Origin: a virus
Strand: one strand, 5' to 3'
Virus record (IMG/VR): IMGVR_UViG_3300010970_000187
Coordinates: 1 to 28,843 of that record
Length of the DNA stretch: 28,843 nucleotides
A program made the position numbers and the translations under genes. The notes under the pieces are model-generated. The model saw nothing but the letters and a program-made list of their open reading frames with translations. It did not search any database and was not told where the DNA came from. Of the stretch, positions 1 to 28,843 are shown piece after piece (position 1 is the stretch's first letter; the number at the start of each line of letters is the position of its first letter).

Positions 1-2
1 TT

Positions 3-71
3 TTTGCGGGAGTCGCAGGAATTATTGGTTTATGGATTGGCTTCACAGTACTAACAAAGTTCATATCCTAG
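3..71 (+). CDS. C-terminal end of a membrane protein (5' truncated)
   Basis: The open frame enters from the left edge and ends at TAG 69-71. The visible 22 residues are strongly hydrophobic (FAGVAGIIGLWIGFTVLTKF), which is one transmembrane helix close to the C-terminus. The stop codon lies inside the AGGAGG ribosome site of the next gene, so the two are probably co-transcribed. Given the holin-like gene downstream it may belong to a lysis cassette, but the family cannot be determined from this fragment. Confidence 0.6.
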   Translation, partial: FAGVAGIIGLWIGFTVLTKFIS

Positions 72-81
72 GAGGAATAAA

Positions 82-366
82 ATGAATACAGAACAACTAA
101 AGGCAATGCTTGGATCATATGGTCGCTCAGCACTTGCAGCAGGTCTTGCACTATACATGTCTGGTGTAACAGATCCAAAGACACTTGCATACTCTTTGCT
201 AGCAGCAGTAGCACCAGTTGCACTACGAGCTATCAATCCAAATGATAAAGCATTTGGTCGTCTTCCAGATACAAAGGAAGTTGATGCCTTGCTAAAGACT
301 GCAAAGGTAGTTAAAGCTCCTGCAAAGAAGAAGGCAGCAGCCAAGAAGGCTGCACCAAAGAAGTAG
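82..366 (+). CDS. Holin-like small membrane protein with Lys/Ala-rich tail
   Basis: This 94-residue protein has a strong ribosome site (AGGAGG, 5 nt before ATG). Residues ~15-30 and ~38-52 (ALAAGLALYMSG, SLLAAVAPVALRA) form two short hydrophobic segments separated by a TDP turn. The last ~20 residues are a run of PAKKKAAAKKAAPKK type, giving a very basic cytoplasmic tail. Two short helices plus a basic tail in under 100 residues is the usual plan of a phage holin, which would permeabilise the host membrane for endolysin. No endolysin is visible here, so this is inference. The tail also resembles histone-like basic tails, so nucleic-acid or envelope binding is an alternative. Confidence 0.5.
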   Translation: MNTEQLKAMLGSYGRSALAAGLALYMSGVTDPKTLAYSLLAAVAPVALRAINPNDKAFGRLPDTKEVDALLKTAKVVKAPAKKKAAAKKAAPKK

Positions 367-436
367 TATAATTAAATCCTATACACCCAGTCACTGGGCA
401 GTGTAGGTAAAGCAAGGGTCGCTACCCCTTGGATGG

Positions 437-463
437 GACCTGAGTATGTCTATAAACTGCTCA
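437..463 (+). ncRNA. H-type pseudoknot RNA motif, copy 1
   Basis: Stem 1 pairs GAC 437-439 with GTC 448-450. The loop CTGAGTAT contains GAGTA 442-446, which pairs with TGCTC 458-462 across a TATAAAC linker, giving an H-type pseudoknot. It follows the 82-366 gene by 70 nt and directly precedes a promoter. The intervening 370-436 holds two further hairpins (CCCAG/CTGGG and AAGGG/CCCTT). Six more copies occur in this window, always in the sense orientation of the neighbouring genes. Confidence 0.65.
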
Positions 464-470
464 ATTTTAT

Positions 471-478
471 GCTATAAT
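471..478 (+). promoter_or_regulatory. Extended -10 promoter for hsp20
   Basis: TGCTATAAT (470-478) is a perfect extended -10 element (TGn plus TATAAT at 473-478). The -35 position carries no good hexamer, which is usual for extended -10 promoters. Transcription would start about 485, leaving a ~55 nt leader before hsp20. Confidence 0.65.
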
Positions 479-538
479 ATATATGTACCTGCCCAATGGG
501 GGGTACAAACAAACTTATTCGCTTGAAAGGGGAATAAA

Positions 539-955
539 ATGGTAACACAATTCACTATGGATCTCTTCAATGATCCCTTTTTTATTGGCTTCAATAGGGA
601 GCTTGGTCGTTTAAATACTGCACATAAAACAAATACAACATCTTATCCTCCATATGATCTTCTTAAACTAGATGAAGATACATATAGAATCTCATTGGCT
701 ATTGCTGGATTTTCCAGGGAAGATGTAGATGTCTCAGTAGATAAAGGAACTCTTATTATTAAGGGTGAGATCACAGAGGTAACAGATGCTGAAGTAGTTC
801 ATAAGGGCATTGCTGGTAGAAAGTTTATCAGATCATTTGCTCTTGGGGAGTATATGGAAGTAACTGGAGCAGAACTGAGGGATGGTATGCTACATATTAA
901 TGTAGATCGCATTATTCCTGAAGACAAAAAGCCAAAAACTATTGAAATTCAGTAG
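539..955 (+). CDS. hsp20: Small heat shock protein, Hsp20/IbpA family
   Basis: This 138-residue protein is the usual length for IbpA-type holdases. Residues ~37-138 form the alpha-crystallin domain: YPPYDLLKLDEDTYRISLA, then IAGFSREDVDVSV, the strand GTLIIKG, HKGIAGRKFIRSFALGEY, and the closing GMLHINVDR and KPKTIEI strands. In this family the protein binds unfolding proteins without ATP and passes them to DnaK/ClpB. Phages, notably cyanophages, carry hsp20, probably to protect virion proteins during assembly. The ribosome site AAGGGG precedes ATG by 6 nt. It has its own extended -10 promoter and is flanked on both sides by the pseudoknot motif, so it looks monocistronic. Confidence 0.95.
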   Translation: MVTQFTMDLFNDPFFIGFNRELGRLNTAHKTNTTSYPPYDLLKLDEDTYRISLAIAGFSREDVDVSVDKGTLIIKGEITEVTDAEVVHKGIAGRKFIRSFALGEYMEVTGAELRDGMLHINVDRIIPEDKKPKTIEIQ

Positions 956-1050
956 TATAATTATAAAATTCCGCTAATAAACTATAAAAGGTTTGGCAAC
1001 GGATGCTCCCCTGATGGGAGAGTTAGCAGGAGTTGAATCTTCGTGGCTGA

Positions 1051-1080
1051 TAGACCTGAGCAGTCGTCTATAAACTGCTC
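1051..1080 (+). ncRNA. H-type pseudoknot RNA motif, copy 2
   Basis: Stem 1 is TAGAC 1051-1055 with GTCTA 1066-1070. Stem 2 is GAGCAGT 1058-1064 with ACTGCTC 1074-1080, the longest stem 2 of the set (7 bp). The upstream 960-1050 holds a CTCCC/GGGAG hairpin and no gene. A leaderless promoter follows within 11 nt. Confidence 0.65.
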
Positions 1081-1088
1081 ATTTACTA

Positions 1089-1097
1089 TGCTATAAT
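1089..1097 (+). promoter_or_regulatory. Extended -10 promoter, leaderless transcript
   Basis: TGCTATAAT ends 6 nt before the ATG at 1104, so initiation at the usual distance would fall on or next to the A of the start codon. No ribosome site fits between them. Confidence 0.6.
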
Positions 1098-1103
1098 GAA
1101 TGT

Positions 1104-1670
1104 ATGCCATATCATGTAGGTGCAAAAGGAAGTTACGGTTGCTCAGGATACCCTGCTCTAAAAGAGGGCACAAATGAGGTAATGGGTTGCCATACAACTA
1201 GATCTAAAGCAGCAGCACAGATATACGCAATTAATCGTAGCGAGGGAAATATAGGTAAAGCAATGATAGAACTTAAAGAAGGCGATTTCGCCATGACAGC
1301 ACACGGATCAGATGAAGATGTTCATATTGGTCAGGTAGTTCATGTTATGCGTGAGGGAATGCTTGGTGTCGAAGGTGGAGAGTACACATTAGAAGCATCT
1401 GCAGAAAACCCAGCAGTACTGATTCAATTATTTGAACAAGAAGAAAGCGGATTCTGGGAAGCAACAAACCTATACACAGGATGCATGATGTCATTAATGA
1501 TTGCTATTGATCCACTACCACAAGAGCCAGAAGATTCAGAAGTTGCTATGGCAATGTACGATGCATCAATTGGTAAGTCAGATGAGCCAGTTATTGATCC
1601 TGGAAGTTTCGCAGATATGGGCAAAGATTATACTAAATCAACCAAAGAAGTTCACAGAGTAGCTGATTAA
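1104..1670 (+). CDS. Phage protein, first gene of a coupled trio; unknown function
   Basis: This 188-residue protein starts MPYHVGAKGSYGCSGYPALK and then has GCHTTRSKAAAQIYAIN. The pattern GCHxT followed by an Ala/Gln helix recurs at the N-terminus of actinophage virion-associated proteins, often beside prohead-protease-like genes. Residues ~55-120 look beta-rich (HIGQVVHVMREGMLGVEGG). The C-terminus carries FADMGKDYTKST, nearly identical to the end of the next gene's product. The start is set by the leaderless promoter. The stop overlaps the next ATG by 1 nt (TAATG), so translation is coupled. A role in head morphogenesis is a guess. Confidence 0.7.
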   Translation: MPYHVGAKGSYGCSGYPALKEGTNEVMGCHTTRSKAAAQIYAINRSEGNIGKAMIELKEGDFAMTAHGSDEDVHIGQVVHVMREGMLGVEGGEYTLEASAENPAVLIQLFEQEESGFWEATNLYTGCMMSLMIAIDPLPQEPEDSEVAMAMYDASIGKSDEPVIDPGSFADMGKDYTKSTKEVHRVAD

Positions 1671-2218
1671 TGTTTGAAAAGCAAGCACCCTGTTGGGATG
1701 GATATGTACAGCGTGGCATGAAGCCAGGAGACAATGGTCAAATGGTTCCAAACTGTATTCCTGTAGATAAAGCAGATGATCTATTTGAAGATGACGATAC
1801 AGTTGTTTATGAAACAGATGTAGTTTCAAAGGCAGATGGATATTCACCACCTGCAGGAGCAAGATCAGCAGCTAGAAGAGCAATTAAATTTAAAGAAGAT
1901 GGTAAAGCCAACGGTGCTGGAACGCAAGTTGGTTGGACTCGTGCAGGGCAGTTAGCAAGAGGAGAAACAATCTCTCTTAGTACTGTTAAAAGAATGTACT
2001 CATATTTCTCACGGCATGAAGTAGATAAGAAGGGCAAGGACTGGGGTAATACAGCCAATCCTTCTAATGGATATATTATGTGGTTAGCATGGGGTGGAGA
2101 TGCAGGATTCTCTTGGTCAAGAAGAATTGTTGAAAGCGAAAAGAACAAAGCATTATTTGCTGATTTTGGAAAAGATTACACTAAGTCAACAACAAATACA
2201 TATAGATCGGAAAACTAA
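1670..2218 (+). CDS. Conserved phage protein with WxRxxQL...WGGDxG domain
   Basis: This 182-residue protein has a central domain (residues ~60-155) with the blocks ARSAARRAIKFKEDG, GTQVGWTRAGQLARGE, ISLSTVKRMYSYFSRHE and IMWLAWGGDAGFSWSRRI. This arrangement is common in uncharacterised phage proteins, sometimes fused to prohead-protease or XkdF-like regions. Its biochemical role is not established as far as I know. The N-terminus has a Cys-Trp segment (APCWDGYVQRGMKPG). The C-terminus FADFGKDYTKST copies the tail of the preceding protein. It overlaps both neighbours through TAATG junctions. Confidence 0.75.
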   Translation: MFEKQAPCWDGYVQRGMKPGDNGQMVPNCIPVDKADDLFEDDDTVVYETDVVSKADGYSPPAGARSAARRAIKFKEDGKANGAGTQVGWTRAGQLARGETISLSTVKRMYSYFSRHEVDKKGKDWGNTANPSNGYIMWLAWGGDAGFSWSRRIVESEKNKALFADFGKDYTKSTTNTYRSEN

Positions 2219-2346
2219 TGGCTAAGAAGAAAGCTGGATCATTCAATCCTGTTCAAATTAAAGATGGTTGGATTGTTAGATTATATAAAGATGGTCGCAT
2301 TAAATCAAAAGTTGCACCATACGAAGTAAAACATCCTAAAAAGTGA
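2218..2346 (+). CDS. Small basic protein, third gene of the trio
   Basis: This 42-residue ORF starts at the TAATG junction and ends TGA 2344-2346. It is basic (MAKKKAGSFNPVQIKDGW then IVRLYKDGRIKSKVAPYE). The WIVRLYKDGRIKSKVAPYE stretch suggests a small beta-hairpin. The stop lies 2 bp from the 3' end of a convergent tRNA gene, and no terminator is visible between them. It is not recognised. Tight coupling and codon structure support it as real. Confidence 0.65.
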   Translation: MAKKKAGSFNPVQIKDGWIVRLYKDGRIKSKVAPYEVKHPKK

Positions 2347-2348
2347 AG

Positions 2349-2421
2349 TACCCCTGGCAGGAATCGAACCTGCGACGCATGGCTTAGAAGTCCATCGTTC
2401 TGTCCACTGAACTACAGAGGT
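2349..2421 (-). tRNA. tRNA-Arg (anticodon TCT)
   Basis: The 73-nt cloverleaf has acceptor stem ACCTCTG/CAGGGGT with one G-U pair. The anticodon loop CTTCTAA gives TCT, and the T arm is GCAGG-TTCGATT-CCTGC. CCA is not encoded. It would read AGA/AGG. Confidence 0.92.
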
Positions 2422-2425
2422 GTAG

Positions 2426-2498
2426 TGCCCCTCACTGGATTTGAACCAGTGCTGTATGGATTTTAAGTCCACTGCCTCTACCGCTGGGCTAGAGGGGC
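2426..2498 (-). tRNA. tRNA with anticodon TAA (Leu), short variable loop
   Basis: The 73-nt cloverleaf has a perfect acceptor stem GCCCCTC/GAGGGGC and discriminator A. The anticodon stem is GTGGA/TCCAT with loop CTTAAAA, so the anticodon is TAA (Leu UUA). T stem ACTGG/CCAGT. The variable loop is only about 5 nt, whereas bacterial tRNA-Leu normally has a long extra arm. The identity is therefore uncertain. Confidence 0.8.
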
Positions 2499-2502
2499 CT
2501 TG

Positions 2503-2583
2503 TCCGTGATGTTGGAATCGAACCAACCATGTCATATGACGGGGGATTTACAGTCCCCTGCTCCACCTTGCAGCATATCACGG
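2503..2583 (-). tRNA. tRNA-Tyr (anticodon GTA)
   Basis: This 81-nt gene has acceptor stem CCGTGAT/ATCACGG. The anticodon loop CTGTAAA gives GTA. A long variable arm containing CGTCATATGACATG is present, as expected for bacterial tRNA-Tyr. CCA is not encoded. Confidence 0.92.
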
Positions 2584-2660
2584 TGGTACATCTGGTAGGA
2601 CTTGAACCTACGGCTCTCTGCATATAAGGCAGGTACTCTAACCAACTGAGTTACAGATGT
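2584..2660 (-). tRNA. tRNA-Ile (anticodon TAT), CCA encoded
   Basis: Acceptor stem ACATCTG/CAGATGT, anticodon loop CTTATAT (TAT), T arm GTAGG-TTCAAGT-CCTAC. The gene is followed by CCA at 2586-2584, unlike its neighbours. It reads AUA, a rare codon in many actinobacteria that an AT-rich phage would use more often. Confidence 0.9.
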
Positions 2661-2664
2661 ATAG

Positions 2665-2738
2665 TGTCCCAAGTAGGACTCGAACCTACGACTACCGAAT
2701 TATGAGTTCGGGGCTCTAACCAACTGAGCTATTGGGAC
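2665..2738 (-). tRNA. tRNA with anticodon CAT (Met, or Ile2)
   Basis: The 74-nt cloverleaf has acceptor stem GTCCCAA/TTGGGAC, anticodon loop CTCATAA (CAT) and T arm GTAGG-TTCGAGT-CCTAC. There is no initiator-type mismatch at the top of the acceptor stem. It is therefore an elongator Met or a lysidine-modified Ile tRNA; sequence alone does not settle this. Confidence 0.9.
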
Positions 2739-2744
2739 TAAACC

Positions 2745-2906
2745 TTATCCTGCTATTACTCCAGTTAAGAATCCAATAAGAAACAAGCCAATACCAATAA
2801 CCCAATGATAAGATTTTTGTAGATGATCTTGAATTATCTTATATCTGATGTTTTCAGGTACTGATACAAACTCATCGTCACCTAAATCAATTTTATACTG
2901 ATTCAC
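2745..2906 (-). CDS. Small membrane protein (53 aa)
   Basis: The gene starts at GTG 2906-2904 behind AAGGAG and ends TAA 2745. It encodes about 30 charged residues (VNQYKIDLGDDEFVSVPEN) followed by one C-terminal helix (WVIGIGLFLIGFLTGVIAG). The GTG overlaps the stop of the upstream zinc micro-ORF (GTGA). A tail-anchored membrane protein of unknown role. Confidence 0.6.
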   Translation of the reverse strand: MNQYKIDLGDDEFVSVPENIRYKIIQDHLQKSYHWVIGIGLFLIGFLTGVIAG

Positions 2907-3007
2907 TTATGCTCCTTAGAATGTCTAGATAATGTTTCATGTGCAAAGATTCCTCGTCTTACATCCAATTCTTTCTTACAAATTGGACATATAACAACTC
3001 TACTCAT
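2903..3007 (-). CDS. Zinc-finger micro-protein (34 aa)
   Basis: The sequence MSRVVICPICKKELDVRRG continues with HETLSRHSKEHK, giving a CPIC pair followed by histidines in classical C2H2 spacing. It probably binds one zinc and could contact nucleic acid. The ATG lies inside the end of the upstream ORF (8 nt overlap), and its stop overlaps the next GTG. The family is not recognised. Confidence 0.6.
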   Translation of the reverse strand: MSRVVICPICKKELDVRRGIFAHETLSRHSKEHK

Positions 3008-3092
3008 CGCCTTGATCTACTCCGTATGTCATTTGAAAATAACAAACTATCCAACCAACAACAAAAAATGCTATTCCGAATAATGGGTTCAT
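3000..3092 (-). CDS. Membrane micro-protein (30 aa)
   Basis: The sequence MNPLFGIAFFVVGWIVCYFQ forms one transmembrane helix, followed by a short acidic tail (MTYGVDQGDE). AGGAG lies about 11 nt upstream of the ATG. A longer in-frame extension to 3215 runs back through tRNA-Gln and is not used. It forms a three-gene micro-operon with 2903-3007 and 2745-2906, inserted between tRNA genes. Confidence 0.5.
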   Translation of the reverse strand: MNPLFGIAFFVVGWIVCYFQMTYGVDQGDE

Positions 3093-3131
3093 ATTACTAT
3101 TGTACTCCTCTCGTTCTCTAGTGTCAAATCG

Positions 3132-3202
3132 CTTCTCCTCCTGGATTCGAACCAAGATACTCGCCTCCAAAGGGCGATGTCCTACCGTTAGACGAAGGAG
3201 AA
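3132..3202 (-). tRNA. tRNA-Gln (anticodon TTG)
   Basis: This 71-nt gene has a perfect acceptor stem TTCTCCT/AGGAGAA and discriminator G. The anticodon stem is TCGCC/GGCGA with loop CTTTGGA, so the anticodon is TTG. The T arm is CTTGG-TTCGAAT-CCAGG. Confidence 0.92.
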
Positions 3203-3206
3203 TTAG

Positions 3207-3278
3207 TAGCCCCAACGGGAGTTGAACCCGTCTTGCCAGATTGAAAATCTGGAGTCCTAACCGATAGACGATGGAGCC
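3207..3278 (-). tRNA. tRNA-Glu (anticodon TTC)
   Basis: This 72-nt gene has acceptor stem GGCTCCA/TGGGGCT and anticodon stem CCAGA/TCTGG with loop TTTTCAA (TTC). T arm GACGGG-TTCAACT-CCCGT. It lies 4 bp from tRNA-Gln. Confidence 0.92.
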
Positions 3279-3309
3279 TTATCATTATTTTATTATATCA
3301 AACTTAATT

Positions 3310-3465
3310 TTAGTTACTAGGATGTTTCTTGCAAACTGGATATCTAGAAGGATTAGATCCTCTTAGTATTGGTCCACATATTTCACACTTTAGTTTAAGC
3401 GCAATTTCAAATCTATCCATCTTGTGAGACAGTTCGAAAATAGCTCTAACTTTTTTTTCATCCAT
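3310..3465 (-). CDS. Small zinc-ribbon-like protein (51 aa)
   Basis: The N-terminal half is helical and charged (MDEKKVRAIFELSHKMDRFE). The C-terminal half has CEIC and a later VCKKH, enough to hold one zinc. The start context GGAAAATACT-ATG is weak. It has the length and composition of the neighbouring genes, but the family is not recognised. The gap 3466-3524 shows nothing clear. Confidence 0.55.
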   Translation of the reverse strand: MDEKKVRAIFELSHKMDRFEIALKLKCEICGPILRGSNPSRYPVCKKHPSN

Positions 3466-3524
3466 AGTATTTTCCAATTTTTGTTTTTAAAGTTCGGCGC
3501 GAAATAGGAGGTACACAAACCACT

Positions 3525-3800
3525 CTATGACTCTTGCGAGTCACTATCGGTTACTAACTCGTATACCGTGCCCCATTTAAGGTAAGGCTTATAGAATATG
3601 TTTGATGCGTAGGCATGAAACCTACAAGCAAGACCATAATCATCGTGATCGCTATAGTGCAAATACATATTTAGATGATAGTGAGCAGGCTTTTCACAAA
3701 TATTTGCTATCCACCTAAGCGGAAGTATCTTCGTCCTGTGAATCTTTTTGAAGTTCTTGAGGAACCCATCGTAATCTTCCATCCTTATACTCTCTTTCAT
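3525..3800 (-). CDS. Unknown protein, 5' end overlaps another gene
   Basis: The maximal ORF is 91 residues. The C-terminal two thirds (residues ~35-91) read as a normal folded protein rich in Tyr/His (KPAHYHLNMYLHYSDHDDY, GLACRFHAYASNIFY, WGTVYELVTDS). The N-terminal ~28 residues are encoded by the same DNA as the end of gene 3715-3846 in another frame. Start candidates are ATG 3800 and ATG 3782, neither with a good ribosome site. Either the two genes overlap by 66-86 nt, or this frame is reached by ribosomal frameshift from the upstream gene. Confidence 0.55.
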   Translation of the reverse strand: MKESIRMEDYDGFLKNFKKIHRTKILPLRWIANICEKPAHYHLNMYLHYSDHDDYGLACRFHAYASNIFYKPYLKWGTVYELVTDSDSQES

Positions 3801-3846
3801 ATCCTAGGGACTTCCAGTCCATCTTCATAATCTTTGGTTCTTTCAT
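3715..3846 (-). CDS. Small coupled protein (43 aa)
   Basis: The ATG overlaps the HNH stop codon (ATGA at 3846-3843), the coupling used all along this operon. The product starts MKEPKIMKMDWKSLGYEREY and continues KDGRLRWVPQELQKDSQ before an acidic end. It is hydrophilic with no membrane segment. Its 3' 86 nt are shared with gene 3525-3800 in another frame. The junction supports it as real; the function is unknown. Confidence 0.6.
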   Translation of the reverse strand: MKEPKIMKMDWKSLGYEREYKDGRLRWVPQELQKDSQDEDTSA

Positions 3847-4289
3847 ACAGTAGCCCACTTAACAATGTTACATCTACCATGAGATGGTCTAACATTTTCC
3901 AGGGTATCTGGACCACCCTTAGACAAAGGATAAACATGATCTATATGCAAAGCTTTCTCCCATCCAGGCTTACCAACTTGTCTTGGTGCACTTAAGTCTA
4001 TCTCAGTTTGACAGATATGGCAAGTAGTACCATAGGTCTCTAAGACATCCTTATCTGAATAGTTTCCTGGTTCTGAGTTATTTCTGCGGAAATGTCTACG
4101 AGCATTAGGAGTGCGAAATCTCCACTCTCTTCGTAATCTATTAATCTCTTCTTTACGTATTACCCTCTGGTGCCTCCAGTAGGCTCTCTCAGCCTCTTGG
4201 CACTCTAGACAGGGATCTTCCTTCATATCTCTTCTATGCCAGTCATAGCCTGATCTAGTGCCGTGTGTAGGCTCTGTTTTATGTCTCAT
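3843..4289 (-). CDS. HNH endonuclease
   Basis: This 148-residue protein has an N-terminal ~45 residues with a Cys pair (DPCLECQEAERAYWRHQR) and a charged linker. A C-terminal HNH fold follows: CHIC (first zinc pair), then LHIDHVYPLSKGGPDTLENV with the catalytic His-Asp-His, then RPSHGRCNIVK, which supplies the final Asn and a Cys. In this family the beta-beta-alpha-metal site cuts DNA. It may be a free-standing homing endonuclease or a packaging or recombination nuclease; its place inside an operon of ORFans argues for mobility. Start and stop are both ATGA overlaps. Confidence 0.9.
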   Translation of the reverse strand: MRHKTEPTHGTRSGYDWHRRDMKEDPCLECQEAERAYWRHQRVIRKEEINRLRREWRFRTPNARRHFRRNNSEPGNYSDKDVLETYGTTCHICQTEIDLSAPRQVGKPGWEKALHIDHVYPLSKGGPDTLENVRPSHGRCNIVKWATV

Positions 4290-4495
4290 ACTAACTCCTT
4301 CTTAATAGCTTTAATTGTAGCGCATGGATAAAGAATCTCTATCCTATCTTCTTCTGAGCTACAGTGAGAACAGACTAAATCATCAAATAAATAACTTGGT
4401 ACTGGCTTATGCAATTCTAGTACTGCAATAAGGGCAAACTCAACAGAGGTATCTCCAGATATAATAATTTTATGCAACAACTCTTCGTGCGTCAT
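4286..4495 (-). CDS. MTHEELL-family small phage protein
   Basis: This 69-residue protein begins MTHEELLHKIIISGD, has the core FALIAVLELHKP, a CSHC pair and the ending YPCATIKAIKKELV. It is a paralogue of gene 5738-5917, which shares MTHEELL and ends IIQAIEKELE. ATG 4495 is chosen over an in-frame TTG at 4510 because the first half aligns with the paralogue from this Met. The ATG lies 1 nt after the stop of the 17-residue micropeptide and its stop overlaps the HNH start. The family is frequent in small-gene arrays of actinophages. Function unknown. Confidence 0.75.
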   Translation of the reverse strand: MTHEELLHKIIISGDTSVEFALIAVLELHKPVPSYLFDDLVCSHCSSEEDRIEILYPCATIKAIKKELV

Positions 4496-4496
4496 G

Positions 4497-4550
4497 CTAT
4501 TCCCAATCAATATTATTAATAGATAGCCAGTCTAGATAGGTAACTATCAC
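4497..4550 (-). CDS. 17-aa micropeptide, copy A
   Basis: The GTG start (GTGA overlap with the stop of gene 4547-4711) encodes MIVTYLDWLSINNIDWE and ends TAG. A second copy at 6104-6157 encodes MVINYLDWLSINNIDWE with many synonymous differences, so the peptide rather than the DNA is conserved. The sequence is acidic with aromatic residues and could form one amphipathic helix. Both copies end 1 nt before the next ATG, so they might also act as leader peptides coupling translation. Confidence 0.65.
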   Translation of the reverse strand: MIVTYLDWLSINNIDWE

Positions 4551-4711
4551 TGCCTATGTCTTTTCTTATTACCGTATCTAGCCTTAACCTGAGCTTTAGC
4601 CTTGTCTACAATAGACTTGGTAGTACACCATATATGTCCATCAGACATAGTTTGATGTGTCTCCCAGTAGTTTATGTTTTCTTTATCCATACCACAAGTT
4701 TTACAGTTCAC
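4547..4711 (-). CDS. Small zinc-binding-like protein (54 aa)
   Basis: The GTG start overlaps the upstream stop (GTGA). The sequence begins MNCKTCGMDKENINYWETHQ, has WCTTKSIVDKAKAQVKARYG and ends in KKRHRQ. CKTC plus a later Cys may bind zinc, and the C-terminal half is a basic helix. This suggests nucleic-acid contact, but the family is unknown. Confidence 0.6.
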   Translation of the reverse strand: MNCKTCGMDKENINYWETHQTMSDGHIWCTTKSIVDKAKAQVKARYGNKKRHRQ

Positions 4712-4959
4712 TTTATATCCTCAAGTTCCCTCTTAAGTTTATCACGTAAAAGGCTAGAAGCCAACTCCTCTGTTGCACATTTAGGACTAGTCCATGACTC
4801 TAAAATATATCCTGAATGGTATGCTTGGTAGTATGGATCTTCTCCATATGCCCAACACTTTTCAATATGCCAGTGACAGTCACGATCTTTGTGATGATCC
4901 GTAGAAATATACTTCATCCATTGGCTTGTAAGTTCCGTGATTTCTTCTTCTAGTGTCAT
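4708..4959 (-). CDS. MTLEEEI-family small phage protein (83 aa)
   Basis: ATG 4959 is preferred over upstream in-frame TTG/ATG codons because it sits in a TAATG overlap with the previous gene. The product begins MTLEEEITELTSQWMKYIS and continues DHHKDRDCHWHIEKCWAYGE, then YQAYHSGYILESW. The His/Cys/Trp-rich DHHKDRDCHW segment is a possible metal site. The C-terminus is a charged helix. It resembles ORFans common in uncultured actinophages; role unknown. Confidence 0.7.
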   Translation of the reverse strand: MTLEEEITELTSQWMKYISTDHHKDRDCHWHIEKCWAYGEDPYYQAYHSGYILESWTSPKCATEELASSLLRDKLKRELEDIK

Positions 4960-5120
4960 TAATACATCCTCTTCCATGAATGAAACGCCCAACCATTTTT
5001 GGTGCGGTAGTAAGTTAGTTCAAAGATATTAAAACTATCTCTTACATGATCAATAACTGTATTAGTAATGTCTGAGGTATGATAATACTTACCCTGCATA
5101 GGTCCGTTAATTGCTATCAT
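4959..5120 (-). CDS. Small unknown protein (53 aa)
   Basis: The start overlaps the previous stop (ATGA 5120-5117) and the stop overlaps the next start (TAATG). The sequence includes MIAINGPMQGKYYHTSDI, TVIDHVRDSFNIFELTYY and NGWAFHSWKRMY. Alternating hydrophobic residues suggest a small alpha/beta fold. Double coupling supports it as a real gene. Not recognised. Confidence 0.65.
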   Translation of the reverse strand: MIAINGPMQGKYYHTSDITNTVIDHVRDSFNIFELTYYRTKNGWAFHSWKRMY

Positions 5121-5479
5121 GCTAAAATCTCCAATATCTCTTTTCTGATTCCAACCCAGTCTTCTTCATGAAAGTACCAACGATTAGCCTCTTGATTATT
5201 TATATAGTCGTAAACATCTTGTTTAGTTCCCCAAACAATTCCGTTGATAATGCTATCTTTTAATTCATCAAACTCTTCATCGCTTTCGCAACCTTCTAAT
5301 GCATCGCATCCAGAACATGATCCATAACCAATTACAGTAAAGGCATACCTATCCTCATTTTTTAGCAGGTAGACATAATCACCTTGCCAATCACCAAGAG
5401 TCCAGTTACCAAGCATTTCACCCTGAGTAGCAACTATTTGATCATAGTGCATAGGTGGTGAATAGTATTCGTATGTCAT
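5117..5479 (-). CDS. Cys-containing phage protein (120 aa), unknown function
   Basis: The N-terminal half is Tyr/Trp-rich (MTYEYYSPPMHYDQIVATQ, GNWTLGDWQGDYVYLLKNED). The centre has GYGSCSGCDALEGCESDEEF, a three-Cys cluster, then a helix and NGIVWGTKQDVYDYINN. GGAG (ribosome site) lies in the 3' end of gene 5476-5586. The cluster could bind metal. The central CSGCDAL block recurs in phage ORFans, but no function is known to me. Confidence 0.75.
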   Translation of the reverse strand: MTYEYYSPPMHYDQIVATQGEMLGNWTLGDWQGDYVYLLKNEDRYAFTVIGYGSCSGCDALEGCESDEEFDELKDSIINGIVWGTKQDVYDYINNQEANRWYFHEEDWVGIRKEILEILA

Positions 5480-5586
5480 TTTGTCTCCTTTTTAGGCAGC
5501 AAATCTTTGGTCTTTTCATATAGATCATTTTCAATAGCATCATCAATCATTTCATCTAACAGCATATCTCTTTCTTCTTGATTCAT
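5476..5586 (-). CDS. Acidic helical micro-protein (36 aa)
   Basis: The product starts MNQEERDMLLDEMIDDAIEN and ends DLLPKKETK. It is one acidic amphipathic helix. Start and stop are ATGA overlaps. Its last codons contain the AAGGAG ribosome site for gene 5117-5479, so it also supports translation of that gene. Confidence 0.6.
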   Translation of the reverse strand: MNQEERDMLLDEMIDDAIENDLYEKTKDLLPKKETK

Positions 5587-5741
5587 GACAACCTCATTTC
5601 ATATCCGCAACCACGGCGGGAACAATAAATTAAAGCAATATACTCTGGTCCTGGCTCTAAGTAATCACCCATATCAATTAAATCAACATCATATAAATGC
5701 TTAAGGCTATGTCCAAAGGTATAACAGATTAGATTAGTCAT
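5583..5741 (-). CDS. Rubredoxin-like Cys-pair small protein (52 aa)
   Basis: The sequence has MTNLICYTFGHSLKHLYDVD, YLEPGPEYIALIYCSRRGCG and YEMRLS. The HSLK-LYDV and IYC-xxx-GC blocks form a compact two-Cys unit that may hold a metal with the first Cys and His. The GHSLKHLYD-like block also appears in gene 17696-17839 (YGHSLDVAIYG). Coupled on both sides. Unknown function. Confidence 0.65.
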   Translation of the reverse strand: MTNLICYTFGHSLKHLYDVDLIDMGDYLEPGPEYIALIYCSRRGCGYEMRLS

Positions 5742-5917
5742 TCTAACTCCTTCTCAATAGCCTGAATAATTTCTTTAATAGGGACACAACAATGACCTTT
5801 TTTGTCTAAGAAATTACACAATTCCACTACTGCACGAAGAGCAGAAACCGTTATACCCACAACGCTACAACTATGGTCAAGTTCATCTAGTTCTGCCAGC
5901 AATTCTTCGTGTGTCAT
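5738..5917 (-). CDS. MTHEELL-family small phage protein, paralogue
   Basis: This 59-residue protein begins MTHEELLAELDELDHS and has VSALRAVVELCNFLDKKGHC and IKEIIQAIEKELE. It matches gene 4286-4495 at both ends. A CC pair replaces the CSHC of the paralogue. ATG 5917 is chosen because it forms a TAATG overlap with the previous gene; the upstream TTG is not needed. Confidence 0.7.
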   Translation of the reverse strand: MTHEELLAELDELDHSCSVVGITVSALRAVVELCNFLDKKGHCCVPIKEIIQAIEKELE

Positions 5918-6102
5918 TAATATGGTCCGTAACAATTAAAGTGAAGGTATGAATATACTTTATCCATCTTACCTGAGTATATCAAATCCATAGGAACACC
6001 GTCAAGTGCTGTATTATGACCGTAAAGCCATTTTAGAGCATTACCTACATTATCTCCTACAATAGAAAATAACATGTCTACGATCTCATCTGTTTTATTC
6101 AT
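5917..6102 (-). CDS. DUF2384-like (Xre/MbcA/ParS toxin-binding) small protein
   Basis: The 61-residue product contains VDMLFSIVGDNVGNALKWL, YGHNTALDGVPMDLIYSGKM and VYSYLHF. The pattern W-x5-7-AL-GG-P-L-G-V resembles the C-terminal domain of MbcA/ParS antitoxins, which bind RES-type toxins. No RES toxin or Xre HTH domain is visible nearby, so this could be an orphan anti-toxin decoy or an unrelated helical protein. It starts 1 nt after micropeptide B and its stop overlaps the next gene. Confidence 0.6.
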   Translation of the reverse strand: MNKTDEIVDMLFSIVGDNVGNALKWLYGHNTALDGVPMDLIYSGKMDKVYSYLHFNCYGPY

Positions 6103-6103
6103 A

Positions 6104-6157
6104 CTATTCCCAATCTATATTGTTAATACTAAGCCAGTCTAAATAATTAATAACCAC
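6104..6157 (-). CDS. 17-aa micropeptide, copy B
   Basis: The GTG start lies 11 nt inside the end of gene 6147-6353. The product MVINYLDWLSINNIDWE matches copy A at 4497-4550 in 14 of 17 positions, including the last 13. Codons differ synonymously (Leu, Ser, Asn and Ile codons change), which argues for selection on the peptide. It ends 1 nt before the next ATG. Confidence 0.65.
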   Translation of the reverse strand: MVINYLDWLSINNIDWE

Positions 6158-6353
6158 CCATACACTCATTTCTCGTGTGATACAACCTAATCTTATTCAT
6201 AATCTTTTTGTTAGGGGCATACAGTTCTTCTCCACAGCAAGCAGTTGTAAGGTGCCACTCTTTAGCAAAGAAGTCATACACAAGACCCTTAGCGTTGGCA
6301 TATTTTTTGGCTACGAAGGTTTGAAAGGGATCTGGGATTTCCATATTAATCAT
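6147..6353 (-). CDS. Unknown 68-aa protein with Cys pair
   Basis: The sequence MINMEIPDPFQTFVAKKYAN is followed by WHLTTACCGEELYAPNKKI and RLYHTRNECMGGY. An ACCG motif and a late Cys suggest a small metal or disulfide site. The ribosome site is poor; it probably relies on coupling with gene 6357-6494, whose stop is 3 nt upstream of the ATG. Confidence 0.6.
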   Translation of the reverse strand: MINMEIPDPFQTFVAKKYANAKGLVYDFFAKEWHLTTACCGEELYAPNKKIMNKIRLYHTRNECMGGY

Positions 6354-6356
6354 ATA

Positions 6357-6494
6357 TTATCGCTCAATCATAACCCAAAACCAAAATAGGTCTAGGTTTA
6401 TAGAGTAGCGTTCAATACTAAAGCCTAGGCCAAAGCGTTTGATAGAGCCACCATATTGGACCCATGTATTCTTTATTTTAGTTTCTTTATGCAT
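6357..6494 (-). CDS. Small protein with FGLGFSIERYS motif (45 aa)
   Basis: The product begins MHKETKIKNTWVQYGGSIK, then RFGLGFSIERYSINLDLFWF and WVMIER. The C-terminal half is hydrophobic and aromatic, probably membrane-associated or a beta-rich core. The pattern resembles small ORFans of uncultured actinophages. It is the first gene of this minus operon. Confidence 0.55.
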   Translation of the reverse strand: MHKETKIKNTWVQYGGSIKRFGLGFSIERYSINLDLFWFWVMIER

Positions 6495-6530
6495 ATACCA
6501 AGTATCTCATATTTGGCAAGGTATGTCAAG

Positions 6531-6536
6531 TATAAT
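6531..6536 (+). promoter_or_regulatory. Promoter of GIY-YIG gene, leaderless
   Basis: TATAAT ends 6 nt before ATG 6543. The region between it and the divergent minus gene (6494) is only 36 bp. There is no ribosome site before the ATG. Confidence 0.5.
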
Positions 6537-6542
6537 GGATTC

Positions 6543-6860
6543 ATGAATGAAGCAATCCTATATATATTATACAGCCCTAAGCATAAAGCTGTCAAGATAG
6601 GTATATCTGATATCTCAGGTAGAAGGTTTGCTGCCCATAGGACCAAGGGATGGAAGTTAGTATCCTATTGGCATTTTTTCGAACGGGATAAGGCAAGAGC
6701 AGTAGAATCCCTAGTAATACAAACACTTAGTAAGAAACATAAGCCTTTCCTAAGTAAGGAAGATATGCCACAAGGGGGCTATACGGAGACATTTGATGCA
6801 TCTAGGCTAACTAAGAGAGGTTTGATCCGTATGGTCAATAAGGCTATAAAGAGTGTTTGA
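6543..6860 (+). CDS. GIY-YIG / T5orf172-like nuclease domain protein
   Basis: This 105-residue protein starts MNEAILYILYSPKHKAVKIG. The YILYS...KIG pair corresponds to the GIY...YIG strands of this nuclease family. It is followed by R-R-x4-HR (candidate catalytic Arg), a helix with RDKARAVESLVIQTL (Glu likely metal ligand) and GGYTETFDA, typical of the T5orf172 branch. Such domains cut DNA in homing or DNA-processing roles. It is the only plus gene in a block of minus genes and overlaps the 3' end of 6844-6954 by 17 nt, consistent with insertion of a mobile nuclease. ATG 6543 is chosen over an upstream in-frame ATG because of the leaderless promoter and domain start. Confidence 0.7.
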   Translation: MNEAILYILYSPKHKAVKIGISDISGRRFAAHRTKGWKLVSYWHFFERDKARAVESLVIQTLSKKHKPFLSKEDMPQGGYTETFDASRLTKRGLIRMVNKAIKSV

Positions 6861-6954
6861 TACCCTGACATTTTGGACATTGTTTAGTAGGATTTGATAC
6901 ACCATATGGTACTTGAAACATACCACCACAGTCAAAACATAGGATATTTAGCAT
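6844..6954 (-). CDS. Zinc-ribbon micro-protein (36 aa)
   Basis: The sequence MLNILCFDCGGMFQVPYGVS is followed by CPKCQG, giving two CxxC pairs spaced as a zinc ribbon. A TATACT box at 6961-6966 lies exactly 6 nt before the ATG, so the mRNA is probably leaderless. The 3' end overlaps the convergent GIY-YIG gene. Confidence 0.65.
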   Translation of the reverse strand: MLNILCFDCGGMFQVPYGVSNPTKQCPKCQGIKHSL

Positions 6955-6970
6955 AGTTATAGTATACCAG

Positions 6971-6979
6971 TTATCCACA
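6971..6979 (+). promoter_or_regulatory. DnaA box (perfect consensus)
   Basis: TTATCCACA matches the bacterial DnaA-box consensus exactly. It lies between two minus genes, 5 bp upstream of the TATACT box of gene 6844-6954. Confidence 0.55.
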
Positions 6980-6981
6980 GG

Positions 6982-7146
6982 TTACTTGAAAGGTTTGTCT
7001 GTCATTTCTTGTATATCCTTGATCAATTTATTAAGGTTTGGCATACTAGATTTAGGTGGTTTTGTGTGAGATTTATGTTTGACTATGACGAAATATACTA
7101 TCAGAGGACAGACAACTCCTGTTACTAACCATCCCAAAATATCCAT
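6982..7146 (-). CDS. Small N-anchored membrane protein (54 aa)
   Basis: Residues 1-23 form a transmembrane helix (MDILGWLVTGVVCPLIVYFV), followed by a basic, Pro-rich linker and a charged helix (LNKLIKDIQEMTDKPFK). TATACT 7153-7158 lies 6 nt before the ATG, so it is probably leaderless. Perfect DnaA boxes lie immediately upstream. Holin- or Rz-like in outline, but no family is recognised. Confidence 0.6.
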   Translation of the reverse strand: MDILGWLVTGVVCPLIVYFVIVKHKSHTKPPKSSMPNLNKLIKDIQEMTDKPFK

Positions 7147-7167
7147 AAATGTAGTATATCACCATAG

Positions 7168-7188
7168 TTATCCACAGGTTTATCCACA
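7168..7188 (+). promoter_or_regulatory. Pair of perfect DnaA boxes
   Basis: TTATCCACA occurs at 7168-7176 and again at 7180-7188, both in the same orientation with 12-bp spacing. The identical arrangement recurs at 21632-21652. Confidence 0.6.
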
Positions 7189-7189
7189 G

Positions 7190-7976
7190 ATAAATCTTAC
7201 TGATTGTTTTGTTAGACATTCTAGAAGTGGAGCAAAGTGGAGGATAGTGGTTTATAGAGCATCTTTATAAAGGGCGTCGTAATCCCATGGGGCCAAACCC
7301 CCTATCCCCAAACCTTATACCACATATCCAAACCTTTGTCAAACCTTATATCCCATAGCCACAATAGCGCATTATATACCAAACAATGGTGTTTGTCAAC
7401 TATATTTTGTACCAAAATACTATGACAAAATAGCTCAAATTTGTCGATAATTGTCAAATAAAATATATAAAGGTTTGATAAATATCCAAGAATCTGGAAA
7501 AAAATTGATCTTTCGTAATGTCTTTTATATAGGGGGTTTTTGTATCAGAGTTGTCCTAGATCCCCTGGGATTTTCGCTGTGAGCTGCGCCACACCCGCCC
7601 AAAAAGGCGGGGAATAGAAAGGATGCTTCGTAATCCCTTAATAAGAATAACCCTAGTAGAGACACGTGCATAGTGTTGTTGATTTGCATATCTATAGAAA
7701 TAGCGTCTAGGCATAAAACAATTATACCCCTAATACTTTGATTTGACAAACCACTATTTGTTTGATATAAGGTTTGAAGATACTTGACAAACAAGGTTTG
7801 ATATGATATAAGCCATGAATCTGGAAAAAATTATAGCTTTCGTAATAAGGTTTGATATTAATGTTTGGCCAAGGATCTGGGAAAAAATCTATCCTTCGTA
7901 ATAAGGTTTGTTTAAAATAGGGCTTGGTCAATATGTCCGATTTGTCTGAATCCACGTCGGTTTTTTCCAGCAGAAA
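7190..7976. repeat. Long non-coding region with dispersed repeats
   Basis: No ORF here has a convincing start or composition. A three-copy repeat has the core CCAAGAATCTGGAAAAAA and the end TTTCGTAAT, at 7486-7519, 7813-7846 and 7869-7901. Each copy is preceded by AAGGTTTGATA (7470, 7793, 7847). Inverted AAACCTT words recur at 7309-7365. TTCGTAAT-type words also occur near 7267 and 7627. Hairpins include CCCGCC/GGCGGG near 7594-7611. The DnaA boxes at the left edge make an origin or iteron-like control region the leading idea. A regulatory or attachment region is the alternative. Confidence 0.55.
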
Positions 7977-8002
7977 GGGAGCCACCTATAGAGATGACTC
8001 CC
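7977..8002 (-). terminator. Hairpin terminator after gene 8010-8312
   Basis: Read on the minus strand, GGGAGTC 8002-7996 pairs with GGCTCCC 7983-7977, followed by TTTCT. It lies 7 nt beyond the stop codon of the minus operon. Confidence 0.55.
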
Positions 8003-8009
8003 AATCTTG

Positions 8010-8312
8010 TTACTCTTCTTTTGGAGTGCCCTGCTTCTTGGCGTAACTAAATGTCAGTAGAGTGTCAAGGTTGATTTCATCAAACCCCTCTATCTCTTCC
8101 TCTGTAACATCTAACAAATCAATTAGCATACTAAATGTTTCTGATACCATATCCTCACCTAGCGGGGTTAGTTCTTTAACTAATCCGTGTGCTTGGAAGT
8201 ATGCCATTGGTAATCCGATGTCATTGTATTCCGTGAAGTTTTTAAAATCCTCGTCATCTCTAAACTCGATCCAGAGTTGTCCAAGTATTCCTGCTTTATC
8301 TGCGAAGTCCAT
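8010..8312 (-). CDS. Acidic phage protein (100 aa), unknown function
   Basis: The product begins MDFADKAGILGQLWIEFRDD, then ENDIGLPMAYF-type and GLVKELTPLGE segments, and an acidic helical end (VSETFSMLIDLLD, EIEGFDEINLDTLL). The motif D-IGLP-AY...G...T.LGE is conserved in small proteins of actinobacteria and their phages, without known function. The start overlaps the preceding gene by 17 nt, with AAAGGA inside that gene. A terminator follows. Confidence 0.75.
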   Translation of the reverse strand: MDFADKAGILGQLWIEFRDDEDFKNFTEYNDIGLPMAYFQAHGLVKELTPLGEDMVSETFSMLIDLLDVTEEEIEGFDEINLDTLLTFSYAKKQGTPKEE

Positions 8313-8538
8313 TTTTGGGTCCTTTCATCTCTAACATAAGTTTATCATACTCTTCCATTGCCGTCAAACTCAAAACCTCAAAACGATGATAGTTAATAAG
8401 AGGTAGATTTCTAACTAAATAAAAGCCTACTCGCTCTAAATCTACTGCAAAGTCTTGTGTAAGTAATTTGCCTAAATGTTCTGCTGCTCGTGTTTCTTTA
8501 TTGTGTTGTGCTTCTGTCCTGCGTATTGAGTAAGCCAT
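8296..8538 (-). CDS. Helical phage protein (80 aa), unknown function
   Basis: The product begins MAYSIRRTEAQHNKETRAAE, followed by HLGKLLTQDFAVDLERVG, FYLVRNLPLINYHRFEVLS and TAMEEYDKLMLEMKG. It is almost entirely helical. Similar Y-x-I-R-R-x-E starts with a later N..Y.R.. segment occur in actinophage ORFans. The ribosome site GAGGAG lies 9 nt before ATG. First gene of its operon. Confidence 0.7.
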   Translation of the reverse strand: MAYSIRRTEAQHNKETRAAEHLGKLLTQDFAVDLERVGFYLVRNLPLINYHRFEVLSLTAMEEYDKLMLEMKGPKNGLRR

Positions 8539-8556
8539 AGTATTCTCCTCTCGTCT

Positions 8557-8585
8557 ATTGTATCAAAAAGTGGAGAGAGAGGCAA
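8557..8585 (-). promoter_or_regulatory. Promoter TTGCCT-17-TACAAT
   Basis: Minus strand: -35 TTGCCT (8585-8580), 17-bp spacer, TG-A-TACAAT extended -10 (8562-8557). It drives 8538-8010. Confidence 0.65.
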
Positions 8586-8631
8586 GCCCCACGCCTGCCC
8601 CCCTCATCCTATTAGTCTAGGTGACCCATAC

Positions 8632-8991
8632 CTAGATTTGCTCAGCGAAAGATTTTGTGTGGTAGTTAATAAATTCATCCCACTTGTGCTCACCTGATTC
8701 ATCGTTAACAGTCATTGCCTGCATATCAACAATAACAGGATAGTCAAGGAATGACAGGTCCTCACTGTTAGCAAGGAAGATTCCGTGGCCTGTCTCTTCA
8801 TCTCGTGACTCTTTAGTTAGTTGGTCAATAACAATCCTAAGACTGTAAGAGTCATCAGACCAGCGAGGCCGTGCCTTTTCAAGGGCACCTGATAGGTCTT
8901 GACGCCAGGAAGATTCTCCCCAGTGTGAGTACAATACGATATACGGTTGGTCCATATTGGCTTTAAATACGTAATTGATTCTTGCTCCCAT
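8632..8991 (-). CDS. MGARINYVF-family phage protein (119 aa)
   Basis: The sequence MGARINYVFKANMDQPYIVL is followed by YSHWGESSWRQDLSGALE, KARPRWSDDSYSLRIVIDQL, TGHGIFLANSEDLSFLDYP and VIVDMQAMTVNDES. The YSHWG...RPRWSD..Y..R block is conserved in many phage and plasmid ORFans, but no role is established. AAGGAG precedes ATG by 7 nt. A CTAGGT/ACCTAG hairpin (8617-8635) covers the stop codon and may end the transcript. Confidence 0.75.
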   Translation of the reverse strand: MGARINYVFKANMDQPYIVLYSHWGESSWRQDLSGALEKARPRWSDDSYSLRIVIDQLTKESRDEETGHGIFLANSEDLSFLDYPVIVDMQAMTVNDESGEHKWDEFINYHTKSFAEQI

Positions 8992-9002
8992 TTTATGTCT
9001 CC

Positions 9003-9104
9003 TTATATCTTAAAAGTTGATTCGCCGAATGAATGAAACTCTACTGCCTCTAGGTCTTCTGCTTCTTCTACTTGTTCAGGTACTTCGTTTGGGCTTGTTG
9101 TCAT
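9003..9104 (-). CDS. Acidic micro-protein (33 aa)
   Basis: The product is MTTSPNEVPEQVEEAEDLEA followed by VEFHSFGESTFKI. It is highly acidic and probably disordered, with a short hydrophobic end. The ribosome site GGAG lies 8 nt before ATG and it has its own promoter. Its 3' end carries the ribosome site of gene 8632-8991. Confidence 0.6.
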   Translation of the reverse strand: MTTSPNEVPEQVEEAEDLEAVEFHSFGESTFKI

Positions 9105-9134
9105 TTTTTTCTCCTTTGGGTTATGGGTTGTCTA

Positions 9135-9163
9135 ATTCTAGCAGGTTTGGGCGATTTTGTCTA
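9135..9163 (-). promoter_or_regulatory. Promoter TAGACA-17-TAGAAT
   Basis: Minus strand: TAGACA (9163-9158), 17 bp, TGC-TAGAAT (9140-9135). The -35 overlaps the end of gene 9161-9451. It drives 9104-8632. Confidence 0.6.
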
Positions 9164-9451
9164 GTCTTCGTAAACTGGATCAAGGATGTACCCTCTGTTC
9201 ATCATCCACTCTAGGACCTCTTCTTGGTGTTGCTCTGCTCCATACTCTAGGGAGAACCCTTGTCCAGCCTCCACAGCCTCGCAGAGGTGGCCCCACATCT
9301 CATCTTGGGTAATCTGCGGGGACCAAGACTCATCCTTAAGTATATTATCAATAGTGCTCCAAGTCCATAGCCATACCATAGATAGGCCTAGGTCCGTAGT
9401 GTCTAGAATCTCTAAGCACTTATTTAGTTTGTCTTTATCCTCTGGCTTCAC
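9161..9451 (-). CDS. Phage protein (96 aa), unknown function
   Basis: The GTG start overlaps the upstream stop (GTGA). The product is a helical N-terminus (VKPEDKDKLNKCLEILDT), a Trp-rich segment (GLSMVWLWTWSTIDNILKD), then MWGHLCEAVEAGQGFSLEYG and EEVLEWMMNRGYILDP. The LCEAVEAG-GFSLEYG block recurs in actinophage ORFans. Function unknown. Confidence 0.7.
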   Translation of the reverse strand: MKPEDKDKLNKCLEILDTTDLGLSMVWLWTWSTIDNILKDESWSPQITQDEMWGHLCEAVEAGQGFSLEYGAEQHQEEVLEWMMNRGYILDPVYED

Positions 9452-10188
9452 GATGTTACCTTTCTGTATTCTGGAACTTTTGTTTCGATATACTCTTTGT
9501 GATATTCACAGTCTTTGACTGCTTCAAGGTCTGCTTCACCTAACCAATGGCAAGCGTGACAGATTTCTCCGCATTCGTTTTCGCAATACTCCATTGTGTT
9601 TGTTGAGTCACAGTCACGACACATATTGTCGTATTCTGATTCTGAGATAACTTCTCCACGGAGCAACTCCAACTCTCCACCCCAACCTGTTTCTTCCTCA
9701 TATGATAAGGTAAACAGTAATGTTGGGTATTGTGCAGATAGTTTTTCAAGGGCAGGCATTGGACGACTCCAAGCAGTTTCAAAGTTATAGTAAACTACAT
9801 AGTTATCACCATTTTCTGCTTCTTGAATACTAGTATTACTATACTTGTCATCCTCAGCAACTGCTACATCCCACTTAGTTCCCCACTCACGGACATTAAA
9901 GTTGTACCAGTCATTGGTATCAAACTTCATAAAGTCAGCAAAGGACTTATCAGGATTATGCGGCGGTTGAGAATGATAAACCTCATCAGTGATACCAGCA
10001 TCTCTATAGTTATAGATGTTATGAAAGGCAAAGATAGGATTAACATACTTGCGTTGCTTGATTCCAAATGATAAATCACCTAGTGGTTCTACAGAATAAA
10101 CAAATGGTTTATTCATCTGAGTAATCAAAGCCTTTACTTGCTCAGGATTGCCTTCGATAGTCAATCCGTTATATACCCAATTTGGCAT
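9448..10188 (-). CDS. Api92-like protein with ferredoxin-like fold
   Basis: This 246-residue protein begins MPNWVYNGLTIEGNPEQVKA, the classic start of the phage APSE Api92/DUF1281 (YubB) family, whose N-terminal domain has a ferredoxin-like fold. Further blocks are NDWYNFNVREWGTKWDVA, NFETAWSRPMPALEKLSAQY and PTLLFTLSYEEETGWGGELE, all typical. The C-terminus adds a Cys-rich module (MCRDCDS, YCENECGEICHACHW), likely zinc binding. The family occurs on phages and plasmids; its role is not established. It has a consensus promoter. Confidence 0.88.
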   Translation of the reverse strand: MPNWVYNGLTIEGNPEQVKALITQMNKPFVYSVEPLGDLSFGIKQRKYVNPIFAFHNIYNYRDAGITDEVYHSQPPHNPDKSFADFMKFDTNDWYNFNVREWGTKWDVAVAEDDKYSNTSIQEAENGDNYVVYYNFETAWSRPMPALEKLSAQYPTLLFTLSYEEETGWGGELELLRGEVISESEYDNMCRDCDSTNTMEYCENECGEICHACHWLGEADLEAVKDCEYHKEYIETKVPEYRKVTS

Positions 10189-10223
10189 AGGGGTCTTCTT
10201 TCTCTAGTGGGGTTATATATATA

Positions 10224-10252
10224 ATTCTACAGGGCTACCGCTATTTTGTCAA
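10224..10252 (-). promoter_or_regulatory. Promoter TTGACA-17-TAGAAT
   Basis: Minus strand: perfect -35 TTGACA (10252-10247), 17 bp, TAGAAT (10229-10224). The -35 overlaps the last codons of gene 10241-10495. Confidence 0.75.
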
Positions 10253-10495
10253 CTTCATTCGTACAATGTCATAAGCATCAATAGCCCCAGCACAGTAGTC
10301 ATCCAGCTCGTAGTCTCCCTCTGCCTGATATTCATCACGCTTTTGGGTAAGTTCTTTTATACGCCCATTAACAAATGATAAAAGATCCTGTTTGGTATAT
10401 TCTTCCGCACAGTCACCGCAGTATGATTCTTCTTCATCTGAATAGGCAACGGAAGTTCCACAGCCATTGCACCAAGACTCATCACGCATTCCCAT
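10241..10495 (-). CDS. Zinc-ribbon protein with helical tail (84 aa)
   Basis: ATG 10495 follows AGGAG with good spacing; an upstream TTG is unlikely. WCNGCGT and YCGDCAEEY form two Cys pairs of a zinc ribbon in residues ~9-30. The rest is a charged helical region (LLSFVNGRIKELTQKRDEYQ, YCAGAIDAYDIVRMKLTK). It overlaps the upstream gene by 14 nt. It may be a nucleic-acid or protein adaptor. Confidence 0.7.
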   Translation of the reverse strand: MGMRDESWCNGCGTSVAYSDEEESYCGDCAEEYTKQDLLSFVNGRIKELTQKRDEYQAEGDYELDDYCAGAIDAYDIVRMKLTK

Positions 10496-10766
10496 TTTCT
10501 CTCCTATCTGCAATAGCAAATGCTAGTTCATATGTTAATTGATATACGGCTGTGAGTGCGTCCATATATCCTTCGTTATATAAACGCTGTACTGTGTCTT
10601 CGTAGTCCTCATCAGAGCCAACCTCGTTTGAGTTATCTAGGAGAGGTACTAAGACCTTCTCACATTCGTACATCATATTCTTAAGTTCTCCGTGAAGGAT
10701 ATCTGTTCCTGGTTCACCCATATCGATAAGGGCTTGTAGTCTTGGTTCTAGGGTTAAGTTGTTCAT
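10482..10766 (-). CDS. Helical phage protein (94 aa), unknown function
   Basis: The product MNNLTLEPRLQALIDMGEPG continues with ILHGELKNMMYECEKVLVPL and YNEGYMDALTAVYQLTYELA, FAIADRRENGNA. The GYMDALTAVYQLTY..FAIADR block is shared with other actinophage ORFans. The start is a TAATG overlap. Unknown function. Confidence 0.7.
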   Translation of the reverse strand: MNNLTLEPRLQALIDMGEPGTDILHGELKNMMYECEKVLVPLLDNSNEVGSDEDYEDTVQRLYNEGYMDALTAVYQLTYELAFAIADRRENGNA

Positions 10767-10945
10767 TACTCTATCATACCCTCTGCCACTGACAAAAGGT
10801 GCTCTACTGCCGTAATGGCTCCCTCAAAGTAATCATCTGAAGGGTCATATTCATCTTCAGCCAATGGCTCATTGTTCTTTGCAGCCTCCCAGTCTTGCTG
10901 CAGACTAATCAAATGAATCTTCATATACTCAATCAGTTGATTCAT
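10766..10945 (-). CDS. Helical acidic protein (59 aa)
   Basis: The product MNQLIEYMKIHLISLQQDWE continues with DEYDPSDDYFEGAITAVEHL and LSVAEGMIE. The D-Y-EGAI.A....L pattern parallels the ending of gene 10482-10766 and of gene 10241-10495 (YCAGAIDAYDIV), so these may be distant relatives. TAATG overlaps at both ends. Confidence 0.65.
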   Translation of the reverse strand: MNQLIEYMKIHLISLQQDWEAAKNNEPLAEDEYDPSDDYFEGAITAVEHLLSVAEGMIE

Positions 10946-11139
10946 TAGATTACTTCCTCATCTAAACTATCTTCCTCGTCTTCATCTTCTTCTGGTTGTT
11001 CATCTACCTTAATAGAATAAACTTCACCTGAATAAGCGTAGTCTTCGTAGTGCCAGCCTTGTTCTTCGGCTTCTGCTTCGTTCTCTGCTTCTACCTCGTA
11101 GTAATACTCTACTACGACCTTGATATCATACATTGGCAT
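10945..11139 (-). CDS. Acidic phage protein MPMYDIKV family (64 aa)
   Basis: A beta strand (MPMYDIKVVVEYYYEVEAEN) is followed by EAEAEEQGWHYEDYAYSGEV and a long acidic tail (DEQPEEDEDEEDSLDEE). Net charge is strongly negative, which suggests a basic partner. Similar strand-turn-GW starts occur in other actinophages. Confidence 0.65.
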   Translation of the reverse strand: MPMYDIKVVVEYYYEVEAENEAEAEEQGWHYEDYAYSGEVYSIKVDEQPEEDEDEEDSLDEEVI

Positions 11140-11164
11140 TTGAGGTCTCCTTTAGGTCTATATA

Positions 11165-11395
11165 TTAATTATAGGGGTTGGTGTTGATTTTTACAACTTC
11201 TGTGTATGTGATATCCATCACAGGTTCAGGGATTCTCTCAGGAAGATCCTCTACATCTATATATTGCATAGTCCTGCCACAAGGGCATCTCATACTAACT
11301 ATGCCATTAGGAAAGCCATAGCCATCCCTGGCGGTAAACTCAAGAAGAGCATCACACTCATCAGGGTCACAAACAAATGTATATCTAGTCCACAT
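11165..11395 (-). CDS. Zinc-binding MWTRYTF-family protein (76 aa)
   Basis: The sequence MWTRYTFVCDPDECDALLEF is followed by FPNGIVSMRCPCGRTMQYID. C-x4-C and CPC provide four Cys ligands for one zinc. The CPCGR-MQY end is typical of a family seen in actinophage genomes without assigned role. It overlaps the upstream gene by 11 nt. Confidence 0.7.
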   Translation of the reverse strand: MWTRYTFVCDPDECDALLEFTARDGYGFPNGIVSMRCPCGRTMQYIDVEDLPERIPEPVMDITYTEVVKINTNPYN

Positions 11396-11564
11396 TCATT
11401 TCACCTTCCTCAAACTCGTATCCGATAAAATCTATATGGTCAGGCTCTGTACCCTGTACTTCTTCAACTAATTTAACTCTGGCTTCCATTAAGGTCTCAG
11501 CCTCAATATCTCTATGCCAATAGTTATTAACTCGCTCATAGTAATCAATACTAAACTTAGGCAT
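11385..11564 (-). CDS. Small acidic protein (59 aa)
   Basis: The product MPKFSIDYYERVNNYWHRDI continues EAETLMEARVKLVEEVQGTE and PDHIDFIGYEFEEGEMNVD. The strand-helix-strand outline with EAETL..A resembles the MPxYxI/V-type neighbour 10945-11139. TAATG start overlap. Confidence 0.65.
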   Translation of the reverse strand: MPKFSIDYYERVNNYWHRDIEAETLMEARVKLVEEVQGTEPDHIDFIGYEFEEGEMNVD

Positions 11565-11695
11565 TACTCTCCTTGGTTAACTAGATAAGCACGGACTTCT
11601 ATAAGGGCATTCCAAGCAATAGTGTTTTCTGCACTGTTATACTCTAAATCACTAAGAGCCTCTTCACACATTACAATCATATCTTCTCTAGTCAT
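11564..11695 (-). CDS. Helical micro-protein (43 aa)
   Basis: The product MTREDMIVMCEEALSDLEYN continues SAENTIAWNALIEVRAYLVN. The MT(R/H)E(D/E)(M/L) start and the A..E/V..YL helix recall the MTHEELL family (4286, 5738). TAATG overlaps at both ends; GGAG at its 3' end serves the next gene. Confidence 0.6.
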   Translation of the reverse strand: MTREDMIVMCEEALSDLEYNSAENTIAWNALIEVRAYLVNQGE

Positions 11696-11856
11696 TAGTC
11701 AAAGTACCCTTCTGCCCATAGACCCTCTAAGAAGGTCTTAGTTATATTTAATGTTCCGTGTAGCCAAGGGTCATTAGTGTCATCTACCAAAAGCAAAGCG
11801 GTAGCAATAGAGTCAATCATAGTATCTAGATCTTCTTTAGTATAACCTAACATCAT
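11695..11856 (-). CDS. Small helical protein (53 aa)
   Basis: The product MMLGYTKEDLDTMIDSIATA continues LLLVDDTNDPWLHGTLNITK and TFLEGLWAEGYFD. Two helices are separated by a DP turn. AGG lies directly before the ATGATG start, inside the upstream gene. Not recognised. Confidence 0.6.
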   Translation of the reverse strand: MMLGYTKEDLDTMIDSIATALLLVDDTNDPWLHGTLNITKTFLEGLWAEGYFD

Positions 11857-12005
11857 CCTACCTCAATCCCTGCATATTTAGCCATAGTATTAAGAGTGAT
11901 ATGGATATGGCAATCACAATCTTCTCCACCCATATTAGCGTCAAATTCTAGGTGTGAATAGTTATCCTCATAGATTTCATTAATAAGGTCATCAATGGTG
12001 TTCAT
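11853..12005 (-). CDS. Small Cys/His protein (50 aa)
   Basis: The product MNTIDDLINEIYEDNYSHLE continues FDANMGGEDCDCHIHITLNT and MAKYAGIEVG. The CDCHIH cluster is a plausible metal site. ATGA overlap with the upstream gene. Confidence 0.6.
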   Translation of the reverse strand: MNTIDDLINEIYEDNYSHLEFDANMGGEDCDCHIHITLNTMAKYAGIEVG

Positions 12006-12238
12006 CTTGTGTGCCACTCTCCAAACTCAGGGATATAGACATTTTCTTCTATCTCCCAGTCAGCCTCATCCCAGCGAACGACAGTATCCATTACTTTTGC
12101 AATCTCATCTATAAACTTTTGCATAATGGCTTCTGCGTGGTATTTGTTTCTTGCTACGATTTCTACAATAGGAATAGTAAGGTCGCAAGAATAGTAGTCT
12201 TGTAGCATTGGGTCTTCTATGGTCTGTGTTGTTGTCAT
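12002..12238 (-). CDS. Unknown protein (78 aa)
   Basis: ATG 12238 overlaps the upstream stop (ATGA). The product starts MTTTQTIEDPMLQDYYSCDL, has a strand TIPIVEIVARNKYHAEAIMQ and the end DWEIEENVYIPEFGEWH. A strand-helix-strand form similar to genes 10945 and 11385. Function unknown. Confidence 0.65.
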   Translation of the reverse strand: MTTTQTIEDPMLQDYYSCDLTIPIVEIVARNKYHAEAIMQKFIDEIAKVMDTVVRWDEADWEIEENVYIPEFGEWHTR

Positions 12239-12660
12239 ATTACTATCATATCCTCTACCACTGACATCTTGGACTGCCATAGGGAACAGTTATTATCTAA
12301 TCTATCACCAAAGACACGGATATAGTCTGAGATATCCTCTGTTTGATCTGTTAGACATTCTTTAATTGTTTCTACTGAGATAAATACTCTGCCATTCCAT
12401 AGACCCATTGCACCAATGTTTGTTGGTACTTCTAGACAGCCATAGGTGTCTTGTTCCCAGCCCACTCCTTCTGAGCAAACCAAGGCATACTTATTGTCGC
12501 CAAATACATTTTTTTCTTCAAGGGTAATGAACAATAGATTATCTACTGTACACTCACTAAAATCACTACTATACTGTAGATTGTATATGCCATTAGCGAT
12601 TACTGCTAACTTCTTACCGTCAACGATTTGTCCTATATATCCTTTTGATCTGTTTCTCAT
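12235..12660 (-). CDS. MRNRSKGYIGQ-family phage protein (141 aa)
   Basis: The product begins MRNRSKGYIGQIVDGKKLAV, then IANGIYNLQYSSDFSECTVD, NLLFITLEEKNVFGDNKYAL, GCLEVPTNIGAMGLWNGRVF and ISVETIKECLTDQTEDISDY. It is globular, mixed alpha/beta, with Cys but no clear metal motif. Phage ORFan family. AAGGA precedes ATG and it has its own promoter. First gene of the operon 12660-10241. Confidence 0.7.
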   Translation of the reverse strand: MRNRSKGYIGQIVDGKKLAVIANGIYNLQYSSDFSECTVDNLLFITLEEKNVFGDNKYALVCSEGVGWEQDTYGCLEVPTNIGAMGLWNGRVFISVETIKECLTDQTEDISDYIRVFGDRLDNNCSLWQSKMSVVEDMIVI

Positions 12661-12690
12661 TGGGTTCCTTAATGTTTGGGTTATATATCA

Positions 12691-12718
12691 AGTTTACCAA
12701 ATTTTGGGGAAATGTCAA
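12691..12718 (-). promoter_or_regulatory. Promoter TTGACA-16-TAAACT
   Basis: Minus strand: TTGACA (12718-12713), 16 bp, TAAACT (12696-12691). Upstream, 12735-12776 holds CGGACA words and GGGACGTGG. No gene lies in 12661-12834. Confidence 0.65.
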
Positions 12719-12834
12719 GTCCTTCGTAAAGATTTTTTAGAGAAAATGTCGTTGTCCGAAATGTCCGTTTTGCCACGTCCCGCATTTCTATGCAACCATC
12801 TGCATATTTATTAATTACGATCACACAAAGTGTG

Positions 12835-12862
12835 GAGCAGTTTTAAATCTTGCTCAGGATTT
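12835..12862 (-). ncRNA. H-type pseudoknot RNA motif, copy 3
   Basis: Minus strand: stem 1 AAATC 12862-12858 with GATTT 12849-12845. Stem 2 GAGCA 12855-12851 with TGCTC 12839-12835. Linker AAAAC. It starts 7 nt beyond the DUF932 stop codon. Confidence 0.65.
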
Positions 12863-12869
12863 TTTTTAG

Positions 12870-13892
12870 TTATGCAATCTGCATTACATTTTGCACAATT
12901 TTTAGCAGACGATTTTTCTCTGCGTTAATTGAAGGGTCAAATCCACTTGCAGAAGCAAGCATTGACTCATTGTTACCACCACGAGCAGAACGATACCAGT
13001 CAAGGCGTTCAGTAAGTGCATTGAAAGCACCCCACGCATTACCCGCAATCATTCCATTAAACTCGCCTGTGTAAATATCGTTAATGGTATCAACTTTATT
13101 TTCCCACTTCTTGATTGCACCCTTAGCATCTTTTTCAGGCTTAGCGTAAGCAGCAAGAATAATATCGTTGAATTGCTTAGCAGAAACTTCCTTCTCGAAC
13201 ATAGCCTTTGCCATAATATCGAATTCGTCCATATAAGCATTAGCAAGCCCAAGAGTTTCACGAGCGATTTGCACTTTACCATTAGCGGTCTGTGTGTGGC
13301 GAATTTTGAAAGATTGCTTGATACCCTTATTTTTCTTACGACCTACGCCACCAAGAGCAAGGTTAAGAGTATTAGCGCACACAACACGAACGGGTGTTAT
13401 GCTTGCTTGAATTGCAATCGAGCCATCGTGTGATGTGTTGATGAGGAGATAAGTCTTTACCTTATCTGCAACACCGCTAGGGTCTAGGACTGTTTCACGC
13501 TCTAGTGCAAGTGCGCCGAATACAACACGACCACCCTTGATTGAGCCAGCAGTTTCCCAACGACCACCACCGTCTAGAATGTTATCACCGAATGAAAACA
13601 AATCTTCATTCTGCATTGTATGGTAACGCTCACCAACAATTCCAAGAATATCTGTTTGGGTGTTGTCGGTAGGATTAGTACGCAAGACATATTGGTAAGC
13701 CTTGTCGCTTGTAAGGTGTGCAGGTGTTTCCATATCCTCAAGACGAACATTCCAACCGTTAAGGCTTGCAGCCTCTAGCATTTCTGCAGTTGTTTTTTCT
13801 TCTGTGAATACGGTACCCAGTCCGTGCCAAGCAGGCTCACGGAATGATGCGAATGATGTTTTTCCGTTTTGAATTTCTAGGTCGTGTGCCAT
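12870..13892 (-). CDS. DUF932 phage/plasmid-like protein
   Basis: This 340-residue protein is full length for the DUF932 (TIGR03299) family. It starts MAHDLEIQNGKTSFASFREP then AWHGLGTVFTEEKTTAEML. Further family blocks are YQYVLRTNPT, GIVGERYHTMQNEDLFSF, GGGRWETAGSIKGGRVVFGA, YLLINTSHDGSIAIQASITP and RVVCANTLNLAL, with a C-terminal NAWGAFNALTERLDWYRSAR. These proteins are widespread on phages and plasmids and are highly expressed in some phages; the role is unproven, with links to replication or DNA binding suggested by context. It has its own TTGCAT promoter and is followed by a pseudoknot. Confidence 0.93.
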   Translation of the reverse strand: MAHDLEIQNGKTSFASFREPAWHGLGTVFTEEKTTAEMLEAASLNGWNVRLEDMETPAHLTSDKAYQYVLRTNPTDNTQTDILGIVGERYHTMQNEDLFSFGDNILDGGGRWETAGSIKGGRVVFGALALERETVLDPSGVADKVKTYLLINTSHDGSIAIQASITPVRVVCANTLNLALGGVGRKKNKGIKQSFKIRHTQTANGKVQIARETLGLANAYMDEFDIMAKAMFEKEVSAKQFNDIILAAYAKPEKDAKGAIKKWENKVDTINDIYTGEFNGMIAGNAWGAFNALTERLDWYRSARGGNNESMLASASGFDPSINAEKNRLLKIVQNVMQIA

Positions 13893-13925
13893 ATGTTTTT
13901 CTCTTTTCTGTTTGTTGATATTCTA

Positions 13926-13954
13926 AGTGTAGCAGGGTGGGCAGACATATGCAA
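13926..13954 (-). promoter_or_regulatory. Promoter of DUF932 gene with TGTCTG element
   Basis: Minus strand: TTGCAT (13954-13949), 17 bp, TGC-TACACT (13931-13926). TGTCTG 13947-13942 lies exactly 10 nt upstream of the -10. TGTCCG lies at 13987-13982. Confidence 0.65.
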
Positions 13955-14079
13955 ATCAGGATAGTTAGATATGGGATAAATCGGACATTTTTATTAGGGT
14001 GTCTTAAATCACATCGTAAACACGGCGTGTCTACTTGACAAATGATGATCGGGGGGACGTCAAAATTTTTGGGGATTCA

Positions 14080-14278
14080 AGTGATAGTGTGCCCTGTTGC
14101 TTATAGCTACACCGTCTGTGTAACTCCAGGTATTCTTATTCTTACGAGATAAGCACCCACTTACTCAACACACTACCACTCTGATAAGTGGGAATACTGT
14201 AAGCAGTTTACTTGGACTTGCTTAGGTCCCTTACCTAGTTTAAAGACATTCGATAGGTCTCTGTTTAGTAGCCCCCTA
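14080..14278 (-). ncRNA. Structured non-coding region with pseudoknot copy 4
   Basis: No gene lies in 13893-14278. On the minus strand, after the stop of 14279-14710, there is TTTAGTAG/CTACTAAA. Next is a degenerate pseudoknot (AGAC 14260-14257 with GTCT 14247-14244). Pseudoknot copy 4 follows: GGAC 14229-14226 with GTCC 14217-14214, and AAGCA 14223-14219 with TGCTT 14205-14201. A long stem pairs CCCACTTA with TAAGTGGG (14192-14185, 14163-14156). Finally TGCTTAT/ATAAGCA (14155-14149, 14104-14098) encloses a TACAC/GTGTA hairpin (14122-14108). GACGTC and GACACGCC boxes follow at 14055-14020. Confidence 0.5.
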
Positions 14279-14710
14279 CTAAAAATCAACTCTGTCTACT
14301 GTGGCACTGAGCCAAGTAATGTTATCAGAGTTATAAGACACTGATTCAAAATCAATATCGTTAACAATTGATTCTGCGTCTTCGTTATGAGGAACCTGCA
14401 CTGTTAGGTTATAGGTTACCGTAACTTCAACTTCAACTTCCTTGGTTAATTCGAAACCACAAATCTCTGCAATCTCTTCTGCAATATCTTCTGAGATTTG
14501 TTCATTTTGCAATGCAGTAACTGTCCAGTCTTGCATATTGTCACGCATTGAAACTAATTCTGCTCGTGATACGTATTCACGCTGCGTGTTCTGTGACATT
14601 CTTTCTTGCAACGAAAGGATGAGTGCGTCCTTCTTTTCAATTGATTCTTGCAATGCAGTCATTTGTGCACTAAGAAATTCTGTTGTTGCATTCATTACGG
14701 TCTGGTCCAT
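14279..14710 (-). CDS. Coiled-coil plus beta-domain phage protein (143 aa)
   Basis: Residues ~10-75 form a long coiled coil (TEFLSAQMTALQESIEKKDA, LILSLQERMSQ, RAELVSMRDNMQDWTVTALQ). The C-terminal ~55 residues are beta-rich and acidic (KEVEVEVTVTYNLTVQVPHN, EDAESIVNDIDFESVSYNSD). The beta domain resembles the small strand-rich domains of phage ORFans with DAESIVN-DIDF. AGAGG ribosome site. Monocistronic, with own promoter and a hairpin at the stop. Function unknown. Confidence 0.7.
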   Translation of the reverse strand: MDQTVMNATTEFLSAQMTALQESIEKKDALILSLQERMSQNTQREYVSRAELVSMRDNMQDWTVTALQNEQISEDIAEEIAEICGFELTKEVEVEVTVTYNLTVQVPHNEDAESIVNDIDFESVSYNSDNITWLSATVDRVDF

Positions 14711-14743
14711 TGGGGGCCTCTTTCTGTTTGTTTGATTAATTTA

Positions 14744-14773
14744 ATTGTACTACTGGCCACTGACATTTGTCAA
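14744..14773 (-). promoter_or_regulatory. Promoter TTGACA-18-TACAAT with TGTCAG element
   Basis: Minus strand: TTGACA (14773-14768), 18 bp, TACAAT (14749-14744). TGTCAG 14765-14760 lies 10 nt upstream of the -10. Confidence 0.7.
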
Positions 14774-14942
14774 GGACCCTTGCGGGGAGCCTTTTTGGAT
14801 CCTGCTCAGGATGTCTGCTTCTTTGGGGCTGCAGTACCCCTGCTCTATAGTATTTCTATTATCGCCCTAATCAGCCTGGCGAAGATCGGTAAGTAGGCAC
14901 CTAGGTTAATTTGAAACCCACTCCCAATTATTTAATTATAGT
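14774..14942. other. Non-coding gap with hairpins
   Basis: No convincing gene on either strand. Palindromic hairpins ATCCTgctcAGGAT (14794-14814 area) and GGGG...CCCC (around 14825-14840) suggest folded RNA downstream of pseudoknot copy 5. I see nothing else assignable. Confidence 0.4.
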
Positions 14943-14969
14943 GAGCAGTTTAGCAACATACTCAGGTTG
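14943..14969 (-). ncRNA. H-type pseudoknot RNA motif, copy 5
   Basis: Minus strand: stem 1 CAAC 14969-14966 with GTTG 14957-14954. Stem 2 GAGTA 14963-14959 with TGCTC 14947-14943 (one G-U pair). Linker CTAAAC. It lies 37 nt beyond the stop of 15007-15423. Confidence 0.65.
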
Positions 14970-15006
14970 TTTAGGTTCAGGACTTTGGTTATGCCCCCTA
15001 AATTAG

Positions 15007-15423
15007 TTAGAGATAACGAGCAATTTGCTTCATAGTAGAAGCATTTACTGTTTCCTCATCTGTCATCTTTAGAATTGTGAGAGCATTTGAGATGTCCTCT
15101 ACAATTTCCTTGTATTGGTGGTCGTGCATTTTCTCAAAATCACGCTCTGGCTCTGTTGGCAAATCCTTTTCGGATACTGTCAAATCAAAGTCAATGTTCA
15201 GGTTGTTATTCCAAGAACGATAGTTTGTGCGGAAGTTTTCTGCTTTCTTGATGTTAGCAATAGCGTAGTCCTGCATTTCTTTCTGCCAAGCCTTACGAGC
15301 CTTTTCATACTTTGCTTCGTTTGCGCCTTGCTCTGCATAGTCCTTCTTGATAGTTGCCAACTTTGTTTCCAAAGCCTTGATTACCTTTGGTGTTGCTACC
15401 TTTACTGTAATTGCTCTGCTCAT
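15007..15423 (-). CDS. Charged coiled-coil protein (138 aa), unknown function
   Basis: The product MSRAITVKVATPKVIKALET continues KLATIKKDYAEQGANEAKYE, KARKAWQKEMQDYAIANIKK and later PERDFEKMHDHQYKEIVEDI. Lys/Glu-rich helices dominate, with a central AENFRTNYRSWNNNLNIDFD strand region. AAGGAAA precedes ATG. No promoter is obvious between pseudoknot copy 6 and the start, so it may be read from the 15732 promoter. Unknown role. Confidence 0.7.
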   Translation of the reverse strand: MSRAITVKVATPKVIKALETKLATIKKDYAEQGANEAKYEKARKAWQKEMQDYAIANIKKAENFRTNYRSWNNNLNIDFDLTVSEKDLPTEPERDFEKMHDHQYKEIVEDISNALTILKMTDEETVNASTMKQIARYL

Positions 15424-15468
15424 CTTGTTTTCCTTTTCTGTTTGTGGGGTTTTTGTTAGGGGGTTGAT

Positions 15469-15498
15469 GAGCAGTTTTTCACTATCATACTCAGGATA
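15469..15498 (-). ncRNA. H-type pseudoknot RNA motif, copy 6
   Basis: Minus strand: stem 1 TATC 15498-15495 with GATA 15486-15483. Stem 2 GAGTA 15492-15488 with TGCTC 15473-15469. The linker is longer (GTGAAAAAC). It lies between genes 15565-15732 and 15007-15423. Confidence 0.65.
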
Positions 15499-15517
15499 CT
15501 TCTCGCCACTTATTTAG

Positions 15518-15563
15518 AGTCGCTGTACGCTAGCGACTTTTTGTTTTAGGCGTTGTGCCTAAA
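15518..15563. terminator. Two hairpins after gene 15565-15732
   Basis: TTTAGGC/GCCTAAA (15545-15551 with 15557-15563) sits 1 nt beyond the minus-strand stop codon. AGTCGCT/AGCGACT (15518-15524 with 15532-15538) follows. The T run TTTTT (15538-15542) is on the plus strand, so the second hairpin is a better terminator for plus-strand (antisense) transcription. Confidence 0.45.
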
Positions 15564-15564
15564 C

Positions 15565-15732
15565 TTACTTTGATGTCCAAGTTGTATAACGAGGAACTCC
15601 ATTTACATCTAACTTAACACGAACACTCTGTCCGTTTGCATTAGGTGTAATTTCTAGAATTGTACCTGTTACCTTTGACTTCTGTGTTGTGTAGAGGTCG
15701 CCTACCTTGTATGTTGCGTTTGTTACTGCCAT
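15565..15732 (-). CDS. Small beta protein, tandem paralogue 1 (55 aa)
   Basis: ATG 15732 follows AAGGAAA; a longer upstream frame runs through the promoter and is not used. The product MAVTNATYKVGDLYTTQKSK continues VTGTILEITPNANGQSVRVK and NGVPRYTTWTSK. It shares Y.(V/I)GDL.TT.K...TG.I...TP..N...RV.L...R....TSK with gene 15838-16008. It looks like a small SH3-like beta barrel. Function unknown. Confidence 0.7.
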   Translation of the reverse strand: MAVTNATYKVGDLYTTQKSKVTGTILEITPNANGQSVRVKLDVNGVPRYTTWTSK

Positions 15733-15776
15733 TTGTTTATTTCCTTTTCTATTAGGGGTTGTTTTCGTTATACCTA

Positions 15777-15806
15777 AGTATAACATTTTGGAGAAAGAAA
15801 TGTCAA
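15777..15806 (-). promoter_or_regulatory. Promoter TTGACA-18-TATACT
   Basis: Minus strand: TTGACA (15806-15801), 18 bp ending TGT, TATACT (15782-15777). Near-consensus; drives 15732. Confidence 0.7.
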
Positions 15807-15837
15807 ATCCATTTCTAACATTTCTCACATTTTGAGA

Positions 15838-16008
15838 TTACTTAGAGGTCTTGACCATAGCCAAGCGACGAGAGCCATTTGCTAGGACTAGTGAAACTCT
15901 GGTAACCTTATTAGACATTGGGGTAAAGTCTGCAATACGACCTGTAATCCCTGTCTTGCTTGTTGTGAATAAATCACCGATTTGGTAAGTGTATCCTGAT
16001 AGTGTCAT
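15838..16008 (-). CDS. Small beta protein, tandem paralogue 2 (56 aa)
   Basis: The product MTLSGYTYQIGDLFTTSKTG continues ITGRIADFTPMSNKVTRVSL and VLANGSRRLAMVKTSK. It is homologous to 15565-15732 along its whole length, so the pair arose by tandem duplication, but each copy now has its own promoter. The ATG has a weak AGGCAAG ribosome site. Confidence 0.7.
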   Translation of the reverse strand: MTLSGYTYQIGDLFTTSKTGITGRIADFTPMSNKVTRVSLVLANGSRRLAMVKTSK

Positions 16009-16052
16009 TTTGGGTCTTGCCTTTCCTGTGGGGGTTAATTGCTTATAGTATA

Positions 16053-16081
16053 ATTTTAGCAAAAAAATGTCATAAATACAA
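16053..16081 (-). promoter_or_regulatory. Promoter TTGTAT-17-TAAAAT
   Basis: Minus strand: TTGTAT (16081-16076), 17 bp ending TGC, TAAAAT (16058-16053). Drives gene 15838-16008. Confidence 0.6.
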
Positions 16082-16101
16082 CTTCAGATGACATTTTGGG
16101 G

Positions 16102-16117
16102 TGTGATAAAGATAACA
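16102..16117. promoter_or_regulatory. CRP/GlxR-like site (one mismatch)
   Basis: TGTGATAAAGATAACA matches TGTGA-N6-TCACA except one base. Its centre is about 63.5 bp upstream of the predicted start of the 16008 transcript. GGGACGTCCC follows at 16158-16167. Confidence 0.45.
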
Positions 16118-16185
16118 AATTTTATGCGTGTCGTAACTTGACAAACCTAGGGTGGGCGGGACGTCCCATTTTTAAAGGGGGATTG

Positions 16186-16257
16186 CTATGATCCACTTGA
16201 ACCAAGAATCGACATTAGTATTAACACTAACATAGTTAAATAGAATAAGTTTTTCAT
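16186..16257 (-). CDS. Membrane micropeptide (23 aa)
   Basis: The ATG follows the stop of the GP88-like gene directly (TAAATG). The product MKNLFYLTMLVLILMSILG ends SSGS, which is one transmembrane segment. Translation would be coupled to the upstream gene. It is very short, so evidence is limited to position and hydrophobic pattern. Confidence 0.4.
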   Translation of the reverse strand: MKNLFYLTMLVLILMSILGSSGS

Positions 16258-16998
16258 TTATTTTTTACTCGAAGAGAATACGATATCACTCTTAGAGTAT
16301 ACACAAAGTGAGCAAGAAACGCAAGCGGACCCTGCATTGCTAATAAGTGGAATTGCTTTTAGATTTTCAGGACACTTAGCACCAGGCTTCTTAAATAGTT
16401 CTTTCATCTCACCTTGGCCAATTTCGAAATTCTTAGCAAGATAGGCTAATCTAATTCCGTGGTCTTTCTTAAGTTCAACTCCAGTATTTTTATTCTCGCT
16501 ATCAGTGGAATAGTATAAAGAGAGATTATTAATTCCCTTAAGCATAAGAGCTGCAGACTTAACTCTAGTGTATACCCAGAATTGAATATCAGGATGAGTA
16601 TCTATAACCGTCTTCCAGGCATAGGTATAAGTATCATTGAAGAAATCTCCGTCCCAGTGGATACGAAAGAGCATAGGGGCGTCCCTCTTAATGCAATCTT
16701 TTTTGAAATCATTAATCATTTCATTCAGCAGATCGACCATAGTATCATTGTCTGCGTCTTTGAGTAGGTCCCAGTTATGCAATAGGTTTTTCTTTACTGT
16801 TGGGAATACCTTTTCAAGTCTGCCAGCGTAGCAAACACTTTCGCAGACACTCGTGGCACCAGGGCAAGAATAAGACTTTCCAGCAGGCAATCCGAATGTG
16901 TTAGCAATTGCGGCCTGCTTTCCATTTTTTGTGACAAGGTTAGCCACCTTTCTATCGAATGAGCGTTTTAATTTAATAGTATCAGTAGTCAAGGCCAA
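16258..16998 (-). CDS. GP88-family phage protein
   Basis: This 246-residue protein resembles mycobacteriophage gene product 88. Blocks include NTFGLPAGKSYSCPGATSVC, ESVCYAGRLEKVFP, RIHWDGDFFNDTYTYAWKTV, IQFWVYTRVKSA and a C-terminal ACVSCSLCVYS. Eight or more conserved Cys suggest a metal or Fe-S centre. The RIHWDGDFF core is the family hallmark; its function is not established. The N-terminus has no ATG: TTG 16998 or TTG 16992 inside the upstream gene's end are the likely starts, with no clear ribosome site. Confidence 0.85.
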   Translation of the reverse strand: MALTTDTIKLKRSFDRKVANLVTKNGKQAAIANTFGLPAGKSYSCPGATSVCESVCYAGRLEKVFPTVKKNLLHNWDLLKDADNDTMVDLLNEMINDFKKDCIKRDAPMLFRIHWDGDFFNDTYTYAWKTVIDTHPDIQFWVYTRVKSAALMLKGINNLSLYYSTDSENKNTGVELKKDHGIRLAYLAKNFEIGQGEMKELFKKPGAKCPENLKAIPLISNAGSACVSCSLCVYSKSDIVFSSSKK

Positions 16999-17170
16999 GA
17001 CTCATTTCTAGTGCGATATCTTCATTGTACATTGCAGACATCTCTTCTAGTAAGCAGTGTGTGCATTTTTCTTCATACTCATCTACTGAGTTTTCTTTGC
17101 AAGAGGGGCATACGGTAGAGTAATACTCATCGTAGAATTCATCTGATATTGCTTCATACATATTAGCCAT
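16982..17170 (-). CDS. Zinc-ribbon protein (62 aa)
   Basis: The product MANMYEAISDEFYDEYYSTV is followed by CPSCKENSVDEYEEKCTHC and an acidic helix (LLEEMSAMYNEDIALEMSLG). CPSC/CTHC is a single zinc ribbon. AAAAGGAGC ribosome site. The 3' end overlaps the GP88-like gene by 17 nt, so the two are coupled. Confidence 0.7.
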   Translation of the reverse strand: MANMYEAISDEFYDEYYSTVCPSCKENSVDEYEEKCTHCLLEEMSAMYNEDIALEMSLGLDY

Positions 17171-17186
17171 TGTGGGGGTGCTCCTT

Positions 17187-17339
17187 TTATCGGTTCTTAT
17201 AGTTTAAGTCTAGCAGGTATGACTGACATTTTTTACCTTTGCGGGAATAAGCCTTCTTTGACTTAATAGGCGTAGCAGCGTTACTACGGCGCAACTCCAT
17301 AAGTCTGCGTAGTTCCTCATCGGTTTTCTTTGTCGTCAT
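17187..17339 (-). CDS. Small basic protein (50 aa), leaderless
   Basis: The product MTTKKTDEELRRLMELRRSN continues AATPIKSKKAYSRKGKKCQS and YLLDLNYKNR. It is strongly basic, with a helical N-terminus, and may bind nucleic acid. TAAGAT ends 6 nt before ATG. The coding sequence contains the downstream gene's promoter element (TGTCAG encodes Cys-Gln) and ribosome site. Confidence 0.6.
   Translation of the reverse strand: MTTKKTDEELRRLMELRRSNAATPIKSKKAYSRKGKKCQSYLLDLNYKNR
17207..17228 (-). promoter_or_regulatory. TGTCAG-N10-TAGACT promoter inside gene 17187-17339
   Basis: Minus strand: TGTCAG (17228-17223), 10 nt, TGC-TAGACT (17212-17207). It would serve gene 16982-17170 from within the coding sequence upstream. 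Confidence 0.5.
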
Positions 17340-17345
17340 ATAACA

Positions 17346-17374
17346 ATCTTAGCAGATATAGGAAAAAATATCAA
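17346..17374 (-). promoter_or_regulatory. Promoter TTGATA-17-TAAGAT, leaderless
   Basis: Minus strand: TTGATA (17374-17369), 17 bp ending TGC, TAAGAT (17351-17346), then 6 nt to ATG 17339. Confidence 0.65.
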
Positions 17375-17384
17375 ATCTCTTAAT

Positions 17385-17400
17385 TGTGATTAATCTCACA
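17385..17400. promoter_or_regulatory. Perfect CRP/GlxR-like site
   Basis: TGTGATTAATCTCACA is an exact TGTGA-N6-TCACA palindrome, centred about 53.5 bp upstream of the predicted 17339 start. Confidence 0.6.
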
Positions 17401-17457
17401 TGCGACACGCCCGACTGCGGGACGTCGCATTTTTATGCGGGGAAGTGCATAAAAATT
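17400..17457. terminator. Two hairpins between genes 17456 and 17339
   Basis: ATGCGAC 17400-17406 pairs with GTCGCAT 17424-17430, with inner CCCG/CGGG, followed by TTTT on the plus strand. ATTTTTATGC pairs with GCATAAAAAT (17429-17457), starting at the stop codon of the minus gene. These contain the CGACACGCC and GGGACGTC boxes found in other gaps. Confidence 0.5.
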
Positions 17458-17695
17458 ATTCTTCTTCTATTAAAACAAAAAGAGGAATGCTATCAGTGTA
17501 AGCGAATGTAATAGTATCAGTATCACCATAGTCATCTTTATATGTAATAAAATAGTTATCACCAAGTGAATCTGATTCTATCTCCATTACCTCAACTATA
17601 TCTTCACCAACTCTGATTAAGTCTTCAACCATTAATTGATCTGGTGCTAGATTATCTGCGTGTATTAATTCCATAGTTTTCATTGTAACACTCAT
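17456..17695 (-). CDS. Acidic beta protein (79 aa), unknown function
   Basis: The product MSVTMKTMELIHADNLAPDQ continues LMVEDLIRVGEDIVEVMEIE, SLGDNYFITYKDDYGDTDTI and IPLFVLIEEE. The pattern LAPDQLM..DLI.....I..V..I..D..GDNYFIT is shared with small phage proteins and suggests an SH3-like barrel. GAAGG ribosome site. Function unknown. Confidence 0.7.
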   Translation of the reverse strand: MSVTMKTMELIHADNLAPDQLMVEDLIRVGEDIVEVMEIESDSLGDNYFITYKDDYGDTDTITFAYTDSIPLFVLIEEE

Positions 17696-17839
17696 TTATT
17701 TACCTTCATTCTCAAAATCAATTAATACTTCGTTGCAGTTTTCACACTCAATAGCGATATTCGCTTGGTCACCGTATATTGCTACATCTAGGCTATGCCC
17801 ATAGTGTTCTGATAATTCATTATAGTTTTGTACGCTCAT
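17696..17839 (-). CDS. Small Cys-pair protein (47 aa)
   Basis: The product MSVQNYNELSEHYGHSLDVA continues IYGDQANIAIECENCNEVLI and DFENEGK. ECENC with an upstream GH forms a possible half zinc site. The YGHSLDVAIYG segment recalls gene 5583-5741. Coupled to 17839-18123 by TAATG. Confidence 0.65.
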   Translation of the reverse strand: MSVQNYNELSEHYGHSLDVAIYGDQANIAIECENCNEVLIDFENEGK

Positions 17840-18123
17840 TAGTACTCCTCTTCTGGTAGCCAAAACGATAGGTGGTGAGCATCTACAATATATCGTGCAG
17901 GGGCTTCAGTTTCTCCACGCCAAGTAATCTGAAAGTCATTTACTTTAGGCAAGGAAATCATTCGGTCATAGTCTTCTTCATAGTATGCGTCAATAGCCTC
18001 TATGCAAGGGGCAACCATTTCTGCGGGTACTGGTGGATAGTGATTACCCTTTAAGTGATAAAGAATCTGAGTTTCTAAATCCAAGACGGTATCCTGTATT
18101 CCTAGTGCTGTAACTGAACCCAT
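17839..18123 (-). CDS. LKGNHYPPVP-family phage protein (94 aa)
   Basis: The product has MGSVTALGIQDTVLDLETQI, LYHLKGNHYPPVPAEMVAPC, IEAIDAYYEEDYDRMISLPK and YIVDAHHLSFWLPEEEY. The LKGNHYPPVP...C..AI block with a terminal HHL..W recurs in actinophage and actinobacterial small proteins. Function unknown. Confidence 0.72.
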   Translation of the reverse strand: MGSVTALGIQDTVLDLETQILYHLKGNHYPPVPAEMVAPCIEAIDAYYEEDYDRMISLPKVNDFQITWRGETEAPARYIVDAHHLSFWLPEEEY

Positions 18124-18124
18124 A

Positions 18125-18340
18125 TTACTTACCCCCTACATTTCCATTACGATAGAATATCTTAGTATGCATTTTGCCATTAGGCTCTGATAGGTTAATT
18201 GTGCGATATTCTACTGCATCTCCAAAGTCTGAAAATCTGGAAAAAACTTCCACGGCACTTAATGCATTGTCGTATCTGCCACTCCAACTAGGGGACTTAT
18301 CATTATCATTGGTACAAGTAACTGCGTATAAATATTCCAT
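18125..18340 (-). CDS. Unknown small protein (71 aa)
   Basis: The product MEYLYAVTCTNDNDKSPSWS continues GRYDNALSAVEVFSRFSDFG and DAVEYRTINLSEPNGKMHTK. Strand-helix-strand layout. TAATG start overlap; its stop is 1 nt from the next ATG. Not recognised. Confidence 0.65.
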   Translation of the reverse strand: MEYLYAVTCTNDNDKSPSWSGRYDNALSAVEVFSRFSDFGDAVEYRTINLSEPNGKMHTKIFYRNGNVGGK

Positions 18341-18483
18341 TAGTTAGCCTCTTTCGTTGTAAATAATGCACCTTCATTAAGTAAGCCTAATTCGATATTA
18401 AACTTCTCATCTTCATTTGCTTGGGCTAAGTCTATCCAACCCGCACCTTCATTGTCAATTCGGAAAATCTCTACATATCCCAT
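18340..18483 (-). CDS. Unknown small acidic protein (47 aa)
   Basis: The product MGYVEIFRIDNEGAGWIDLA continues QANEDEKFNIELGLLNEGAL and FTTKEAN. TAATG overlaps at both ends. Its MGYV start resembles that of 21115-21222, but nothing further aligns. Confidence 0.6.
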   Translation of the reverse strand: MGYVEIFRIDNEGAGWIDLAQANEDEKFNIELGLLNEGALFTTKEAN

Positions 18484-18698
18484 TATGCACCTACCTTTAC
18501 TGCAATAGTTCGGTAAGTTCTTTTACCAAAATTATTGTAACCGCTATTAGGTGCAACCTCTACAAGATAGGTATCGCAACCCTCATACCAAACTGCGTGA
18601 GGGTGAGGCTCTGCACTTACAATTTCACCTTGCAAGGTGCGTGAGTGATAATTTGTTCCCACTAATAGGGACTGGACTGAGTATATATTTGCTGACAT
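18483..18698 (-). CDS. Unknown protein (71 aa), first in operon
   Basis: The product MSANIYSVQSLLVGTNYHSR continues TLQGEIVSAEPHPHAVWYEG, CDTYLVEVAPNSGYNNFGKR and TYRTIAVKVGA. Beta-rich throughout. Follows a TGTCAG-type promoter and a CRP-like site. Unknown function. Confidence 0.65.
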   Translation of the reverse strand: MSANIYSVQSLLVGTNYHSRTLQGEIVSAEPHPHAVWYEGCDTYLVEVAPNSGYNNFGKRTYRTIAVKVGA

Positions 18699-18731
18699 AG
18701 TGTCACCACTTTCTTTTTGTTTATATAAATA

Positions 18732-18775
18732 ATCTTACACTACTGGACTGACAAATACAAATCCAAATTCGGACA
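18732..18775 (-). promoter_or_regulatory. Promoter TTGTAT-17-TAAGAT with TGTCAG and TGTCCG
   Basis: Minus strand: TTGTAT (18760-18755), 17 bp, TAAGAT (18737-18732). TGTCAG 18753-18748 lies 10 nt upstream of the -10, TGTCCG lies at 18775-18770 and TGTCTG at 18784-18779. Confidence 0.65.
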
Positions 18776-18791
18776 TATCAGACATTTTGAG

Positions 18792-18807
18792 TGTGAGGTT
18801 AATCACA
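18792..18807. promoter_or_regulatory. Perfect CRP/GlxR-like site
   Basis: TGTGAGGTTAATCACA fits TGTGA-N6-TCACA exactly, centred about 74.5 bp upstream of the predicted 18698 transcript start. The gap also holds CGACACGCC boxes near 18871 and 18904 and GACGTCCC near 18921. Confidence 0.6.
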
Positions 18808-18945
18808 TTTCTTTTTAGATTTATTTAATTTTACTAGGCAAGCCTATCAGATAAATCTCTAAAAGTCAAGGCGACACGCCGTTACATATATAACATTATT
18901 ATAACGACACGCCCGAACGCGACGTCCCAAAATTGTTGAAGTTTT

Positions 18946-18973
18946 AAGCAGTTTTAAATCGTGCTTAGGATTT
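18946..18973 (-). ncRNA. H-type pseudoknot RNA motif, copy 7
   Basis: Minus strand: stem 1 AAATC 18973-18969 with GATTT 18960-18956. Stem 2 AAGCA 18966-18962 with TGCTT 18950-18946, a compensated change from GAGCA/TGCTC. It begins 6 nt past the stop of 18979-19131. Confidence 0.65.
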
Positions 18974-18978
18974 TTATT

Positions 18979-19131
18979 TTATTTTTTAATTCGTTCAGTA
19001 CGCAAAGCAACTTGCAAGCGACGAATTTCTTTTTCTAATTGAATTGTACGATTCCAGAATGCAACCATCATTCCAACCGATCCAGATAGAGCAATAGTTA
19101 TTCCAATTAGTGTTCCAGTGTCTAGTATCAT
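18979..19131 (-). CDS. N-anchored membrane protein with basic helix (50 aa)
   Basis: Residues ~1-24 form a helix in the membrane (MILDTGTLIGITIALSGSVG then MMVAFW). A charged helix follows (NRTIQLEKEIRRLQVALRTE) with heptad spacing. This N-in anchor plus coiled coil resembles small spanin or holin-accessory proteins, but that is only an outline match. The overlapping longer frame in another register lacks sense composition. ATGA overlap with 19128-19298. Confidence 0.65.
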   Translation of the reverse strand: MILDTGTLIGITIALSGSVGMMVAFWNRTIQLEKEIRRLQVALRTERIKK

Positions 19132-19298
19132 TTTTCACACGCCTCTCTAAATACTTCAAATTTAAAATTTGGATTATCTGCCTCAAACATTGAGCCAAAG
19201 TCATCAACTAAATCGTGATAAGTAAATTCATCACCTATCAGTTCTTTATAAGATGAAAGAATTTCAGCAACTGCTACATAGTCTTTACGAGTCATCAT
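19128..19298 (-). CDS. MTRKDYVAVAEIL-family phage protein (56 aa)
   Basis: The product MMTRKDYVAVAEILSSYKEL continues IGDEFTYHDLVDDFGSMFEA and DNPNFKFEVFREACEK. The TRKDY...A.IL...F..LV.DFG.MF..DNP.F....F..AC pattern is a very common small phage protein family. Function unknown. Confidence 0.75.
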   Translation of the reverse strand: MMTRKDYVAVAEILSSYKELIGDEFTYHDLVDDFGSMFEADNPNFKFEVFREACEK

Positions 19299-19504
19299 TA
19301 GTCGGCCACCTTTAGAATTGCATAAGAGCCATTTTCATTTATTTCATCTAGTGCAGGCTGAATGCGTGGTGAAAGCAACTCCTTTAGCATTGACTCAAGC
19401 ATTTGAATTTGCATTTCATCAGGTAGTGAGAGCAAACGAATTCCGATAGGATGAGTTTCATCAACCTCGGTTACGAATTTTAGAGAGTGTTCAATTTTTA
19501 CCAT
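19298..19504 (-). CDS. Unknown helical protein (68 aa)
   Basis: The product MVKIEHSLKFVTEVDETHPI continues GIRLLSLPDEMQIQMLESML and KELLSPRIQPALDEINENGS. TAATG overlaps at both ends. Not recognised. Confidence 0.65.
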   Translation of the reverse strand: MVKIEHSLKFVTEVDETHPIGIRLLSLPDEMQIQMLESMLKELLSPRIQPALDEINENGSYAILKVAD

Positions 19505-19689
19505 TAGAGAGAAGCCTTTCCTTTAAGTGTTCCTGAGATAGAGAGGGCGTCGCAAGCGACTTTTACGGATACGCCAACAGGGAGAGTGTTAGGGTATGTT
19601 GAGATGAATTGAGCAACTGCACCTTTTGAAGGTAGAGCGATTTTTTTAGTAGAACCTGAAAAGGTTTCTAGTGTTACAGTGTAAGTCAT
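19504..19689 (-). CDS. Small beta protein (61 aa), paralogue of 22591-22764
   Basis: The product MTYTVTLETFSGSTKKIALP continues SKGAVAQFISTYPNTLPVGV and SVKVACDALSISGTLKGKA. It aligns along its length with 22591-22764 (VTL/ITLTS, G.T..I.L..K, V.VKV.CD.L.I.G.L.G.A). AAGGAAG ribosome site. Unknown role. Confidence 0.7.
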   Translation of the reverse strand: MTYTVTLETFSGSTKKIALPSKGAVAQFISTYPNTLPVGVSVKVACDALSISGTLKGKASL

Positions 19690-19722
19690 TTAGTGACTTC
19701 CTTTCGTTTAATTGATAAGACT

Positions 19723-19744
19723 ATCTTATCATTAGGGGCTGACA
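19723..19744 (-). promoter_or_regulatory. TGTCAG-N10-TAAGAT promoter
   Basis: Minus strand: TGTCAG (19744-19739), 10 nt, TAAGAT (19728-19723). A CRP-like site lies 29 bp further upstream. Confidence 0.5.
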
Positions 19745-19754
19745 TTTTGGCTAC

Positions 19755-19806
19755 TTATTTGCTAAGGCTCACTGTGATTCTAGTCACATTTATTTGCTTA
19801 GGCTCA
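19755..19806. repeat. Direct repeats flanking a CRP-like site
   Basis: On the minus strand TGAGCCTAAGCAAATAA (19806-19790) and TGAGCCTTAGCAAATAA (19771-19755) are 35 bp apart. Between them is the perfect CRP-like palindrome TGTGATTCTAGTCACA (19773-19788), centred about 64.5 bp upstream of the predicted 19689 start. Related words recur on the plus strand at 22176-22220. Confidence 0.55.
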
Positions 19807-19844
19807 TTAGCCAATTTGTCCTTTATTTAATTGTTATAGTAGTA

Positions 19845-19873
19845 ATACTAGCAGATGAAACCGAAAAAAGCAA
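19845..19873 (-). promoter_or_regulatory. Promoter TTGCTT-17-TAGTAT
   Basis: Minus strand: TTGCTT (19873-19868), 17 bp ending TGC, TAGTAT (19850-19845), a second upstream start for the 19689 operon. Behind it are CGACACGCC (19876-19884), a one-mismatch CRP-like site (19895-19910) and GGGACGTCCC (19912-19921). Confidence 0.55.
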
Positions 19874-19944
19874 ATCGACACGCCGTATATTAAATGTGTT
19901 TTAGGTCACACGGGACGTCCCACTTTTTGCAATAAATAATTAAT

Positions 19945-20046
19945 TTATTCTTTTGCAAATAAATAAAACCCGCTAATTAAACAGATCATCGAAAACCAAA
20001 ACAATGCGTTACCGCTTACAAAAAATGTTTGATAAAAACTATTCAT
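19945..20046 (-). CDS. Membrane micro-protein (33 aa)
   Basis: The product MNSFYQTFFVSGNALFWFSM continues ICLISGFYLFAKE, one transmembrane helix. It overlaps the previous stop by 8 nt; AGG lies 11 nt before ATG. Unknown. Confidence 0.55.
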   Translation of the reverse strand: MNSFYQTFFVSGNALFWFSMICLISGFYLFAKE

Positions 20047-20218
20047 TATCTTTTCCTAACTCTGCTAAATCATTTGCAAATACTTTTGCAATTCTCATTT
20101 TTTCTTCATCTGGTGTACAAGCCCAGAGATAGCCTAGAAAATAGTGTGTGCCAGAATCATAGTCGTTACCACGAATCTGACGGCTCATAGAAAGTACATC
20201 TCTTAGTTCAATACTCAT
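20039..20218 (-). CDS. Unknown helical protein (59 aa)
   Basis: The product MSIELRDVLSMSRQIRGNDY continues DSGTHYFLGYLWACTPDEEK and MRIAKVFANDLAELGKDNE. Helical and charged, with a THYFLGYLWACTP centre. TAATG start. Not recognised. Confidence 0.65.
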   Translation of the reverse strand: MSIELRDVLSMSRQIRGNDYDSGTHYFLGYLWACTPDEEKMRIAKVFANDLAELGKDNE

Positions 20219-20367
20219 TATTCTACAATCTCCTCAATGTGAAAAGCATTAAACTTTTCAAGTTCATTTTCACTAAGTGGCATTAGTGTTTTATTAAGTG
20301 CGAATACGGCACTTAGTTCATTTTCTGCTTCGCATACATACGAAACGATTACATTATATTTAGTCAT
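20218..20367 (-). CDS. Small unknown protein (49 aa)
   Basis: The product MTKYNVIVSYVCEAENELSA continues VFALNKTLMPLSENELEKFN and AFHIEEIVE. Strand-helix-strand layout. Its 3' end supplies GGAG for the next gene. Confidence 0.6.
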   Translation of the reverse strand: MTKYNVIVSYVCEAENELSAVFALNKTLMPLSENELEKFNAFHIEEIVE

Positions 20368-20531
20368 TACTTGACTCCTTTATATAGAAAATCCCAAGCC
20401 TTACGGCAGATTAAAATTGAGTTGCAATTATCGCAACAGATAGACCCTTCAGGGTTAAAGTTTAAATCATATGAATCTACATATGAAGTTGTTTTTCCGC
20501 AGATACTACGGAGTGAATATAGTGTACTCAT
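20367..20531 (-). CDS. Cys-rich small protein (54 aa)
   Basis: The product MSTLYSLRSICGKTTSYVDS is followed by GSICCDNCNSILICRKAWDF. Five Cys (C, CC-x2-C, C) could form a zinc ribbon. AAGGAG at its 3' end serves gene 20218-20367. TAATG overlap with it. Confidence 0.65.
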   Translation of the reverse strand: MSTLYSLRSICGKTTSYVDSYDLNFNPEGSICCDNCNSILICRKAWDFLYKGVK

Positions 20532-20654
20532 TTATTTGAGTCCTTTCGTTCTTTTGATTATCCGCTTGTGATTACAAACGGAGCAGATTAGGTGGAAAGT
20601 ATTTTTATACCAACGCTCTTTCCAAAGTAGCGAATTACATAGAGGGCAACTCAT
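20532..20654 (-). CDS. Zinc-ribbon micro-protein (40 aa)
   Basis: The product MSCPLCNSLLWKERWYKNTF is followed by CSVCNHKRIIKRTKG. Two CxxC pairs form a complete ribbon, with a basic tail suggesting nucleic-acid contact. TAATG start overlap. Confidence 0.65.
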   Translation of the reverse strand: MSCPLCNSLLWKERWYKNTFHLICSVCNHKRIIKRTKGLK

Positions 20655-20830
20655 TATTTTGATACCTTCCAATCTCTCCACATAGGGAGTCTTTCTGGGT
20701 CGGTATCGTCATACCAACGCTCAATATTTTGCTCACAATCTTGGCAGAAAGTGAATTGCTCATCTCCAACTTCTGAGATAGCAGGAACGAATGGAGTGTG
20801 CTCTTTGCACATTGTGTTTAGTGAAGTCAT
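20654..20830 (-). CDS. Zinc-binding small protein (58 aa)
   Basis: The product MTSLNTMCKEHTPFVPAISE is followed by FCQDCEQNIERWYDDTDPER and LPMWRDWKVSK. C-x2-H and C-x2-C are candidate ligands. The CQDCEQNI.RWY..D..RL..W..W pattern is seen in other phage ORFans. AAGGAAG ribosome site. Operon start. Confidence 0.7.
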   Translation of the reverse strand: MTSLNTMCKEHTPFVPAISEVGDEQFTFCQDCEQNIERWYDDTDPERLPMWRDWKVSK

Positions 20831-20885
20831 TTTGGACTTCCTTTCTTTAAGGGGCTTACTTCTTTTTCAACCTTCTATACATAGA

Positions 20886-20930
20886 AGTATAGCAGGGGGG
20901 TCTGACATTTAGAGGGGTATAAATCGGACA
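20886..20930 (-). promoter_or_regulatory. TGTCCG/TGTCAG extended -10 promoter
   Basis: Minus strand: TGTCCG (20930-20925), TGTCAG (20907-20902), 10 nt, TGC-TATACT (20891-20886). The two TGTC elements are 23 bp apart, as in the 21494 promoter. A CTTCTATacATAGAAG-type palindrome covers the likely start (20872-20887). Confidence 0.6.
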
Positions 20931-20940
20931 TTTGCGACTT

Positions 20941-20972
20941 TGTGAGGTAGGTCACATATGATGTAGGTCACA
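20941..20972. promoter_or_regulatory. Tandem CRP/GlxR-like sites
   Basis: TGTGAGGTAGGTCACA (20941-20956, perfect) abuts TATGATGTAGGTCACA (20957-20972, one mismatch) in direct 16-bp tandem, about 70 and 86 bp upstream of the predicted 20830 start. Confidence 0.6.
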
Positions 20973-20987
20973 CGAACACCTGTTCGA
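20972..20987. promoter_or_regulatory. LexA/SOS-box-like palindrome
   Basis: ACGAACACCTGTTCGA matches the actinobacterial SOS box TCGAAC-N4-GTTCGA at all but the first base. It abuts the CRP-like tandem. ACGTCCC follows at 20993. Confidence 0.55.
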
Positions 20988-21013
20988 AAATCACGTCCCT
21001 TTTTTGCAAGCTT

Positions 21014-21115
21014 TTATTTTATTTTTTCTAAAATCTTTTCTAATTCTTTTAGTTGTTTTAAATCAAGATGATCTAAATTAATTGCATCAGCAAATCCAAA
21101 TATATCTTTTTCCAT
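21014..21115 (-). CDS. Helical micro-protein (33 aa)
   Basis: The product MEKDIFGFADAINLDHLDLK continues QLKELEKILEKIK, a short leader and one leucine-rich charged helix. GGAG lies 8 nt before ATG; TAATG overlap. Confidence 0.55.
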   Translation of the reverse strand: MEKDIFGFADAINLDHLDLKQLKELEKILEKIK

Positions 21116-21222
21116 TATTTATATTCTCCTTTCTTTATTAGTTCATCTAGCATTGTTGCTAATGAATCTTCTGGCTCGTCTGCCAGATAGTATTCTAGTT
21201 CTAAAGATTTTACATATCCCAT
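21115..21222 (-). CDS. Acidic micro-protein (35 aa)
   Basis: The product MGYVKSLELEYYLADEPEDS continues LATMLDELIKKGEYK. Its 3' end supplies AAAGGAG for the next gene. TAATG overlaps on both sides. Confidence 0.55.
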   Translation of the reverse strand: MGYVKSLELEYYLADEPEDSLATMLDELIKKGEYK

Positions 21223-21494
21223 TATCGGTTACACGCAACCCCTTCTGAGTGTAAGCCACTCTCAATATGATTTTTTGCTATGCAATTTTTTTGCAATTCG
21301 TGAAACGAAACGCATTTCATTTCGTGGTAAGCGATGTAGTCTTTATGGACTACCTTGTCGCATTGTTGGCAGAAGTGCCATTTTTGGTTGTGCTTACGCA
21401 CTACTTGATTTTCTACAATTTCATATCTATCTACAAACTTTGCAGAGTGTGTGCAAGAGATTTCTTTGCACTTATTTACTTTAGTGTTAGTCAT
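21222..21494 (-). CDS. Cys/His-rich protein (90 aa), likely zinc finger
   Basis: Candidate ligands are CKEISCTH (residues ~9-16), FCQQC with HKDYIAYH (~41-56), CVSFH (~60) and C near 71 and 88. They could form two zinc sites. The remainder is basic. AAAGAAAGG precedes ATG. First gene of the operon, next to the divergent control region, so a DNA-binding regulator is possible but unproven. Confidence 0.65.
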   Translation of the reverse strand: MTNTKVNKCKEISCTHSAKFVDRYEIVENQVVRKHNQKWHFCQQCDKVVHKDYIAYHEMKCVSFHELQKNCIAKNHIESGLHSEGVACNR

Positions 21495-21549
21495 TTTAGA
21501 CCTAACCTTTCTTTGAGATAACCTTTATCTCTTATTCTTTATACTATGT

Positions 21550-21594
21550 ATCCTAACACATACTACTGACATTTAGTAGGGTACAAAACGGACA
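21550..21594 (-). promoter_or_regulatory. TGTCCG/TGTCAG promoter of 21494
   Basis: Minus strand: TGTCCG (21594-21589), TGTCAG (21571-21566), 10 nt, TAGGAT (21555-21550). A one-mismatch CRP-like site TGTGA-TAAAGG-ACACA lies at 21612-21627. Confidence 0.55.
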
Positions 21595-21631
21595 TATGGG
21601 ATATATAGGATTGTGATAAAGGACACATTAG

Positions 21632-21652
21632 TTATCCACATAGTTATCCACA
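21632..21652 (+). promoter_or_regulatory. Pair of perfect DnaA boxes
   Basis: TTATCCACA at 21632-21640 and 21644-21652, in the same orientation and with the same 12-bp spacing as the pair at 7168-7188. Confidence 0.6.
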
Positions 21653-21664
21653 GGCACGTGGTGG

Positions 21665-21730
21665 TGTGGTACATATCACATACGACACACCCTTGCTAGG
21701 CTTGTATTTGTCGGTATGACCTGTTATACT
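21665..21730 (+). promoter_or_regulatory. Promoter TTGTAT-17-TATACT with CRP-like site
   Basis: TTGTAT (21702-21707), 17 bp ending TGT, TATACT (21725-21730). TGTGGTACATATCACA (21665-21680, one mismatch) is centred about 64.5 bp upstream of the predicted start, followed by CGACACACC. Confidence 0.6.
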
Positions 21731-21780
21731 TACAGTATTAGAAAGTTAGAGAAGGTCTCTAAACTAGAAAGGGTCAGACA

Positions 21781-21903
21781 ATGACTAACAGAATATACGA
21801 AAAAGAATTATCACCTACTCAGATAGAGATGTTAGGCTATGTAGCCTGCTCATCAGGTTGCGGTAGAGTTACCGCTTGGACTACCTGCGTTATGTGTAAA
21901 TGA
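21781..21903 (+). CDS. Small Cys-rich protein (40 aa)
   Basis: The product MTNRIYEKELSPTQIEMLGY is followed by VACSSGCGRVTAWTTCVMCK. C-x3-C and C-x2-C form a likely zinc ribbon at the C-terminus. AAAGG lies 9 nt before ATG. It is transcribed away from the 21494 operon, making this a divergent control region. Confidence 0.65.
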   Translation: MTNRIYEKELSPTQIEMLGYVACSSGCGRVTAWTTCVMCK

Positions 21904-21926
21904 TCTAATCAATAGATATACACAGG

Positions 21927-22012
21927 TTATCCACAGGCACGTCCCGTGTGGTGTAAATCACATACGACACGCCGTGTTGGTGCTTGACTTTTGGCGGTAT
22001 ATGGTGTAGTAT
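21927..22012 (+). promoter_or_regulatory. DnaA box, CRP-like site and promoter TTGACT-17-TAGTAT
   Basis: TTATCCACA (21927-21935), then CACGTCCC, TGTGGTGTAAATCACA (21947-21962, one mismatch), CGACACGCC, -35 TTGACT (21984-21989), 17 bp, -10 TAGTAT (22007-22012). This repeats the order of the 21644-21730 region. Confidence 0.6.
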
Positions 22013-22291
22013 TCCATACATAGAATTAAATAGTGAGTAAGTAAGCGTGACCTATATCACATAGGTTGAGCGTCCAAATAGTGATACTACTAGCAAGTAT
22101 ACTAGACAGTACGAGATTTACCTGCTAGACTTACATAGTAAGAAAAATTAAATAAAGAAATCCTAGTGAGCCTATTGAGCCTACCAAATAAACCGCATAG
22201 CGGGTGAGCGTAGCAAATAAATAGCAAATAACCTAGGTCAAGGAAAGCAATAAGCACAAGGCTTATTACATTAAAGAAAGGTGGTCATTAA
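22013..22291 (+). promoter_or_regulatory. Long leader with second promoter, CRP-like site and repeats
   Basis: No gene is visible. CGTGACCTATATCACA (22046-22061) is a one-mismatch CRP-like site. A second promoter has TAGACA (22103-22108), 17 bp ending TGC, and TAGACT (22126-22131). TGAGCCTACCAAATAA (22176-22191) and TGAGCGTAGCAAATAA (22205-22220) repeat words found at 19755-19806. AAAGAAAGGTGG precedes the next ATG. Confidence 0.5.
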
Positions 22292-22486
22292 ATGACTACA
22301 TTAAATACATACAAGGGTCTTTCACTAGACCAAAAAATTACTATCGCTGCTCAAATGGTAGCAGACGGAAAACTAGTATCCTTTAGAGGTGCTAGTGCAG
22401 ATACCTACATTAAGGTACAAAAACTTGCTAATAAGATTAAGCAAGATAGAGAATTCCCACAATGCCCTTGTGGAGAGTGCGACTAA
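22292..22486 (+). CDS. Small protein with C-terminal Cys cluster (64 aa)
   Basis: The product MTTLNTYKGLSLDQKITIAA continues QMVADGKLVSFRGASADTYI, KVQKLANKIKQDRE and ends CPCGECD. Helical body with a three-Cys end. AAAGG ribosome site; TAATG overlap with the next gene. Unknown. Confidence 0.7.
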   Translation: MTTLNTYKGLSLDQKITIAAQMVADGKLVSFRGASADTYIKVQKLANKIKQDREFPQCPCGECD

Positions 22487-22590
22487 TGCACATCTATCTA
22501 TGCGATAATTGCTCAACACTAGCAACCGTTATCCAAGAGGGTAACACAATTAAAATTAACAAATGTCTATGCACTACTAAGGAGAACTAA
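22486..22590 (+). CDS. Zinc-ribbon-like micro-protein (34 aa)
   Basis: The product MHIYLCDNCSTLATVIQEGN ends TIKINKCLCTTKEN. CDNC and CLC are four Cys ligands. TAATG start. AAGGAG at its 3' end serves the next gene, which follows immediately. Confidence 0.6.
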   Translation: MHIYLCDNCSTLATVIQEGNTIKINKCLCTTKEN

Positions 22591-22764
22591 ATGAAAATTA
22601 CACTAACATCTATGGCGGGTAACACTCACAATATCAACTTGATGACTAAGCAAGAGGTATTAGATTTTATTGAGATATATCGCTCCACATTACACAAAAA
22701 TCAACGAGTCAAGGTAACTTGCGACCTGCTCGGAATAGACGGTTATTTGCAAGGCGTTGCATAA
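22591..22764 (+). CDS. Small beta protein (57 aa), paralogue of 19504-19689
   Basis: The product MKITLTSMAGNTHNINLMTK continues QEVLDFIEIYRSTLHKNQRV and KVTCDLLGIDGYLQGVA. It aligns over its whole length with 19504-19689 on the other strand. Last gene of the three-gene plus operon. Confidence 0.65.
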   Translation: MKITLTSMAGNTHNINLMTKQEVLDFIEIYRSTLHKNQRVKVTCDLLGIDGYLQGVA

Positions 22765-22772
22765 CTCTTAGC

Positions 22773-22809
22773 GGGTAGTACTATCCAAGTCAAGGCGGGT
22801 GGTACTACC
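22773..22809. repeat. Two related palindromes
   Basis: GGGTAGTACTATCC (22773-22786) and GGTGGTACTACC (22798-22809) lie in a direct repeat beginning GCGGGTRGTACTAYC with ~24-bp period, just after the operon. Operator or RNA hairpin pair. The rest of 22810-22950 is AT-rich with no gene. Confidence 0.5.
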
Positions 22810-22952
22810 AAGCAAGATCATCCCTATATTATGTGCTCACTATATTTTATACAATTGTTTTTCAATTTTATGTATCATACACAATCTAAAAATATTCAGA
22901 TTTTGGTAAAACCCAATTTTTATAATTTTTCAGATTTTGCCAGGGATAAGGG

Positions 22953-22960
22953 TGTATAAT
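22953..22960 (+). promoter_or_regulatory. Extended -10 promoter, leaderless
   Basis: TG-TATAAT (TATAAT 22955-22960) ends 6 nt before ATG 22967. Confidence 0.6.
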
Positions 22961-22966
22961 AAATCT

Positions 22967-23155
22967 ATGGGAATATTAGACAATCTAGAAAATGCCTGGG
23001 ACGAAGACTTCTCCTTTGAATCCAAACCTATAGCTAATACTGACGCTATGGGAAGAGAAGTGTTTTGGGATGATATCGGAAGACCTGATCCTGAAAACCT
23101 GTCTGTAAAAATATTTTCAGAAACCTGTTGTTCTGACTGTAGCTGCAAACCTTAA
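22967..23155 (+). CDS. Acidic protein with Cys-rich tail (62 aa)
   Basis: The product MGILDNLENAWDEDFSFESK continues PIANTDAMGREVFWDDIGRP and ends CCSDCSCKP. The start is ATG 22967, because an upstream ATG would lie before the promoter. It ends 2 bp from the convergent stop of 23158-23355. Unknown. Confidence 0.6.
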   Translation: MGILDNLENAWDEDFSFESKPIANTDAMGREVFWDDIGRPDPENLSVKIFSETCCSDCSCKP

Positions 23156-23157
23156 TA

Positions 23158-23355
23158 TCACCATTTGTTGATAGGGCATTTTGCTTGTTTGAGAGTAGAC
23201 TTCATTTTCATAAAACATCCACATTTAGAGCACCTTTGAGTATGTTTTCTAAATGCAGGGCACTCATTACATATTTTCAAACGGGACTCAATTAACTCCT
23301 GATCGCTTCTTGGCTGACTAGGATCAAACAAGTCAAAAAACCCTACATCAGACAT
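23158..23355 (-). CDS. Cys-rich phage protein, DUF6171-like (65 aa)
   Basis: The product has MSDVGFFDLFDPSQPRSDQE, LIESRLKICNECPAFRKHTQ and RCSKCGCFMKMKSTLKQAKC, PINKW. The order CxxCP...CxxCGCxMxxKxxLxxAxCPxxKW is a widespread small phage and bacterial family (DUF6171, from memory). Likely one zinc site. Function unknown. Confidence 0.78.
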   Translation of the reverse strand: MSDVGFFDLFDPSQPRSDQELIESRLKICNECPAFRKHTQRCSKCGCFMKMKSTLKQAKCPINKW

Positions 23356-23358
23356 ATA

Positions 23359-23553
23359 TTACTCTGAGATAGCTTCAATAAAGAAGTTTGCAAGGTTTTG
23401 TGCATCAATGCTGATCTTCTTCTTATTCAAAACAATTGTTGCATTAATTTCTTCTTCAGACAAACCTTGCTCGGATCCGTTATTCTTTAGATTAGTGAGC
23501 ATCTTAGCTTCAATCTTTTCGAGCACAGTGTCTGTATTAATTGTGATATCCAT
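23359..23553 (-). CDS. Helical protein (64 aa), unknown
   Basis: The product MDITINTDTVLEKIEAKMLT continues NLKNNGSEQGLSEEEINATI and VLNKKKISIDAQNLANFFIE. Charged, helical. AGGAG before ATG. Pairs with 23158-23355 in one transcript. Confidence 0.65.
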   Translation of the reverse strand: MDITINTDTVLEKIEAKMLTNLKNNGSEQGLSEEEINATIVLNKKKISIDAQNLANFFIEAISE

Positions 23554-23593
23554 TTTATTCTCCTATTTGGTATATGACGTATAGTCGTTATCT

Positions 23594-23599
23594 ATTATA
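23594..23599 (-). promoter_or_regulatory. Extended -10 promoter of 23553
   Basis: Minus strand: TG-TATAAT (TATAAT 23599-23594), with TGTCTG 13 nt upstream. The remaining gap up to 23760 carries a GCCGAA/TTCGGC hairpin near 23684-23702 and no gene. Confidence 0.55.
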
Positions 23600-23764
23600 C
23601 ACTAACCCTTATCAGACATACTAGGATGCTTGTCATCCTCTATTTGTCTATAGGTGGTTTGGCAACCTCTATCCCGCCGAATTTAAAATCGTTTTTTCGG
23701 CTGAACTTTTTTCGAGTTTTAATTGATGTTTATTATTTTATTTAATCATTTTGTTTTAAATACT

Positions 23765-23772
23765 GATATAAT
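23765..23772 (+). promoter_or_regulatory. Extended -10 promoter of 23782
   Basis: TG-A-TATAAT (TATAAT 23767-23772) lies 9 nt before ATG 23782, giving a leaderless or near-leaderless mRNA. Confidence 0.55.
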
Positions 23773-23781
23773 AATCTTACT

Positions 23782-24069
23782 ATGTCAGCGCAAGAATGGG
23801 CAGGGCTAATACTTACATTATTGTCAATTACTGGCATAATACTTAGTGGCATACGCTGGTATATCGGTTTACAAATAAAGCCAATTAAAGAGGCGGTAGA
23901 AGACATTCGATCTGAAACAAAAACTAACGGCGGATCTTCAATGCGTGATGAAATAAAATCTATAAAAGCAGAACAAGAAGAGGCCAAAGAGCTTCGCAAA
24001 GCAACAAGTGATAAACTAGATCATCTATATGATTTATTTGTAGAGTACGTTTCTAGACCATCCAAATAA
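23782..24069 (+). CDS. N-anchored membrane protein with coiled coil (holin-like)
   Basis: This 95-residue protein has one transmembrane helix in residues ~6-29 (WAGLILTLLSITGIILSGIR, WYIG), followed by KPIKEAVEDIRSET, NGGSSMRDEIKSIKAEQEEA and LDHLYDLFVEYVSR. A membrane anchor plus NGGSSMRDEI coiled coil is found in actinophage proteins annotated as holins or DUF2746. It sits alone upstream of the tail genes with its own promoter. A lysis role is likely but inferred. Confidence 0.7.
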   Translation: MSAQEWAGLILTLLSITGIILSGIRWYIGLQIKPIKEAVEDIRSETKTNGGSSMRDEIKSIKAEQEEAKELRKATSDKLDHLYDLFVEYVSRPSK

Positions 24070-24269
24070 TCTAATTTGCCTATTTGCTATATATATAATA
24101 TATAAGATATATAAATATTAAACTTTAAAGATAGTTCTTTTTTCTTATATATATTTAAGTATACACCATCCCATTTCTGATGAACTATTACAAAACAATA
24201 TAAAACGGACATAATAGACAATAACAATTTGATAACTTTTAATATTAATGTCCAAATTGCCCTGATATG
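24070..24269. other. AT-rich gap
   Basis: Apart from AT-rich TATATA runs I see no gene or clear signal in 24070-24269. One CGGACA word lies at 24207. Confidence 0.4.
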
Positions 24270-24339
24270 ATATAATTTATACTGCTAATACTTAGGATTT
24301 GTTCTCATACCCACCAAGTCCTGAGTATTAGCACTTTTT
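24268..24339 (+). terminator. Promoter followed by strong hairpin terminator
   Basis: TG-A-TATAAT (TATAAT 24270-24275) would start RNA near 24282. A 15-bp stem TGCTAATACTTAGGA (24283-24297) with TCCTGAGTATTAGCA (24319-24333) and a T6 run follow. Any RNA from this promoter would be only ~58 nt. The hairpin also insulates the tail operon. Confidence 0.65.
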
Positions 24340-24342
24340 TAT

Positions 24343-24350
24343 GGTATAAT
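24343..24350 (+). promoter_or_regulatory. Extended -10 promoter of tail operon
   Basis: TG-G-TATAAT (TATAAT 24345-24350) lies 8 nt before ATG 24359, right after the terminator. Confidence 0.6.
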
Positions 24351-24358
24351 CTAATATT

Positions 24359-24739
24359 ATGAATAATTGTGCTCCTGAGTCCTTTGGTGCTGATCCAGCA
24401 AGAATTAAGTGGAATGTCGTTAGAGGCGATACCGCTATCCTCAAAGTTGAATTTTGGGAAAGCGACGAAGAAACAGCCTACGATACCACTAATTGGCAAT
24501 ATCAATCTAGCACCTATGACTCTCAGGGTGATGTAGTTGATGTATTAACAGTTAGTCCTGGAAATGGATATGTTGAAATTACTGCCCCGCCAGAAATTAC
24601 TACTTTATGGGGTGCAGGCTGGAACGGAACAGTCGCCGAGCTTTCTTTTGATTTGCAAGTTACAATTGATGAAATTGTTTGGACACCAGTTATAGGTACA
24701 ATTTCTGTTATCGCTGATATTACAAGAGGCAGCCTCTAA
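24359..24739 (+). CDS. Tail/baseplate protein, Ig-like beta sandwich (126 aa)
   Basis: The product [20 protein letters not shown] is followed by [40 protein letters not shown] and [20 protein letters not shown]. The RGDTA-LKVEF start with alternating strands and a late ..VIADITRG end resembles the N-terminal beta-sandwich of BppU-type baseplate upper proteins. Its position directly before the fibre (TAATG overlap) fits an attachment or adaptor module. Family assignment is tentative. Confidence 0.6.
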
Positions 24740-27417
24740 TGGCAGTAGTTAAAATTGTTGCTGTCCCATTTGGAACACCAAGCATAAAATTTGTTGCTGG
24801 TATTCCAGGATCTGCAACTGGCCCTCAAGGACCTGCAGGCCCCAAAGGAGATACTGGCGATCAAGGTCCTACTGGCCCACAAGGAGAGCCAGGTTTAAAT
24901 GGTTTAGAAGGTTCTCAAGGTGAACAGGGTATTCAGGGAATACAAGGTATTCAAGGAGAAGTAGGTCCTAAAGGCGACACAGGCGCACAAGGACCACAGG
25001 GTATTCAAGGTGAAACGGGTCCTCAAGGTATCCAGGGAACACAAGGCCTTAAAGGTGATAAAGGCGATAAAGGAGATACTGGTGAACAAGGTCTCCAAGG
25101 AATTCAAGGTATCCAAGGTGAGCAGGGTATTCAGGGAGAGCAAGGTTTAAAAGGCGATAAAGGCGACAAGGGTGATACTGGAGAACAAGGTATTCAAGGT
25201 CCACAAGGAATACAGGGTGAACAGGGCATACAAGGAGTTCAAGGTGATCAAGGTCCACAAGGAGATGCAGGAACATCTATAACAATTAAAGGATCTGTAA
25301 CAAATCAAATATTTTTGCCAAGTTCTGGAAATACAATTGGTGATGGATATATAAATCAAGAAGATGGAAATCTTTGGGTTTGGGATGGAAGCAACTGGAA
25401 TAATGTTGGACAAATTGTTGGGCCAACTGGAGCACAAGGTCCACAGGGTGAACAAGGTATTCAGGGCATCCAAGGTGAACAAGGAATTCAAGGCATCCAA
25501 GGAATCCAAGGAGAAAAGGGTGACAAGGGAGATGCTGGAGATCAGGGTCTTCAAGGTATTCAGGGTATCCAAGGTGAGCAGGGCATACAAGGAGAAACTG
25601 GTCCAGCAGGTGCAGATGCTCTTTGGAATTTTGTTGGTGAATATAATAACGGAGCAGACTATTGGCCTGGAGATGTAGTTACATTTGCAGGAGGAACATA
25701 TTATAGAATTGGCGAACCTAATCCAGGATACTATCCAACAGACCCAACATACTGGACAACAATTGCAACACCAGGATCTACAGGTCCACAAGGTGAACAA
25801 GGATTGCCTGGAATTCAGGGTGAGCAGGGACTTCCTGGAACTCAAGGAGAACAGGGTATACAAGGAGAGCAAGGTATACCAGGTATAGATGGATTAAATG
25901 GAACAAGTATCATCTTCCGTGGAGAATGGAATGATATTGATTACTTTAATATAAATGATGTTGTAACTTTTAATGGTGAGTCTTATATAGCAATTCAAAG
26001 TTCTGTAGTAGTTTATCCAACAGAGACTGCATATTGGACAAAAATTGCTGCAAAGGGTATTGATGGTACAGATGGAGATTCTGCATATCAAGTAGCAGTA
26101 TTAAATGGTTTTGTAGGAACAGAAGCAGAATGGCTTGCATCTTTAGTTGGCCCTCAAGGTCCACAAGGAATTCCTGGAACAACTGGAGCTGCTGAGTTTG
26201 TTTCAACGGTAAAGCATTTAGTTAAGAATATTAATGGATCAATAATTACAATAGGAACACCAGTTTATGTTCCAATTAATGGAACAAGTTCAACAAACAT
26301 TTCAGTAAAGATTGCATCAAATGCATCTGAAGCAACATCAAGTAAAACAATGGGTCTTATTGCAGGAACTGTTGCTAATAATGATTTTGAATATGTTGTT
26401 ACAGAAGGTTTAGTTTCGGGAATTGATACATCATTAGCAAACTCTGGAGATGCTGTTTGGCTTGGTGTAAATGGTGCACTTATTTTTGGACTTGCAAATA
26501 AGCCAATTGCTCCAGCACACTTAGTATTTCTTGGTGTTGTTACAAGAGGACAAACTAATAATGGTGAAATATTTGTTAAGGTACAGAATGGTTTTGAACT
26601 TAATGAATTACATACTGTTTTAATTGGAACTGATTATAATTCAGTCCCCGCAGATAATGACATGCTTGCTTATGATTCTGCAAGTGGTCTATGGAAGAAC
26701 CAAACTGCATCACAGGCTGGTTTTGCAACTGTAGCAACAAGTGGATCATATAATGACTTATCTAACAAGCCAACTATTCCTACAGTAAATGATGCAACTA
26801 TTACAATTGCTGCTGGAACTGGTTTGTCTGGTGGAGGATCATTTACATTAAATGGTTCTAGTCCATCTACTGTAACTCTTAACTCTACTATTACTCAATA
26901 TACTTTGCCAACAGCAAATGGATCAACTCTTGGTGGTATTAAAGTTGGTTCTGGTTTAGCAATTGATGGATCTGGAGTTTTATCTGCATCTGTAGTATCT
27001 GGTGGAAGCCCAACATTTGTTGATGTAACAACAACTGGTTATTTAAAAACACAGCAAACAGCAGAAGCTTTCAATTCTTACTCAACATCTATTTCTTCAG
27101 GTGCAACTGTAGCACTTGATTGTTCTACTGGAAATATATTTGATATATCATCAACAGTATCTGGAAACTGGACGGCAAACTTTACTAACCTTAACCTTGA
27201 CTCTGGATACGCAACAAATACTACCTTGATTATTCGTCAAGGTGCTACTGCATATATTCCAAGTGCCTTGCAAATTGGCGGAGTATCTCAAACGATTAAC
27301 TGGCAAGGTGGAACAGCTCCAACTCCAAATGCTAACAAGAAAGATGCACTAGCATTTACATTTTTTAATAGCGGTGGAACATATACCGTTTATGGACAAT
27401 TAGTTACATTTGGATAA
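24739..27417 (+). CDS. Collagen-like tail fibre / receptor-binding protein (892 aa)
   Basis: N-terminal ~27 residues are the attachment segment. Gly-X-Y repeats (mostly GIQ, GEQ, GPQ, GDK) run through residues ~28-177, ~228-292, ~345-388 and ~471-484. They are interrupted by a beta segment (~178-227) and two Trp/Tyr-rich domains (~294-344 with [17 protein letters not shown] and ~389-438 with [20 protein letters not shown]) that resemble CBM5/12 chitin-binding domains. [20 protein letters not shown] is a phage fibre block. The C-terminal ~400 residues are beta-rich, with [15 protein letters not shown] and [17 protein letters not shown] as in T4-like and cyanophage fibres. It forms a trimeric host-recognition fibre on the virion. 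Confidence 0.9.
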
Positions 27418-27419
27418 AG

Positions 27420-28196
27420 ATGTTCGGAAGACTTAGTGCAAGTTTTAGAGCAGGTCAAAGACCTTTTATTCCATTAGTAGTTAAAACTACAGATCTTCAA
27501 ATTTGGTATAACGGAGATAAATCTAATACAACTAACTTTAACGTAGCCCCATCGAATGGTACAGATATTTCACAATGGAAAGATATTTCTGGAACTGGAC
27601 ATAATCTAAACCAATCTGGCAATGCATCAAATAAACCACAATGGTATTCAAATATTTTAAATGGTCTTGGAGTTGTCAGATTTAATGGTATAGGTCAGGG
27701 AACAACAGAATCTTTAAATATAAATCCTATATCTTGGATGCGTGGCTTGCCTGGATTTACAATGTTTATTATTGCAGCACCAAGAACTAGTGGATCTGTA
27801 CAAGTAGTTACTACAACTGATACTTCAGGATTTAAAATTTTTCATAATGGAGTTAACTGGGGTGTTGCTGCATCAGGTGGATCACTTATAACTACCGCTC
27901 CAGTTACGCCAGGACAATTTGATGTTCTTGCATTTGTTTTTGATGGCACACAAACTGGAAATTCTAATAGACTTAAGTTTAGACATAATCGTGAATGGGA
28001 AGCAGGAACCTATGTCGGAACAGTTGGAACAACAACAAGTACAACATCAACATATTTCTATATTGGTGTCAATGAGACAAATAATGGTGGATATTTCCAG
28101 GGTGATATTGCTGAGGTTCTTATGTTCACTAGAACTCTTACAGAATCAGAAATACAGAATGTTGAAAACTATATCACTGCCCACTGGGGTGTTTAA
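27420..28196 (+). CDS. LamG/concanavalin-like lectin domain tail protein
   Basis: This 258-residue protein has a short N-terminal segment, then VVKTTDLQIWYNGDKSNTTN, ISQWKDISGTGHNLNQSGN, GVVRFNGIGQ, GFTMFIIAAPRTSG, DVLAFVFDGTQTG and the closing FQGDIAEVLMFTRTLTESEI, ENYITAHWGV. This is the usual jelly-roll order of a LamG/ConA-like domain. Such proteins decorate tail tips and bind host surface glycans. ATG follows the fibre stop by 2 nt, so they are co-expressed. Confidence 0.85.
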   Translation: MFGRLSASFRAGQRPFIPLVVKTTDLQIWYNGDKSNTTNFNVAPSNGTDISQWKDISGTGHNLNQSGNASNKPQWYSNILNGLGVVRFNGIGQGTTESLNINPISWMRGLPGFTMFIIAAPRTSGSVQVVTTTDTSGFKIFHNGVNWGVAASGGSLITTAPVTPGQFDVLAFVFDGTQTGNSNRLKFRHNREWEAGTYVGTVGTTTSTTSTYFYIGVNETNNGGYFQGDIAEVLMFTRTLTESEIQNVENYITAHWGV

Positions 28197-28207
28197 CAAT
28201 AATATAG

Positions 28208-28216
28208 TGAGATAAT
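28208..28216 (+). promoter_or_regulatory. Possible leaderless promoter
   Basis: TGA-GATAAT (GATAAT 28211-28216) ends 6 nt before ATG 28223, the same spacing as other leaderless genes here. No ribosome site is visible. Confidence 0.4.
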
Positions 28217-28222
28217 GTCACC

Positions 28223-28843
28223 ATGGCTATTTCTAAATCTATGGATTTCCCTGGTGCAAAAAAATCCAGTTATGCTGCACAGGTAGAGCAGAGTCAATCA
28301 TCTACGTATCAAGAAAATACTTTATCCTTTTTGCCAGTACCTGGACCACAGGGTCCACAGGGCTCATCTGGAAGAGACGGTAAAGACGGTAAAGATGGCT
28401 CTATTGGCCCACAGGGCATTCAGGGAGAAAAAGGTCCTCGTGGAGAAAAGGGGAGCCCTGGAAAAGATGGAGAAAGTTCCTTATCTTCTTCTGGACAACA
28501 GGCAGGCTGGGCAGGGTATTTTAGTATAGACTCAACAGATATTAGACTTGGTGCCACAAAGGGAATAGACGGTTGGGTAAGCCTATACATGTCTACGAAT
28601 ACTTCAAATGAAGAATTTTTACCAAGAAATACTGTAAGCCTATGGAATTCCCATACTAGAATGTTAAATTTTAAGGGTTTGAAAATCGGTTCACAGGTGT
28701 TTGTTACCTATAACTTTGACCTTATAACCTTTACTCCAAATACAGAGGTTTGGGCAAGAATATTTATGCCATCAATAGAAAGAGAAATATCGCAATTTGT
28801 AGGATCTTTTAAATATCAAAATTCGTACAGCCTATCAGTAACA
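28223..28843 (+). CDS. Second collagen-like fibre protein (3' truncated)
   Basis: An open frame of 207 codons runs to the window edge without a stop. The product starts MAISKSMDFPGAKKSSYAAQ, then FLPVPGPQGPQGSSGRDGKD and further Gly-X-Y repeats to about residue 90 (GIQGEKGPRGEKGSPGKDGE). A beta-rich region follows (GWAGYFSIDSTDIRLGATKG, VSLYMSTNTSNEEFLP, VFVTYNFDLITFTPNTEVWA). It is a second, shorter fibre, probably a structural accessory or host-binding protein. Confidence 0.8.
   Translation, partial: MAISKSMDFPGAKKSSYAAQVEQSQSSTYQENTLSFLPVPGPQGPQGSSGRDGKDGKDGSIGPQGIQGEKGPRGEKGSPGKDGESSLSSSGQQAGWAGYFSIDSTDIRLGATKGIDGWVSLYMSTNTSNEEFLPRNTVSLWNSHTRMLNFKGLKIGSQVFVTYNFDLITFTPNTEVWARIFMPSIEREISQFVGSFKYQNSYSLSVT

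Follow-up and report, generated by a model that had tools for sequence, protein, structure and literature searches.

Where LexA operators are discussed in phages, it is mostly as switches for prophage induction. The mycobacterial LexA box reads TCGAAC-N4-GTTCGA, the CRP operator reads TGTGA-N6-TCACA, with a GlxR form of TGTGANNTANNTCACA, and LexA and CRP jointly control colicin genes, whose LexA boxes are situated at the core promoter. In Streptomyces venezuelae the LexA box takes the form tCGAAC-N4-GNNCGa (PMC9380542). A phage precedent is Bacillus thuringiensis phage GIL01, where host LexA represses the phage promoter P1; GIL01 is temperate, with a box centred at +17 and a gene for a LexA helper, gp7 (PMC4551915). 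On a LexA-CRP composite in phages, the arrangement described here, we found no publication in the open-licence literature as represented by titles and the openings of abstracts.

The window, as we call the whole 28,843-base stretch of DNA analysed here, is a virus record that encodes a GP88-family protein (PF17338), a DUF932 protein and a collagen-like tail fibre. Relatives of its GP88 protein among annotated phages were nearly all from Mycobacterium and Streptomyces phages, at less than 60% identity, and none was confirmed among the genome contigs searched. The window also holds a six-tRNA-gene cluster (2349-3278, minus strand) and a phage-borne Hsp20/alpha-crystallin protein (539-955). Ahead of six small open reading frames (Table 1) stands ACGAACACCTGTTCGA, which departs at one base from the mycobacterial LexA box, that is, from TCGAACNNNNGTTCGA. 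A sequence-only reading had put this fit at 15 of 16 positions; the palindrome and its coordinates are exact, but four free positions had been counted, and the proper figure is 11 of 12 specified bases. No other site in the window has one mismatch or fewer, the seven others listed having three each, and the core CGAACN4GTTCG occurs exactly only here. The same reading had the box abutting two tandem CRP-like sites. Both CRP-like sites are real, one exact and one with a single mismatch, but box and distal site in fact overlap, base 20972 being common to the two, and it is at this very base that the box shows its only mismatch. On the minus strand, in the direction of the operon that begins at 20830, one meets first the LexA-like box, next the distal CRP-like site, whose first base is the box's last, then the proximal CRP-like site and finally the predicted extended -10.

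Table 1. Positions in the window of the LexA-like box, the neighbouring CRP-like sites, the predicted promoter and the surrounding small genes
Feature	Position	Strand	Remarks
LexA/SOS-box-like operator	20972..20987		TCGAACAGGTGTTCGT on the minus strand
Distal CRP/GlxR-like site TATGATGTAGGTCACA	20957..20972		1 mismatch; shares base 20972 with the LexA-like box
Proximal CRP/GlxR-like site TGTGAGGTAGGTCACA	20941..20956		0 mismatches to TGTGANNTANNTCACA
Predicted -10 TATACT with upstream TG (extended -10)	20886..20891	-	prediction; no good -35 hexamer
Operon gene 1, 58 aa, cysteine pairs	20654..20830	-	function unknown; no significant PHROG of known function
ORF 2, 49 aa, GTG start, zinc-ribbon-like cysteines	20532..20681	-	phrog_37290 (unknown function), E 0.0023
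ORF 3, 54 aa	20367..20531	-	from the ORF list
ORF 4, 49 aa	20218..20367	-	from the ORF list
ORF 5, 59 aa	20039..20218	-	from the ORF list
ORF 6, 33 aa, hydrophobic, doubtful gene	19945..20046	-	from the ORF list
Last small ORF of the preceding operon, 33 aa	21014..21115	-	LexA-like box starts 27 bp beyond its end

Scored with a matrix built from 31 boxes of the likely host order, the window site was equalled in 2 of 200 dinucleotide-shuffled copies of the sequence, so the single window site is by itself suggestive only. CRP/GlxR-like sites with at most two mismatches number 14 in the window against 2.05 expected, a count reached in none of 100 shuffles. Next to one of these (19895-19910) the palindrome GGGACGTCCC directly adjoins at 19912-19921, a placement that resembles that of the LexA-like box, and GACACGCC/GGCGTGTC and ATGTCCG elements recur near CRP-like sites both in relatives and in the window, for example at 21966-21973. 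An RNA hairpin or terminator at the palindrome was considered and rejected: the minus strand lacks a following T-run, the outermost pair of the composite palindrome is A-A or T-T, the remaining arm changes are uncompensated outside the leader cassette discussed below, and the region folds no better than its shuffles (z +1.04).

The pairing of the two sites recurs among viruses. An IMG/VR scan in which a CRP-like site had to come directly after the box, the shared base being left open, gave the composite with a 1-bp overlap in 15 contigs, against none for a reversed-pattern control. The free base between the half-patterns is T in 16 of 16 sequences, the window included, and this T is the first base of the CRP half-site; as that half-site demands T at the overlap, the window's single LexA-box mismatch is the price of the overlap. 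When gaps were allowed there were 54 matches, with a gap of 1-2 in 19, a gap of 18-19 in 28 (mostly the leader cassette, GAGC-stem-CAAATAA) and any other gap from 0 to 30 in only 7. At least four distinct contexts show the 1-bp overlap, and the phages concerned fall into two groups: the window's own, at 37-39% GC, and a second at 45-47% GC (L162-L166, L168, L172 and L173). Contigs of the second group share 66-87% nucleotide identity with the phages LanE43AprE7 (E7) and AprF5 (F5), whose two records are OX376640 and OX376641; these relatives of the 46% GC composite contigs carry exact CRP-like sites, and neither genome has a LexA-like site of 10 bits or more. The exact full tandem stretch of the window has no second copy in IMG/VR; annotated phage records gave no megablast match to window 18000-24000 and no useful match to the composite stretches. 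In 296 genomes of the host order the composite was found 0 times, so it is phage-specific within what was searched. This recurrence of a LexA/CRP pair in unrelated viruses suggests that the viruses sense the state of the host cell.

The geometry of these composites is likewise regular. The LexA-like centre lies 15 bp upstream of the CRP-like centre, and the latter is predicted at -65.5, -75.5 or -86.5 in 9 of 14 composite sequences, the window among them, in a count that treats closely related contigs apart; L164 and L174 join them only with an alternative -10, and in L167, L168 and L171 the CRP-like centre falls outside these positions. Steps of 10 bp fit the expectation for a class I activator bound to one face of the helix, insofar as the predicted promoters are correct. 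For the window, transcription is predicted to start near 20878, from a -10 region that is conserved in relatives, and the predicted centres are about -101.5 for the LexA-like box and about -86.5 and -70.5 for the CRP-like sites, the box standing 157 bp ahead of the start codon. On this promoter model the box centre, near -101, lies beyond the CRP sites and at a distance that is large for a repressor, so LexA is unlikely to work simply by occluding the promoter.

Since the box is far from the -10 and overlaps an activator site, the most likely effect of LexA is to hinder CRP. The 16-mers of the palindrome and of the distal CRP/GlxR-type activator site share one base, and the footprints of host LexA and the activator would overlap further. 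In an undamaged cell, box-bound LexA would hinder CRP at the adjoining site and transcription would be lowered or delayed; host damage or phage replication would activate RecA, LexA would be lost and CRP could act fully, so that expression would require CRP plus the absence of LexA. We infer that LexA and CRP bind here, that they compete, and in which direction the effect runs; what we observe is that the sites are there and how they are arranged, that they return in two groups of phages, and that SOS genes of the host order carry the same motif. We favour hindrance of CRP activation with relief by SOS over classical promoter blocking, and judge from the sequence that it has about an even chance of being right. 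The two CRP-like sites of the window complicate the matter, as a block at the distal site could even favour the proximal one, and the argument from overlap fails where the box lies 59-89 bp from a CRP-like site, as it does in several other contexts. The sequence-only reading had gone further and supposed that the box would place all six small genes under host DNA-damage control. In its favour, the motif is that of LexA in the host order and sits beside CRP-like sites at a preferred spacing; against it, the box is not a conserved feature of the operon and its predicted position is near -101. A counter-defence role for the six small genes, also proposed, finds no support, the small proteins matching no PHROG of known function.

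LexA might instead bind without hindering CRP: it would position CRP at the proximal site, exclude CRP from the distal one, insulate the operon from the preceding one, or simply occupy a spare target. We think this unlikely, while recognizing that several observations agree with it, among them the distance of the box from the predicted start, the wider box-to-site spacings just mentioned and the 16-bp step between the tandem CRP-like sites, whose joint occupancy is not obvious. The box also lies 12-34 bp beyond the end of the preceding open reading frame in 8 of 13 sites examined, a figure to which several related contigs contribute the same gap. Against it, a 1-bp overlap that returns in at least four contexts and two phage groups favours direct interplay of the two proteins, and hindrance of CRP by LexA is the reading we carry forward.

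Who binds the two sites was approached through the likely host. A 16S pattern led to named 'Ca. Planktophila' and related actinobacteria, and in eight of eight 'Ca. Nanopelagicales' genomes there is one LexA over the cut-off, and two boxes stand ahead of lexA, the one exact and the other a single base off. Boxes also stand ahead of recA (read directly in L179, L182 and L183, and through a shared neighbour gene in L177) and ahead of a dnaE2-type polymerase (L175, L180 and L181), the recA and dnaE2 assignments at other loci being made by analogy. Genome-wide, boxes with at most one mismatch number 42 in the eight genomes against 34 in the control, not clearly enriched, so the evidence from the host is positional. 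The window's 16-mer is present letter for letter in one host-order genome (G057). As for the question whether host LexA has a matching consensus, the same motif is indeed used in the likely host order, although we infer the host itself. Phages E7 and F5 were isolated on 'Ca. Planktophila' LanE-43 (PMC10202952). The LanE-43 genome (G051) carries the lexA boxes. For the window's own group there is a weak host link in L196 (G251 contig 161), a 4.7-kb phage-like contig that belongs to this group and was binned with a genome from the order Nanopelagicales.

A Crp-type protein is over the cut-off in seven of the eight host-order genomes, and its helix-turn-helix reads QLVGASRETVNKALADF, which we take to be GlxR-like. 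Among the phage relatives, 50 whole records yielded neither a LexA DNA-binding domain over the cut-off (one match, in G017, was sub-threshold) nor a Crp-type helix-turn-helix, and a phage-coded LexA or CRP was accordingly rejected as the binder. With both domains missing from the phage relatives and present in the host order, host proteins are the likely binders. The two assignments are not equally secure. Exact TGTGAN6TCACA occurs 414 times in 89 phage loci against once in the control and is nearly missing from eight host-order genomes (3 sites against 2 in the control); ideal CRP-like sites are thus far commoner in phages than in the likely host, which makes the CRP assignment less secure than the LexA assignment. 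On motif and distribution, the palindrome is probably a host LexA operator.

The LexA-like palindrome also appears in a second setting. Leaders of related phages contain a cassette of two GAGC-stem-CAAATAA copies around a palindromic slot (window 19755-19805, minus strand, and 22177-22220, plus strand; L015:1871-1921; L045:6364-6412; and others), in which the slot holds a CRP-like site, a LexA-like palindrome, GNRA-type short hairpins, GATAAC..GTTATA or other sequences. Thirty distinct cassettes with slots of at most 20 nt were found in the window and L002-L089; the slot is CRP-like in 14 of them and LexA-like in two (L045 and L068), while LexA-like slots from L199 upwards were retrieved through that very palindrome and their number is biased. 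In the 14 CRP-slot cassettes the outer and middle stems covary, with 14 cells changed on both sides against a shuffled mean of 3.6 and none of 500 shuffles as high; pairs with a double change number five, a value reached in 25 of 500 shuffles, and the CRP-like stem is invariant. Rfam gave no match in window 19600-22400 at E up to 1. The cassette may be a structured leader RNA, possibly new, whose tip doubles as an operator.

Phages commonly carry operators of unknown regulators, and the palindrome could serve such a protein, encoded by the phage or by the host but distinct from LexA, that shares the motif by coincidence; its presence in a leader slot where other palindromes also occur is what one might then see. 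We consider this quite improbable, since the motif, the A..T inside N4 and the tolerated changes (for example TCAAAC..GTTCGA and TCGAAC..GTTCGG) all parallel the boxes at lexA, recA and dnaE2 in the host order.

Conservation of the box was followed in a related set of 89 loci, the window plus 88 related IMG/VR loci (1.46 Mb); these are redundant, and distinct contexts among them were counted by similarity clustering. LexA-like sites with at most one mismatch number 28 against 0 for the reversed pattern, and matches of 15 bits or more number 38, in 15 distinct contexts, against 0 on reversed sequences. Of the 88 related loci, 50 were picked for the length of their contigs and searched as whole records; 16 of these contain 19 LexA-like sites between them, whereas the control gave 6 sites spread over 4 records. 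Once related loci are counted, the motif is far beyond chance. Two of the 15 contexts have no CRP-like site within 300 bp and appear coding; the LexA-like sites at L118:9489, L108:9981 and L110:17947 have no CRP-like site within 150 bp. That the palindrome is a functionless accident or relic is very unlikely, for the shuffles that reach its score and its absence from most orthologous gaps are set against the 38-to-0 excess in related loci, the empty composite control scan, and a fixed spacing and overlap with CRP-like sites.

At the orthologous position the picture is patchier. Homologues of the 58-aa gene were found in 73 of 104 sequences searched (the window, the 88 related loci and 15 composite loci), which reduce to 45 distinct upstream regions once near-duplicates are removed. 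Four of the 45 have a LexA-like site, as the composite in three (the window, L171 and L174) and as a weaker site further upstream in L008; in the same 45 regions a CRP-like site is present in 31 and a DnaA-box-like site in 23. As to whether the box is kept at the same gap in related phages, the composite is present there in three of 45 regions. More broadly, the palindrome is kept in part and recurs elsewhere in the relatives' genomes, but patchily. Its rarity ahead of this gene, together with E7 and F5 lacking a LexA-like site, indicates a box that is dispensable or young; it is recurrent yet exchangeable. DnaA-box-like sites often take its place upstream of the 58-aa gene in relatives. The window itself has six exact DnaA-box-like TTATCCACA sites (6971-7188, 21632-21652 and 21927-21935; 0.44 expected, none of 100 shuffles as many), and these possibly mark an origin or DnaA-controlled promoters.

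In 51 records including the window, many of them fragments, we found neither a tyrosine integrase (Phage_integrase) nor a large serine recombinase (Recombinase), so reading the box as a prophage-induction switch, as had been suggested, is not supported. SOS could be raised instead by phage replication or by host damage. Usually such sites are discussed as induction switches; here the LexA operator is joined to an activator site, in phages that give no hint of integrating and that belong to two lineages, one of which has relatives in culture together with their host. If hindrance of CRP by LexA holds, phage gene expression in an abundant freshwater group follows the physiological state of the infected cell. 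Tentatively, and as a suggestion we would still rate below even, phages that seem not to integrate and that infect the most abundant freshwater actinobacteria may draw on exchangeable operators for host regulators (CRP, LexA and DnaA), with the LexA/CRP overlap forming a two-input gate for energy state and DNA damage, a unit that would have spread between unrelated lineages.

Colicin genes share with this locus the logic of a metabolism-sensing activator combined with an SOS repressor; the difference is that at this locus LexA-like box and CRP-like site overlap. With the actinobacterial SOS box the locus has in common a 16-bp palindrome with the same core, which stands ahead of lexA, recA and dnaE2 in the likely host order; here, in contrast, a phage carries it, and it stands on the upstream side of an activator site, at a distance from the -10 and not over the core promoter. 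Like GIL01 (PMC4551915), the window offers a phage promoter bearing a probable host LexA operator, but its box is centred near -101 of the predicted start and paired with CRP-like sites, and the search for an integrase was negative. Host LexA on a phage promoter and the actinobacterial LexA motif are thus already known; what appears new, as far as the open-licence literature shows, is the fusion in phages of a LexA box with a CRP site.
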